Positions 1 through 64,000 of a stretch of 64,000 bases of DNA are shown one piece after another; positions within the stretch are counted from its first letter, which is position 1, and every line of letters begins with the position of its first letter. The stretch comes from Neoscytalidium dimidiatum (lineage: Eukaryota > Ascomycota > Dothideomycetes > Botryosphaeriales > Botryosphaeriaceae): the NCBI GenBank assembly GCA_037367355.1, contig CM074695.1:3162001-3226000 (forward strand), read 5' to 3'. A program made the position numbers and the translations under genes. The notes under the pieces are model-generated. The model saw only the letters and a program-made list of their open reading frames with translations, was not told the origin of the DNA and searched no databases.

Positions 1-651
1 TGTCTTTTCTTCTCCCTTCGTCATCTTGTTGCCTGCTCTCTCAAAATGCTGCGAAAATGGCTTGGTATCGACTATCGTGGTTGGGATACTCCTGGAATCC
101 GGAAAGCGTCTTGAATATCTCAAGCTCGGCTATCAAGAACGTGTCAACTGGATTGCCACCGTTTCCGGGACTATTTCAAGCTTGAAACGACATAAGGTTC
201 AGGGATCTTTCCGAACGGATGAAGCCGTACCTGGAAGAGCGAGAGTGTCTGCCATCTGCGATGTCATTCACTCTTTGCGAAATTGTCACTCACCATCATG
301 TGGACCGAGCATTAAGTAATCAGCCAATAGCTGCTGAAATTAGGGTGGTGTCGACTCGTTGCTGCCATTTCCAGCAACTCAGCAGCCTTTCCAACGCACC
401 GCACTCTGCCGTTTTGGAAAGCGCTGAGGATCTTCTACTCTCCGCTCCCAGTTTTCCACCAGACAATTTCAGGTCAAACCCGAGTCGCTAGAGATCTGGC
501 CTTCTCCCAATTTCTCTACTTCACTTTTCGCCAACGAAACTGTGTTTGCAGCACAGAGCGTTTTCGCCACAGCCCATCCGGCTTCCCTACTGGGAGAAAC
601 GCTTAGAACGCCCTGCGTCATTGCTTCAATTCTTTCTTTATCCCAACCACG
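1..651. other. Upstream region / 5' leader of TAF5
   Basis: No protein domain is recognisable here. The stretch is pyrimidine-rich and lies directly upstream of the inferred TAF5 start, so it is probably promoter plus 5' leader. A 22-codon open frame starts at an ATG in a good context (46-114) and could act as an upstream ORF, but nothing shows that it is translated. The longer open frames over this stretch have no recognisable similarity and overlap one another. Confidence 0.4.
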
Positions 652-2960
652 ATGTCAACCCGGTCAAACAGTTTGCCTTTGAACGAAAATGGCAAACTCG
701 TTCGGTCTACCATAGGCCAAGTTTGCATTGCACTTGTTCAACGCATAGATCCTCAGCTAACATCGCCCTCTAGGTCCTAGAATATCTCAACAAGAAAGGC
801 TACAATCGCACAGAGGCTATGCTTCGTAAGGAGTCTGCCAATCAGGATGCTGATGGCCGCCCCATTGTTACGCGGGCTGAAGACCGTGGAGGCGGACAGT
901 ACGAAAAGGCTTTTGGTAAGGATTCATTCCTCTGCTATCCCATGCCAAATATGTCCACGGAGCGTATTGGCAAGCTTTGACGACACATCACGAATTCACA
1001 CATCGATTGATGCTTATCACTAACATACGAACAGAACTTCTGCGAGCATGGATCGAAGATAACCTTGAGCTTTACAAGGTTGAGCTTCGGCGATTGCTCT
1101 GGCCGATATTCGTCTACTCCTACCTAGAGATGCACAAGGAGTTCTACCAACGAGATGCCACCGCATTCTTCAACAGATACAAGGACTCTTTCGTCCAGGA
1201 GCATGACCAAGATATCCGCCAGCTCTCCACGATCAGCCTCCCAGAGCACGTTGCAGACAGTCATATCGCCAATATCTACCGAGGAAACAAGTACCGCTTG
1301 ACACTTAGCAACATGGCGTTCAACAGCCTGATTCAGTATCTCGAGTCGAAGGAAAGAGAGGGAGGCTCGGTCATCATCAGCCTGATGAATAAATTCATGA
1401 ATATTATCACCCAAGATCGAACCGCGACGGGCAACGAGAGAAGTCTTGCCGCCATGATTGCTCGTGGTAGTGTGGAGGAAGACATGCCCGCTGAGGATGA
1501 GGGAATCCCTGGTCATAACCCTGGCTCAGCCAACACTGACCGAAACGCGCCGCCTGTCCTTGCGAAGCTTCAGTTGGGACCTCTACCCATGGAACCCGAG
1601 CTGATGGAGGACGTAAGGGCGGAGCTTCAAGAGGAGGACAGCAAGAACCCCCCAAAGCCTGGCCAGAATTCCCTCCTCGACGAATTCGAACAACGGATCA
1701 AACGCGAGTCGACAGAAGAAGCACCGACTAGAGAGACTGTCCCACTACCGCCATCTCTGGCGCGCGATGTGTTGATGGAGGTACAAAAAGTGAAAGAGAA
1801 CCGGGACAGATTTAAGATCGAAGGTCGTACTGGAGGCGTTGGTCCTGGCGTGAGCGTTTGCATGTTCACATTCCACAACACCTTCGACAGGTAAGCCTTG
1901 CATCGATTTTCGCAGTGCGTAGACTGATGGAATATTCAGCATCAACTGCCTTGACTTCTCTGGCGATAACGAATTCGTCGCAGCGGGAATGCAAGAGTCC
2001 TACATCCGTGTGTGGTCTTTGAATGGCAACGCACTTCCTTCAATCAACCCAGGTGATAAGCCGTCGGCATCGAAACGCCTTATCGGTCACTCTGGGCCAA
2101 TTTACGCTGTCTCGTTCTCTCCTTCCACCGCAAACCCCACGTCTGGAGGTCCTTCAACTCGTTCCAAGTATCTACTCTCCAGTTCGGCAGATAAGACCAT
2201 TCGTCTGTGGTCACTGGAGACTTGGACTTGTGTAACAGCGTACAAATCACACAGCGGGCCTGTTTGGGACGTCAAATGGGGTCCGTTCGGCCATTATTTC
2301 CTTAGCGGCTCTCTCGACCGCACAGCGCGACTTTGGACGACCGATCACATCGCACCACACCGCCTCTACGTTGGGCATGACAATGATGTGGACTGTGTGG
2401 AATGGCATCCAAACGGTGCTTACGTATTCACGGCTTCAAGCGATAAGACAGTGCGCATGTGGCACATCAATGGCAACCCGCTGCGTATGTTCACTGGTCA
2501 CACCAGCAACATCACTGCACTTGCCTGCTCGCCAAGCGGCAAGAAGCTTGCAAGTGCTGATGACTCGGGTAATATCATTCTATGGGATATCGCGGCAGGC
2601 TTGCGCATCAAGCGCATGCGTGGCCACGGCAAGGGAGGTATATGGTCGCTTTCTTGGAGTGTTGAGTCTTCGGTCATCGTCTCCGGTGGCGCTGATGGTA
2701 CAGTCCGCGTCTGGGATGTGCTCCAGGAGACACCCGAGACCCAGAGCGCAAATGGAAAGGTCATCGCAGAGGGCGGTTCGGGAACCAAGATCGATGGTAG
2801 TGGTGGGTCGGGGTCTGGTGCGGCAAATAAGAAGAAGGCGAAGGATGTCGTTGTCACCGCTGACCAGATCAGCGCTTTTCCGACGAAGAAGAGTCCGGTA
2901 TACAAGGTAGAGTTCACGAGGATGAACTTGGTGTTGGCGGGCGGTGCGTACATGCCTTGA
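652..2960 (+). CDS. TAF5: Transcription initiation factor TFIID subunit 5 (TAF5), WD40
   Basis: TAF5 is a core scaffold of TFIID (and of SAGA in fungi) in the nucleus, pairing with histone-fold TAFs during preinitiation-complex assembly. Exons inferred: 652-699, 774-915, 1035-1890, 1940-2960, giving 688 residues in one frame. A LisH-type segment (VLEYLNKKGYNRTEAML) lies at about residues 17-35. The TAF5 N-terminal domain 2 follows at about 64-190 (LRAWIEDNL, MHKEF, NKFMNI). An acidic, low-complexity linker then leads to a C-terminal WD40 propeller from about 345 to the end (repeated IRLWS, ARLW, VRMW, ILWD and VRVWD endings). The protein ends in the family-typical NLVLAGGAY. Introns 2 and 3 have strong GTAAG donors; the first intron (GTTCGG donor) and hence the exact N-terminus are less certain. 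Nothing looks broken. Confidence 0.93.
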
Positions 2961-4851
2961 GAGGGGCTTCTCTTCTTCATTCTCATTTATTTTACTCCCA
3001 TCGGCGCACAAGGTGGCAAGGCTTTCTGGGGCTTTCTTGATTCATGGGTTCAGGGCTTCGGGTGTGAGATATCCTGGGCATGGAGCACAAAAATGGGAAA
3101 GACAGGCCTTCGAGAAGGGACAGCTTGCATCGAATCGTTGAGACTAATTTAGCTGCAACCTTTCTTTTAGCCGCACAAAGCACAAGTCCCATGATCACAG
3201 GTCTCGCCCCCGCAAATACTTGGCATGCAAGTATGCTGATGATGTGTCCTAACTGCATGCAGGAGGCCGTGGGAAATGGAGCGGGCCGAGCGGCAGTCGC
3301 ACTCAATGAGGCTGGGAGAGTGTCAACGACCTGGTCGACGGGCGATCCCACGGTACGCCCAATTGAGGGTAAAAAAAAAAAAAGTTAAAATTAAATGACG
3401 CGAGTCAACCGAAGAAAACTTCTGTCATGGAATGTCAAAACTCAGATTCGACATCGACGCGTATTCTGGCGTCAACGTAGGGCGAACAACGGAGGCGGGC
3501 CTTGGTCGCACTGATAGCGGGGCGAGCCATCTCTCGATGCTCAGGCGACACGAGCGCGGCGAGACGGATCGAAGGGGCACAGGGACATGGCGAAGTTCTT
3601 GGTAGATTCCTTCGATTCCTGGTGTCGCGGAGGCGAGCAGGCGACGAGATGATAGAGGCAAAAACGAACGGGCGGCGGCCAATAGTGGCGGCATCGAGGA
3701 CTGCAAGTAATGTTCACCCGAGGCGAGTCTTGCCAGGTTTGAGCAGTGGACCGAGGAGTGTCGTGTGGGCAGCGATTCCGCCCAGCCTGCCAAGGAATGC
3801 CGCTCCCCCAGCGGCAGCGCCCATTGGCCACAGCTTTATCACGACAAGACGTTGCAACCGCGCCGCTGGATAGCGTCGGCCACCAATTTGCCCACCTCGC
3901 TGCTCCCGGCAGGTCCAAGACCTTCTGGAAAATCCGTGGGTATGCCGCCTGTATGCGGCACGGGAGAGGCTCGACGCGGAGATCGAGAGCACAGTGCTGG
4001 CAGCCAGCGAAGGATCAGGTCTGCATGCAGAGGGCTGTACATACCGCCAAGGCCGCCCGTATCAGACACCCTGCCTCCCCGCCGCCGGTTTCCCGAGCCC
4101 ACGCAAGCACAGCGAGAAAACGCGCAGCTCGCGGTCGGCCCCGGCCCTCGTGCTGGGCACACACACCGCACCCGCCTGGTGTCCGGTGCAAAAACTTTGC
4201 AAGCCGCGGCGAAAGCTTCTCCGCGCGTTGGCAGGCCTCACAAGTGCCGGCGTGGAAAGCTTGGCAGCCGGCCGCTGGAGTCGTGCGCGGTCTTAGCTCT
4301 TTCTGGACCGGGGCAAGCGGCGGTGCCCAGGCGTTCCCTCGTCTCTTCTCCGCCGCCCCAGTGAGCTTGAAGATACGGGCCCTGGCTTATCGAGCGCGTC
4401 GGCTGCCGGCGTGGCGCTCCACCAACTCAGGACTCGGCGGGCGTGCTCTTGGCACGGCCAGCCCGCCGCTATCTCCCCATCTATCTCTGGTACGATGGCG
4501 CAAGGGTAACCTTCCAAGCCTCTGGGCATGAGTGATGCTCAGTTACCTTCCTAATTCTGCCAATGCCGTACTCCTCTATGCGAGAGTTATAACTTATTCA
4601 GGGCCCACGCTCTCACGTTTCGTGCCTGCGTGCAGCCCGTCATCTCCATCCCAGCTCTGTCTGGTCCCTCAAGTCTTTCTGCTCCTCTTACCTGCCGCGG
4701 TTTTGTCACCCCTCACTTGTGGTGGTTGCTTTCGCATTAACCGTACCTACGGTGGACTTCTTTGCCTAGCTGGTGGAAGAAATATCCAATCTTTCACCGT
4801 CATCTATCAATCGCTCTTCACTTCACTGATTGTTGGGGAAAGATTGCAAAG
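2961..4851. other. Intergenic, GC-rich, no supported gene
   Basis: Contains the TAF5 3' end, a short A tract near 3370, a GC-rich core (about 3450-4500), and the pyrimidine-rich leader of the PTR2 gene. The core has long open frames on both strands (the longest is 3746-4531). Their translations are Arg/Pro/Ala/Ser-rich, overlap on opposite strands and match no family I know, which is what high GC alone produces. I see no structural RNA or mobile element. Confidence 0.5.
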
Positions 4852-6849
4852 ATGAGCCGGGTTATCGAGGACACCGAGATTGCGAAGAGTCACGAGCCTG
4901 ACGCGCCGACCCCGCTCGGCGAGAAAGAGCTGGAGCTGGTGCAAAGGGACCTCGACAATGGTTCCACTACCACCGATGAGGAGAAGCCTACCGAGGAGGA
5001 CTTCCGTACCCTGTTCCGTGTTTCGGGAAAGATCCCGTGGACCACCTATACCATCGCTTTCGTTGAGTTGTGCGAGCGTTTTTCGTACTACGGTACCACT
5101 GTTGTCTGTGAGTGCCGCCGTTTCATCCGATGCGTCGGAGGTAGATTCCACTAACACGTCGAAGACGTCAATTACATTCAGCAGCCGCTGCCACCGGGCT
5201 CCAACACAGGTGCCGGTTTCGATGGCCAGTCCGGCGCTCTTGACCGCGGCCAGCAGACATCCACCGGTCTGACCACTTGTGAGTTTCACGACTGGCAACC
5301 TATCTCTGTCAATTACTAAATTACCAAAAGTCAACTCGTTCTGGTCCTATACCTGCCCTCTGATCGGTGCCTACATTGCCGATGAGTATCTCGGTCGTTT
5401 CAAGACCATTCAGTGGTCTATCCTCATTTCCCTCATTGGCCACATGTTCTTGATCATCTCCGCGCTGCCTCCGATTATCACGAAGCCGGATACTGCCATT
5501 GCCATTTTCGCTGTCGGACTAGTCATCATGGGTTGTGGAACTGGTGGCTTCAAGTCCAACATCTCGCCTCTCATCGCCGAGCAGCTTACGGATACGAAGC
5601 CCAAAGTCATCAGAGATAAGAAGACGGGGCAGCGCGTCCTGTCGGATCCTGCCATCACCGTCGCACGTGTCTTCCTGTACTTCTACATGATGATTAATGT
5701 CGGCTCTCTAGTTGGCCAAATTTGTAAGTTCCCGAGCAATCGTTTAGAATTGTGGGCAAGTACTAACTCTAGTTGACAGGCATGGTTTTTGCTGAAAAGT
5801 ATGTCGGCTTCTGGCTCTCTTTCACCCTCCCAACGATCATGTTCTTGTTCTGCCCCATGGTTCTCTTCTGGTGCAAGAGCAAGTACAAGCTCAACCCTCC
5901 CAACGGCTCAGTCGCTGCAAGAGCATTTAAGCTTGTGGCGCTGGGCTCCAAGGGTCGCGTCTCTGCCAACCCTGTTCGAACTTTCAAGAATTTCAAGGAT
6001 GGTTCTTTCTGGGAGGATGTCAAGCCTAGCAAGCTTGGTCCTAACAAGCCGGCTTGGATGACTTTTGACGACGGCTGGGTTGACGAGGTGCGCCGTGGGT
6101 TCAAGGCCTGCAAGGTGTTCACTTTCTACCCTCTGTACTGGCTGGCATACAACCAGATGACGAATAACCTGACTTCACAAGCCGCCACCATGGAACTTCA
6201 CGGAGCACCGAACGATATCATCAACAACCTCAACCCGCTTTCCCTCATTATTTTCATCCCGTTGGTTGATAATTTCCTGTACCCCGGTCTGCGTAGGATC
6301 GGGATCAACTTCACGCCCCTCAAGCGTATCGCGTTTGGTTTCTTTATGGCTTTCCTGGCCATGATTTCGGCCGTCGTCATTCAGCACTATATCTACAAGC
6401 TGGGCGAGTGCGGCAAGCACATGAACTCGTGCGTAGACGCCGATGAGAACCCAATCCCGGCGCCCATCAACGTCTGGGTGCAGACGCTGCCGTACGTGCT
6501 GATCGGCTTCTCTGAGATATTCGCATCTATCACTGGTTTGGAGTACGCGTTCATGAAGGCGCCACACAATATGCGTTCGCTTGTCACGGCCGTTTTTCTC
6601 TTCACCTCGGCTATCGGCTCCGCCCTCAACCAGGCCCTCGTCCCCCTGGCCGACGACCCCTTGCTCGTTTGGAACTACGCCGTCTCCGCCATCGTCGCTG
6701 CTGTGGGTGGCATTCTCTTCTGGATCACCTTCCACAAGCTTGATAAGGAGGAGGATAGGCTCAACATGCTGCCCGACAGCGCATACAATGCTGATGACAG
6801 GCGCCACTCCATTATCTCGGCTGAGAAGGGAGAGACTCCCAAGAGCTAA
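4852..6849 (+). CDS. PTR2: PTR2-family proton-coupled oligopeptide transporter
   Basis: A plasma-membrane di-/tripeptide:H+ symporter of the POT/PTR family (major facilitator fold) that imports small peptides as a nitrogen source. Exons: 4852-5107, 5165-5278, 5331-5723, 5780-6849, giving 610 residues, the usual length for fungal Ptr2. The acidic cytosolic N-terminus precedes the ExxER motif (ELCERFSYYG, around residue 71) that couples proton movement. The PTR2 signature GCGTGGFKSNISPLIAEQ follows, then alternating hydrophobic segments consistent with 12 membrane helices, and a charged C-terminal tail. The three introns are 52-57 nt. Two have GTGAGT donors and one GTAAGT; the last has a CTAAC-like branch site. 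The start was chosen because it is the first ATG in the coding frame, next to the acidic N-terminus seen in homologues. Induction by peptides is usual for the family but not visible here. Confidence 0.95.
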
Positions 6850-7431
6850 GTGAGTGAATACGCGTCTTAAGGGCAGTGACCGGAGAAAGGGAGTGAAGGA
6901 ATATTCTAAACTGAAATACGGCGGGGATATATAATGACGTTGTGTTCATGATTCGATGGGTCTCATGGTTATGTTCGATACCACTTGAGGAATGCACCAA
7001 TTTAAATACCCGATTTGATCTTCTAGGCCACATCCCTTTGGTTTTCAGTACTGCTACCAAATGTTGAGGGTTTCGTCCCTGGAATAGAGCCCTGTACGGA
7101 TACGTGCATTGATTGCGCATTCTGTATTCTCTTCTGTTTCACGGGATGATGACAAGATCGAAAATATCGCTGTTCGAAATGAATGGGTGACATGTTTAAA
7201 AGTGATGGCCAGTGGTCCGTCCGCGCCAAAAGCAGACGAATAACGCCCGCGGGGATAGTAAGCCGCATGACTCGCGATAGACCGCGACCGCGATTTTTCC
7301 GGCCGCCTGCTCTGACGCCGCCGCCGCCGCTGCTAGGTACTGCTCACCCAGACTCTCCGTCGGCGAAAGCTTTCCAGAGAACTTCGAAGCTTCCACACGC
7401 CTCTCTCAATTGCCAACTTGCCACCGGGCCA
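6850..7431. other. PTR2 3' region and IF-2 promoter
   Basis: Holds the 3' flank of the peptide transporter and the upstream region of the mitochondrial IF-2 gene. The short open frames here overlap and resemble nothing. A GCC/CCG-rich patch lies at about 7300-7340. No repeat or RNA gene was seen. Confidence 0.4.
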
Positions 7432-8127
7432 ATGATGCGCAGACAAGCCCTTAGAGTAAATCAACCGTCTCCTACCCTTCCATTCAAAGAGGCAATCTGA
7501 AAGCTAACGAATCGAACAGGCGTCGGCGTCGACGCACAATATTTGCGTCTTCTGCGCGACCCGCCTCAGCCGCGACGTTGCCCTCCATCTCTCAACGACG
7601 ATACCCACGATCACCGCGCCCGCCGCTCGGTACGTCCAGCGCCGCGGCATCTCCTCCTCGCGCTCCACGGCACAGACTTTCGGCGCCGCGGCGGCCGTTC
7701 AGCAGCAACGGCGGAATGATGGCGACTGGCAAAACACCTCCACCGAGGACAGAGAACGCGAGCTCCTGCTGAGTCGATACAGCGCTTCGCCGTCGTCGTC
7801 TGGTCCACTTCGGACGTCTGCTTCAGCGGCGGCGGCGATCGATCCGGAGAAGGCGGCGTTGATGGCGAGATACGGTGTTCCTGCTGCAGCGGCGTCAACG
7901 CCGCCGCCGTCATCGCCGCAGACACAGACACAGATGCAGGGCGGATCGAAAATAAGGTTTTTGGGGAGGGACAATCGGAATGCTCAGTCGTCGAGGCAGG
8001 ATATGAGGAAGATGTACAAGGTGAAGGTCGAGTCGAGGCAGCACCAACACCAACAACGGCAAGATGATGCAGGTTTCGACGAGGAGAAGGTGCGGCAGTG
8101 GAAGCATTTGCGTCCGAGAAATCAACA

Positions 8128-8158
<31 letters not shown>

Positions 8159-10888
8159 CAACAACGACAGTCGCAGAGGCAGCATACTAGGGATAATCTG
8201 GGTAGGCAGGAACAGGGCGGAGCTCAAAGGCACACTGGCAGGACCGGATTCGTACCGCTGACGCCGGAGCAGAAATTGGAAGATAAGGAGAATCTTTTGA
8301 AGAGGTTCGGCTCTGCGAGAACGGCCCAGGCGGGACAGGCACAGGTACCGCAGTCTCAAGGATTCTTCCGGCCAGAAAGCGCGGAGGCCCGACCATCTGG
8401 AGAGGATGCCGAGACAAATGCGTTGAAGGCGGTTTTTGGGGCGGCAACACGCTTCTCAGGATCGTTTTCGTCCCAATCCCAGCTCAGCCCGGAACCTGGC
8501 CAGAATGCGGAACGGGAAGCTTTGCAAGCTCAATTCTCCAAGACGCCGTGGCGCACCGAACGAGAAGCGTTGCAAGCTCAGTTCTCGAAAACACCCAGGA
8601 GCGCAGAATCAATTTCTGCAAGAGTGCAACCATCGGAGACACCCACGGTTTATCAAGAGGCTGCGGAGGAGGTTCAGGAGGCGGGACGGCCCGAAGACAA
8701 AAAGTCAATAGCCCAGGAGATGGAGACGACAATGGCTGCAGTGCAGCAACCCAGAGAGCGTGAGCGTACGGCGAGATTCTCGAAGTTCGCTGATGTTGAG
8801 GAAGACGCTCCTCGCAAGCGGAAGGCCAAAGGAGGCTGGAGCAAGGCTTCAGCCCTTGATGATGACGTTGACCACAATTGGTCGGAACGCAAGTCGAAAA
8901 AGAAGGAGAAGAAGAATAAGCAACGCGCCCAAGAAGTTGTTGCGCCTACGCCGATTTACCTTCCGGAATACCTGAGCGTCGTCAATCTTGCCAACATGCT
9001 CAGAGTCCGCACGGAAGACTTGGTCCGCAAGATGGAGGAGCTTGGTTATGAAGATATCAATCACGATGATATCCTTAACGCTGAGAATGCTGGACTGATT
9101 GCTATGGAATACAATTTCGAGCCTGTTGCCGAGGACCCGTCCGATGATCTCGACCTTTACCCTGCTCCGGTGCCGGAAGACGTTACGAACCTACCTGCTC
9201 GTCCACCTGTTGTCACCATCATGGGACATGTTGACCACGGCAAGACTACTCTGCTTGATTTTCTACGAAAGTCATCCGTGGCAGCGACAGAATTCGGAGG
9301 TATTACCCAACACATTGGCGCTTTCAGTGTCCCTCTCTCCAGTGGCAAGACTATTACCTTCCTTGATACCCCTGGCCATGCCGCCTTCCTCAATATGCGC
9401 CAGCGTGGAGCTACAGTTACGGACATCGTCATTCTTGTCGTAGCCGCGGACGACAGTGTGAAGCCTCAGACTCTTGAAGCGATCAAGCACGCCAAGTCTG
9501 CACGTGTGCCCATCATCGTTGCAATCAATAAGATCGACAAGGAAGGAGCCAATCCGGATCGCGTCAAGCAAGATCTTGCCCGCCATGGCGTCGACGTGGA
9601 GGATTATGGCGGAGACGTCCAAGCCATTCTTGTCAGCGGCAAGACCGGTCAAGGCATGGAGGACCTCGAAGAAGCCATCATCACCCTCTCCGAAATCCTC
9701 GACCACCGAGCCGATCCCGAAGGTCCCGTCGAGGGCTGGATCCTCGAAGCCGCAACGAAGAAGTCTGGCAAGGCAGCCACCGTACTCGTCCGCCGCGGCA
9801 CGCTCAAGGTCGGCTCAATTATTGTAGCCGGCAAGACGTTCGCCCGTGTCCGCTCGATCAAGAATGAGGCTGGTGCTGATATTCCTTCCGTCGGCCCCGG
9901 CATGCCCGCCGAGATCGAGGGCTGGCGCGGTCAGCCCGAAGCAGGCGACGAGGTTCTCGAGGCGCCCAACGAGCAGCGCGCGACCGAGGTAGTCGAGTAT
10001 CGTGAGGCCAACGCCGAGCGTGTCCAGCTGGCCAAGGATATGGAAGCCATCAACGAGGCGCGCCGCCTGGAGCACGAGCGCCGTGAGCGCGAGAAGGCCA
10101 TCGCCGCAGCCGCGGAGGCCGGCGAGGAGAACCCGGAGGCTGCGGTCGCGGCGGCCGAGGCGGCGGAGAATGCGGAGGCGGGCGTCACGGAGGTGCCGTT
10201 CATCGTCAAGGCGGACGTGTCCGGCTCAGTCGAGGCGGTCGTCGACTACGTCATGACGGTCGGCAACGGCGAGGTGCGGCCTAAGGTGATCCGCTCGGGC
10301 GTGGGCGCGGTTACCGAATTCGACATTGAGTACGCAGCCACGGCGGGCGGGCACATCGTCTCGTTCAACGTCAGCCTCGAGCCGCGGTTGGCACGCGTGG
10401 CGGAGAGCAAGGGCGTGCGCGTGCTCGAGCAGAACGTTATCTACCGGCTGGTCGACGACGTCAAGGCCGTGCTGAGCGAGAAGCTGGCGCCGCTCGTCGT
10501 GCAGCGGGTGACGGGCGAGGCGACGGTGCTGGAGGTCTTCGAGATCAACTTGGGCAAGAAGGCGACGATGAATATCGCGGGGTGCAAGGTTACGAACGGG
10601 GCCGTGTCGAGGGGTAGCAAGGTCAGGGTGCTGAGGGGGGAGGAGAAAATTTATGACGGTATGTTCTCCTTTATTATTGTCCCTCATCCCTTTCCCCTTT
10701 TGGAGCTGTGAGCTAACGCACTTTGCTTTTTCGCAGGCACCGTCTCGTCGCTTAAGCAGGTTAAGAAGGACGTCTCGGAGATGCGCAAGGGGTCGGAGTG
10801 CGGCATGGCGTTCGAGGCCTGGGGCGATTTCAAGCCGGGAGACTCCATTCAGTGCTATGACGAGAGGTTTGAGAAGAGGAGTTTGTGA
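7432..10888 (+). CDS. IFM1: Mitochondrial translation initiation factor IF-2
   Basis: A GTPase that places initiator fMet-tRNA on the mitochondrial small ribosomal subunit. Exons: 7432-7455 (only 24 nt), 7520-10658, 10737-10888, giving 1104 residues. The N-terminus is basic and Ser/Ala-rich, as expected for a mitochondrial presequence. G1 is GHVDHGKT (about residue 577), followed by GGITQHIG (switch I), DTPGH (G3) and NKID (G4). The G domain is followed by the IF-2 domain II/III/IV region, with a coiled, charged insertion ([14 protein letters not shown]) and a C-terminal domain ending in [18 protein letters not shown]. Upstream of the G domain is an unusually long low-complexity region with a glutamine tract at about residues 210-227. 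The first exon rests on frame continuity (exon 2 is open back to its acceptor) and a GTAAAT donor, so the N-terminus is moderately sure; the enzyme assignment is firm. Confidence 0.94.
8126..8169 (+). repeat. CAG/CAA repeat encoding polyglutamine in IF-2
   Basis: An in-frame run of CAG codons followed by CAA codons encodes about 15 consecutive glutamines (the last one CAG-flanked after an Arg) in the predicted disordered N-terminal part of the mitochondrial IF-2. The mixed CAG/CAA composition suggests an older, partly stabilised tract. Confidence 0.9.
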
Positions 10889-11348
10889 GATGCGGTTTCG
10901 CAAGAGGGTCCTTCTCTGCTCAAAGATCAGGTATAAAGAAAGTTTATGCTTGTACGATACCCTAGGAGTAATTTGGAGCCGGCTGCATATAGACATGCAT
11001 AAAAAGATGGGCATGTAAGCTGCATGAAATGGAGCAGCATCTTTTGCACTTATTAATTCAAAGGCTTTCTGATTTTTGAAAAGGAGATCACAACCTGTGC
11101 GCCCTCCGAGACCGACGAGATGGTGTGTGCTATCACGGATGGACCTGACTGGATGCGAGAATGATGTGAAACCTTAACCGTTTTGAAAGCCTTGATGCCT
11201 GATACTGTACACAAGAAAAGAGGTTTCCGCCCCCCAATCCAGTTGAAATCCAAAATAACGCCTCGCCCATGCTGTGATTAACTCGCTATAATTGCAAACA
11301 CTCAAAACGCCTATATTTTAGGGAGCAGGTGGTGGTACATGGGTTCGA
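10889..11348. other. Convergent 3' intergenic region between IF-2 and UNC50
   Basis: The spacer between two convergent genes. It contains AT-rich 3' flanks and no recognisable gene or repeat. Confidence 0.5.
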
Positions 11349-12411
11349 TCACACGGACTTGCGCAACTTCGCTCCGGCCCATAGAACGGGAGCCAGGTGC
11401 TTCGGCAGGTTTGCGCCGAACAGGCTGATGAACCAGAGGATGATGTATACGGCAACAGGAGCGAGGAGTAGCTCGGTGTGGTGGAGAAAAGGGAGGGCTT
11501 GCTATGAGTTAGTCACTGGGTATCAGGGGAATTTCTTCTTAAGCGTACCGTTGTAGCCGAGGAAGGTGATGACGGTGTAGTACCCGAAGGCCAGCAGGTA
11601 CAGCGAGTTTCCGACGAATGACGAAACCCAGAAATCGCGCGCAATGAGAGGCATGAGCAGGAACTGGATGACGTAGAGGAAGAACCACACGGGGAAGAAC
11701 GCGCGTATCGACACCTAGAGGATTGTCAGTCAGCTTGTGGGAGTTCTGCAGTCACGAGGCCGGTTCAGACTCACGTCAAAGCAGTATCCAAACTCTAGCT
11801 GCTCTCCGTCGCCAGGCTGTACAAAGAGGCCTTGTCTCCGCCGTCCGGGCAGGCCAGGGACGCCTGGGCCGAGAAGTCTCCCCACCAAGAAGTATGCCGC
11901 CGTGGCGACGGCAAGAGACAAGCCGATAAAGTGGACGAAGACAAACACCAGCATTATGCGCAGCGTCTTCCCAAAGCCGTCGGCGTAGGCGAGGCCCCAG
12001 GCGAGCGAGGTCAGGATTAGGAAGAAGGAGAGCAGGTAGGTGAACGCGGGATCGGGACGGTGCCATGTGTTCTTGGTCTCTGGAGCTGCGCGTCAGCGGG
12101 TATCGAAAGCAAAGGACGTTCAAAGGACAATACGCTTCTGCAGGAAGGGTTAGCAAGCTGTCGCGCGCATATAGATTCGCAAGTGTCGCGGTCCGGCTTA
12201 CATGATAGTATATGGAGCGGAAGACCTTCTTGGGGGCTATTATGAGGCTCATCATCTCCCAGACAGCGGTCTCAAAGTCCATCTGCGGGAACTTGAACAA
12301 GCGCTTGAAGAAGCGCGGCATCTTGATGCCCTGGCGGCGATTGCTGGGCACGGTGCCGCCGAAGTTGTTTGAGGGTCCGCCATGGCGAGGCAACGAGATC
12401 TGCGGGTTCAT
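11349..12411 (-). CDS. GMH1: UNC-50 family Golgi membrane protein (Gmh1-like)
   Basis: A multi-pass membrane protein of the early Golgi/ER. In other fungi Gmh1 is linked to the ARF-GEF Gea1/2. Exons in transcription order: 12411-12202, 12137-12134, 12079-11775, 11714-11549, 11497-11349, giving 277 residues. Family landmarks appear in order: MDFETAVWEM, SIYYH-KQ-TKNTWHRPDPAF, a hydrophobic helix, QLEFGYCFDV, IRAFFPVW, and GNSLYLLAFGYYTVITFLGYNALPFLHHTE (quoted here in parts across an exon junction), with about five membrane segments. The second exon is only 4 nt (AAGC) and supplies the conserved KQ. An upstream in-frame ATG at 12495 exists; I prefer 12411 because the extra 28 residues look like leader. 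It is divergent from RNA14 with about 475 bp between starts. Confidence 0.9.
12134..12137 (-). other. 4-nt microexon (AAGC) of the UNC50 gene
   Basis: Exon 1 ends YYH before a GTAAGC donor (intron 12201-12138, acceptor CTGCAG). The four bases AAGC are followed by a GTATTG donor (intron 12133-12080, acceptor CTCCAG), and the next exon begins AGACC. The join reads CAT-AAG-CAG-ACC, i.e. H-K-Q-T, which is the invariant family string (human UNC50 has YRKQTK). Skipping the microexon and using the same acceptor would shift the frame. Confidence 0.8.
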
Positions 12412-12886
12412 GGCGGCGGGCGTGTCAATGGAGCGCGCGGAGGGCTGCAGTGACGGCCAGCGGACGTGGAGAGAGGGCGTGCCTGGAGGTGACACGTCGA
12501 ACTTGGGGGGACAGCTAGGATGTGGTCTGGTGCAGCGCGGAGTGGTTGAGAGGTGACGATCAGCGCCAAGGCACGGGCGTCATTGCGCAAGCTGGCCGAC
12601 GCTGCGTGCAAAGTCCAACGGCCTCCGCTTCCGTCTTGCTGCCACAAACTCACCTCAACCTCCAAGCTCCGACGCCCACGCAACCCCAGCCACGCGACCT
12701 CACAGACAAAGGCGCCCAAGCACCCGCCCCCCCGCGCCCGGCTGCCTGCATCGCTCTTGCGCTGAGACCGCATCTCTGCGCGTCCGATCACAGCGCCGAT
12801 CCTCCACTAACTGCGAAACTTCACAGCTGCTGCCCACTTTGGCTGCAGCTCCAGCCACAGCTCCGGAAAGCTCGCTCGCCATCGCC
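12412..12886. promoter_or_regulatory. Divergent promoter between UNC50 and RNA14
   Basis: About 475 bp separate the two opposing start codons, so both promoters and 5' leaders must lie here. The region is C/A-rich on the side facing RNA14, typical of fungal pyrimidine-rich leaders. No TATA box is evident. Confidence 0.6.
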
Positions 12887-15800
12887 ATGGCGGACATGAC
12901 CCCCGAGATGGCCTTCCTGCAGTCGCTGCAGTCCGATGCTGCCGCCGCCTTTGGCAATGGCAGCGAATCGCAGCAGCAGCAAGATGAACCCAAGCAGCAT
13001 GACCCGCAGCAGGCTGCCGCCGAGGACGACGACGACGACGAGGACTACGATCCGTCCGCTCTGATGCCCGATACATCAGCTTACGATCCCAGCGCCCCAC
13101 CTGTCCCGCAGCAACCAGTCCAGTCCACCCCGACGCCGTCGCAGCCCGCCTCGCAAGCCCCGTCGCGCACCGCGTCTGCCGCACCCGACCAGAAGACCCA
13201 GGCGAAGCCGCCGCGCACAATGGGTGGTTTTGTCGTTGATGACGAGGACGATGAGGATGAGTCCCCCGTCGCAAAAGCAGCTGGTGCTCAGGGAGTGAAG
13301 GTTTCTGCGCCGGGTTCTACGCATACGCCAGAGCGTTCTGTTTCTCAGACTCCAGTCAATGCACTTCCATCATCATCAAATGTACCAATACATAAAGCTG
13401 CACAAGATCAGGGTGTTTCTGGTGTTTCCAATGGCGCTCAAAGCGCAATTCCTCCTGCTGATTCCGCTGCGTCTGTCAACCCTTCGCCCCAGACTCACGC
13501 GGCTGCGCAGCCGTCCTCAAAGGCGCGCCTGCCGCAGGACCGCATTGGCATTCTTGAAGACAGGATTCAGGAGGATCCCAGAGGTGATTTGGACGCCTGG
13601 CTGAGCTTGATCAACGAGTACCGCCGCCGCGATAAACTCGAGGAGGCTCGTTCCGTCTACGCGCGCTTCTTCAAGATCTTCCCGCACGCAGTAAGCTACC
13701 CTCTCCACTTCCAGTGCTCACTACGTTGATATGTGTGCATAGGCCGAGCAATGGGTTGCATACGCGAACATGGAGTTGCAGGTTAACAACTTCTATGCCG
13801 TCGAGCGTATCTTTGAGCAATCCCTACTTCAGGTGCCTCACGTTGAACTGTGGTCCACTTACCTAACTTATATCCGGAGGCGCAATAATCTGACAACAGA
13901 TGCGACGGGCAGCGCTCGTCAGACAGTTTCCATGGCCTACGACTTCGTCCTTCAGAATGTGGGTATGGATAAGGACGCTGGCCAGCTTTGGCAGGATTAC
14001 ATCGAGTTCATCGAGTCTGGTCCTGGCAATGTTGGCGGAAGCACCTGGCAAGACCAGCAGAAGATGGATCTGCTGCGCAAGGCCTATCAGAAGGCAATCT
14101 GCGTCCCAACTGATGCGGTCACCGCGCTCTGGAAGCAATACGACCGATTTGAGATGGGCCTCAACAAAGTTACCGTAAGTGAAATAACTGTTTTCTCTAC
14201 CGTGCAGATCTAATGGGAGTGCTCAGGGTCGAAAATTTCTCCAGGAGAAATCTCCTGCATACATGACTGCTCGTAGCTCGATTGTTGCTTTGGAGAACAT
14301 TACCAAGGAGTTGAACAGGACAACTCTTCCGAAGCTACCGCCTGCTCTTGGATTTGATGGTGATCTTGATTACATGAAGCAAGTCGACATCTGGAAGAAA
14401 TGGATTGCATGGGAAAAGGAAGATCCTCTGGTGTTGAAGGATGAGGACCCTGCTGCATACAAGGCTCGCGTGATTTTCGTTTACAAACAAGCACTTATGG
14501 CTCTCCGCTTTTGGCCTGAGATGTGGTACGACGCAGCTGAGTTTGCCTTCCAAAATGACATGGAAACCGAAGGCAACGATTTCCTTGCCAAGGGTTGCGA
14601 GGCAAATCCCGAGAGCTGCCTCTTGGCCTTCAAGCGGGCTGATCGAATCGAAATAACCTCTACGAGTGAGGAAGGTGAAGACAGTATTGTCCGCCGTGGT
14701 GAGCTTGTCCGCGAGCCTTACCAGAAGGCTCTCGATGCTCTGTATGCATTGATCAACAAGACGAAAGCTCGCGAGGCGGACATGGTTAGCCGCATAAAGG
14801 AGGCTTTTGCTCAGCAAATCGACAACAATGAGGAAGAACAAGCGGATGAGGATGACGAAGACCAGGACGGCAATAGCGTATCAAAGGCTAAGGAAGCCGC
14901 TCTCCAGGCCCAAATTGACGCGATTCAGAAAGGAAATGCAGCACAGATTAAGCTTCTCTCCAGGACAGTCTCATTCGCTTGGATTGCGCTCATCCGGGCT
15001 ATGCGCCGGATACAGGGTAAAGGCAAACCTGGAGAGAGAATCGGGGGTTTCCGTCAGGTTTTCGCAGATGCTCGCAAAGCTGGTCGTATCACGAGTGACG
15101 TGTACGTTGCGAGCGCTCTCATCGAACATCATTGCTACAACGACCCTGCTGCGACAAAGATCTTGGAGCGTGGCATGAAGTTGTTTCCTGAGGATGAAGA
15201 ATTTGCGCTGGAGTATCTCAAACATCTCATTGCCAAGAACGATATCACCAATGCCCGGGCAGTCTTCAAGACCACTGTGAGCAGATTAGCACAGAAACCT
15301 GAGACGCTGCCCAAGGCCAAGCCTATATACGCCTTTTTCCACGAATATGAGTCGCACTACGGCGAACTCAGTCAAATCCAAGAGCTCGAGAAGCGCATGG
15401 CGGAGCTCTTCCCCGAGGACCCTCAACTCTCTCACTTCTCTAAGCGTTACTCCAAACCGTCCTTCGACCCCACCGCCATCCGCCCTATCATCTCCCCTCT
15501 CACGCAAGCAAGGCCCAAGCCTCCACCTGGCATGGAGCAGCCTGCACTAGTCGCCCAGCCTACGGTGCCCGTCCCTCAACCACAGCCTCACGTTCCTTCC
15601 GTTCCTCCTTCTGTTGTGGATTCTCCTCGTCCTCCTCCCGTTCAAGCGCGCGACTCACCAAAGCGTCCTTTTGTGCCCGACGATTCAGACAACGACTCAG
15701 CCGTGCAACCGCGTAAGATTGCTCGCGGTGAGTCGCCGCTCAAGGGCGCCGCAGGGCGACGTCTTGCCGCGCAACAAGGTCGCAATCTCGGCCGCGATGG

Positions 15801-16068
15801 CACCGGTAGCACGCAGATGGGTGGAATGGGTGCTCAGCCTGCCCCGCTTCCTCGTGACATCACTTTCATCCTCGGCATCATTCCGGGCGCTCACACGTAC
15901 AACTCTGCGCGGTTTATCCCAGAGAGGGTTGTTGATGTGTTACGACACGTGCAGCTTCCGCAGACGTGGCCTCCGCAGCACAGGATCGAGCCGCTCCGGC
16001 ATATCCCTAGCGCCGGGCAGCCTATGGGTCAACTACCGATGAATGGCCCAGGTCCTTATTATCGTTAA
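12887..16068 (+). CDS. RNA14: mRNA 3'-end-processing protein Rna14 (CF IA subunit, HAT repeats)
   Basis: Rna14 (CstF-77 homologue) is the scaffold of cleavage factor IA. It binds Rna15 and Pcf11 in the nucleus for pre-mRNA cleavage and polyadenylation. Exons: 12887-13690, 13743-14174, 14227-16068, giving 1025 residues. The N-terminal 220 residues are low-complexity (QQQQ, an Asp/Glu run). HAT (half-a-TPR) repeats then run from about 225 (RIGILEDRIQEDPRGDLDAW) to about 800, with the Suf-type pattern of Trp/Tyr-spaced helices. The C-terminal tail is Pro-rich and ends with the conserved monkeytail-like segment (FILGIIP, FIPERVVDVLRHVQLP) that binds Rna15. Introns are 52 nt each with GTAAG donors. 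The start at 12887 follows a CC-ATGG context and begins the acidic family-like N-terminus. Confidence 0.95.
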
Positions 16069-19000
16069 GGGTTGCATTCTGCACAATTTGGCTTCTGGGC
16101 CGCTCGTCATTCCTGGACCGACGATGCGCATTTGTTTGGCGTCCACATGAAGACTCCACTTCAAGGTGATCTTGGGGTTTTGGGATATTGAACATCAATG
16201 CGCAGCTGCGCATGTGGCACTCGGCGCAAAAAACGATCACAGTTGTCCCGATGCAACTCTAAAATGGATGTGGTGCCTTCGGCGCATAGCTCTTCCATCT
16301 CTCTCCTTCTTGATTTCTTGTTCTCTTAACTTTCACTCCTCCATAGCGACGGGCACCATGGGCGGTCATTCGGTTTGGAAAGCAGGATTTCCTTCTTCCT
16401 CATTCTTAACGAGGCAGAGTAATGACGGCGAAGTTGAAGAGAGACGGATTCGGTTCCCTTGCAGCATTATGGCGTTCTTCTTCTATTTGTACTCCTTTTT
16501 GATAAAACGGTGAGACATCGTAGTTCCCACCACCCCTGCTGATGATGCGCTTTATATCCACGTTCGAAGGACTTGGCGGTGCGGGACGAGCTATGTACAA
16601 TAAGTGAAAAAAGAGATTGAATACAGATTTCGGAGTGAAAGGTGTCGTTTGGGGGTTCCTGTGAAGGTTTGCTTGATTGTGATCATGAACGGAGCCGGCC
16701 TGACTGGCTTGTTAAGTGCGCCGGGCCGTAACTACGCTCACACTCTCGGCGATTCTAGGACTCGGTGTTTTGCGCTCGCCGGAGATACTTGAATCTGAAT
16801 GTGTAAAGAGGAGGTGTGGCGAGCATCACACAGGAGCCGAGATGGTCCGGCGCATGCTGAGATCCACTGCGTATCTCGCACCATCTCACAACGACATAAT
16901 TCTATATCGTCTACAATTACCCACCGCCACTTCGAGAAATGAGGTCTTCCCTCCTAGTTTATATCCCTGAATTTGTTTCCAAAGTCGTTTCAAGCGCCAG
17001 ACCATATCCAGGTAAAGCACGGCCTTCGTAACGTGCTTTAGAAAATATCACCGAGATCTTGTTCGTAATCGCAAAGCACGTGTCCAGTACTCATAGGTCA
17101 TAACTTACCCAAACATCTCGCCTAAAGATTCTCATATATACTAAAAGTATGTCTCCTAGTGCGCAGCGATACGGTCTAATCGTAGAACAAAAAGCCTCCC
17201 GGCTATCTCCAGACAAAACTGTTATCCTTTGTTAAGAAAGACGGTCCGGTTAGGCCGCAGGTCCTCTCAGCATTCGCGGGCGCCAGAAGACGTCCTAAAA
17301 TTCTCCTCCCTCATATCGAAGTAGTCATCTTCCTTCTCCCGTATCCGCCGCTGTCCTTGACAGACTTGGACAGCGGGAAAGCTCGATCCTAGCCTTGTGT
17401 AACCTCCACAGTGGATTCTTGGCATACTCTATTCGAGTTTGACGTTTGTTCGTCGGCGTCCATCAACGATCTGCCCAAACCTGAGTTACGGTACTCGTTA
17501 AATAGTGCTGTATTGCCCTTCGTCACAGAGAGAGCATGAGCCAGCCAATGTCGTAGTTGTCGAGGTCAAACAGGCCATGATATGCCTATTTCCTGAAGTA
17601 CTTGAGCTGCGATATGAAGTTACCAGAATGAGCGAGACCGGGGTTTGATACGATCGTCTACCCTTCTGCGACGTGTTGCGTACACGATTTCATCCATTCA
17701 TGTACTGATCACCGTTGAGGAAGAAGCTTAATTCACAGTCTTTGCTTAGAGTATCGTATGGCCCTATCGTAAATACACCCGGAAACCGAAAAAGTTTTGG
17801 GACCCGTAGTCAGAGAAGAAAAGAAATTAAAGACAAGGGACCACTGCAGGTTGGTTCAAAGAAGACGCTAACCTAATCTGAGATGTAGAAGCAGATATCC
17901 TTGAGCGGTCGCGACACTAATGGAGGAAATGACACACCTGAGGGGAAATCATTTAGTTAGTAGAGAGGAGAAGACGAGGGTCGGGTGGGGGACGTATTAG
18001 ACTATACAAGTCGTCGGACACTGTACTATATGCATACCGTAGAGCCGATAAATACCATTCTATTCTCCTCTATTGGATGTATCTGACCATGGACGGCAAG
18101 CTTGCTCCTTGCATGCACCGGAGCGCAACTGGCGCTGGGACCGGATAGTTGCAGGATCATGGTGGCGCCCGATCAGTAAGACATTCGCGAAAGCATGTGC
18201 CTGCTCAGAAGAAACTGGCGAAATCCCGGTGCTTGCACATGGCTAGCGCATAATCATGAGTCTCGGAAGAATGCTTTGACAGGTCTTTTCCCATATTTCT
18301 CTACGGCGGAGAATCACCTAAATCATGGTAGCGAGCGTCTAGCGCTGTAGGGCTGAATGTGGGGCGCGGAGCGTGGGGGAGAAGACGTCAAAGCTTAAAA
18401 TCGAACGCAATCCTTACTTCTCCATCTCTTCTAAGACACCGCTTCGGCCTTCTGGCGCAGCCTGGTCATCTTCTGAGCTATAAATTCCTGTTTTGTTCCA
18501 CACGTAGCCATTGCCGATCGTCGATCAGTGCTATTAGTGACAGTACAACTTGACTGCCAGCCCGAGGACCGTCGTGGTGGGAAGAGGGCGCAGTGCGGCA
18601 TCGCGGGTGCGGATGAGAGACACCGAGGCTGCGCGGATGTTTGCAGCCTGTTCCGGCTTGATCGATTGGTTCTAGCTGCGAAAGAAGAGTGCATTGATGG
18701 CCCTGAAAGGCTTGACATTGCTGGCGACAGCGTCGATGCTCGGAAGGGCGCCGAAGACTGTACGCGTCAGCCACGCCGGCAGTCTGCGCCCCTGGGACAG
18801 GCGATACCATGCAAAATCATATCATGGCGCTCTCCTTGGGGCTTCTCCCATTCCTGCACCTTCTCTGCGTGCCATACCGCGCGCATACGCTGGCCTGCTG
18901 GACAATGCGGCTGCCGCTCCTTCCTTCTAGGCCGTTCTTACTTGCCCGGCTGCTATTGCTCGGAAAGCCCGTGCCTTCCTTTCTTGTGCCTCTTGCATGC

Positions 19001-19440
19001 ATGTGCCCATATATGGACCCTGGATTCGCACCTCTCTCTCCGCCTACTTAATTCTCCAGATCTTCAGCCGACTGACCTTCCTCCGTCAACAACCAACCAT
19101 CCACACCGTCGGCCGCGCTCCCCAGCCAAGGTCTTCGCTCCGCTGCTCCAGGTCAAGCTTACAAGGTATAATTTGTTCCCTTTGAGTGTGCTCAACACGT
19201 ATCGCCGCCCTCTACATTGCGTGTAGACAGTCACACCCAAACATCAAATCGTCCACCTCACGCCGAGCAAGTGGCGAGCCCATGACCATCGCCTTGCTTC
19301 AGTTGCTCAAGCTTCTTCAGTGAGGTGATCTACGGCGGCGGGCATTTGCCATTTGTGACGTACTATCCCTCTACAACGCCATCTACTTATGCTGTTCATC
19401 AACATCACTTGTTCAAACCTACTTCCACCAGCTCACCATA
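16069..19440. other. Gene-poor stretch between RNA14 and Argonaute
   Basis: 3.4 kb without a supportable gene. From about 16970 to 18360 no frame on either strand stays open for 60 codons, and the sequence is mixed-composition with no recognisable transposon protein. The open frames around 18430-19200 overlap on both strands and look random. A perfect 9-bp inverted repeat lies at 17013-17040. The last few hundred bases are C/T-rich and probably belong to the Argonaute promoter and leader. Confidence 0.5.
17013..17040. repeat. 9-bp perfect inverted repeat with 10-nt loop
   Basis: TAAAGCACG at 17013-17021 is the exact reverse complement of CGTGCTTTA at 17032-17040. A related AAAGCACGTG occurs about 30 bp downstream. 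It could form a hairpin or be a palindromic protein-binding site. No neighbouring gene depends on it, so its role is unknown. Confidence 0.6.
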
Positions 19441-19606
19441 TTGCCTAAACTTGCACAACACAAGCTGACCTTGCCTTCGCATCAGCGCCTTTCCGCCCGC
19501 AAAAGCTATTTACACAACAAGCTCGCATCCTCCCGCTTTCGCAGCTCCCTCAGCTTGACCTACGCAAGCGCCCCGTTACCCTCCGCCTACCAAAGCCGCC
19601 GTTCAG

Positions 19607-19702
19607 GTAAGTACTCTCCTTTGCCCTTTACTGTTACCACACAACAGCAAGCAGGCTCCTCGTATCACATCATTGAATTGTTATGCTGATTATCATGCGC
19701 AG
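19607..19702 (+). other. Probable 5'-UTR intron of the Argonaute gene
   Basis: A strong donor (CAG|GTAAGT) at 19607 and an acceptor (GCGCAG) ending at 19702 flank 96 nt just upstream of the ATG at 19715. The upstream part carries no coding frame that continues into the Argonaute, so this would be a spliced leader. Inferred from splice-site consensus only. Confidence 0.55.
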
Positions 19703-19714
19703 AACACCGTCGCT

Positions 19715-22700
19715 ATGGCTGGAGCTGGTAAGCGTCGTGCCAAGGCTGAGGCCGCCGCCTCTTCCTGCGGTGAGCCTTCGTCGTCAGAGGGCAAGAGCCA
19801 CAGCCAGTCTCCGGGTGTTCAGCGCCAGAGCCCTGAGCACTCCTCTGAAACGCGCTCCTCTCCTCAGTCGCTACCTCGCTACGATGGCAACGCTGATCCC
19901 CAGCGTCCGGGTGCTACCTACGAGATTACCGCTCGTAACGTTCACGACTCCCTCGGCATTGGCGCCTGGTTTGCCGCTCGTGGTGTAAGTCAAGAGGTCT
20001 CCTTTTACTCCTGCCTTCTCTCTCTTCCGCCACTACCTAAGTCTCATGGCCCAAACTTCCCATGAGAAACAAGCCCTGCTCTGCGTCACAAGACATCCCC
20101 CGTCCTCAAATACCTGCATGTGCCTCCCACCCAGTCTCCCCGTCTCCCAACCATAACAGCACGGTTTCCAATGCAGCCTGTGCACTGCCCATTGGCTATG
20201 CACGGGTTGTCAGTCCTCCAGATGATTGCTGGAGCTGCCTGCCGACCTGCATATGCCCGCATGAGAAGCCGAAAGCCGGTGTGCATAAAGCTTGGCTTTG
20301 GAGTTGTTTGCCTTTGATCCCTCACTATTCATACACCTCAAACGGGCGGTTGAGATTTGAGTCCCATCTACAACCATCGACTACTCTTCCATTGCCCTCC
20401 AAGCACATCTTATCTGCATACCCTCAGCCAACACCCTCTCCATCACCATGTCCGCCTTCAAGCATGCGGATTTGAAAACTCACGATGAGATCAAGATTCC
20501 TATGCCCGCCTCAATCCCTCGCCGACCTGCGAAGCTCAACATGCAGGGCAAGGAGATCCCTGTCAAGCTCAACACTTTCAACGTCATCTCCATGCCCACC
20601 GAGCCGGTCTACCAGTACGATGTAAGTGTCAACTCTGTTTACCCATCAATGCTCCATCTTTAGCTGATATCATCTTCGCAGGTCATCATCGGTTCTGGCA
20701 CCGAGAAGCGTGGCCTTGTTATGAGTGTCTGGGAGTCCAAGGCTGTCAAGGAGAAGCTGGGCAAGGGCTGGCTCTTCGACGGTAACAAAATCGCCTGGTC
20801 CACCACCAAAATGGCCAACCTTAGCCTGGAAGTTGACCTTGACGTTGAACGCGGTCGCAACCCTCGGCCTGAGCGCAGGGGCAAGAACAAGCACCGCTTC
20901 CACATGCGTACCACCAAGAATCTGCGCTTCGATCTTCTGGGCGCCTATCTTGCTGGAAAGGCTGAATATGGCAACGAGATCACCGAGTGAGTATCTCTGC
21001 CATTTTCTTACCCGTCGACTTTACTGACCAATGTACGCAGGGCCATCATCTTCTTAGATCACCTTATGCGCGAGACTCCCTCTGGCAAGTTCACGCAGAT
21101 TAAGAAGAGCTTCTTCGCTCGTGGCCAGAGCCGCAACCCGCTTTCCGGTTCCGTTGAGGCCTTTAAGGGGGTTTTTTCGTCCATGAGGATCGCCACCAGC
21201 CCCAACAACAAGCCCTGCTTGTCGGTCAACGTTGACGTCGCCAATGGTACTTTCTTCCAGGAGGCAATGCTCAAGGACGCCTGTGTTCAGCTTCTGAATA
21301 TGCCTAACCCTCAGGTCTTCATCGGCCAGTTCCAGCAGGCTGTCAAGAGCAACTGGGACAGGTCCGTGATGAAGGCCAACTTGAAGCGGCTCAGCAAGGT
21401 CTCCGTCTACGTCAACCACCGTGGTATGGACAACGAGACCGGTCATTATCCCATTTACACCGTGGACAAGATCATGTCGCGCACTCCTCATGACCACAAG
21501 ATTGAGATTCGTGATGGTGAGAAGCGTGAGTGGTTGACGGTTGCCGACTACTTCCGCCGCAAGTACCACATTACCGTAACTGCCGGCCTTCCGCTGGTCA
21601 AGATGACCAAGAAGGACATCTTCTTGCCCATGGATATCTGCAAGATCAAGCAGAACCAGAGGTATCCATTCAAACTAAACGAGAAGCAGACCGTGAGTCC
21701 ACGAATTCCCATTCTTTGTTAAGTCCACTGCTGACTGATATCTGCAGAGTGCGATGATCAAGTTCGCCGTCACCCCTCCTCAGGAGCGCTGGTCGAGCGT
21801 CGAGCATGGTTTGAGGATGTTGGACTGGCCCACTGACCCCGCTCTTGCGCACTTTGGCTTGAAGATTGACACCAAGCCTGTGGTTGTCAAGGCCCGCCAG
21901 CTTCAGCCTCCGCAGGTCACCTTCGCTGGTTCGGGCAACCAGGCCCACGTCCTTCCCAACGAGGCTGGCAAGGGCCGCTGGATGCTCCTTGGCAAGAAGT
22001 TCTTGGGCAAGAACACCGTCCCTCTCAAGTCATGGGGCGTGTGTGTCGTCCAGGCGAGGAACACCATTGACCCTGAGACTACGAAGCGCTTCTTCAACCG
22101 GTTCGTTGAGGTCTATAAGAAGCACGGTGGTGAAGTTGCGAACACCCACTATGCGACCGTCCTTGGCAAGCCTCAGAGCATCGGGGACATGGTCTCAAAC
22201 ATCTGGAATGCCACCGGGAACATGAACCAGCAGAAGCCCCAGCTTCTGTTCTTTGTCGTCCCTGACCGCAACTCCGAGGTGTATAACAAGGTTAAGAAGC
22301 ACTGCGAGTGCCGCTTCGGTGTGGTGACCCAGTTCGTCCAGTCTGCCCATGTCATGAAAAACCAGGACCAGTACCACAGCAACGTGTGCATGAAGGTTAA
22401 CGCAAAGCTCGGCGGGTTCACCTCCAGGGCCACTGGCGCACTTGCAAAGATTGCCCCTAGCAACAGCAAGATCCCCACCATGTGCATTGGCGCCGACGTC
22501 TCCCACCCCTCCCCCGGCACTCCTAAGGATGGTACGACCGGCTCGTTCGCTGCCATCACCATGTCACTGAACGAGACCCTCACCCGCTACGCGGCTCAGT
22601 GTGACACTAACGGCTTCCGCGTTGAGATGATCTCGACGCCCAACATCGACAACCTTCTGGGTCGCATGGTCAACTACTGGGTCAACCAGGTCGGCCGCGG

Positions 22701-23325
22701 TCAGCTTCCTCAGCGCGTCCTCTACTTCCGTGACGGCGTTTCCGAGCCCCAGTACCAGCATGTCCTTGAGCAGGAGGTTCGCGACATCAAGAACCTGTTC
22801 AAGCGCTTCAATGCCAAGCATGGCACCCAGTTCGTCGTTGTCGTCGCCTCTAAGCGCCACCATGTTCGCTTCTTTCCGGAGGGTCGCGCCGGTGACCGCA
22901 ACGGCAACCCCAACCCTGGTACCCTCGTCGAGACTGGAGTCACCCACCCCTTCCAGTTTGACTTCTACCTTAACTCCCACTCGGCCATCAAGGGTACGGC
23001 TCGCCCGGTTCACTATACAGTTCTCTTGAACGAGGCCAAAATGAGCTCCGAAGAGATCCAGCAGATGATCTTCGAGCACAGCTTTCAGTACATCCGCTCC
23101 ACGACTCCGGTCAGCCTCTTCCCTGCGGTTTACTATGCTCACTTGGCCTCTCAGCGTGCCCGTGGTCACGCCGCCGAGGGCAACCCGTCCTCCGGCAAGA
23201 AGCAGACTACTACTGAGCCCAAGGAGACCGCGACTTCGACCTCCGAGAAGACTCCTACCGAGGTGGCTCCTATCACCCCCATGAACAACCAGGCCGGCAT
23301 CGACTTTTCCATGTGGTACATCTAA
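19715..23325 (+). CDS. Argonaute (N-PAZ-MID-PIWI), RNA-silencing slicer
   Basis: The small-RNA-guided effector of RNA interference, related to fungal QDE-2/Ago. Preferred exons: 19715-19984, 20463-20621, 20682-20986, 21041-21692, 21748-23325, giving 987 residues. The N domain starts with VKLNTFNV and VYQYDV; DUF1785-like and PAZ segments follow, ending in KQNQRYP. The MID and PIWI domains fill the last 500 residues. Three catalytic positions are visible: D712 in GADVSHP, D791 in YFRDGVSE and H884 in RPVHYT, so slicing is probably intact. The C-terminal SMWYI resembles the usual hydrophobic Ago tail. The first intron is unusually long (478 nt), and a second ATG at 20448 in a CACC context could start a shorter form; which N-terminus is used is unsettled. 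Confidence 0.93.
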
Positions 23326-26300
23326 GTGCCACGCTTCTTTCTGCTCCTGAAAGTTTTTCTCAGTTCTGGTGGGCACGGTTTGGATTTGATGGGTGGTGAT
23401 TGACGGCGTGCAAGGCGGTGGGATTTCGGGGAAGTCTCAAGGGAATGCTTTGACACATTCAACATAGCTTGCAGGTTGCTAACTATCGTAGCCTCTATTG
23501 CTAGTAGGTTCAAAATTGGAGACGATGGGATTCTCGACTACGACTTCTCTGGTTGTATGAACGACTTCGTGATATGTCTTCTCAGAATTCCGCTAGCCGA
23601 CACTTGGCTGTCAACGGTGCATCGCTTCCTCGTCAATCTCTGACACTACATCTTCAAGACATCTTTGTGTTTTTGCGATTGAACAGACGCGATCTCTAAA
23701 GACCGCTTGACCGGGCGCGGCACTGGCCTGGACCGTGATTGAAGGTCCGAGTGGGGAATGTAAAGGCAATCATCTATCCGACTGATTTTCTTTCTTTGAC
23801 TTAGCCCTCTCATACGTATCCAGGCCATTCCAACGCGCTGCGCTGACATAAAGAACCAGAAACGAAGCCGACGAAGCCGCCGAAACCACAGTCCACACTT
23901 CCGCGCAGACTGCCTGCTGCCCGAGCATCCACGAGCGCCATCCTTCGCAGCCCTTTCTCTTCCTGTTCCCCTACCGTGGCCGCAGACAGACAGAGTGGCG
24001 TACATCAAAGATGCTCAGAGAGAAGAAAAAAAAAAAAGATAGAGAGAGAGAGAGAGAAGGCGCAGTTTTGCCCAGCGCAATCGCTCGCCAGCTGACCATT
24101 ACTCGCTCCATCCAACGTTGCGCGTGAGATCCCTACCGCCATGCGGCATCGATGCTTCAAGGGACTGATGGCTGGACGGATACACGGATGGACGGACGAA
24201 CTCGGCTACGTCTCGTTTGCCCGTTAAGCGGCCCCGCCAAGCCGCGGAGGTGAAAGAATGCAGGGATAGATACGCTGACTGCGTGGGACGAGATCTTTTG
24301 GGTGGGGCGTTCCGACTGAGCTCGATGCCAGGAAAGGCCGTGTGGGGGGGGAGGAGGATGGTGGGCACGGGTTTTCCGAAAGATGGTAGATTGCGGGAGG
24401 TCTCTGCTGCGGCGGGTTGGTTCGAGAATTTCGCAGGGAGGAGAGGGATGAGAGGATAGACTAGGGGGATGGCGAGACGTGGGGGTGGGGATTCATTACT
24501 TCGAGGGAACGGAAAAGCGTGAGGGGTGTTTGGGAGGGTTGGAAATGGGAAGGTCATACTCGGGGTTCGACGGGCGGATTCACTGACTAATTTGCTAGCT
24601 CACGGAGTACAGGTATTTGGACGTAGATGAACAATGATAGGCTTTGGGGTATTAACAAGGGAAAGCTACCGAACGAGAACGATCAAAGCGAGGACTGAAG
24701 ATTTCTGAAGCCCTGACTCGAAGGCATGGATAGGAAGTTCGAGTTGGAGACGGATATCACGTATTCTCGTAGGGGGCTTGAGTCAAGAATGTTTGCCACT
24801 GGTGATCAGAATTGCTGAATCTGAAACTGAGAACAGGCTACCTAGCACTCGAGCTTCTCTTCTTACGTTTGACCATTACTCTAAGAAAAGCTCTCTGCAC
24901 CCTTGAATCCGAGTGTGAGATAAAAGAAAAATACGGATACTGGGCGCATTAGGAATAAACTGGGTCACGAGAGCTAAATAGAGAAGTATGCTGGTTGATT
25001 CGACCAGATTCTTACCTCTTGCATGTCAATAAATGGTAAAATATCAGAATTATTTTCAACCCTGCTCAACGAGTGTAGAGGATATTGTAGATAATCGCCG
25101 ATGTCTAAAACCTACATTCCACTTAGACAAGGTCAGCTCCGTCAATGCAATGCATGACCATCCCTGGCGGCATTTCTGTTCGGGCTGCAAACTCTTCAGA
25201 GGAACGAAAAAGAAAAAGGAAAAAAAAGCATCACTCCGCCCAGGGTAGCATGGCCGGTACCTTCCGTCGGCGTGTTTGACACTTCCCATATATTTCGGAG
25301 GCCGGTCCGAGGCTGCGAGATCCCGTGGGCTATCGGAACATGTGTCTCTCTCACTGGCGACGGCATGTTCCTTGGGCAGTGGTGATGCGCAGCGGAAGTG
25401 GAGCGGCGAGCCGAAGGCTGGGCGTTGACGCGCGCAAAGAACTGGTTCATGCAGTTGCATATGCAATGCATGTTTCACAGGTAGAGAGACCAGAGTGGAG
25501 GGCACGGTGAGGGAAGGTAAATTGAAGGAAGGTGATCGGTGGGTCTCCCGTGCGGCGGTACGGCTCGTGAAGCCGAACCGGGTACGTAAACGCAGCCGTG
25601 CGCTAGCCGAATATGGAAATGCGACATGAGTAGGTGAGTGATCACTGTGTCGTGGGTGGTGAGCATTCGGGTACTGAATGGGGTGAAGAAAGCGCCGGTG
25701 ACTGAAACAGCCCGTCTGCGTGTGCGTCTCACGCCGTTCATGCTGACCGGTATGAAGACCGAGCGCTCGCGCAATGCCGGAAAGCGAAGGGGAAGAGGAC
25801 AGAGAGGAGGGGAAGCAGCAAAGCTACGGCCATCCTGGCTGGACTCTACATCGCTTTGTTCGCCAAATGGTGCCGTGATAGTCAAAGCATCTCTTCTCCA
25901 CCTTCCTGAACCCGCTCCATCCGCAAACGTCACTAATCACACTTCAGTCCTTGACAAACATCCCCTCGCTCCTCCCAACCTTCCCCACCTCCACCACAAG
26001 CGAGAACACCTTCTGCAGTCGTGCATATCCCGGATCGATCGGCCGAGAACTGTCGGCCTTTCCGTCCGGCTCTTTCGCCACCGCAATGCAGAGAAGCAGA
26101 ACCTAGGCGTTACGTCAATGTATGAGCCGTGCTATAACGCAGGTACCCCTTCCTCGAACTTTAAGCTTAAAAACACATCTCGACAATGCAGGCACAACCC
26201 ACGTAGACCTTAGTAGGCGGCCGTTTAAGGTTAGGCTAAAAGCGCAGGCAGGCGGCAGAGAGGGGTCAGTGAGAACGCCACCATTGCGGGCGGCAAAAGG

Positions 26301-28092
26301 AAGGGAGGGACCTCTGGTACGGCTCCGCAGCCTTTCCGAGATGCGGAACGGGCCTTGGACACGACGAGGTACGTGATGTGCTGTAGGCACGATATTTCTC
26401 ATGGGATCGCTGCTGACTACGTTTACCCGCGCACTTCTTTAGAAACCGTTGGTTTACCAAAGGAATCGCCAAGCCGTTCTCGAACGGCCGCATTTTTGAT
26501 GGCAAAGAATAGAAACCAAATCGATTCGTGATTCTTTTCACATCGACGAGGCTGGTGTGCCTCCTATGCCGTTTTCTCCCGCGGTACATCGCGGACTGAG
26601 CTACTAAGAAGGATTGCCAACGCAGCTACTCCGTACCCCTTCGTTTCAGCCACAACCCTGTAGCAGCCTTCCGACACAGCGTCCTTGCCCGAAAGGAAAA
26701 GCCGCAAAATGCCGGATATGGCTCGCTAATACTCATACTTATCGGAATGCCATGCATAAGAGTTTAAAGCATCCGACAGAGAACTGGAAGCGTCGTCGAT
26801 CCCGGAGATAGGCTGATTGGTAGATTCGATCTGCTTGATGGATCCCGCTCCTGCAGTTACCGTGACGGTCTTAGCTGATTCCCCGATGGCAAGGACGAAA
26901 CCTGTGTGCATGCAGGTAGGTCGCGCGATCGTTAGACCTGGTAGGCGATTATGCGAGGAGATTCGAGAAGAGCGGATCGTCCCCAGCCCATACGTGAGGG
27001 CCAGCAAAAGAGGGAGTTCAAGGTTCGTGCAGTGAAGGCGGAGAAATGCGCACCCCTTAAACGTTTGAAAGGGAACCGGGTATCAATGCTGATATTTGAG
27101 GCTGTACACAATATTACACAATGGGCTATGCTACCCGCGAGCGAGCAAATGAACCAGGAGGAAAAAAAAAAAATTACAGAGATGCGGAGGTTACCCACGA
27201 TTTGTTTTTCAATGTAAAGGAAATTTTTTGTCCAGTAAGAAAGAGAAGAATGGAGTTAAGTTTTGCTTGATAGAGGAGAAAGACCTTTTTTTGCTCCCCT
27301 CCCTCCGTTTCTATTCCTCCCTCCAAAGATGAAGAAATTCGGGGACTTATCCCGGCCAAAACCTACCGCATGCCAATAGAGAAGAGACAATGGGGACTAG
27401 AAATTTGTTCAACAGCAAGCCACCCAATCAGCGCTCGTCCGCCCAGCAAAACCCCACCCCGAGCGCCCTCCACGAAGAAAAGATACTAATGCATGCGCTC
27501 GAAATCTCAAGTAAAAGGCAAACAGACAGAAAATCATTGCCCCTCCAGAAGCCATGAAATGTGCCCAAAGAGAAAGCATGTCTGCTTTGAAGTCCGCAAT
27601 ACAGGATATAAGGAAATAGCAGAGGTCGATGACCCTTCCATGAGGCAAACCCTCAGAAGGTAGAGAGGTATGGTAAAGATGGAGCGTGAAGCACGAGAAT
27701 AGAACTAACAGGATGGAAAGAAGAGAAGCCAAGGAAAAACATAACGTGCATGCCGCGCCATAAGGTCGTAACCAACGGATGGGAAACCAAACCTACTCAA
27801 TCGTATCCTCCCAGCAAAGCGATAAATCAAAAGGGGGAAAGGAACTGCCGCTTGTGCAAGTTCCAAAAGAAATAACCACTTGCACGGCCGCCCAGTAGCT
27901 CGTACAAGAGAAAATGGGGGAATCGGCGAGTAAAGCAGTAGTAGAGCCGTCCCAAGTTGCTTTGGCGATCTCCCTGATTAGTACTGAGATCTCACTAATC
28001 TCGATCGTCTATGCCAATACAAACGCTGTTGACGTCCTGGATGGTTCCACGTCGCGAATCTCAATGGGCTACTAAAAAGTGGCAACTACGAG
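23326..28092. other. Long gene-poor stretch between Argonaute and the Sec7 gene
   Basis: 4.8 kb without a supportable gene. It includes the Argonaute 3' flank, a GA-dinucleotide microsatellite at about 24040-24058, and AT-richer sequence at 24560-25030 and 26900-27400. Open frames reach 191 codons (25638-26213) but overlap on both strands, show no domain and have no convincing exon partners. The last 900 bp are probably the 3' UTR side of the reverse-strand Sec7 gene. Confidence 0.5.
24036..24058. repeat. A tract and (GA)n microsatellite
   Basis: An A-rich run is followed by consecutive GA dinucleotides. It is a simple-sequence repeat in noncoding DNA. Confidence 0.85.
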
Positions 28093-31000
28093 TTAGTTCT
28101 CAGGGGCGTCAAAAGCACGGAGCAGACGGCCAACGGATTGGGGAAGGGCAGGGTCGGACATGTCATCTTCGTTCTTGTCCGCTCCGCCAGCTTCCTGTTC
28201 CTCTTCCTTCTTAGCCGCCTCCTCGGCTTTGAGCCGCTCCTCGCGCTCTTTGTAGATCTTATCCCTAGTCTCGTTGGCGTAGTTGAGTGCGTCAATGTAA
28301 GTCTTGAACTTGACCAGTTCGCGCAGAAGGTAGGCTGACTTCTTCTCAAAGTTGGCCATGGCTTTTGCAGCGTTCGGATGACGTGGGGAATACTGCAGGA
28401 GTCAGTAAAGAGCCAATCCGAAAGAGAAAGATGGTAAACCTACAGCAATCATCATCGGAGCCCTCAATTCTTGATGCCTCTGCAACTCATCCTCGACATT
28501 CTTGACATACGCCGACAGAGCCTTGTGTTGATCGACTTCCATAAGATTGCTAGCCATCATGCTCTGTGCCGGTGGTGTCCAGTCAGAAAGCACGACTTTG
28601 TCACCAGGGAGGCGTGGCTTGATAGTTCCGTGGTCCATGGAGCTGCGAATGGAGCTTTGAATGCTTGGGCGAGGCATGCCCACATTGCTTGTTGTGGGCG
28701 AGCTCTCAGGTCTACCGATGAGCGCAGGGTTGATTACACTATCGCTCCAACCGTATTCAATGTTGCTGACGCCGCCCACAAGCGGCTCCTTGGAAAGTCG
28801 GGCGGACCAGTAGTTTGCGGTCTGTACATACTCTTTTACAATATCAGTAGTACCAGCCTGGAACAGATGCACCGCACCCGTGGGCAATGAAAGTGCAAAG
28901 ACGTGCGGTCTGGTCTTGGAATAGCCAGGAGGCGGAAGGGAGCTGGCAATAGTCTGGCGAAGCAAGAAGGAATGGAGCTGTTCGGCATTGTCAGTCCAGT
29001 TCCCACCTCCGACAACTCCACCGGTAGACGGCCTGCGCTTCGCCTTAGACTTGATCGACTTGGTGTTTGTGTTGAAAGTGAAAATCTTCATGTAGCCCTT
29101 CTCGATGACTGCGAAGACCTCATTCCAATTGCGATCCTTGTACTTCTTGTCCATAGCCTCAAGGTGGTGCTTGTGCTTCAAGATGCCCTCCTTCGCCCAC
29201 GGCGGGCCGTGCAGCTCGAGCGACTCGTCCTCAAGCAGTGGAGCGGTACGACCGAATTCCTCGTAACTGGCAATGGTGTGGTTCTCCTCGTTGCCCTCGC
29301 GAATAATAGCTTGGCTGAGAGCATTGGCGAAACCTATGGATTGCTGATAATCAGGAGCAGCAAAATGAGATCCTAAAGAATCCACAGACATGGATGTCCC
29401 CGTCTTTCCGATAGAGTAGCTGCTCCATTTACTTGAGCCCGCCGGGCTGAAAACAGACTGATCATCCAAGCTCGTCCGACTGGAGCCGATGGTAGAGTTT
29501 GGATACAGCTTCGGCCTTGAACGTGTCTTCGAGTTCCAGCGGGAAGTTGCCGAGCGGAAGTCATTGTGGCGTCCACGGTAGCTGGTCGTGTCTGAAGGAG
29601 CCTTGCTGAGAACTGACGGAGTGCGCCTCAGTACACCGCCAACCGAAAGGTTGTTTGATGACTGAGCCGGAGCAGGTTCAACACCGTGAAGAGGAAGCTT
29701 CGAGTTCTTGATGGAATTGTAAAATTCCTTCAGTACGATCTCAACCTGGAACTCCCAAGCCTTCATGGATCCTTCAAACGGAGCCTTGACTAGGACAGTG
29801 CATGAATCTCCAGTTCCAGAATCGGGGTTAGTGGGGCATCCATCAGAGTCCGTGCGGAGACCTATGGCTGGCCTAATGGATAGACGATTCTTCGAGCGCT
29901 TGGTGTTGAGATCCATAGACGGCCTCTCACCGTTATCGAAAGTCGGCGAAATGGGCGTGTTTGGATCATCCATCGGTGTGGCGCTGCGGGAGTGAGTATT
30001 CTGCGCATTCTCATTGGCTTCCTCCATCTCAGCCTCAACAACCCGTCGGATAGTAGGCAGTGTATTTTTGACGAATTGACCACGAGTCATCTTCGACTCA
30101 ATGTCCGCCATGTGAAGATCAGTGTTCAGAAGCAGAAGTGAGTAGCAAATGGTGTGGACCGCGCCTGCACCGGGGTATTAGAATCAAATGAAATATCAAG
30201 GAGTCGTAAAGTACGCACCTGCTGATTTGAAGCCATGGTTCGGGTTGCATTCGCACCATCTGTTGGCAAATGCATCCAGCACACGGTCAACCTCTTGTGT
30301 TTCTCCTTTCAAAACAAGCCTGTTACACAAATCTCTCATCGCAAGCAGGATGCTGAAACCGGTCCATTCATAGATTTCCATGTAAGCCTTGCGGCAACGC
30401 GCGCTGACTGCAGTCTTCTCGCCAAGCCATGCTGCCGCTCTGCCCTTGGAAACGAAGCTTTCGTCCCCGTCGTAAATCTGCTGCGCCTTCTCGCGATCTT
30501 CCTCGGTTGGCACGTCGCTGACAGCAGCGGGCGCCGTGCGCTCAACCTCTACGGAAGTCCTAACATCGCCACCCTCTACCTGCACGATAGGGAGGCTCGA
30601 GGCTGACTGATAGGCGTCGCTAGGAGTGATAGGTGAGTGATCGGCAGGGGACTGTACGGTCCGTAGCGAGGACTTGGCACCCTCCAGGGGTAAGGAGAGA
30701 GATGCTGGTTCGTCGAGTTTCTCTTCTGATGATGTTGGTTCAAGCCAAACTCGGCTGTTCTTGCCATTGACGTCATTTCCATTGGTCTCCTTTTTGGACG
30801 GCGTCGTAACGACCCAACCTTCCTCTTCCGCTTCATTGCTGTCCGGAAATGTTGATGACCTTTGTGCAGTTGAGTAATCCTGTTGCGGCTCGGTTCTCTT
30901 CTCACCAACGTTGGCCTTTTGCCGTGGACCAACGCTTTCTTTCCCGGAGGATGTGTGTTGGGCGGTGGAGGAGGTGGGGCTGGTCGCGGGCCTTCTGGAC

Positions 31001-33039
31001 TGCTCGGGCGCGTACATCGCTTGGTTCTTTCCGGGGGTTGCGAGGCTGCTGTTTTTATCCTCGTGCTCACTGCTGTCGGCGAGGAACGATGCGTCGTCGT
31101 TTGCTCTACTACCCGAGACCCCTTTTGCTCGCTTGACCTTGAGCTTATACTTCGGGCTGTCCTGTGTGCCGTTGTGCAGGTTTTGAAGCCCCTCGACAGC
31201 AGGTGGCACACTGTCATCTGTTCCACGGGATCCCGGCTTAACGGCTCGGATTGTCGCATCCTTGTGGGGCGTGTAATCCGGTGAAAATCCGCCAGGGTGA
31301 TCGTGGCCGTCGTCAACGGGGCTCTGCTGTTCCTTCGTGTCGTAGTACGTCTCGCGCGGAGTTGCAGCCGGCTGATCGCCCAGATAATCCTTCATTGCAT
31401 TGCGCAAGCTGTTGGATGACGGGCTAGGCAAGACTGAACTTCCAATGTCGGCGGCACGTTGGACTTGCAATGGCATCGGCGGTGGTGGAGGCTCCTCGGT
31501 GACGGACTTCTTGCGTCGGCGGAAAAAGGAAGAGTTCTTCTTGGTGAGCGTCCGCGGTGGCTGTGGTTCCGCTGCGTTCACCTTTTGCGTGGAGATTATC
31601 GAGCCGGACCGGACCGTGCCCTTGCCGTTTTGCGAGTGATTGTTCTGCGCTGGCGTGGTGGACGGGCGCTTCGCCTGTTCAGGAGATCGGGTGTCGAGGG
31701 CAGGTAGTTGTGGCGCTTGGCGGGGTTCCTGGGTCGTCTGACTCCTCCCACCTCCAAACACGCGGCTGAAGAATCCTCGACGCTCCTTGGGCGGTTCTTT
31801 GCTTTGTGGCGTCGACGGTTTGCTCGCTGTTGTATCTGCAAACGCAGGGATTGGCGGGAGTTCTCGAATATTGACGGCGTTGACGAATTCAGTGGCCTGG
31901 GCTCGGATGCTCGCGTCTGGACCCCGTGCCTTGCCATTCCACGGCCCCTTGCTTGAGGACGAACGAATACTGTTTCGCCTTGACGACGGTGCCGGAACAG
32001 CGGGAACATGGACTGGCAACGACCCGAACGGCGACTGCTGCGGCGCGTAGTCGTAACCCGGCGCTGACGCTGGGGGATCTCCATACCTCCGCATGCCTGT
32101 CGGAATCGTGGGCGTGGGCGCGGCATCATAAGCCGCATACTCGAACACGCTCGGCCTCCCTCTGTTCAGGATGGATTCATACGCAGTGGTAGGCGACATG
32201 TCGTCACTGTGGAAAGCGCGATGGTCGTAACTGTTGTCAAAACTCGACGAGCGATTCGTGCGCCGCGAGCCGGGAGGAATAATCTGGGTGCTGTAGCCGT
32301 AATCCATGCTTGAGGCAGAGCTGCCTTTGCTTCCCTTCCTGCCTGCTCCTCTCGAATGCTGCGCAACGCTGCCCTCGCCGTACAACGGTTTCCGCTGCGT
32401 GTCCGAGCTCATCCTTGCCGAAGCGTAGCCCCTTGACCCTATGTTCTCCATCCTGTCCAAGTCAGAACGAAAGTTGTTTGTGCTGTTGCTGCGGCGGCCG
32501 CGGGAGTGGTGGCTCGAGTAGCGACTGGAGGAATCGTCGTGGACTTCGTAGTCGGAGGCCAGCGAGGAGGAGTGGTTGTGATGGGGGCTGCGGAAGAGCG
32601 GCGGCGGGGAGAAGCGCGTCACGGTAGACTGGTAGGGCTCGTCGTCGTCCTGAAAGCTGTTGTACATGCCGCCAAAGTGCGAAGGGAAGGTCGCGCCGCC
32701 GTTGGCGAGGCTGTCCAGCGAGAGCAGCATGTTGTCGACGACGGACTCGCGCGTCACGTCCCTGAAGTGCAGGTCGTGCGAGTCCCGCGACATGACGGAC
32801 AGCTCGGTGGCTCCGCTTCGTCTTTTGTCTACGGGCGTCTCATCCTCGAAGAAGGTGGTCTCGTTCTGGGCGGACTGGGTGTCCAGGGCACGCATTGGAG
32901 CCTTGCCCTTGTGCTGGGTGGGCGTGCGCGGCGGCGATTCGTCGCGCATAGCTCCCTGGCTGACAGCAGACCTGGGCATGTCTGCGTTCGGGGAATGGTT
33001 CGAAGCTTGTGGCGGGAGGTATGGGTCGCGAGCTTCCAT
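28093..33039 (-). CDS. Sec7-PH domain ARF guanine-nucleotide exchange factor (Syt1/Yel1-like)
   Basis: An exchange factor that activates ARF GTPases on membranes. Exons in transcription order: 33039-30219, 30164-28444, 28392-28093, giving 1613 residues. The first 830 residues are Ser/Pro/Arg-rich and probably disordered and phosphorylated. The Sec7 domain covers about 840-1010 (GRAAAWLGE; LKGETQEVDRVLDAFANRWC, whose Glu in GET is the expected catalytic finger; AVHTICYSLLLLNTDLHM). A PH domain lies at about 1258-1397 (WAKEGILKHKHH to NYWSARLSKEP). The C-terminus is a charged coiled coil (FEKKSAYLLRELVKFKTYI). Intron 1 falls inside the Sec7 domain and is required to join GFKSAG to AVHTICY. Resemblance to yeast Syt1 is by domain order; I do not assign a symbol. 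Confidence 0.92.
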
Positions 33040-36000
33040 AGCGCAGCCTCATGGGCGTCGCGCAAAAGGGTCTGGCGGCGTGCGCGCAGAGGACTCCGTG
33101 CCGGCAGCGGCCAATGGGCTGGAGAATGGGCGCGGGAAATTGCAGTCGGCTTGGGGCTGCTGGTAGCGATGCCGTGTAACTGACTTTGCGCGGGAGCTGC
33201 GGTGGACCTTGGTGCCCCTGGAGCGCGATCGGCCTGGAGGAGGAGCACTGGCCAGGCGGTGGGCGAGCGTCAGCAACCGGCGGCGAGCTGGGAGACCATG
33301 CCTCTCGTGGGCCTTGGGCGGCGTGGTGTAGCAGGCTGCGGGGCTAGTAGCACGGTGGTTTGGGAAGTGTGCCCCTGGATGATGGATGGAGCGCCAGACG
33401 AAAACTAGCAGGGCTGGCAGGCGCCACGAGTCCGCGACAAAGCAGACGCCGGCCGCGGCGCGCGCAATTAAGGACAGGCGCGGCTATAGCAGGGCCTGCC
33501 GCCCCGGCCCTGGACGCTGCATTGGATGCTGCATGCTGCACGCTGCACGCTGCACGCTGCACGCTGCACGCTGCACGCATGTCTGTGGGCGATGCTCGCT
33601 CGAAGCGTCTCGTCGCGCATCCCCCTGCAGCGGGCGTGCAGCTCCCGAAAGCCACGGCCAGCTGGGGCGCGTCGATTCGCGGGCTGCGCTGGCGCCGCCT
33701 GTAAGGGACCGCCCTGCTGCGCGCGGCATGCCAGTAAGTAGGCCGCATCGCCAGCTGCCGGCCCACCGCACCTGCGCGCTGCACCGCTCAGCGGCGCCCC
33801 CAGGCGCGAGTGCAGCTGGGAGCTCTCGTGGCTCTCCGCCAGCCCACTCACTCCGGGCCCGCCGCCGATCGCCCGCTAGAGTCTCACGAGTGCAGCTCCA
33901 GCGACCGGGTTGGGCGGGCCCGCTGCTCGCCCTCGCCCTCGCTCTCGCCCTCGCCCATGCCCATTGCGACATCCCCTGCGCGCCCAAGCACGCCGCCCGC
34001 CGCCCGCCATCCCAGCACAACCACGCGCCAATGCCCGTCCCGCTGGGCCGTCGCCGGCAAGCGAGCAGGCGTTCGCGCGCGCGCGGCCTTCATATGACAG
34101 CGCTTCCATCGTTCGTCCTGTCCGCGTCCTTCGCCCCAGCCAAGCACCACCGCGCCCGCGCCCGCGCCCGCCCACGCCCACGCCAATCGAGCCACCGACG
34201 CGCAGCGCCCGCACCGCCGTGCGCCGCCGTGCCGCGGCATGCCGATGTCGATGCTGCCACTGCTGGTCGCACACGCGCCCGCGCTGCCCGTACGCGAGCC
34301 TGCGTCCGCGCTTTGAAACGGCGCTTGGGACGGCCGGCGACCGCTGCCAATTTGATCGTGCAGCGAAACAACATGTGGAACACAAAACACCAACATTCTG
34401 ACTTACAGCTGCTGTCCTGCGGCACCCGACAGCGGGGCGGTCCAGCATCCTCGAACCCTGGCCGCGGCTGCCGCCGTTGAACCTTCTTCGCCCCACGTCT
34501 TGCGGAGACCCTCCAGCACGGACTTTGGCCCTTGCCCGGCTTCATCATCATTGAATTTATCCAGAAGCATACTTTTTCCTCCGCCGCTGCCCCTCCTGCA
34601 ATATTGTACCTGTTCGCCACGATCGAGCTGGGATCTCGCCATCTCGCCGCCCTGGTGCCCTCTCTCGCGACCTGGGAGTCTTCGCGTCAAACAGGCCGAT
34701 CTCCCGCTCTCCCAGGTCTGCCCTCGTCGCCCAACCCTCTTCTTATCTGTCCTCGCCAATAAAGTCTACCCTGCGTGTCCCGAGCAGCAGGGCTGTCTCA
34801 ATACTTAGGCTTATCGTGAACTGACTTTTGCCCTTCCCATTCGTCCCGCGCCCTCCGGCTTGGTGGCCTTCTCCAAAACACTGGCTAGACAGCCGAGACC
34901 CAGTATCCAGAGAAACCGCTTTTGCCCCTTCCTTGCACCGAAAGACATTTTAAACTTTTGCGCCATATCCGCCTCGAGCATCCCTGCAAGCAACGCGAGC
35001 TCAGAGTCAGCCAGCTTCCCCACTCCGTCGACCAGAAGGGCAACCGGCACGCATACAGGGGCTACGAAAACGGCGTGCCTTGAAACTCTTTCGCTCGCTC
35101 TCCCGACGCAGCGGGTTTGAATTGAACGCGGACGCAGCGCCAACTCTTCTCGGTAAACCACCACAGATCTGAATCGGAACCTCGTGGGGGGGTGATGCCG
35201 GTAATGTCTCGCCAGGATCCAGCTCCGCCACTGGCTGGGCGGGAGCTTCGGCTTTGCGCTTGCTGCCCTACGAGCCAGCCCTATGGGGAAAGAGTAAGTG
35301 AAGAAAAAGCAATATAGCTTCTAGACGTCGCTCCGCAGCTGAACCACCTTCACTTCAGTGTTTCAGTATTTCCAATATCATGTCCCCTCCGTCTTTCTCC
35401 GCACTGTTCTCATGACTTTCGATTCTTGGGGGCTGAAGATCATTTGGGCACCCGCAAAGGGTGGGGTCCTGCACATCCATTGACGCCCATCTTGTGAGGC
35501 GAACGTGCGTCGGTATAGAGCAAGCCTCACTTCTCGGGCATGCAAGGGAAATTCAAAGGCGGTCAACAGCAATGTGGCCCAACGGTCCACCTGCTCTTGT
35601 AGGCAGGGAATGCCACGATATTCGGAGAACGACCGTCGTCCGAACAGAGAAGCACTAACGCATACGTAGAAGTAGAATGAATAGAAACGAGGAGGTGCAA
35701 AAGATCGCTAACTATGTAGATCACGCTCGGCGACGTCTTGTGCCAATACCTTACTTAAGTGGCTGAAGACAAAATAGCCCAAACTTAACGTCGCCTCTCC
35801 GTTGTCGCACCGTCCATCTTTCCCCCTCTCGGTCTTGCTTTTGGCTGGAGAAACCAGAGCTTGCCCTTTGTTCGCCCAGTACGCCGCGTTGCCATCATAA
35901 CGTCAGTATAGCGCTTAGACTACCTAGTTGATTGGGCAGCAGAGTCTTAGCGACTGACAAAGAAAGTCTCTGCCGCCCGCGCGCCCTGCAAGGTTGTGGC

Positions 36001-36823
36001 GTGGAAGATGGACGAAGATATGGAACGTGCACCTTCCTACGAGGGTTGATTAGGCTTTCTGGATTCCGAGCACCCGTTGTCGTGCCATAGGCTCATGATC
36101 TTCGTCGCTAGCGCTTGTGGCCTAGCAGGCATCCTCTTCGTTGTTTATTTCGTCATCCCTCTTTCCCGTGCCCGAAGACCACGCATTGACCAGAAAAGGC
36201 CTGGTGTGACCGTTCGAAGGGTGGAGGAGTTTGGACTTACTGGGCACATCAATGTCAAATCGAGTCGGCATAATACATAACAGTGCGGCATAATATTCGA
36301 ACAGACCAGGTAGATCATGACGTGGACTCTCATCGGGATAGAATCGCTCACATTGGTCGGACTGACGTCTCGCTCGACTGCCTTGCGACTGCATGGTGGA
36401 CTCATCTTCTCACGCGAAATCGACCGAAGGATTGCAACTGAGCGTCGGCGTCGAAGCTTACCGCATCACATCTCGTATTCACTTCAATGCAAAAGTGAGA
36501 AATCTGTGTATCTTTGGGTCTCGGAAAGTCTCGAAGAAGTCGGACGATAGCTGCTCCGTGAAGTCAATGTCTCGCGTGGTATCCGGGTAACGGCAGGGGA
36601 AAAGTAATATTCTCAGTTGATCATGAGCGCGAAATTGGCTGACACATTGCAGAAACCTCAGACCTTGCAGGACGCAATCAGAGTATGCATGTTCATGTCA
36701 AAGTTCGCAGGCTATGCAATCTTCTATACCGAAGACGCTCGTCGTACCGTCATCCAAGGAGTATAACCCATGTCCCAAATACCGTTGCCCGTCATATCAC
36801 ACGTGCCCTTGATCCTGTGTTGC
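33040..36823. other. Large intergenic region, very GC-rich in its first 1.5 kb
   Basis: The promoter side of the Sec7 gene is strongly GC-rich (33040-34480), producing several long, mutually overlapping frames (for example 33386-34480) rich in Arg/Pro/Ala/His that I regard as spurious. It holds the heptamer repeat at 33528-33576 and hexameric CTCGCC-type runs near 33925-33960. From 34500 to 36820 the composition is ordinary. An antisense frame at 34811-35164 looks slightly protein-like but matches nothing. No RNA gene or transposon was recognised. Confidence 0.5.
33528..33576. repeat. Tandem heptamer minisatellite GCTGCAY x7
   Basis: Seven head-to-tail copies of GCTGCAC, the first being GCTGCAT, fill 49 bp exactly. 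Because 7 is not a multiple of 3, the array is open in several frames and creates false Leu-His-Ala-Ala-Arg-Cys-Thr-type ORFs. It is noncoding as far as I can tell. Confidence 0.92.
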
Positions 36824-37647
36824 TCATTTCTTTCCCTTCTTCTTGTTGGCTAGCTTGTTCCGCTGCAGTTCCCGCTGGCGCTCCTGGCGCGCAATCTGCT
36901 CCGCCTTCGCCTTCTCGTGTTCCGCCTTCTCCTCCGCCTCAGCCTTCTTGCGGGCAGCCTCCGCCTCACGGCGCTCACGCACAAGCTTCAACCTCTCCAG
37001 ATCCGAGCGAGCCTCCTCCGTCTTGCCCTCGGCGTGCAGCTTCTGGTAGCGCTCGCGTGCCTGTTGGGCCTCCAGCGCCTCGCGCTCACGGCGCGATAGC
37101 TGGCTGACGGGCGTGTCCTTGCTCTTGGACGAACTGCCGGTAGCGAGCGTCTGCTTCGCCGCCTTGGCCGTGTGGTTGGGGTTCGCGGGCAGCTCGCCCT
37201 CGTCTTCTTCGTCCTCTGACTCGGAGGGTGGAAGGTCGCCCGGCTCGGCGGCCCTGGCCTTCTGCTTTGCGATTGCAGCCTCCTTGCGGGCCTTCGCCGC
37301 GGCGCGGCGCTCCTCGCGCGTCATCTCCTGCTTCTGCGGTTTCTGATCGTCCTCCGAGGATTCCTCCTCAGAAGAGTCCTCATCCTCTCCCGAGGACTCC
37401 TCCTCGTTCTTATCGGTGGGCTCCTGGAGCAGGTATTAGATTTCGCGGTGAATGCTGTGGTGGAGGATCAAGGTAACATACACCCCACATGCCCATTATT
37501 TCGCCATCGGGACCGAGAGGGGCAAGGTTTCTGCTGAAGTGCTTGCCACCTACAAAAGATCAGTTTGAAAATTGTGGTAAGCGGACAGGAGCAAATACCT
37601 CCACGCTTTGGCTTCATAAACTTGCCGGCGCGGCCTCTAGAAGACAT
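36824..37647 (-). CDS. Casein-kinase-substrate PP28 (PDAP1-like) domain protein
   Basis: A small, highly charged, probably phosphorylated protein of the PP28/PDAP1 family; its molecular role in fungi is not established. Exons in transcription order: 37647-37599, 37549-37482, 37423-36824, giving 238 residues. The Gly/Arg-rich start (MSSRGRAGKF) leads to a fungal-type segment (GGGKHFSRNLAPLGPDGEIM), then an acidic Ser/Glu stretch suited to CK2 phosphorylation. The PP28 motif (EMTREERRAAAKARKEAA) follows, and then a long Lys/Glu/Arg-rich helix or coiled coil with a polybasic end (NKKKGKK). Exon joins restore the frame exactly, and the intron 2 donor is GTATGT. Confidence 0.88.
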
Positions 37648-38375
37648 GGTTGCTGAAAATGTGGATTTCCGAAGCGGAGTTTCTGCGATCGCCGACGACG
37701 TAGGCTATGACTCGAGTGGAGCGCGGGGCTTGCGGCGATGAGGAAGTTGTGTCCGGGTGTGGGGTGGCTCTCCTATGGATGACCTTGGCAGAGGTGCACG
37801 CAGCGACAGCGGGAGGTCGACGTGGTGACTGTGTTGAGGGAAAAGACAAATCAGGCGGGCGGCATTTGCGAGTGACGGAGGGGTTCCTGTGCTGCTTGGG
37901 CAGCGAGCGAAACAGCGCTCGTTCTTTTGTCAAGCACCCCCTCTGCCCACAAGAGGCTTAGTGTCAGGGCTGGCAAACTGTGAAATCCCTTCAAAACCTC
38001 ACGCGCGGTCGCGTCCGTTCCTTTCCTCTTCAACGTTACATAAAACTACAAACCCTTCATATTCACTCCGTTATTCCTTACACCGTGGGTAGCTGGAGGG
38101 GAAAGTGGAGGGCAGAGCAATGCCTCGTCAGCTTACCCCTATGCTTTCTTGATTACCTGTGAGAGCTGAGGAAATATTACCGGCGATACATTTCCGCGCG
38201 ACGCAACGCTCTTTAAACAAGGGAGCATGTCTTGGAAGCAACTATCTTCCGCTTGCTCGCTGCATCATCCTTCCATGGTTCACCGACAAAAGCAGGGATG
38301 ACCTCATGAGTTGATGAGCCACTTGAAAGGGAATGTAGTCATCCAACACGTCGCGAAGCGGGTCAAAATTCACAT
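37648..38375. other. Intergenic between the PP28 gene and the dehalogenase gene
   Basis: Upstream region of the PP28 gene and 3' flank of the reverse-strand dehalogenase gene. There are short open frames only, and no motif or repeat stands out. Confidence 0.45.
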
Positions 38376-39152
38376 TTACGCATGTTTCTCCAGTACAGCC
38401 GGGAGGTCCTCCAAGCTCTTCAACACCACTGTTGGCTCTCCCTGTTTTCCAGCAACCAAGGCGTCTTGCCAGCCATCGCCCGCGCGATCCACCCATGCAG
38501 CCTGCATACCCACCGCTCTCGCCCCGACAACGTCAAAGGGATTCCCGCTCACCAGCCACAAGTCACCCATCTCGCTGGTACTCTTACCAACGCGCTCGGC
38601 CAGATGCGTGTATACTTCCGGCGCGGGCTTGAACTTCTTGACCTGTTCGACAACCACAATGTCGGAGAAGACGGTGGCGTGAGGTGATAGATCAGGCGAG
38701 TGGTTGACGCTGTTGGACACCATGGTCTGTGTGCCGTTGGAGAAGACGACAGCCGTAATGGAAGCTTTGGATGCCAGGGCCTTGAGGCATGGTGCGACAT
38801 CAGGGAAAGTAGAGAGCGAGTCGTATGCTTTCATGAGCGCGTCTATATCACCTTGGCTAAGGGAGACGCCTGACTCGGCGAGCGCATGCTTGAGCGAACG
38901 TCGCGTGATGGTCGAAAAGGGCTCGTACTGATCTGGACGCTGTCTTTAACTCTGCGTAAGGGCTCGTTCGGGAAATGCTGGCTTACTCATACTATTGAGC
39001 CTCCAGGTATACTCTAACTGATACTTCCTCCATGTTGCGGCTATAGTTTGCGCCTTGTCTTGCCCAAAGTGCTCGGACAGTTGCTTGGCGATTGACCCGG
39101 TTGAGAGGAGTGTGCCATAAGCATCAAACGCGAGGACGAGCTTGCTAGCCAT
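38376..39152 (-). CDS. Type II haloacid dehalogenase-like hydrolase (HAD superfamily)
   Basis: Resembles (S)-2-haloacid dehalogenases, which release halide from 2-haloalkanoates through an aspartyl ester; the true substrate in fungi is unknown. Exons: 39152-38987 and 38932-38376, giving 240 residues, the normal single-domain length. HAD motif I is FDAYGTLL with Asp10 as nucleophile; the cap segment TWRLNSMNQYEPF is formed across the intron. Motif II is FSNGT (Ser at about 120), motif III the Lys in KKFKPAPEVY, and the acidic motif IV region SGNPFDVVGA. The Arg, Asn and Trp positions typical of the dehalogenase subgroup look present (TWR, SGNPFD). It is divergent from the HNH gene with a 303-bp shared promoter. 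Confidence 0.9.
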
Positions 39153-39455
39153 GACAAAGAAACGGCAGGGAGGCAACGGGATTGTTTAGAATAGACACCG
39201 TTGCAATAGCCGCTCAACTTTATTGTTTCAAGGTCGATTGCAGGTCAGCAACTGGGGAGGCCGAGGGCTCCCGCGGGGCGGAGCTTAGGGTGCACGTCAG
39301 AGCTCCCCAGCCGATGACGCAGATCGACGCCGCTGCATATCCGAACCCACATCAACGACTCGTCATGCTTAGACAGTACGCCTACCGACTGTCCGTGGAT
39401 GGCAATGTCGAGGTCGTGAGCTTCAAACATATCCGTTGGCATCTCGACATCTAGC
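39153..39455. promoter_or_regulatory. Compact divergent promoter (dehalogenase / HNH protein)
   Basis: 303 bp separate two opposed start codons. It contains a 46-codon open frame on the + strand starting at 39314 whose TAG (39452-39454) is separated from the HNH ATG by one base, so this side may carry an upstream ORF. Confidence 0.55.
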
Positions 39456-40321
39456 ATGATTCCCGCTGAGGAGGAGTCCAATTTCTCTACCTTCCGCGAC
39501 TGCCTCTCAGATCCCATCATCCGCAAGCTTGCAATCCAACCGCCGAAGAGCACGAAACGCCGTGCAGCCAAAAATCGCAAGAATGCGATCAAACCCGTTT
39601 ATCCAAAGGATGCGCAAGACGAGACACGCGAGGCCAATGACGCCGAGGAGCTCGGTGAATTCATAGACGTAGAAGACCTTTCCATCCATCCATCCATCCA
39701 TCCCTCCCTCCCACCTCATCTCCAAGTCCGACTAACGTCTCCAATTCGCTCCAGTATCTCGCCCTCGAAATCTTCCCCTCGCTTCCCTCCGACCTCCGCA
39801 CCCTCTCCTTTTCCGCCACCCAAGCCGACCCCTCCCTCACCACCGCCAAATACACCGACCCGCTCCCGACGCCCACGCTCGACGCGCTCCTCGCGCCCCT
39901 CCCCACCTCCGCCACCGACTCCCTCCTCTCCTACAGCCTCCTCCCCGACGCGACCTCCCTGCAATCCTTCCTCCAGCCCGTCCTTACGGCCTACATCGCG
40001 GCCGCGACGGCGCCGCCGCCCGTGTGGTCGCAAACGCGCGCGGCGGCGTGCGAGCTGTGCGAGCGCGACTGGATGCCGCTGACGTACCACCACCTGATCC
40101 CGCGGCAGGCGCACGCGAAGGCGCTCAAGCGCGGGTGGGCGGAGGAGTGGGAGCTGGGGCGCGTCGCGTGGCTGTGCCGCGCGTGCCACAGCTACGTGCA
40201 CTCGGTCGCGAGCAACGAGGAGCTGGCGCGCGAGTGGGCGAGCGTGGAGAGGTTGGCGCGGAGGGAGGATGTCCAGAGATGGGTGCGGTGGGTGAGTAGA
40301 GTGAGGTGGAAGACGAGGTGA
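39456..40321 (+). CDS. HNH-nuclease-like zinc protein (fungal)
   Basis: Exons 39456-39668 and 39755-40321 give 259 residues. The C-terminal half carries CELC (about residue 169), then TYHHLIPRQAH with the HNH-type His pair, and CRACHSYVH (about 214). This is a two-Cys-pair zinc site around a beta-beta-alpha-metal fold, as in HNH endonucleases and their fungal relatives. The N-terminus is basic (TKRRAAKNRKNA), suggesting nuclear or nucleic-acid binding. The intron (GTAGAA donor, CTAAC branch site, CTCCAG acceptor) contains a TCCA microsatellite. Exon 2 is strikingly C-rich, then GC-rich. Enzymatic activity and biological role are not known to me. Confidence 0.82.
39680..39705 (+). repeat. (TCCA)n tract in the HNH gene intron
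   Basis: Five tandem CATC/TCCA tetramers followed by CCTC units sit just inside the 5' part of the 86-nt intron, making it longer than neighbouring introns. Confidence 0.8.
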
Positions 40322-41404
40322 TGATGATGTTGTGGGGAGTTTTTGGGCGTGATGTCCGATCACTTTCCTGTGAGATGTCGGGCATCGTCGGATTAGGTTG
40401 CTTAGGGTGGTTTGCGCAGCGGCAAGTCGGATCGGCGTTCGTCACTTATCTCCCCAGGGTCGCGTTCTGCTAGGATCTTTACTGGGGGAGTGCGTGCCGA
40501 GGCGCATGTGAGTATTTCTTCATCCTCCTTCTTATTACGATGCTCAACTGCGAAGGAAAGGAGAGGCGTCATCGGGATATCAGCCTCATTGGAGTTCAGT
40601 ATTGAAGAGCCATTCGAGCCACCGGAGATTCAGACGCTTGTCATAGAGCCACGCGATATCAACGGCATTGAAAGCCGTTGCAACTCGGCAGCTGGATGTC
40701 CACTCCACGATTTGCTGAATTTTGTTTTGTGGAGACCCAGTTACGCAACAGACGCCACAGGGTGACTGCATGTTTCTTAGTGGTGGCCTTCCGATGGGCG
40801 AGCGGTGAGCTGGAAGAGCGGAAGAATGGTGAAATGCGATGGGGCCATGAGCATGAAGGACATAACTTCGGGGCATTCGCTCTCTTTTGCCGAGTTCGCG
40901 CGTGGCCGCCAGGACTTGCACGGGCTGTTGTCCTAATACGTCTGCGTTCCTCCTACTGACTCGCTGACAGCACCATATCAGGCAAGTTGGAAACAAGACC
41001 GTTGGAGTAGCAGAGGGCAGTATTGGAAGGAAAAACTCCGGTGCGGATGCCACTCGCGAAACGTGCCGTAAGGCAACGCACCCCAGGTTCTCGATAAGCT
41101 TCCCGGCCCGTTGTTCAGGCAGGAGATGGGATTGATTGGTGGATCTTGGCAGCCGTTGTGTAGAAGTAGAAGTACCCCCGCATTTATCCAATAAGCGGGC
41201 TTGGCTGCTGGTTGGCCCACCAAGCAAAGGAATGCTCTGGGTATATACTATACGACGGGTTTCGGGAACACCTCCGACCTTTGGTGGGCCGTTGTATCCG
41301 TAAGAACATAGCATTTGAATGTGTCCCTACTCTTGGCTATATATAAATGCCGGCCAACGACACCCAGCTATCATGTCTTTCCTTCAAGCAGCAACCACCT
41401 CAAA
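40322..41404. other. Pectin lyase upstream region
   Basis: 1.1 kb between the HNH gene and the pectin lyase. A reverse-strand frame at 40586-41314 (242 codons) lacks any recognisable domain and covers the lyase promoter, so I do not call it a gene. The last 70 bases contain a clear TATA box. Confidence 0.5.
41338..41347 (+). promoter_or_regulatory. TATA box of the pectin lyase gene
   Basis: TATATATAAA lies 58-67 bp upstream of the ATG. A strong TATA box this close to the start is common in inducible fungal genes for secreted enzymes. Confidence 0.7.
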
Positions 41405-42740
41405 ATGCGTCCATCAATCTCGATCGCTGTTTCTCTGTTGGCTTTTGCCTTGAGGGCGTATGCCGTTGGTGTGGTTGGTAGCCCAGAGGGTTTTGGCTCT
41501 GGAACCACGGGCGGAGGCAGCGCCACGCCGGTTTATCCTTCTACTACTGCACAGCTGCAGTCGTATTTGGAAGATGACGTTGCAAGAGTTATTGTGCTGA
41601 ACAAGGAGTACGCATAGAGATGCAGAATCCTAGAACGAGCTGACCAAGTCAGGTTCAACTTCAAAGGCACTGAGGGCACCACGACGGCCCAGGGTTGCAG
41701 GCCCACCTCCAACACTTGCCCCGGAAACGGAGGCCAGGACGCCATTAACGCGAATGGATGGTTAGAGCTGCTCTTTTCCATATATCCTATCCCTCCGTGA
41801 CTCACAGCGATACAGGTGCGGCAGCAACCCAGCAGTCACAGTGACTTACGATAACGCTGGCGTGTCTCCTATTAATCTCGGGTCGAACAAGTCTCTCATC
41901 GGAATTGGCACTTCAGGTGTCATCCGTGGCAAAGGTCTGCGTATTGCCAACGGAGCCAAGAACGTCATCATCCAAAACATCCACATCACGGAGCTCAACC
42001 CTCAATACATCTGGGGCGGAGACGCCATCACCCTGGATGGTGCTGATTTGGTTTGGGTAGACCACGTCAAGGCAAGTACCGTTGAGGTTCTCCGTTTGAA
42101 TATCAATCTAACTCAGATACTTTCAGGTTTCCCTCATTGGCCGACAGATGTTCGTCGCTGGCTACGGCGCGTCCAACCGTGTCACTATCAGTCATTCGGA
42201 GTTCGACGGTTCGACTTCCTGGTCCGCTACGTGCGATGGGCATCATTACTGGACCATCCTTCTCCTCGGATCGAATGACTTGATTACGCTGAAAGGCAAT
42301 TACATCCATCATACCAGCGGCAGAGGTCCAAAGATTGGAGGAAATACCCTCGTTCACGCTGTGAGCATTCCATTATACCTTCTTTCACACTTTCAATCTA
42401 ATATTTACAGGTCAATAATGAATGGTACGCCATCTCTGGGCACGCTTTCGACCTCGGAGAATCAGGCGCCATGGTTGTCGCCGAAGGCAACGTCTTCCAG
42501 AATGTCGTCACGCCGCTCCTCTCGCCCGTCGAGGGCCGCATCTTCACGTCCCCCAGCACGAGCGCCAACACAGCTTGTGCCGCGTACCTGGGCCACAACT
42601 GCGTGCTCAACTCCTTTGGCAGCAGTGGCAGCTTTTCCGGCACCGACACCAGCTTCTTCTCCAACTTCAACGGCAAGACGATTGCCAGTGCGGGTACCGC
42701 CGCCTACACTGATGGAACGGCGGGTGTGGGGAAGATCTAA
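41405..42740 (+). CDS. Secreted pectin lyase (polysaccharide lyase family 1)
   Basis: Cleaves methyl-esterified homogalacturonan by beta-elimination outside the cell. Exons: 41405-41607, 41653-41760, 41816-42071, 42127-42360, 42411-42740, giving 376 residues, as in Aspergillus Pel/Pnl enzymes. A signal peptide ([20 protein letters not shown]) leads to [16 protein letters not shown]. The right-handed beta-helix core carries [30 protein letters not shown] and [20 protein letters not shown], a [13 protein letters not shown] segment and SGRGPKIGG with the catalytic Arg region (TSGRGPK). Trp-rich substrate-cleft residues ([15 protein letters not shown]) fit pectin rather than pectate lyase. Intron 3 uses a GC donor (AAG|GCAAGT). 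TATA-driven and probably substrate-induced. Confidence 0.95.
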
Positions 42741-43519
42741 TCGGGGCTCACAATTCTAGCTGAAATGCCAAATCACGAATTCGACTTATGATTTGCCGTT
42801 CCATCCTTCTATGTATATACTTGCGTTTCCAATACAGACCTCCTCAGGCATACAGCTCCCTTTTTCTCCCCAGCTCACCTCCTCCATAGTGAAGCAGCAA
42901 TGTCCCATCTCATCCCCACCCTTCGCCACAAGCTCCCCTTTACCGCACCTTCTTTGGACCATCCACACCCCCCTCTGGATGTGCCGGCATACCTCAGAAT
43001 CCCCGTACTGCACCACCAAGCCGGTGGAATGCCAGCCCCTGTTTCCGACAAGACTGAGCAGGAACACCCCTACGGTTGTCGTGGGATGAGACTGTAGTTC
43101 GGAAATTGGCTATGGGCCAGTACCATAATGCGGTGATCTCGAACTGGACCTCGTAGTCACTTCCCGGCCGAAGAAGGACTGCGAGACCACATAGTGCAAG
43201 GTGAAGCTGAACAGCAGCGGCAGGATCTCTTCCGGATGAGCGATCCCCCTGCTGATGCATCTCAGATCGCTAACAATTAATCACGCGACCATTTTCTTAC
43301 GCTCCCAGAGCAGCTCATGACCCTCCGCATGTGCGCGGAGTTATCCTACTGTGCAACACGAGGGAAGAGGCTTAGGATCTATCAGCAGTTCCTGCTGTCA
43401 TACGCACAAAATTATTCCCGCGGAATTCTGCACGCGCAAATCGCGCGTGATTTCTTTCATTTCTTTCATTTACTTCCGCCTTACACACTCCTTACCATGC
43501 CCGGATCTCTACCTCTCGT
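42741..43519. other. Convergent 3' region of the two secreted-enzyme genes
   Basis: The spacer between the pectin lyase and the reverse-strand tannase-family gene. Only short overlapping frames are seen. It contains a short TTTCATTTC direct duplication near 43455. Confidence 0.45.
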
Positions 43520-45322
43520 TTAATATACTGGCAGTGGAATGGCATCTAGCTTAGGAAGCCAAGTATCAATAGACTCCTGGTCGTAGACGCACTCCATGGT
43601 GCTATTTCCGCACCACAGCGGCCTCAGGGGGAAACTGCAGATCTTCTGCTCCTTGTCGGTGACGGTCGCGCTCTCCGAGATGACGGTAGCGTTCAGCTTC
43701 TCCGGATTGACGCCGTTCTCAACCCAGTCGATCACGCTCGCCAAGACGTTCTGCGGAAAGGGGCCGTTGGGCTGGTCGCTGTTGACGCCGCAGTGCGCAG
43801 CGCCGGGGATGAGGAAGAGACGGTAGAACTCGGACAGCTGGGCGATGCTCTCGTTGTAGCCGAGCCCGGGGTACATGATCTGGCGGACGGCGTCGTGGTA
43901 GATGACGGACGACGAGGCCGGGATCGAGTTGTCGGATTCGCCGTGGAAGTGGATCACCTTGCCACCGGCGGTCTTCAGGTCGGTCAGGTCCGGCCAGGTG
44001 GTTTGCATCGTGTCGGCGTATTCCTGCATGCCCTGGATCATCCAGTCGCGGAGCGTGTCGTAGGTAACGTTATCGAGCGATAGCTCGGTAGAGGCGATCT
44101 TCTTGAGGAAGTAATTCACCCATTGGACGCCGATGCCACTCGCGGAGGCTTCGTACTGGCCGGTCTCGGAGTTGTACGTGGTAGCAGCATCGACAAAGCC
44201 GGCAGCGGGCTGGTAGGATACGTAAGCCTGGCGGCCCTTGGAGTCGAACAGGCCCTTGTTGATGAGCTGTGCAACCTTTGCCGCTTGGGCAGAAACGGTA
44301 CCATTGACCGCTGGAGAAGGAGAGCTGCTGAACTGTCTCTTGCGCATGGGACTGCCACCAGAGGAAGCGGCGCAGGCATAGGGCTTTCCAATGCTAGAGC
44401 TGACATTGTAGTGAAGCTTGCACAGATCGGACCTGCTGACCACGCCGTCCTTGCGGCCGTCAAGCTCATCACAGGCGGTGATGGTGTCGTTATTGATCTT
44501 CTCCAACTCGCAAGATGGCGGGTAATAGTCCTCAGTTGTTTCAACCACGTTACTGAACAAGTGGGCAACCTGCTGGAAAGCTTGGCGGAAGGCGGGAGCT
44601 CCAATTGCAGCTCCGTCGAATTGGCTGCCGTATCTCTGGACCTGACTCCAGCCCTCGCGGCCACCCTCGGAGCAACCCTGGTAGTAGGAGTAGATGCTGT
44701 CCACGCCATAGAAACTCTTGGTCAGTTCCTTTCCGAGGACGGTCATCTCGTGAATGGAACGGTAACCAAAGTTATACAGCTTCTGGAAATCCATGGTGCC
44801 GTTGGCTGCAAGGATGACATCGGTGAGCTGTGCATCCCAGCTTCCAAAGCCACCGTCAGTGGTTCCGGCAGCCGCGCCATAGACAAGACCGGTTCCGAGC
44901 CCCTGTTCTCCGGACGTGATGGAAAACCCACCACCACCGGTGGTGAGATAGCGGCCCTGGAATTGGTCTGGACTGGGGAGCCAGTACCACACGCTGGTCT
45001 TTGTGATATTGTCAGCATTCTCACAATAGAGATAGTAATATCTTGAACTTACAGTATCATTGACACCATCACGGGTGTAGGCGAAAGTTACATTGCAGAA
45101 GTTGAGACCAGACTTTCCCGGGTAGAGATCACCTGCAGAAACGCTGTAGTTGTAGACAGCGTTTGCAGTGACGGAATCAGTCTCTAGTGTGATTCCCTCA
45201 ACTGCATCAACCGGCAGCTTTGACTGAACGTAAGAGCTTGTACAGACGTCTGCCAGACTAGCGGCAGTAACGCGGAGAGCCGCGGCCGCAGCGAGGCCCA
45301 TTGAAGAGCGGGCCGAACGCAT
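43520..45322 (-). CDS. Tannase / feruloyl esterase family secreted hydrolase
   Basis: Likely hydrolyses gallate or hydroxycinnamate esters of plant polymers. Exons: 45322-45053 and 44998-43520, giving 582 residues. The Ala-rich signal peptide starts MRSARSSMGLAAAA. CNVTFAYTRDG and RYLTTGGGGFSI mark the alpha/beta-hydrolase entry. The nucleophile elbow is GCSEGGREGW, the acid lies in FHGESDNSIP and the base in PGAAHCG; the Cys next to Ser and the Cys next to His form the family's CS-D-HC arrangement. An acidic loop (ACDELDGRKDGVVSRSDLC) looks like the calcium site in the lid. The 54-nt intron has no stop and keeps the frame, so unspliced message would encode an 18-residue insertion. An upstream in-frame ATG at 45403 is less likely because it would bury the signal peptide. 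Confidence 0.92.
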   Translation of the reverse strand: MRSARSSMGLAAAAALRVTAASLADVCTSSYVQSKLPVDAVEGITLETDSVTANAVYNYSVSAGDLYPGKSGLNFCNVTFAYTRDGVNDTVSSRYYYLYCENADNITKTSVWYWLPSPDQFQGRYLTTGGGGFSITSGEQGLGTGLVYGAAAGTTDGGFGSWDAQLTDVILAANGTMDFQKLYNFGYRSIHEMTVLGKELTKSFYGVDSIYSYYQGCSEGGREGWSQVQRYGSQFDGAAIGAPAFRQAFQQVAHLFSNVVETTEDYYPPSCELEKINNDTITACDELDGRKDGVVSRSDLCKLHYNVSSSIGKPYACAASSGGSPMRKRQFSSSPSPAVNGTVSAQAAKVAQLINKGLFDSKGRQAYVSYQPAAGFVDAATTYNSETGQYEASASGIGVQWVNYFLKKIASTELSLDNVTYDTLRDWMIQGMQEYADTMQTTWPDLTDLKTAGGKVIHFHGESDNSIPASSSVIYHDAVRQIMYPGLGYNESIAQLSEFYRLFLIPGAAHCGVNSDQPNGPFPQNVLASVIDWVENGVNPEKLNATVISESATVTDKEQKICSFPLRPLWCGNSTMECVYDQESIDTWLPKLDAIPLPVY

Positions 45323-46928
45323 TGTGGGGGAAAAAAACGAATGAGGCCCGTTAGAATAAGGGAAACGAGAGGAAACGAAAGTTACTGTTCCGATGAGAGG
45401 CAAGAAACATTGGAGACGACTGGTGAACTTATACCTATCCCTATAACATTTAGATGCCCGAGCGCACGTAAAGCCGAGATGCTCTCGGACTTTAGCTGGT
45501 TCTTATACAGATCCCCTGCTGCGCATTTTCTTTGCTCGGTCCTGCGTCGGTTCAATTCGAATAAGCATAACCGAATAGCGAATGAGTGCCGCGTGTCTTG
45601 CGGAGAAGCTTAAACTTAAAGATTTTTCCAAAAGGCTACTCGGACGTTCAGAGCAAATGTCGGTGTTGTTCGAAGCCCGAGCTCATCCAAGAATCCGAGG
45701 AGGCAAGAGCTCACCGTTTTGAGATACGACGCGTGTCTTTTTGACGCTAGTGCATATTCAGTGTTTCCCTCAGGCTCCCATCAACCGAAATTGCGGCAGG
45801 ACTAAGGCCGGGTGGTTGTACATCTTACGTGCGATTCGCGCATACCTTTCAAACGCAAACTTGACATTGGACCAAATAATGACTCGAACAAGATTGGGGA
45901 TCGCGAATAGATCTCAAGGTGACGGGGAGCAGCTAGAAACAATTCCTGGGTTAACAAAACGGGCTCAGGAGGTTGGATGGTGGTCAAAAGCATTGCCATA
46001 TATCTACATGCTGTGCAACGGTGCAGGGCAAACGTTCCAAGATTCGACGGGCTAAACCAGGACAGGCAACTCTCGTGTTGAGCCTAAACAACGATTGCGC
46101 GGAGAGGCCGGCGTCACCTCCCAGTACTGTCTTGCCAAGGAAATACGGTACGGCGTGGACCGACATCGGCAGTCAACAAACTGCACACGGGGATTTCAAC
46201 TTGCGTCCTTGCACAGCGCTTTGGATTTCATGGAATTTCAGTCATATTCAAACGTCACCGCATCTTACTGCGTGTAATCGAGTGTGCACAGCGCCCCCAA
46301 TTGGAATAACCGACAAGGGAGGGGCTCGTTCTTACTCGGAAAAGCCGAGGGGAAAATGCTAGTGTTCATAAAACTCTAGATCTACACCGATGCAATTGAA
46401 TGAAGATGCGAATGTGTTTCGACAGAGAGCTCCAATATCAAGACAAAAAAAAAAAAAGGAGAAATACCCTCCACAGGAGCCGAGACAGGGCAATTCTGAA
46501 ACGTAAGTTTGAGGAATTATCCGGCAACCACTTCTGCCAAGGCCCTGACTCTGTGATTCACTCTCATGTAGTGAAACCCTCACGCTAACATTCCTTTCTT
46601 TTCTCATTCTTGCCAACGCTCTTTCAAATTCTGCTGCGCCTTTCAGCCCATCTGGGTTTGACAAAGAAATTGAAGCGCGTGGCGCTAGTCTGGCTCATGT
46701 CTATTGAAGCTTCCTTTGTTTTTCCGTTCACGAATAGCCATATCGGGTGAACGAGGCCCTTCCAGATGTGTTGCGCGTCCATCTGGGCATCAGCCACGGC
46801 GGCGGACCGCCACACAGATCTGTCTTTGATAAGCGCCGTATATCTAGACATTAAGAGCACTGAATCTCTGACTATTTCTTGCAGCCCGGTAAATCAAGTC
46901 TCAACACATACATTCGTTCCATTTGATC
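45323..46928. other. Divergent upstream region of the tannase-family and crystallin-like genes
   Basis: 1.6 kb with no supportable gene. The open frames are at most about 130 codons, overlapping and without domains. An A12-type tract is present near 46445. It serves as promoter for two genes encoding secreted proteins. Confidence 0.5.
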
Positions 46929-47414
46929 ATGCAACTCACCACACTCATTCCGGCGACACTGATCGCCTTCTCTGGCCTGGCAATTTCAGCTCCCGACGCC
47001 ATCCCGGTCAACGAGCTAACCTGGTCGACCAATGCCCTTCCAGTCCTGGATGACAACAAGGGCCTTGCCTCAGACAGAAATGATATCAACGGCGATAACG
47101 GATTTAACGACGATTTCTACATTGAGAAGCGTGGCAGTTGGGTCCGCAAGGTTAAGTTCTGCGAGGGCGCCAACGGACAAGGGACGTGCAACTACAAAGA
47201 CTTCAAGCCCGAGACAGGCTGCTACAATGTCTGGGGCTGGATGAACGACAAGATCAGCAGCATCTACCTTGCGCCAGGAACTTACTGCGTGCTATTTGCC
47301 GATGGTGGCTGCCGCGGCAAGTGGCTGAAGGCTTTTGATCCTGGATACTCCAACTTGAAGACGCAAAGTTCGTTAAACGACCAGGTCAGTTCGATGAGGT
47401 GCGTGGCGAGGTAA
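46929..47414 (+). CDS. Secreted betagamma-crystallin-like small protein with Kex2 site
   Basis: Single exon, 161 residues. A signal peptide (MQLTTLIPATLIAFSGLAISA) is followed by an acidic pro-segment ending in EKR|GSW, a classic Kex2 processing site. The mature part is about 92 residues with seven cysteines, and contains two Greek-key-like calcium motifs NDKISS and NDQVSS that fit the N/D-N/D-x-x-S/T-S signature of microbial betagamma-crystallins. Each is followed by an aromatic or Cys-ended beta strand (SIYLAPGTYC; SMRC). The same fold occurs in secreted protease inhibitors and in some fungal secreted proteins; which role applies here is unknown. It could be a candidate secreted effector or inhibitor. 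The start at 46929 is the first ATG and begins the signal peptide. Confidence 0.85.
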   Translation: MQLTTLIPATLIAFSGLAISAPDAIPVNELTWSTNALPVLDDNKGLASDRNDINGDNGFNDDFYIEKRGSWVRKVKFCEGANGQGTCNYKDFKPETGCYNVWGWMNDKISSIYLAPGTYCVLFADGGCRGKWLKAFDPGYSNLKTQSSLNDQVSSMRCVAR

Positions 47415-47676
47415 GTGGAGGAAAATATCATTATGATTTGTAGCTAGGGATAAAGGCGTGTGGCATCTTTGGCAGTGTTAATTTCATGAATAAGTATTGA
47501 AATCAGATTGATCCTTGTAAGCTGAGATTGCCCCGGCTGGCTCAAATAAACTGTTAATAAGCAATCTCTTGGTTCGTTCCTCTACTCGATCTGATTTTGC
47601 TTGAGCGATTGAACATCACATGCCTGAGAACCACATCCTCGGAACCACAGTTGGCATCCCGCTAGTGAGGGGAGAG

Positions 47677-48079
47677 TTAGAAGTCCTCGATCTTGTACAC
47701 CTCGTAAGGCACCTCTTCGTATGGATGAGCCCTGCGGTCCGGATCAGTTTGGAGACAGTCGAAATGGACCGGATTCAAGGAGAAAGAAGACCCACTTCTT
47801 CAGCGCTTCCACAGCCTTCTTGGTCATATCTTGGCCAACGCACAGCGTCTCAAACTTCACCTCATCAACCTCCTCAAGGTCACCGGGTTTTCCGATGTGT
47901 GGGTTAGCGCTGGCGCCAGGTCTAAATTGGCCCTTGCCAGTAGTGGTAAAGCCGCATTCCGTATAATCACCCGGGCCAGGATAGCGGCCAGCTCCGGTGG
48001 CGAAGATCGCGGCCTTGATGGCGGGCAGCGCGGCAGGTGGGCTGAAGAAGACAAGCTTGAAACGAGCAGGCAGCGACAT
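47677..48079 (-). CDS. Small NIF3-like domain protein
   Basis: Exons 48079-47796 and 47731-47677 give 112 residues. The sequence FKLVFFSPP, then IFATGAGRYPGPGDYTECGFTTTG and the end AHPYEEVPYEVYKIEDF are the pattern of the single-domain NIF3/YqfO-related proteins found in fungi and bacteria. In larger proteins this fold sits inside NIF3, and no enzyme activity is agreed. The intron (GTGGGT donor, CCGCAG acceptor) is needed to reach the conserved AHPYEE motif; without it the frame ends early. It is divergent from the HSP9/12 gene. Confidence 0.85.
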
Positions 48080-49199
48080 TTTGGGATGAGATGACGGCGT
48101 AGGCTAGCCCGCGGGGGATCCAGGTTAGCTAGCGTGCACGGTGGAACAAGCGTGGTCATGATGGAGCGCAGTCCGGAGCCCGAGCTGCAAGCTGCGGGCG
48201 TGTCCGACGTGCAGAATCGAGATGCCGGTTTCATCCTCGTGAACGCATTTCCCTTCGACCACGGCGCAGGTAGCCTGGCGGGGTGCAACTGCATGATGAC
48301 AGCCGCGTGAAGCCAGGGCGGTATCGCGAGGGTGGCACGGTGGGCAGTCCGAAGGCAGCTGCTCCGAGCCCCTCTTCACAGCCAACGCGGCCTGCCTGCA
48401 TGACAGCGTTTGTCCCAGAGGCGGAGGCCGGTGGATGGTATGATGGCGCGCCGCGGTCAAGGAAGAGGTGATTGATGAAGAACGTGCTGGCTCCAATCGG
48501 CTTGAGGACAGCGTTGGGCGATTGCGGGGCAATATTGCGCCCCTCCATCCAACGGGCGAGCTAAGGCAAAGGAGACGAGAAAAAGCACGTACCCTTTGGG
48601 GCTTGTGTGCGACAGAGCAAGTCTGGACGGGCCTCGATTTAGCACGTGTGGTGTTGCGTCAAGCCACTTTGCGTTGGGAGCAGAGAGGGAGCAGGGCAGA
48701 CAGGCTTTGGGGATCGCCCCGCCAGCCGCGAAAGCGTCGATCGTGCATGACGTCAGCGCCCTCCCTTTGCCAGACCCGCGACGCGCAAAGCCACGCCTGA
48801 CGCCAGCCAATGGCGCTATTGCGCTCGCCGGCGGATGCGCCCTTCTGACTCTGAGGCAGCTTGTACCTGAAAGCTGATCCGGGGAAGAGGCCCGCTAAAA
48901 TGACGCGCCAATAACGTAGGTGCCCGGCTGACCCGCGCGCGATTGTGCTGCTCGAGCTCGCGAGGCGTGGCGTCCTTGTTTGTCCATCCGCCGTCTGTGC
49001 TATCGTGCTCGTGAGGCAGAGGCGCTCCTTCTGCTTGCGGCACCTGCAAGGACGATGACGTAGTTCCGCCCGCCGTTCAACATAAAAGAAGAGCCCTGCG
49101 CCCTTCGACTCTCTCTTTCTCCATCAACACCTCTCACAAGAAGCACTTCCTCAACCAACCAACACCACTTCCAACAAATACCATTCAAAATCTTCAATC
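48080..49199. promoter_or_regulatory. Divergent region upstream of NIF3-like and HSP9/12 genes
   Basis: 1.1 kb with several small, overlapping GC-rich frames and no domain. On the HSP side a TATA-like CATAAAAG (49081-49088) lies about 110 bp upstream of the ATG, preceded by a TGACGTAG CRE-like element near 49055. These fit an inducible stress promoter but are consensus matches only. Confidence 0.45.
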
Positions 49200-49593
49200 A
49201 TGTCTGACGCCGGCCGCAAGGATTTCTCTACCAGTAAGACCTCCTTCACTCACTCACTCACTCTCACCGATGCACAACCATGCTGACACCACCCCGCAGA
49301 GGCTAAGGAGGAGCTCACCCCCGACTCCACCAAGAGCACCCAGCAGAAGACCAAGGAGGCTTTCACCGACACTGGTGACAAGGTCGCTCGGTAAGCATCA
49401 CCTGCTACTTTTTGCCTCTACCGCAACGTGAGCTAACACGCCCAACAGCGGTCTCCAGACCGACGAGTCCAAGTCCACCTCCCAGGAGGTTGGCGACAAG
49501 CTCGGCCGCAGCCACGACCGTCACGAGCATGGCAGCACTGGCGAGAGCATCCTCGACAAGGCCAAGCACGCCGTTGGCCTCGACAAGAAATAA
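49200..49593 (+). CDS. HSP12: HSP9/HSP12-family small stress protein
   Basis: A small hydrophilic, LEA-like protein that is soluble and disordered but folds into amphipathic helices on membranes during heat, osmotic or stationary-phase stress. Exons 49200-49233, 49300-49390, 49449-49593 give 89 residues. The start MSDAGRKDF is the family hallmark, followed by KAKEELTPDSTKSTQQK, and the protein ends with KAKHAVGLDKK. Lys/Asp/Glu/Ser-rich, with no Cys or Trp. All three exon phases are consistent. The position of the introns inside such a short gene is usual for filamentous fungi. Confidence 0.92.
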
Positions 49594-51045
49594 GCTGCTT
49601 GTCTGAACGGCGGTTATGGGACACGAGTTCACGATGATGGAAATCCTCTCTTCCTGGCCCCGGAGCCTGTAGCAGAAATCTTATGATACCACTTTACGAT
49701 AATCAACAATGGAATACCATTCCTGACCTGATCCTCTTTGATTTGCGCCGTGAATTGGATGTAAGATGTAGCGAACTCCCAACGGTTGCGATGCATACCT
49801 GGAGCTTTAGTTTCCAGGAACACTTCTCATTATTTTTGTTTCCTCTGCTCGTGAGGAATGGTTGCGAGATAAGATGAAACACTCGACTGTCAAGGAACAT
49901 GGAGAAGTACCAAGTTGGTGAAGAGCTAACTTGTGGGATGCTAAACATGCATTTGCAGTGGTAGTGCATGAGTCAGGGCACCGATTTCTTGGCCGGTGCT
50001 GCTACACCCCATGCATGCATCGTTCAGTCAGTCTGCCAATGCGACACCAATGGCATCCATCGATCGTGCGGAAGAGCCGAGGACTGGGGCCGGGAAGTCG
50101 TCTCGACCAAGAATGATATTCAGGGCCAGCGCAGTTGCATGTGCCATCAGTGTACCTGCATTTCCCAGCCGTCGATCTCCCTCGCCAGGGGAGAGTGATC
50201 TGAGGCCAGGCGTTGCGGCCTTGGCTCAGGTTGGGCAAGAGAGCGACGAAGCGACGTAAGAGGCTCGTGTCGCAAGGCGGAGGCCCGGATATTTTAAATT
50301 TGAAATGGCAAGTGGGATGGCAGAAAAAGCGGCTGCCAGCGTGTCGCCCGGGCGAGGCGGAGGTGGAAGGGTCCTGCGGCGCTGGGATGACGCTGGCACT
50401 GGTAGCGATGCGCTGTCGCTCCGCCCCCGCAGATTGGTCGGCGGGCGCGGAGGGGCGGCGGGCGGTTGCCCGGGACGCCGTGTTTGTGGAGCTATGGCCA
50501 GGCGCGCCCGCCAAAACCGCCAAAAGAGAAGGCTGGGGATCTCCAGCGCATGTGGCTGGGAACAACCACCCGAATTTCCTGCCTGCACACCGCGCCCTGC
50601 AATCACTACTAGCTGAGCGCCGCGTCCCAGAGACCCTCCCTCTCCACTTTCTACTGTTTTCCGCCGAAGCTGTTCTGACAACGCCCGCAGCTCCAAGTCC
50701 TGTGCTATCGCGAAGCTTCAGAGCTCCAGAGCTCCAGTGCAAGCGAGCTTGCCCCGAGACCCTTCTCCGTCACCGCAACAACAACAGCCCACCCAAACAC
50801 GCGCCAGCGCCGCCTCCCTCCACATTCCTCTCGCCCCGCCCCTCCTCGTTCCACCTCGTCTCTGCGCACCCTCTCTCGCCGTCCACCACGCGCGCGCACA
50901 CATTCCATCTCCACACCGAACACCACCATCCGGGGGCAGGCACACTCCGGCGTGACTGGCCGTCTGCACCGAACCGCGCAAGCTTCCTCGGCCCTCCGGG
51001 TGCCGCTGAGGCTGACCGTTCCCCCCCGAGTTTTGCATCCAGCAT
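49594..51045. other. Intergenic upstream of the FIG1-family gene
   Basis: Contains the HSP9/12 3' flank, AT-rich sequence to about 50000, then GC-rich sequence with long overlapping frames (for example 50213-51247) that I judge spurious. The last 250 bp are C/A-rich, typical of a fungal leader. No RNA gene or repeat was recognised. Confidence 0.45.
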
Positions 51046-52170
51046 ATGGCCAACCTGCGATTCGCCGTCACAATGCGGAGTAAGTCCGAATCCCTCCCAC
51101 CCCGTCGAGCTGTTTGACTACGTCCGCAGAATGCATGAGGTCCTGTACCGGCGACGCAAACGTCCTCGTCGCCCGTGTCAAGAAGATCAGCATTTCGTGC
51201 TTCAACGCCGTGGCCAAATGGTTCCGCACTCACTGCGAAAATACTAAATCGTTCTGGAAAAAAGGAATCTTGCCCTTTTTGGGCTACCACCACGTTCTTA
51301 TGATCCTTATTGCGATCGCCATCATCCTCCTGTGTAAGTCTCAGATGGTCTTGTCCTTCCTTGCCCGCCGTGTGAACCATCCTTCTGACGGACCCAGCGT
51401 TGCTCCTCGCAGGATGCTCTAGCACCTCCCCGCTTATCCCCGGCATCTTCCTGATCAGCATGTACTACGAGCAGTACACGCCCACCTATGATCCGTCCCA
51501 GGTCGACCCTGGTGTCACCGCTGCCATTGCCAACATTGTCGGCCGCGCTATCCTCGAAGTCCGCGTCGGCTACTTCGGCATCTGCGTCAACCCCAACGGT
51601 GGTGACTTCCTGTGCTCCAACAACGCCACCGCTCTCGCCGAGCAGATCAACGTCGATCAGGATCCGCTGAACCTGATCTGGGTCGCGAGCACCTTCAAGG
51701 ATAGCATTGTCTTCCCCTACTTGCTGTAAGTGTCAAACCGCGTTGTCCACCTGATCGCCAAAAGCAGACTGCTAATCGGCGTTATTTATAGGATCGTCGC
51801 TATCATCCTGGCGTTCATCACCTTCATCTTACTTGCCACCTTCCCCGGCTGGCACGAAGAGCAAGATGCGACTACCGGATCCGACGTCGACGTCAAGCCT
51901 TTCCCGTCGCGCCCGGTCTCGCAAGTCGCTCTCGCGCTCATCTTCATCGCCAGTATCTTTGTCCTTGTCTCGGTGCTTTGGCAGCACACGGCATCCGTGG
52001 CTGCCTCGACCATCGCTCAAGACCTCGGCAACGGCAGCGTCAAGTCCGGCGTCGGCACCGCCGCAATGGTGCTGGGCTGGTTCGGATTTGTGTTGTTGAT
52101 CATTGTCACTATCGGTCTGTTGGTCATGATATTAAGCATCATTGTCTTGGACAAGCTTACAGATGGATGA
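51046..52170 (+). CDS. FIG1: FIG1-domain membrane protein (Ca2+ influx / mating fusion)
   Basis: Fig1 proteins are four-helix membrane proteins of the low-affinity calcium influx system, acting in polarised growth, mating and conidiation. Exons: 51046-51079, 51130-51333, 51398-51725, 51792-52170, giving 314 residues. The first membrane helix (VLMILIAIAIILL) leads into the family signature GCSSTSPLIPGIFL, then EVRVGYFGICV and a Cys-containing extracellular loop (FLCSNN). Three further helices follow (IVAIILAFITFILLA; VALALIFIASIFVLVSVLW; MVLGWFGFVLLII). Near the C-terminus an alternative GTCTGT/TTATAG intron (52115-52178) would replace the last residues with a hydrophilic tail ending at 52261. 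The shown end is the unspliced reading, and the choice is unsettled. Confidence 0.88.
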
Positions 52171-52916
52171 GTTTATAGGATGTGGAAAATGGGTCCGCCA
52201 GTCGCACGTGCTTGACGACCTCGAGACCCAGTATGCTGCCGTTCAGCGGAAGCTCGACTAGAACAAACAGCAACACACACCCGACAACCGTTGGATGAAC
52301 AACAATGACGACTAACTTGACGAATACTACTGATACCGACAACTGATACGGAGACACATGTGAATAACGGGGATCATGGGAAATGGTTGGGAATGGGGTG
52401 GTTCATGGAAATCTTTGTGTTTGGGATTTTTGTCACGGGGGATACAGGGTCTGTTCTTCGGATGGTTAATATTGCATTGCATGGAGAACTAAATAGTTCT
52501 CATGATCAAAGTTCTTCCCTCTCCTCTTGTTTCTTCTTTCCATTTTGTTTTCTTCTCTCCTGTACAAGCATTATATCTCGCATAATGAGGGGCGTTCAAT
52601 TCTTGGGATGGTTGGTTTCGAACGAGGGTGGGTTTGTTGGATTGATTGCAGGGGAAAGGGTCGATGAGTCCAGATAGATTGAGATACCACTGCTGCTGCG
52701 GGTAATGACGTTACCAGTAGTACGAGCGAAACATCCGAAAAAAAAAAATTCAATGAAAATATATCTTGCACAGAAGCTCCATTTTTTTAATGCTTTTCAA
52801 ATGTGCCAGTGTGCCAGTGTGCCAGTCATTGCCTCCAGGTATCTCTTTAATTTTTTTCTCTTAATCCCCTCCGCCTCCCAAATCACGTAAAACCAACGCG
52901 TACATGTAGTGTACAA
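52171..52916. other. Convergent 3' region between FIG1 and COG3
   Basis: The first 91 bases hold the possible alternative FIG1 tail. The rest is AT-rich 3' flank with T/C-rich patches and a short 8-bp tandem repeat (GTGCCAGT x3 at 52803-52826). No gene was seen. Confidence 0.5.
52803..52826. repeat. GTGCCAGT tandem repeat, three copies
   Basis: Three perfect head-to-tail copies of an 8-bp unit in noncoding 3' flanking DNA. Confidence 0.85.
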
Positions 52917-55718
52917 TCACGTACTACTGACACTTCCTTCCCCTTCCTGCTCCTTGTCGTCGTCATCATCATCATCGTCGTCGTCGTCGTGCCCACCCTC
53001 CCCTCCATTCCCCTCCGCATCCAACTGCGCCCCAAGCCCAAACTGCCCAACCTTGAATACGCCCGCACACCACTCTGCAAACACGCCGGGCTCCCACAGC
53101 TCGTCCGCGCGCGCTTTGCCTTTCGGCGTCGTCGTCGTCGGGACCGACAGCGCCGCCGTCTTGCCGCCGGGGGCGCCGGCCTGCAGCTCGTCCCAGATGG
53201 CCTCGTAGTTGGCGACGACGGACTCGACGACGGCGACGACGAGGGTCTCGCGGGTGCGCAGGTCGTCGACGTACTCGTCGAGCTTGCGGCGGAGGAAGGC
53301 GACCTCGCGCTCGGCGGCGGCCCTGACGGCGGCGAGGGCCTCCGTTGTCTTGCCTTCGCCACTGCCACTCCTCTTCGTGCTCTTCGAGGAGGCGGCGAGG
53401 GGCGCGGTGACGCGATCGGCGAAGGCGGAGGTGAAGTCGTTGATGACGGCACGCAGGCGGCCGTCGAGCTCGGCCTTGGCGTCGAGCATGTTCTCGACGA
53501 CACGCGGGAGGAGCGAGCCACCGACGAGGCCGCGCACGAGGTTGGCCGGGTTGAAGAGCCCCCCGCGCTCGCGCAGCTCCCAGAAGGTGGAGGCGACGTT
53601 GGAGAAGTCGATCGAGACGTCTTGGCTTACAAACTCGATGTCAAAGGCGACGATCTGCTGCTTGAGCAAGAGCAAGTGCTTGATCAGGAAGAGCTGGGAG
53701 TCCGTCGGCGAGTGGCGCGCGGCGATCTGTGTGGCTGCTGAGAAGAGGGAGAGGGTGGTTTGATGGACGATTTGGTGGGCGAGATCGTCGAAGACGGTGG
53801 ACTGGAAGGGTGGGGGGGTGCCGTTAGCAGGAATAGAGTGTCATTTTGTCGAAAGGGACACGTACGTTGACGAGGCGGTAGATCTTGCTGAGCAGCCAGA
53901 TGGCCTTGCGGAGCGTGGGATACCAGTCGCTAAATGCGGCCTCCGTGTTGAAGGCCCAGCGAGAATCGCCATCTTCATCCTCCATTCCCGCGGGAAGCAG
54001 CGTGGGTCCGGTTATTTTCTTCTTCCCTGACAATACAGGGCCCTTCTTCTCCGTCTCAGCGGTGCGCTGGTTCCGCGTCAGGTAGTCCAGGTCCTCAGGC
54101 TTAGGCTTGTAATACTCGATCTCGTCTCGCAGAATAGTCAACGTCAAGAAGACCAATCTCGTTTGAGCGTCTTCTAATGCAGGGTGAATCAAGGTTGCGA
54201 AGTCGAGCCGCACGGTATTATCCTCCAGGTCCGCATCTTCCTCTTCCTCTTCCATGTATCGGGTCTGAATTAAGGTGCAAAGCTCACAGAGTTTCACCAA
54301 CTGTGTTTCGTGGATGGTGCGCGGTCGTAAATAGTCGTAGAAAGGTTCCATGATGCCCTCCAAGAAATCGTACACTCCCCCCTCACCCTCAAACCATGCT
54401 CCCCACAGGTCATACTCGTCGAAGCAAATCCCACGGATGTAACTGATGCTGCTCCTTGCAAATGTGACCAGATCCTTCGAAGAACTTGGTGCCAGGGAGA
54501 TTTCCGCCATCTTCTTTGCAATTAGAGGAAGAATCAGTCTCCCTCGAGTCGCAGAGTAACTCTGATACAGCTCGTTCATCAGACTCTGATATTCGGGTTC
54601 GGCGTCGGGGTCTGCATCAGCCGGTAATACAGCTCTCTTCTGAATTTCTAAACCGAGCTCCTTCATTTCCGCTGCACCGACCCGGAACTTTGCATACAGT
54701 AATGCAGACATGGTGGTATCGTTCAATTGCCTGTCGGCTATCCTCTTGGACACGTCTGCCGCGATCTCGCGCAGAGTATTGGTGAAGTGCACGCGGATAA
54801 GCGACAATGCTCTTGTGAGAAGGAGTCGATAACGAGACCGGTATGTAGCGGACTCGCTGTGATTGGGGTGCATCATCATGTAGTCTATGCAGTTGTCCAG
54901 GTTGACCAGCATCTCTGTGAAGCCCTCAGCACGAACAAAGTTGCTTGCGCCGGGAGCATTCAACCTCCGGGTAGTGGGTTCCAGGTATGTGTAGTATTGA
55001 AGATTCTCAGATATGTCGTCAGCAAGCTTCGTAACGCGCTTCTGGTCCGCTATCAAGCCCTCGCATTGGCTCTGGAAGGTGGTGGTCTGAGCAGCCACAG
55101 CTTTGAAGGAGTCGGAGAGTGCGGACAGGAGGTCAAGAGCGGAGGAGGTACTGTCAAGGAGGGAATCGAGGTGGCGGTGGGAAAGATGCAGCTGGTCACG
55201 ATATAGCCTAGAGTTCCCAGCTTCATCAGTATAGGCAGCGCGTAGTCAAAAGCCTGAGCAAGACGTACTGGTATTCCCCATGACTAGCGTCCTGCAGCTC
55301 GTCGCGGATGCCATTGTACCAGTCCCCGAAATCCAACTCGGTCCTGAGCTGTTCCCGCGAGCGCCTCTTCAACTTCTGCTTCTCTAGATCGCGTTCTTTC
55401 TTTATGTGGGCCCTCGCAACATCGTAGAAGTCACTGAACGACTTGGCGCGGCGGGCGACGGTAGCTTGCGGGGGGCCATTCTCCACTTCGGGCTCCTCAA
55501 CTATGTCCGGAATGGCTTCTACGGGATCGACGTCAGCCTGATTGCTCTCCTGTTCGCACAAGCATCAATACTAGCATCGGCGCGGGCGCGGGGAGAGTCA
55601 GGCTTACATTTGGCTGCTTGAGGAGCGAGACGCGGCGGCGGTGGCCTGCGGGCCTGGGTTTCTCGGGCTCGCGGTGGTGCTCCGGGACAATGCCGCTGAT
55701 CCAGGCATCCTCGTACAT
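52917..55718 (-). CDS. COG3: Conserved oligomeric Golgi complex subunit 3 (Sec34/COG3)
   Basis: A lobe A subunit of the COG tethering complex for retrograde intra-Golgi vesicles. Exons in transcription order: 55718-55608, 55549-55269, 55207-53866, 53801-52917, giving 872 residues. The start MYEDAWISGIV is followed by a basic and acidic leader and a coiled coil (HIKKERDLEKQKLKRRSREQ in parts), then HLDSLLDSTSSALDLLS. The Sec34 core LADDISENLQYYTYLEPTTRRLNAPG, split over the text, is the best landmark, followed by NLDNCIDYMMMHPNHSESATY and RGICFDEYDLWGAWF. The C-terminal domain ends in an unusual poly-Asp run (about 11 D) encoded by a GAC/GAT repeat. It is divergent from the Fmp25 gene with 396 bp between starts. 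Confidence 0.93.
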
Positions 55719-56114
55719 GGTGTTGGCATGGGGCGAGGCGCGGGCGCGGGCGCAGTGCTGGTCCCTGGCGTCGCAATTCGAACGGGCGCGGAAGCCGGGG
55801 CTGGAGCTGTGGGTGTACCGCTGCCGCCAAAGCTGCACACCTGGTCAGTTGTGCGATGGCCCAGGGCAGCCATCGGAGCGGAAATCGGCGAGGCTAAGGG
55901 CGGAGAGCGGGATGCCAAGGCTGCAAGGATAGCTTCCGCCGTGGCCGATGCGGCGAAGAATTCATGACGTTCGCGACTATCGACACTCCCTCGACTGTCA
56001 GCAGAGCGCCTGCCCAGACCTGCGGCTCGAAAAGGTCTTGTGCGCACAAGCATGTTCCCGTCCTGAATTCGCAGACACAACCTTCCTCGCCCCCCCGCTT
56101 GGAGAATCGCCATC
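55719..56114. promoter_or_regulatory. Divergent promoter between COG3 and FMP25
   Basis: 396 bp between opposed start codons. It is GC-rich next to COG3 and C-rich next to FMP25, with no evident TATA box, as usual for housekeeping fungal genes. Confidence 0.6.
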
Positions 56115-57935
56115 ATGTTGCCCACGCGCTGTCTTCGCCAATCCGCGCGAGGCATTAATAAGACCGCAGCTCGCGGTACCGCCCAGAAGCTCAGAGCATG
56201 TCCTGCCCGCTCTGCCACCACCGCCAATACCGCCGCCGCTTCCGCTACCGCCGCCGCTCGCAAATCGTTTCCCCGATCAATTGCCATCCTCACCGCCGTC
56301 GGAACTGTTGCTGCGATTTATCAATATTCCGCCGGCAACCAAATCTATCGCAATGTCTACGCCGAAGCTCCGGAAGAGCCCGAGATTGTTTTTGAGAAGC
56401 CGCGCAAGGCTGCCTCTTCGAAGGAGGAGAACAGGGACATAATTAGCTCCCAGCACCTCCAGGTCAAGCGGAGCTGGGAGAACCCAGGCGTCTATGCCTG
56501 GGGCTCCAATGACGGCAGAGTGGTTGCGCCGGGCAGCCAGGAACGCTACATTAAAACCCCGCGCCGTCTATCGTTCTTTGATGGCGTGCTGCTGCGCGAC
56601 ATGAAGCTGGACCGCTTCTCTGGTGCAGCCATCAATGAGAAGGGAGACCTTCTTCAATGGGGCACGGCGTACGACAAAGAATGCGTTGCGCCGGCCGTTA
56701 CCCTCAAGGGAAAGAACTTGAAATCATTGACACTGTCGAAAGATCGTGTAATTGCGCTTGCGGCCAATGGCAAGGTATACTCGGTCCCAGTGTCAAAGGA
56801 AGAACAAACAACAGGCAAAAAGGCGACTGAGAGCACCTGGATCCCTTTTTGGAGCTCGAACGCCCCAATTAGCTACCGCACGATTGAGCCCAAGGACCTC
56901 AAATCTGGCGAAAAGATAACCTCGATTGCCGGGGGTCTAGAGCATGTCCTCCTTCTGACTTCCAAAGGCCGCGTCTTTTCATCAGCTGCCAGTGCTCTTG
57001 ACTACCCGAGCAAGGGTCAGCTTGGCATTCCCGGCCTAACATGGCAAACCCGTCCGCAGGGTCCGTACGATCTGCCACATGAGATCAAGACTCTGCAAGG
57101 CTTCGAGGTGGCCAAGATAGCCGCCGGAGACTATCACAGCGTAGTTGCCGACAAGGAGGGCCGCGTCTTCAGCTTCGGCGACAATTCCTTCGGCCAGCTA
57201 GGCGTCGGATACGACCCGGAAGTCCCCTTCGTCGACTCCCCGGCCCTCGTCCCCATCCAGTCCCTCTACCGCGGCACCGGCCTCGTCCCCAAAGTCACCG
57301 GCGTCGCCGCGGGAGGCAACAACACCTACTTCACCGTCGACGCGACTCGTGTCTCGAACCCGGGCGCCGACGAGAACTCCGTCCTCGCCCGCCGCAACCT
57401 GGGTAACGTCACCGCCGACGCCTGGGCCTGCGGCCAGGGCATCTGGGGCGGCCTGGGCAACGGCCGCTGGACGCACATGCAGGACACCCCCGTGAAGATC
57501 CCTGCCTTCTCCGGCCTGTTCGAGTACGACGAAACGACCAACAAGGTCGTGCCCATCCGCCTTGCCCAGTTCGCAGTTGGCGCCAACCACGTCGCCGGTG
57601 TTATGGACAACATCGCCTATCTGCAAGCTGGCACTGTCGGTACGAACCGCTCCAGCGACCGCGATTCGGAGAACGAGACCAACTGGGGTGCAGATATCCT
57701 GTTCTTTGGGAACAATGAGTTCTATCAAATTGGCACCGGGAAGAGGAATAACATAAGCAACCCGACCTATATCCAGCCACTCGATCAGGCAGCGGAGCGG
57801 AAGGTTAGGGGGAAGGAGGAGCATCGCTTCCAAATCACACCGAAGAAGCAGGTTAAGTTCGACGGGAGGTGGGTCAATCTGGAGCAGCGGGTTGAATGTG
57901 GGAGGGGGGTGACAGCTGTTTATTCCGGGGTGTAA
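56115..57935 (+). CDS. FMP25: Mitochondrial RCC1-repeat protein Fmp25/Bca1
   Basis: An inner-membrane-anchored protein with an RCC1-like propeller facing the intermembrane space, implicated in yeast in respiratory complex III assembly. Single exon, 606 residues. The Arg/Ala/Ser-rich presequence (MLPTRCLRQSARG) is followed by one membrane helix (AILTAVGTVAAIYQY, about 57-71). RCC1-type blades run from about 120 to the end: GVYAWGSNDG, GDLLQWGTAYD, ITSIAGGLEHVLLLTSKGRVFS, AAGDYHSVVADKEGRVFSFGDN and VAAGGNNTYFTVD. DILFFGNNEFYQIGTG and a Gly/Val-rich C-terminus complete it. The start is the first ATG in frame and yields a good mitochondrial targeting peptide. Confidence 0.92.
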   Translation: MLPTRCLRQSARGINKTAARGTAQKLRACPARSATTANTAAASATAAARKSFPRSIAILTAVGTVAAIYQYSAGNQIYRNVYAEAPEEPEIVFEKPRKAASSKEENRDIISSQHLQVKRSWENPGVYAWGSNDGRVVAPGSQERYIKTPRRLSFFDGVLLRDMKLDRFSGAAINEKGDLLQWGTAYDKECVAPAVTLKGKNLKSLTLSKDRVIALAANGKVYSVPVSKEEQTTGKKATESTWIPFWSSNAPISYRTIEPKDLKSGEKITSIAGGLEHVLLLTSKGRVFSSAASALDYPSKGQLGIPGLTWQTRPQGPYDLPHEIKTLQGFEVAKIAAGDYHSVVADKEGRVFSFGDNSFGQLGVGYDPEVPFVDSPALVPIQSLYRGTGLVPKVTGVAAGGNNTYFTVDATRVSNPGADENSVLARRNLGNVTADAWACGQGIWGGLGNGRWTHMQDTPVKIPAFSGLFEYDETTNKVVPIRLAQFAVGANHVAGVMDNIAYLQAGTVGTNRSSDRDSENETNWGADILFFGNNEFYQIGTGKRNNISNPTYIQPLDQAAERKVRGKEEHRFQITPKKQVKFDGRWVNLEQRVECGRGVTAVYSGV

Positions 57936-58916
57936 GAGAATTCGAATGCGGATGTGTAAATCCATGGGTGGTGGTGTCTTCTGAGGCGTTAGGCGCGGGT
58001 CGAAGACATTTGGAACGTGGAATTATTGTCTGACGTAAAGCTACTCTGCTCTCATAAATTTACAGAATCAATGTGTCTATTTCAATATCAGACCTTAGCG
58101 GAATTGACCAACCTCGCGCGTGAAGCTAACACATTGCAATGAAATTCAACGGTCAGTAAAAGAGGCTTTCTAGGCCTGCTAATCCTTGAAAACGAGGCAT
58201 TACCTCAAGTCAGAGTGTAATTGCTGTTAGGCTCTTCCAAACCAGATAAAGCACAGATTTCCAGGAACAGAGAGCAGCTTCGGGGGTAGTTTGAACCTTC
58301 ATCTGGGATAACTTGGGTGAACTCATCCCTCACAACTTACACATGATGGCGGAACCTTGTCACTACTATGACTACTTCTCTCTATACAACGACATTCAAC
58401 TTCATACTTGCATGACAATTCATAGAGTGAGTTGTAGCAGATGGAGGGGTTCGATGAGGGGTTGGCCCGTGCGCCGGCGTCAGATCTCGAGCTTTGCCGA
58501 GCCCGCACAAATTTGCACTGTGCTGTAAGACGCCTGCTAAATGCATTGAAAATGTCAGAGAAGAGGCTGGGAGAATTTAATTAGCATCATCCTTGTTACT
58601 CGTATATTTTACTGCCATACATTTGATTGCTGTGCGGAAGAATCGCGAAGTTCTGTGCTGCAGCGCCACCGGAGGAATTGCTCCCCCACTTCGCCACAAA
58701 TAGCCCTGATTGTTGGCTGGACTTTCTCCTGCATTGTTATTCCCGTACCTTTGGGCCCTGAAAATCTCCTCGTGGTGTTCTCGTAGCGCAGAACCCCTCG
58801 CCTACTCCACAATCACCCCTTTCCTCTCTAACTCAACACCAGAGTCCAAATCATCGTCAGGAATTCCGTAGACTACATATATTCGTTTGCCACCGCAAAT
58901 GGTATAAAATACGCGA
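57936..58916. other. Spacer between FMP25 and the tRNA gene
   Basis: About 1 kb of near-neutral composition with only short open frames. No repeat, gene or RNA was recognised. Confidence 0.5.
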
Positions 58917-58952
58917 GGGCATTTGGTCTAGGGGTATGATTTTCGCTTCGCA

Positions 58953-58968
58953 TTACTCTCAATGCATC
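58953..58968 (+). other. Canonical-position tRNA intron, 16 nt
   Basis: Inserted directly after position 37 of tRNA-Ala. ATGC within it (58962-58965) can pair with GCAT at the anticodon (58950-58953), giving the anticodon-intron helix usual for substrates of the tRNA splicing endonuclease. The exact boundary can slide by one base because a T occurs at both ends. Confidence 0.75.
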
Positions 58969-58988
58969 TGTGAAAGGTCGTGGGTTCA

Positions 58989-59046
58989 GTAAGTTTCTCA
59001 GTTCGAGCCATAGGGGTTGTAAAATTCTTACTAACAACGCGTTAAG
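58989..59046 (+). other. 58-nt spliceosomal-type intron in the tRNA T-loop
   Basis: Starts GTAAGT, contains a perfect TACTAAC branch-site match (59029-59035) eleven bases before its terminal AAG, and ends in AG. Excision joins TTCA to ATT, making the 7-nt T-loop TTCAATT, and restores all T-stem and acceptor pairs. It also contains GTTCGAGCC (59001-59009), a full match to the Pol III B-box consensus GWTCRANNC, while the tRNA's own B box is split by the insertion. Length and signals equal those of mRNA introns elsewhere in this window. Confidence 0.8.
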
Positions 59047-59070
59047 ATTCCCACAATGTCCAGCTTAATA

Positions 59071-59077
59071 TTTTTTT
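59071..59077 (+). terminator. RNA polymerase III T-run terminator of the tRNA gene
   Basis: Seven consecutive T residues begin eight bases after the discriminator base, the expected place for Pol III termination. This shows that the 3' half beyond the T-loop insertion is still laid out as part of a Pol III unit. Confidence 0.75.
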
Positions 59078-59641
59078 ACTTTCTCATCTTTGATTACTAC
59101 TCATGCATGCAAACGATTCATTTTGCTTATGACCATCCTCTACAATACGTCTAAATACTAAGGTAAGGCTTGTCTAAAGAACAATGTACTCCAATGGAAG
59201 TCTCTATTATGTTGTAGCATGTTGGATTCCAATTGCAAACATATAATCAAATAGAACTGGTCGACTTTTGGTAATTATGATCAGCCTCCCCACCAAATTG
59301 CAGATACATCCACAATCCCAGATGAACATCATACTATGCCATGACCCCCGATGCCAATACATCATTCCGGTCAATACACTGCGAGGTCAGACAGATAATA
59401 CTTTTGCGTCTTTCTCTATTTTGATTTAATATCCAACGCTTCCTAGCAGAGCGGCATTCACACAGCTCCGTGACAAGAGTTTGTCAAGAGCTCATCTTGA
59501 TTCGTCATGATAGTAAACCGCGACGGTACCAATGTAGTCCGATCTAGAATTACAATATATTCTCTAGAACCATTAGGCTAGTGATAGTCGAAACGCATAA
59601 AGTCGAGAGAGATGAATGGTTTCCATACAAGGCTGGCATGA
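59078..59641. other. AT-rich spacer downstream of the tRNA
   Basis: AT-rich noncoding sequence with no open frame of note. No repeat or transposon similarity was recognised. Confidence 0.5.
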
Positions 59642-60116
59642 TCATTCGGTTGGAATGAACGGCTGGCGGCGTCGCAGTCTCGCGATCTCCTCCCAGTCGG
59701 ACATCTCAACCATTGACGCTTCGAATGGTGACAGGTAAGATATGAGACAGCCGCACGCCTCCAGGTCGGGACCTACTTTCATATTTTAGTATGGGGGAAT
59801 TAGACCTTTCATATATCAAATAGAAGGGGCAAGGAATCACCTTCGCGATTCTTCTTCCAAGCATCCTTCAGGAGCCTTATAATGTGTTCCAAACAAGATC
59901 TCACAAACGAATAGTGACGGCACAAATATCCGATGAGTGGAGCCACTACCATCACTACCAGGGATAGTAGTGCCAGTTTGGCCTCGGTGGACCATCCATC
60001 GTCTGAGTGAGGTGTAACCAGCGTGATGAGACCAGTACCTAAATGAGGTCAGCCGACCGACTATGGCCGGAAATTCAAGCGTGAAGAATGCGGAAAGCAA
60101 GTAAAATTATTTTACC
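59642..60116 (-). CDS. Unknown single-pass membrane protein, paralogue B (5' part unresolved)
   Basis: The last two exons are clear: 60038-59841 and 59775-59642, in frame, preceded by an exon ending at 60116 whose start I cannot fix. Exon 60038-59841 encodes SDDGWSTEAKLALLSLVVMVVAPLIGYL in two parts: a conserved GWSTEA head and a membrane helix, then a basic segment. The last exon encodes an acidic/basic tail with EASMVEMSDWEEIARLRRR. Both exons, their order and the phase-1 intron between them match the neighbouring gene at 60833-61430, so these are tandem duplicates. An open frame at 60112-60432 may hold further coding sequence. I do not recognise the family. Confidence 0.55.
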
Positions 60117-60832
60117 ATTGAGATGACTCTCTGAGGGTCCGTTCATTTGTGGAATATTCCTTGGCTGCACAATTGGTGTCTGAGCTTTGAGAGAAGTGCG
60201 GGGAGGTTTGAGTGGGCCATGACGCCGGCGAGATCAGCTCGTGCATTTGCATTAATATAAATGCATCCCGCATATCCAATTTCCAGGAAATCGCGAATTC
60301 AGCGGGGCAAATCCACAGCAAGTCTCGTAAGGCTTTCAAGTCAAAAGCGCCAACCTGTATCAGCTGTGGTGTGCGGAGGATCGCTGTCAATAAGGCGCAG
60401 CAGACGTTCATGCGTCCATTGTGTCCAATCATTGTTTGTGAATGCCTCAGCTTGTTCTCGCTTTAGCCCAATTTGGGATGAATGACGACGTTCAACCCCT
60501 TCAAAACGCGGTGTATCCAGCCTTGCTTCTTTGCCACTCAATTGGCCGAGAAACGAGCTGCCGTAATTTTTCCCTGCCGTGCTACTGAATTAGTGAGTCC
60601 CATATATCTGGAAAACGACACCGGTTGTCAAGACTTTCAGGTTACCGAGAGGAAACGTCCAGGACGAGGAACAAATATTTTGCTATTCCTACTTCGGCAA
60701 ATGCAGCAAGCGGCTGATGCCTTGCCGCTGCTGTTTCTCCGAAACCATGGACTGAGTGTCTGTTACCATTATATTCCGTACCTGTGGACCTGCAAGGAGA
60801 AATCCCAATCCCTCCACGGCTAACTACTGGGT

Positions 60833-61430
60833 TCATCTGTCGTCTGCGATTGATTGACCAGACCTCAGTTGATAGAGCTCTGGCCATTCAAAGGCCTCCA
60901 CCCGCGACATGACGTAAGGAGAATCGTACGAGAAGGGAGGCGGGAGCCAAAGCGGAAGGCCTTCATGATAGCAGGATCCTGATGAGAATAAAACATGTCA
61001 ATGAACTTAAACACTAAATTGAAGATGCGACATCTGTGATTCATGACATTTTAGAAGGGAATGTAACGAACCTCGTAAATAGAATATATCTTTTTCGAAC
61101 TTGAATGTTCGTTTGAGAGCTCCACCCAGATGACCCTTATTTCTCAGATATGCAAGAGTAGGGATAACAATCATCATCAATAGAGCCACCAGACCAACAA
61201 TTGCCTCAATGGACCATCCTGAATCACTTTCGATTGTAGGCTTTGCCGTATGCTGCGTAACTATTAATGGTCAGACACAACTTGCCGTTAATATCAATTA
61301 AAATATGCTTACTATTGCGCTCCATTGATCCAGCACAAGGAATTGAGATCTGATGGCGGATCTGGAGTTTTCATTCCTTCCAATAGGGCCACCCCAGCTC
61401 AATTTACGTAAGTCAGTTTTCACCCTGTAC
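60833..61430 (-). CDS. Unknown single-pass membrane protein, paralogue A (5' part unresolved)
   Basis: Three exons can be joined in one frame: 61430-61314 (39 codons, YRVKTDLRKLSW then SRSAIRSQFLVLDQW), 61252-61072 and 60978-60833. The middle exon has SDSGWSIEA directly followed by a membrane helix (IVGLVALLMMIVIPTLAYL) and a basic cytosolic segment. The last exon ends VMSRVEAFEWPELYQL and a short tail. The 47 codons of the last exon read without interruption to the stop. Upstream exons are uncertain; a reverse-strand frame starting at 62040 with a GTACGT donor near 61950 is a possible first exon. No family was recognised; the head-helix-tail plan is shared with paralogue B. Confidence 0.55.
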
Positions 61431-62774
61431 TGAAATTCAGCTCTTGGGCAAAGAATTGTTAATAAAAAGTGGCGGTAAAACCAAAGATAAAGATCATGCC
61501 GGGGTTACCTCCAACAAAAGGGTTGGTTGGCAATGCGCGTAGCAAAAAAAAAAAAAAAAAATTGCGTATTAAAGCAGAAAACAATGAGGAAAGCCGTGCA
61601 CTTGAATCTTTGCAGCTGTGCAAGAAGAACTGGACGCTGTCCTGAAGTTCTCGTGAATTTCGGGTTGATGCTAAGCTACTACTTATACACGGAGGGAGAC
61701 CGACGGCTCGCTCAGCTACCACGAATCGGAGAGACAATCGGAGATGTCGCTTTCTCCACCTGCTATTGGAAAAAAAAAAATATCGACTAAGTAAGCAGAT
61801 TGCGGGGCGGACTTAGCGGAAGTCTGGTGAGCGCTGCTTACGGTCTCCCTACCAGCTGGGCAGCGCTTGCGCGCTGGCTGGGGCCGAGGCGGTGCCGAGT
61901 GTGCAGCGTCTGAGTTTGTAGAACACATCGCTGTTGCGCTTTGTACGTACGTCGCGGACTTGAGGCTCCAAGTCGGCGCCTCTGAACGGTGATTTAGGGC
62001 TGCGGGGAGTTGAGCCTCCGGTGCAACTGCAACATTCCATTCCTGTGCTTCGTTATGTAGAGGCTGACGTGGATAAGAATTTTGTACTAAGGAAATTTAA
62101 CAGCCCAACAACCAGACATTTACAAGCAATTTGCTTTCCTTCTGAATCGCAACTTTCCTAGACGCTGCATGTCTGACAAGCGTAGGATTTTCAAAGATAG
62201 AAAACACTGAGACGAGAAAATGGTGCTGTAGAGCAGGTACATTTTACGAGGGTGTTCAGCCAATCTGATCACGGATCGGCTCTTGAATTATTAACCCCGA
62301 AGGCTTGACTATACGTAAATCGGCAGAGTATCTCGCATGTAATTCAACATCGAGCCACATGCGGTCCTACATCGATAGAACCGATGCTTCCCGAATGGCC
62401 CCTCGTTAGAGATCTCGGGCTTTACGGTTCTAAAGGCTGACATCCGGACACTAGGCAACAAGGCTGACACTTAGCCGCAAAAGAATCTGAGCATGCGTAC
62501 TTGGAATGCACTTTTTTACCCCATCAGAATGGTCATATGCATCCATTTATGCCGTCTATCACGTTAACAAGAAAATGGTATGAAGGAAAACAATCTCCAA
62601 AGAGCCCAAAACCTACGCTTCTACAACCCACGCGCCGCTGCCATGCTCCACATGCCCCAAGAAGTCTAGACGCTGTTTCAGTCAGACTCTAAACCTTTTT
62701 TTCTTTCAAATGCTTCTCTTAACTCATCATCGTCATCAATAAACCAAAAGAAACCTCACTTTAACCTCTAGTAT
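61431..62774. other. Upstream region of paralogue A and 3' flank of the PGM gene
   Basis: Mixed AT-rich noncoding sequence with A/T tracts at about 61544-61560 and 61769-61778. Reverse-strand frames at 61459-61737 and 61849-62040 may contain 5' exons of paralogue A, but no join could be established. From 62100 to 62774 nothing was recognised apart from the probable 3' UTR of the phosphoglycerate mutase gene. Confidence 0.45.
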
Positions 62775-64000
62775 CTACGACTTGACAAGGAGACTGTGGC
62801 CAGTCATCTCCTCGGGTTGAGGCAGACCCATGACGGCCAGGATGGTGGGAGCGACATCGCCGAGGACACCGTCGCTCTTCTTGAGGCTGAAGTTCTTGGG
62901 CGCATTGGCCATGACGAAGGGGACCTTGTTGGTGGTGTGCGAGGTCTTGGGCTTGCCCTCCTCATTGAGCATCTCCTCGGCGTTACTAGAGCGTGGTTAG
63001 TAAAAATCCAGGCGAATGGTTGTAGAGATTATGGCTGACTCACCCGTGATCGGCAGTGATGAAGAGAGTGTAACCGCTCTTGACGCACTGCTCGTAGATC
63101 TTGCCAATAGCCTTGTCGGTCTCGGCGACACCCTTGATGGCGGCCTCGTAGACACCGGTGTGGCCAACCATGTCAGGCGGGGCAAAGTTGTTCATGATGA
63201 ACTCATACTTGCCCTCCTGGATGCGCTCGCAGACCTTCTCGGCAACAGCCATGGCGCTCATCTCGGGCTGAAGGTCATAGGTAGCAACCTTGGGCGAGGG
63301 AATCATGTCGCGGTGCTCGTTCTCGAACTGCTTCTCAACACCGCCGTTGAAGAAGAAGGTGACGTGTGCGTACTTCTCAGTCTCAGCAATATGGCTTTGG
63401 ACAACGCCCTGCTTGCCCAACCACTCTGCCAAAACGTTGCCCATCTTCTGAGGGGGGAAGGCAACAGGGAAGGTGTACTTGGGGTTGTACTGGGTCATGT
63501 TGGTGAGCGAGATGTTCTTGGGGTAAGGGAAGTCAGGCCTGGGGGAACGGTCGAAGTCGCCAAGCAGCTGAGTGATCTCGCGAACACGGTCGGAGCGGTA
63601 GTTGAAGAAGAAGACAGTGTCATCGTCTATTTGCGCGTCAGTCTTAGGCTGTGCTGCACCCATTTTTCCTGAATGACTCACCCTTGATTCTCCTCTCGTC
63701 ACCACCGACAATGATGGGTTTCAGGAACTCATCAGTCTCGCCTTGCTCGTATCTGGCCTTGACGGTGGCCAGCGGGTCGTCGCTCTTCTCGCCCTCGCCC
63801 AGAACAATGCCCTTCAGGGCAATCTCGATTCTGTCCCACCTCTTATCGCGGTCCATAGCGTAGTAACGACCGACGACGGTGGCGATCTCGCCCAGACCGA
63901 TTTCCTTTGTCTGCTTGATCAGGTTCTCGAGGTGGCCAGCGCCCGACTTGGGGTCGGTGTCACGGCCGTCGCCGAAGAAGTGGATGAAGACCTTGGGAAC
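62775..64000 (-). CDS. gpmI: 2,3-bisphosphoglycerate-independent phosphoglycerate mutase (3' part, runs off window)
   Basis: A cytosolic glycolytic enzyme interconverting 3- and 2-phosphoglycerate with two Mn2+ ions and a phosphoserine intermediate. Visible exons in transcription order: beyond 64000 to 63682, 63626-63044, 62985-62775; the N-terminus with the catalytic Ser lies outside. Landmarks: KVFIHFFGDGRDTDPKSG, GRYYAMDRDKRWDRIE, FFFNYRSDRVREIT, YAHVTFFFNGGVE, NNFAPPDMVGHTG, and ITADHGNAEEM formed across the last intron, followed by HTTNKVPF. The Asp/His residues of ADHG and the His of SHTTN are metal ligands. Both introns have GTGAGT donors and restore the frame exactly. Confidence 0.95.

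Follow-up and report, generated by a model that had tools for sequence, protein, structure and literature searches.

Spliceosomal-type introns in the D- and T-arms of nuclear tRNA genes of Neoscytalidium dimidiatum

Intron-bearing structured RNAs and the tRNA-Ala(CGC) locus

The splicing of tRNAs is regarded as a system apart from that of mRNAs. Fungal rRNA genes carry spliceosomal introns, in Pol I transcripts, and a 1990 title by Frendewey et al. reportedly announced a B-box match within the intron of the Schizosaccharomyces U6 genes. The introns described here resemble those of fungal rRNA in being mRNA-type introns in a non-coding RNA, with the difference that rRNA is a Pol I product and the host here is a tRNA. 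Fission yeast and other fungi have an mRNA-type intron in their U6 snRNA, as the available part of PMC10484740 describes. In the fungal U3 snoRNA, according to the excerpted text of PMC5832005, introns have the donor GTRWGT and the branch site RCTRAC, with a branch distance that averages 15 nt. Apart from U3 and U6, that text knows of no small structured RNA that introns often interrupt.

As in U6, we find a GT-AG, spliceosomal-type intron in a Pol III RNA, with a B-box match within it. However, U6 belongs to the spliceosome itself and is interrupted close to its catalytic nucleotides, which is why its intron is thought to stem from reverse splicing, whereas the hosts here are tRNAs with a splicing system of their own, and several genes are interrupted at several sites. 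The likeness to U3 extends to the GT-AG introns, the RCTRAC branch sites, the small structured host and a presence that varies between paralogs (PMC5832005, same excerpt). Canonical tRNA introns, which follow position 37 and are removed by an endonuclease and a ligase, are present in the same genes and differ in site, length and signals. The ectopic tRNA introns of archaea and of Cyanidioschyzon merolae share the D- and T-loop positions and the occurrence of several introns per gene (PMC3978253, as far as its accessible portion goes); those, however, are bulge-helix-bulge introns, and pairing in that motif is no better here than in shuffled sequences. Nuclear tRNA genes with spliceosomal introns are not, as far as we could recognise, reported anywhere in the open-access literature searched, a body of text that mostly excludes subscription papers.

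The window is the whole stretch of N. dimidiatum DNA analysed, 64,000 nt long. Its tRNA-Ala(CGC) gene is composed as follows.

58917-59062, + strand: tRNA-Ala(CGC) gene with two introns (sequence and ARAGORN)
58917-58952, + strand: exon 1 (sequence; ARAGORN on the spliced gene)
58917-58923, + strand: 5′ strand of the acceptor stem (sequence)
58926-58940, + strand: D-arm, uninterrupted (sequence)
58949-58951, + strand: anticodon CGC (sequence)
58952, + strand: A37 (sequence)
58953-58968, + strand: canonical 16-nt tRNA intron after position 37 (ARAGORN, i(37,16))
58969-58988, + strand: exon 2, with the 3′ strand of the anticodon stem, variable loop, T-stem GTGGG and T-loop TTCA, positions 54-57 (sequence, ARAGORN)
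58989-59046, + strand: 58-nt spliceosomal-type intron after T-loop position 57, GTAAGT...AAG (sequence, splice motifs, deletion scan)
59001-59009, + strand: intronic B-box match GTTCGAGCC at intron position 13 (0 mismatches to GWTCRANNC)
59029-59035, + strand: branch-site motif TACTAAC, predicted branch A at 59034, 11 nt remaining 3′ of the motif (motif scan)
59047-59062, + strand: exon 3, with T-loop ATT, T-stem CCCAC, acceptor AATGTCC and discriminator A73 at 59062 (sequence, ARAGORN)
59071-59077, + strand: run of seven T, 9 nt past position 72, which we take to be the Pol III terminator (sequence)

A cloverleaf with the G3-U70 pair and an Ala anticodon is found only once both introns are out. 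The acceptor stem (GGGCATT/AATGTCC) then pairs 7/7, G3-U70 included, and the T-stem (GTGGG/CCCAC) pairs 5/5. A preliminary description of the locus had proposed this pairing, together with a 58-nt insert that starts with GTAAGT, ends in AG and carries TACTAAC 11 nt before its end; all of these are confirmed in the sequence, the last three bases being AAG. Its statement that removing 58 nt yields the cloverleaf needs an amendment: this removal is necessary but insufficient, and the canonical intron must also go. The latter pairs in an endonuclease-like manner (3/4 and 4/4 in the bulge-helix-bulge test). With the 58-nt insert in place, no tRNA is found at the locus by ARAGORN or by Rfam, the latter at the gathering score and at E up to 10; without it, ARAGORN returns tRNA-Ala(cgc) with a score of 107.6 and recognises the position-37 intron. 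When 20-90 nt were cut around the site, 20 of 9662 distinct products scored as tRNA; the GT-AG product came second, and the top product is the identical cut moved by one base.

Genome-wide set and splice signals

Pattern and BLAST searches of the genome (43.8 Mb, 40 contigs) identified at least 12 nuclear tRNA genes that hold 13 spliceosomal-type introns of 51-64 nt, a census to be read as a lower bound since the search patterns were tuned to cases already seen. The interrupted isoacceptors are Ala-CGC, Ala-AGC, Pro-AGG, Pro-CGG, Asp and Gly-TCC. Five sites are used, between positions 15/16 (one intron), 18/19 (one), 19/20 (two), 23/24 (three) and 57/58 (six), in the GT-AG register and with positions assigned by our own reading. 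A T-loop intron pattern matched 12 places genome-wide versus four for a reversed control pattern, and seven of these 12 represent six tRNA genes, every one cut after position 57: the window Ala-CGC gene, two Pro-CGG genes, and one each of Asp, Pro-AGG and Gly-TCC. A D-arm pattern (13 matches) led to Pro genes, including three Pro-AGG genes with GTAAGT or GTGAGT inserts, and two Ala-AGC genes with D-loop introns were recognised among nine pattern matches read. BLAST recovered a second Ala-CGC gene, on contig C2, whose T-loop is whole and whose D-loop holds a 51-nt insert (GTTAGT...TGCTAAT...TAG). One Pro-AGG gene on contig C7, near 504.2 kb, has three introns, namely a D-loop, a canonical and a T-loop one. 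By eye, the non-tRNA matches of four pattern searches (5, 13, 7 and 9 matches) contained no interrupted tRNA gene; a narrower T-loop intron pattern had 0 matches in a prokaryote genome collection, and one pattern had 0 in viral contigs. Thirty-nine nuclear tRNA matches fit the tRNA model end to end (63 matches, 24 of them on the mitochondrial-looking contig C40). We also note a group of four tRNA-Pro genes (TGG, CGG twice, AGG) within 31 kb at G000:C3:2859585-2890245, three of them with spliceosomal-type introns.

Removal of the GT-AG introns turned 10 of the 10 genes tested into tRNAs with the expected anticodon in ARAGORN, each also with a canonical intron. Unspliced, six of these ten gave no call and four gave calls with displaced introns; two of these four were called Pro(agg) with an odd 68-nt intron. 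Counted directly, all 12 spliced genes have complete acceptor (7/7), anticodon (5/5) and T stems (5/5), with a D stem of 3/4 in 11 genes and 4/4 in one. Both spliced Ala-AGC genes were misnamed by ARAGORN (Ser, Tyr), with the canonical intron shifted, as was their intact paralog L072, and the Ala-AGC identity of the two genes is our own reading. In deletion scans of the T-loop introns, 20-36 of 7889-10684 distinct products scored as tRNA, the GT-AG product ranking first in five of six genes and second in one. For the five D-arm introns tested, the GT-AG product ranked 21 to 1046 and was not singled out; the scan is uninformative there because ARAGORN takes up the insert as an anticodon-loop intron. 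Two further loci, L065 and L066, are Val(TAC) according to ARAGORN but to our reading look like Lys(CTT) with a canonical intron.

Genes of this kind are easy to overlook: all 12 stayed below the Rfam tRNA cut-off. When 20 loci were scanned with Rfam at E up to 1, the unspliced genes had no tRNA among the matches listed, the list leaving out two matches of the same clan with lower scores; three of the genes coincide with weak tmRNA matches of that clan (13-21 bits versus a cut-off of 47). The intact Ala-AGC and Asp paralogs scored 40-49 bits in the same scan. In the available part of the tRNAscan-SE 2.0 description (PMC8450103), non-canonical introns are analysed for archaeal-search candidates.

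All 13 introns have GT-AG ends and a predicted branch A 9-14 nt before the 3′ end. Donors are GTAAGT (11), GTGAGT (1) and GTTAGT (1), hence GTRAGT in 12 of 13; the branch motif is CTAAC in ten, CTAAT in two and TTAAC in one (CTAAY in 12 of 13); acceptors are CAG (6), AAG (4, among them the window intron) and TAG (3), which makes YAG in 9 of 13. The ends, donors and branch motifs fit a U2-type spliceosomal intron, whereas the four AAG acceptors count against this reading. In most introns the cut can slide by 1-4 bases, and the GT-AG register was chosen. The rna14 gene within the window, whose ORF has Diplodia intermedia (90% identity) and Macrophomina phaseolina (88%) as best named relatives, has two mRNA introns of 52 nt each with donors GTAAGC and GTAAGT; by eye, the CTAAY motif is absent from one of the two. 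At L057:2937-3061, roughly 1.4 kb 3′ of the tRNA-Gly gene of the set, lies a possible U1 snRNA, a partial match cut by the end of the locus and scoring 56.9 bits, below the cut-off of 69.5.

Alternatively, the insertions would be cut by the tRNA splicing endonuclease, as the ectopic introns of archaea and C. merolae are, and their GT-AG look would be coincidental. Nuclear tRNA genes of C. merolae do hold introns of 11-69 bp, some of them in D-, anticodon and T-loops, and the disruption is treated as bulge-helix-bulge-mediated in the accessible portion of PMC3978253; in our set, two Pro-CGG introns form 4/4 central-helix pairs (1/4 in the outer helix), and the second Ala-CGC gene reaches 2/4 and 4/4 in the endonuclease motif with a one-base shift. 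However, in a test that covered the strict motif and one-base shifts, the 13 introns average 3.2 of 8 pairs versus 3.0 when shuffled, 33% of shuffles being as high. Six canonical introns, as a positive control, average 6.7 of 8, a gap that is in part due to the anticodon stem (central helix alone: 1.9 of 4 for the 13 introns, 2.7 for the canonical ones). The recurrence of donor, branch site and acceptor in all 13 introns also argues against this explanation, and we consider it very unlikely. The spliceosomal reading put forward in the preliminary description thus finds support in the recurrence of such introns (13 in 12 tRNA genes), in endonuclease pairing at chance level and in the paralogs with empty sites presented below.

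Empty sites, constraint and copy number

Several paralogs carry the site without the intron. The Ala-AGC genes L072 and L128 hold an identical 44-nt canonical intron, and the D-loop intron, of 58 nt, is found only in L128, between GTTTAGTGG and TATAATACTCC. The Asp genes L088 and L089 are near-identical, with a T-loop intron present in L089 and absent from L088. The two Ala-CGC genes are cut at different sites and give reciprocal empty sites; the same holds for Pro-AGG gene 4 with respect to genes 1-3. Since near-identical tRNA paralogs differ in whether the intron is there, its recent gain can be tested directly.

All four Pro-AGG genes give one and the same mature sequence of 71 nt. Their first spliceosomal introns, compared in four pairs, are 52, 54, 58 and 68% alike, the 58% pair comparing different sites, with a median of 52% and a 95% point of 56% among shuffles; in the same comparison canonical introns are 75-100% alike and flanks 43-64%. 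The Ala-CGC genes have two mature differences, which together preserve one acceptor pair. The Pro-CGG introns are 92% alike and, on this sequence measure, theirs is the younger pair.

One could argue that intron insertion has left the interrupted genes dead or dying while other genes supply the tRNAs. For Asp, four intact genes exist beside the interrupted one, or one interrupted gene in five (119 matches, with all seven exact and five of seven one-mismatch matches read), and for Ala-AGC at least two genes are interrupted and at least one, L072, is intact. Since these two isoacceptors have intact paralogs, the interrupted copies there could be unused, and the genome does contain decayed Asp-like relics (L093). 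However, all 12 genes have full acceptor, anticodon and T stems, the four Pro-AGG genes keep the same mature sequence despite differing introns, and for four isoacceptors the pattern searches brought up no intact copy: every gene found is interrupted for Pro-AGG (4/4; six matches, the other two not tRNAs), Pro-CGG (2/2) and Ala-CGC (2/2; 26 matches for these last two, with four exact and eight of 22 one-mismatch matches read, the latter eight without an interrupted tRNA gene), and Gly-TCC (1/1; four matches). No intron-free gene for any of the four was found by these pattern searches of the genome, which used 15-19 bases with 1-3 mismatches and which diverged copies would escape. Pro-AGG (I34) is required to decode CCC and Gly-TCC to decode GGA, so losing these genes should not be tolerated. 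It is hard to believe, then, that the interrupted genes are dead copies.

The preliminary description had left the choice between a Pol III transcript spliced by the spliceosome and a recent casualty; the intact stems, the conserved mature sequences and the four isoacceptors without an intact copy found favour splicing over the casualty. We further conclude that intron removal is probably needed for CCU/CCC and GGA codons to be read. Assignment to the tRNA pseudogenes was considered and rejected, with stems of 7/7, 5/5 and 5/5 in all 12 genes and mature sequences kept between paralogs. As a separate observation, decayed and partly palindromic tRNA-Asp relics lie at L085/L091 (C2:381.8 kb), L093 (C4:3180370) and L094 (C6:3302189), no more than a few hundred bases from tRNA-Asp genes that are intact or interrupted.

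Pol III signals and the proposed maturation path

The features of a Pol III type 2 gene, namely an A box, a B-box match (here intronic) and a T run, are present at the window locus. The B-box consensus is GWTCRANNC. In the window gene the A box is uninterrupted (by eye) and the gene's own B box is split by the T-loop intron, as the tRNA B box is by all six T-loop introns. Each of these six introns has a B-box match at intron position 12-16, perfect in four and with one mismatch in two; in shuffled T-loop introns a perfect match arises in 0.5-1.4% and a match with at most one mismatch in 12-23%. A perfect match was found in none of the seven D-arm introns, of which five have two or more mismatches and two, both in Ala-AGC genes, have a one-mismatch match, at positions 5 and 31. 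Genes interrupted in the D-arm keep their own B box, except Pro-AGG gene 4, where the second intron splits it, and the A box of the second Ala-CGC gene is split by its D-loop intron. A run of at least four T lies 3′ of all 12 genes, 3-16 nt past position 72 in ten and 34-39 nt past it in the two Ala-AGC genes. Inside the 13 introns the longest T run is 4, reached in two of them. TATA-like stretches were also seen upstream.

These signals bear on a further alternative, in which Pol II makes the precursor RNAs of these tRNAs, their splicing is incidental and the Pol III signals are remnants. Pol II transcripts are the normal substrate of the spliceosome, which speaks for it. However, perfect B boxes occur only in the introns that split a B box (4/6 versus 0/7), and a T run follows each of the 12 genes while T runs within the introns stay at four or below; an origin from Pol II transcripts appears extremely improbable.

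We infer from the features above that Pol III transcripts of these genes are spliced by the spliceosome and that their products serve in translation. At the window locus, the nuclear tRNA-Ala(CGC) gene would be functional, its two introns being of different kinds. Pol III would transcribe it by way of the intact A box and the B box inside the T-loop intron; the spliceosome would then excise the 58-nt GT-AG intron and join T-loop positions 57 and 58, after which the tRNA splicing endonuclease and a ligase would excise the 16-nt intron after position 37. As a whole, this explanation, in which Pol III pre-tRNAs are spliced by the spliceosome and then cut by the tRNA endonuclease across the 12-gene set, is in our judgement highly likely, and the cell very probably uses its mRNA-splicing machine to make some of its tRNAs, a route that tRNA splicing is not known to take. 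The recurrence across the genome, the canonical intron and the intronic B box are additions to the preliminary description.

As to a common origin, likeness among the T-loop introns beyond the motifs is mostly weak. In 15 comparisons, the similarity of the Pro-CGG pair was reached by 0 of 1000 shuffles and that of Pro-CGG-2 with Pro-AGG-4 by 1 of 1000; five others were reached by 31-45 of 1000, and the rest by more. An introner-like element, as had been suggested for the window intron, would be expected in many near-identical copies, and a genome search that skips very common words left this intron without a second copy. We think it quite likely that these introns represent a third class of tRNA intron, arisen repeatedly in D- and T-arms; that CCU/CCC and GGA decoding is spliceosome-dependent; that introns at the B-box site persist through a B box of their own, whether brought along or evolved; and that single tRNAs pass through two unrelated splicing machines.

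If this is true, a genome that uses both systems would indicate that very compact Pol III genes are open to invasion by spliceosomal introns and can retain them, and it would link the reading of particular codons to spliceosome activity. The genes would also constitute a natural experiment on how an interrupted internal promoter survives.

Two minor observations complete the analysis. The mitochondrial-looking contig (G000:C40) has tRNA matches that repeat at an offset of about 176.85 kb; it looks like a tandem dimer, a sign that the mitogenome may be large. In addition, three copies of a conserved, non-coding-looking unit were found at L125 (C9:2040183), L133 (C9:1727220) and L135 (C10:1262508). 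No Rfam match to it was obtained at E up to 1. The unit has a GC hairpin and an A-box-like TGGTGCAGCGG, after which come GTAAGT and GGCTAACA; it also includes a stretch with CTCCCCTATGGACGGGG as well as a T run. It may be a Pol III RNA or a SINE, perhaps with an intron of its own.
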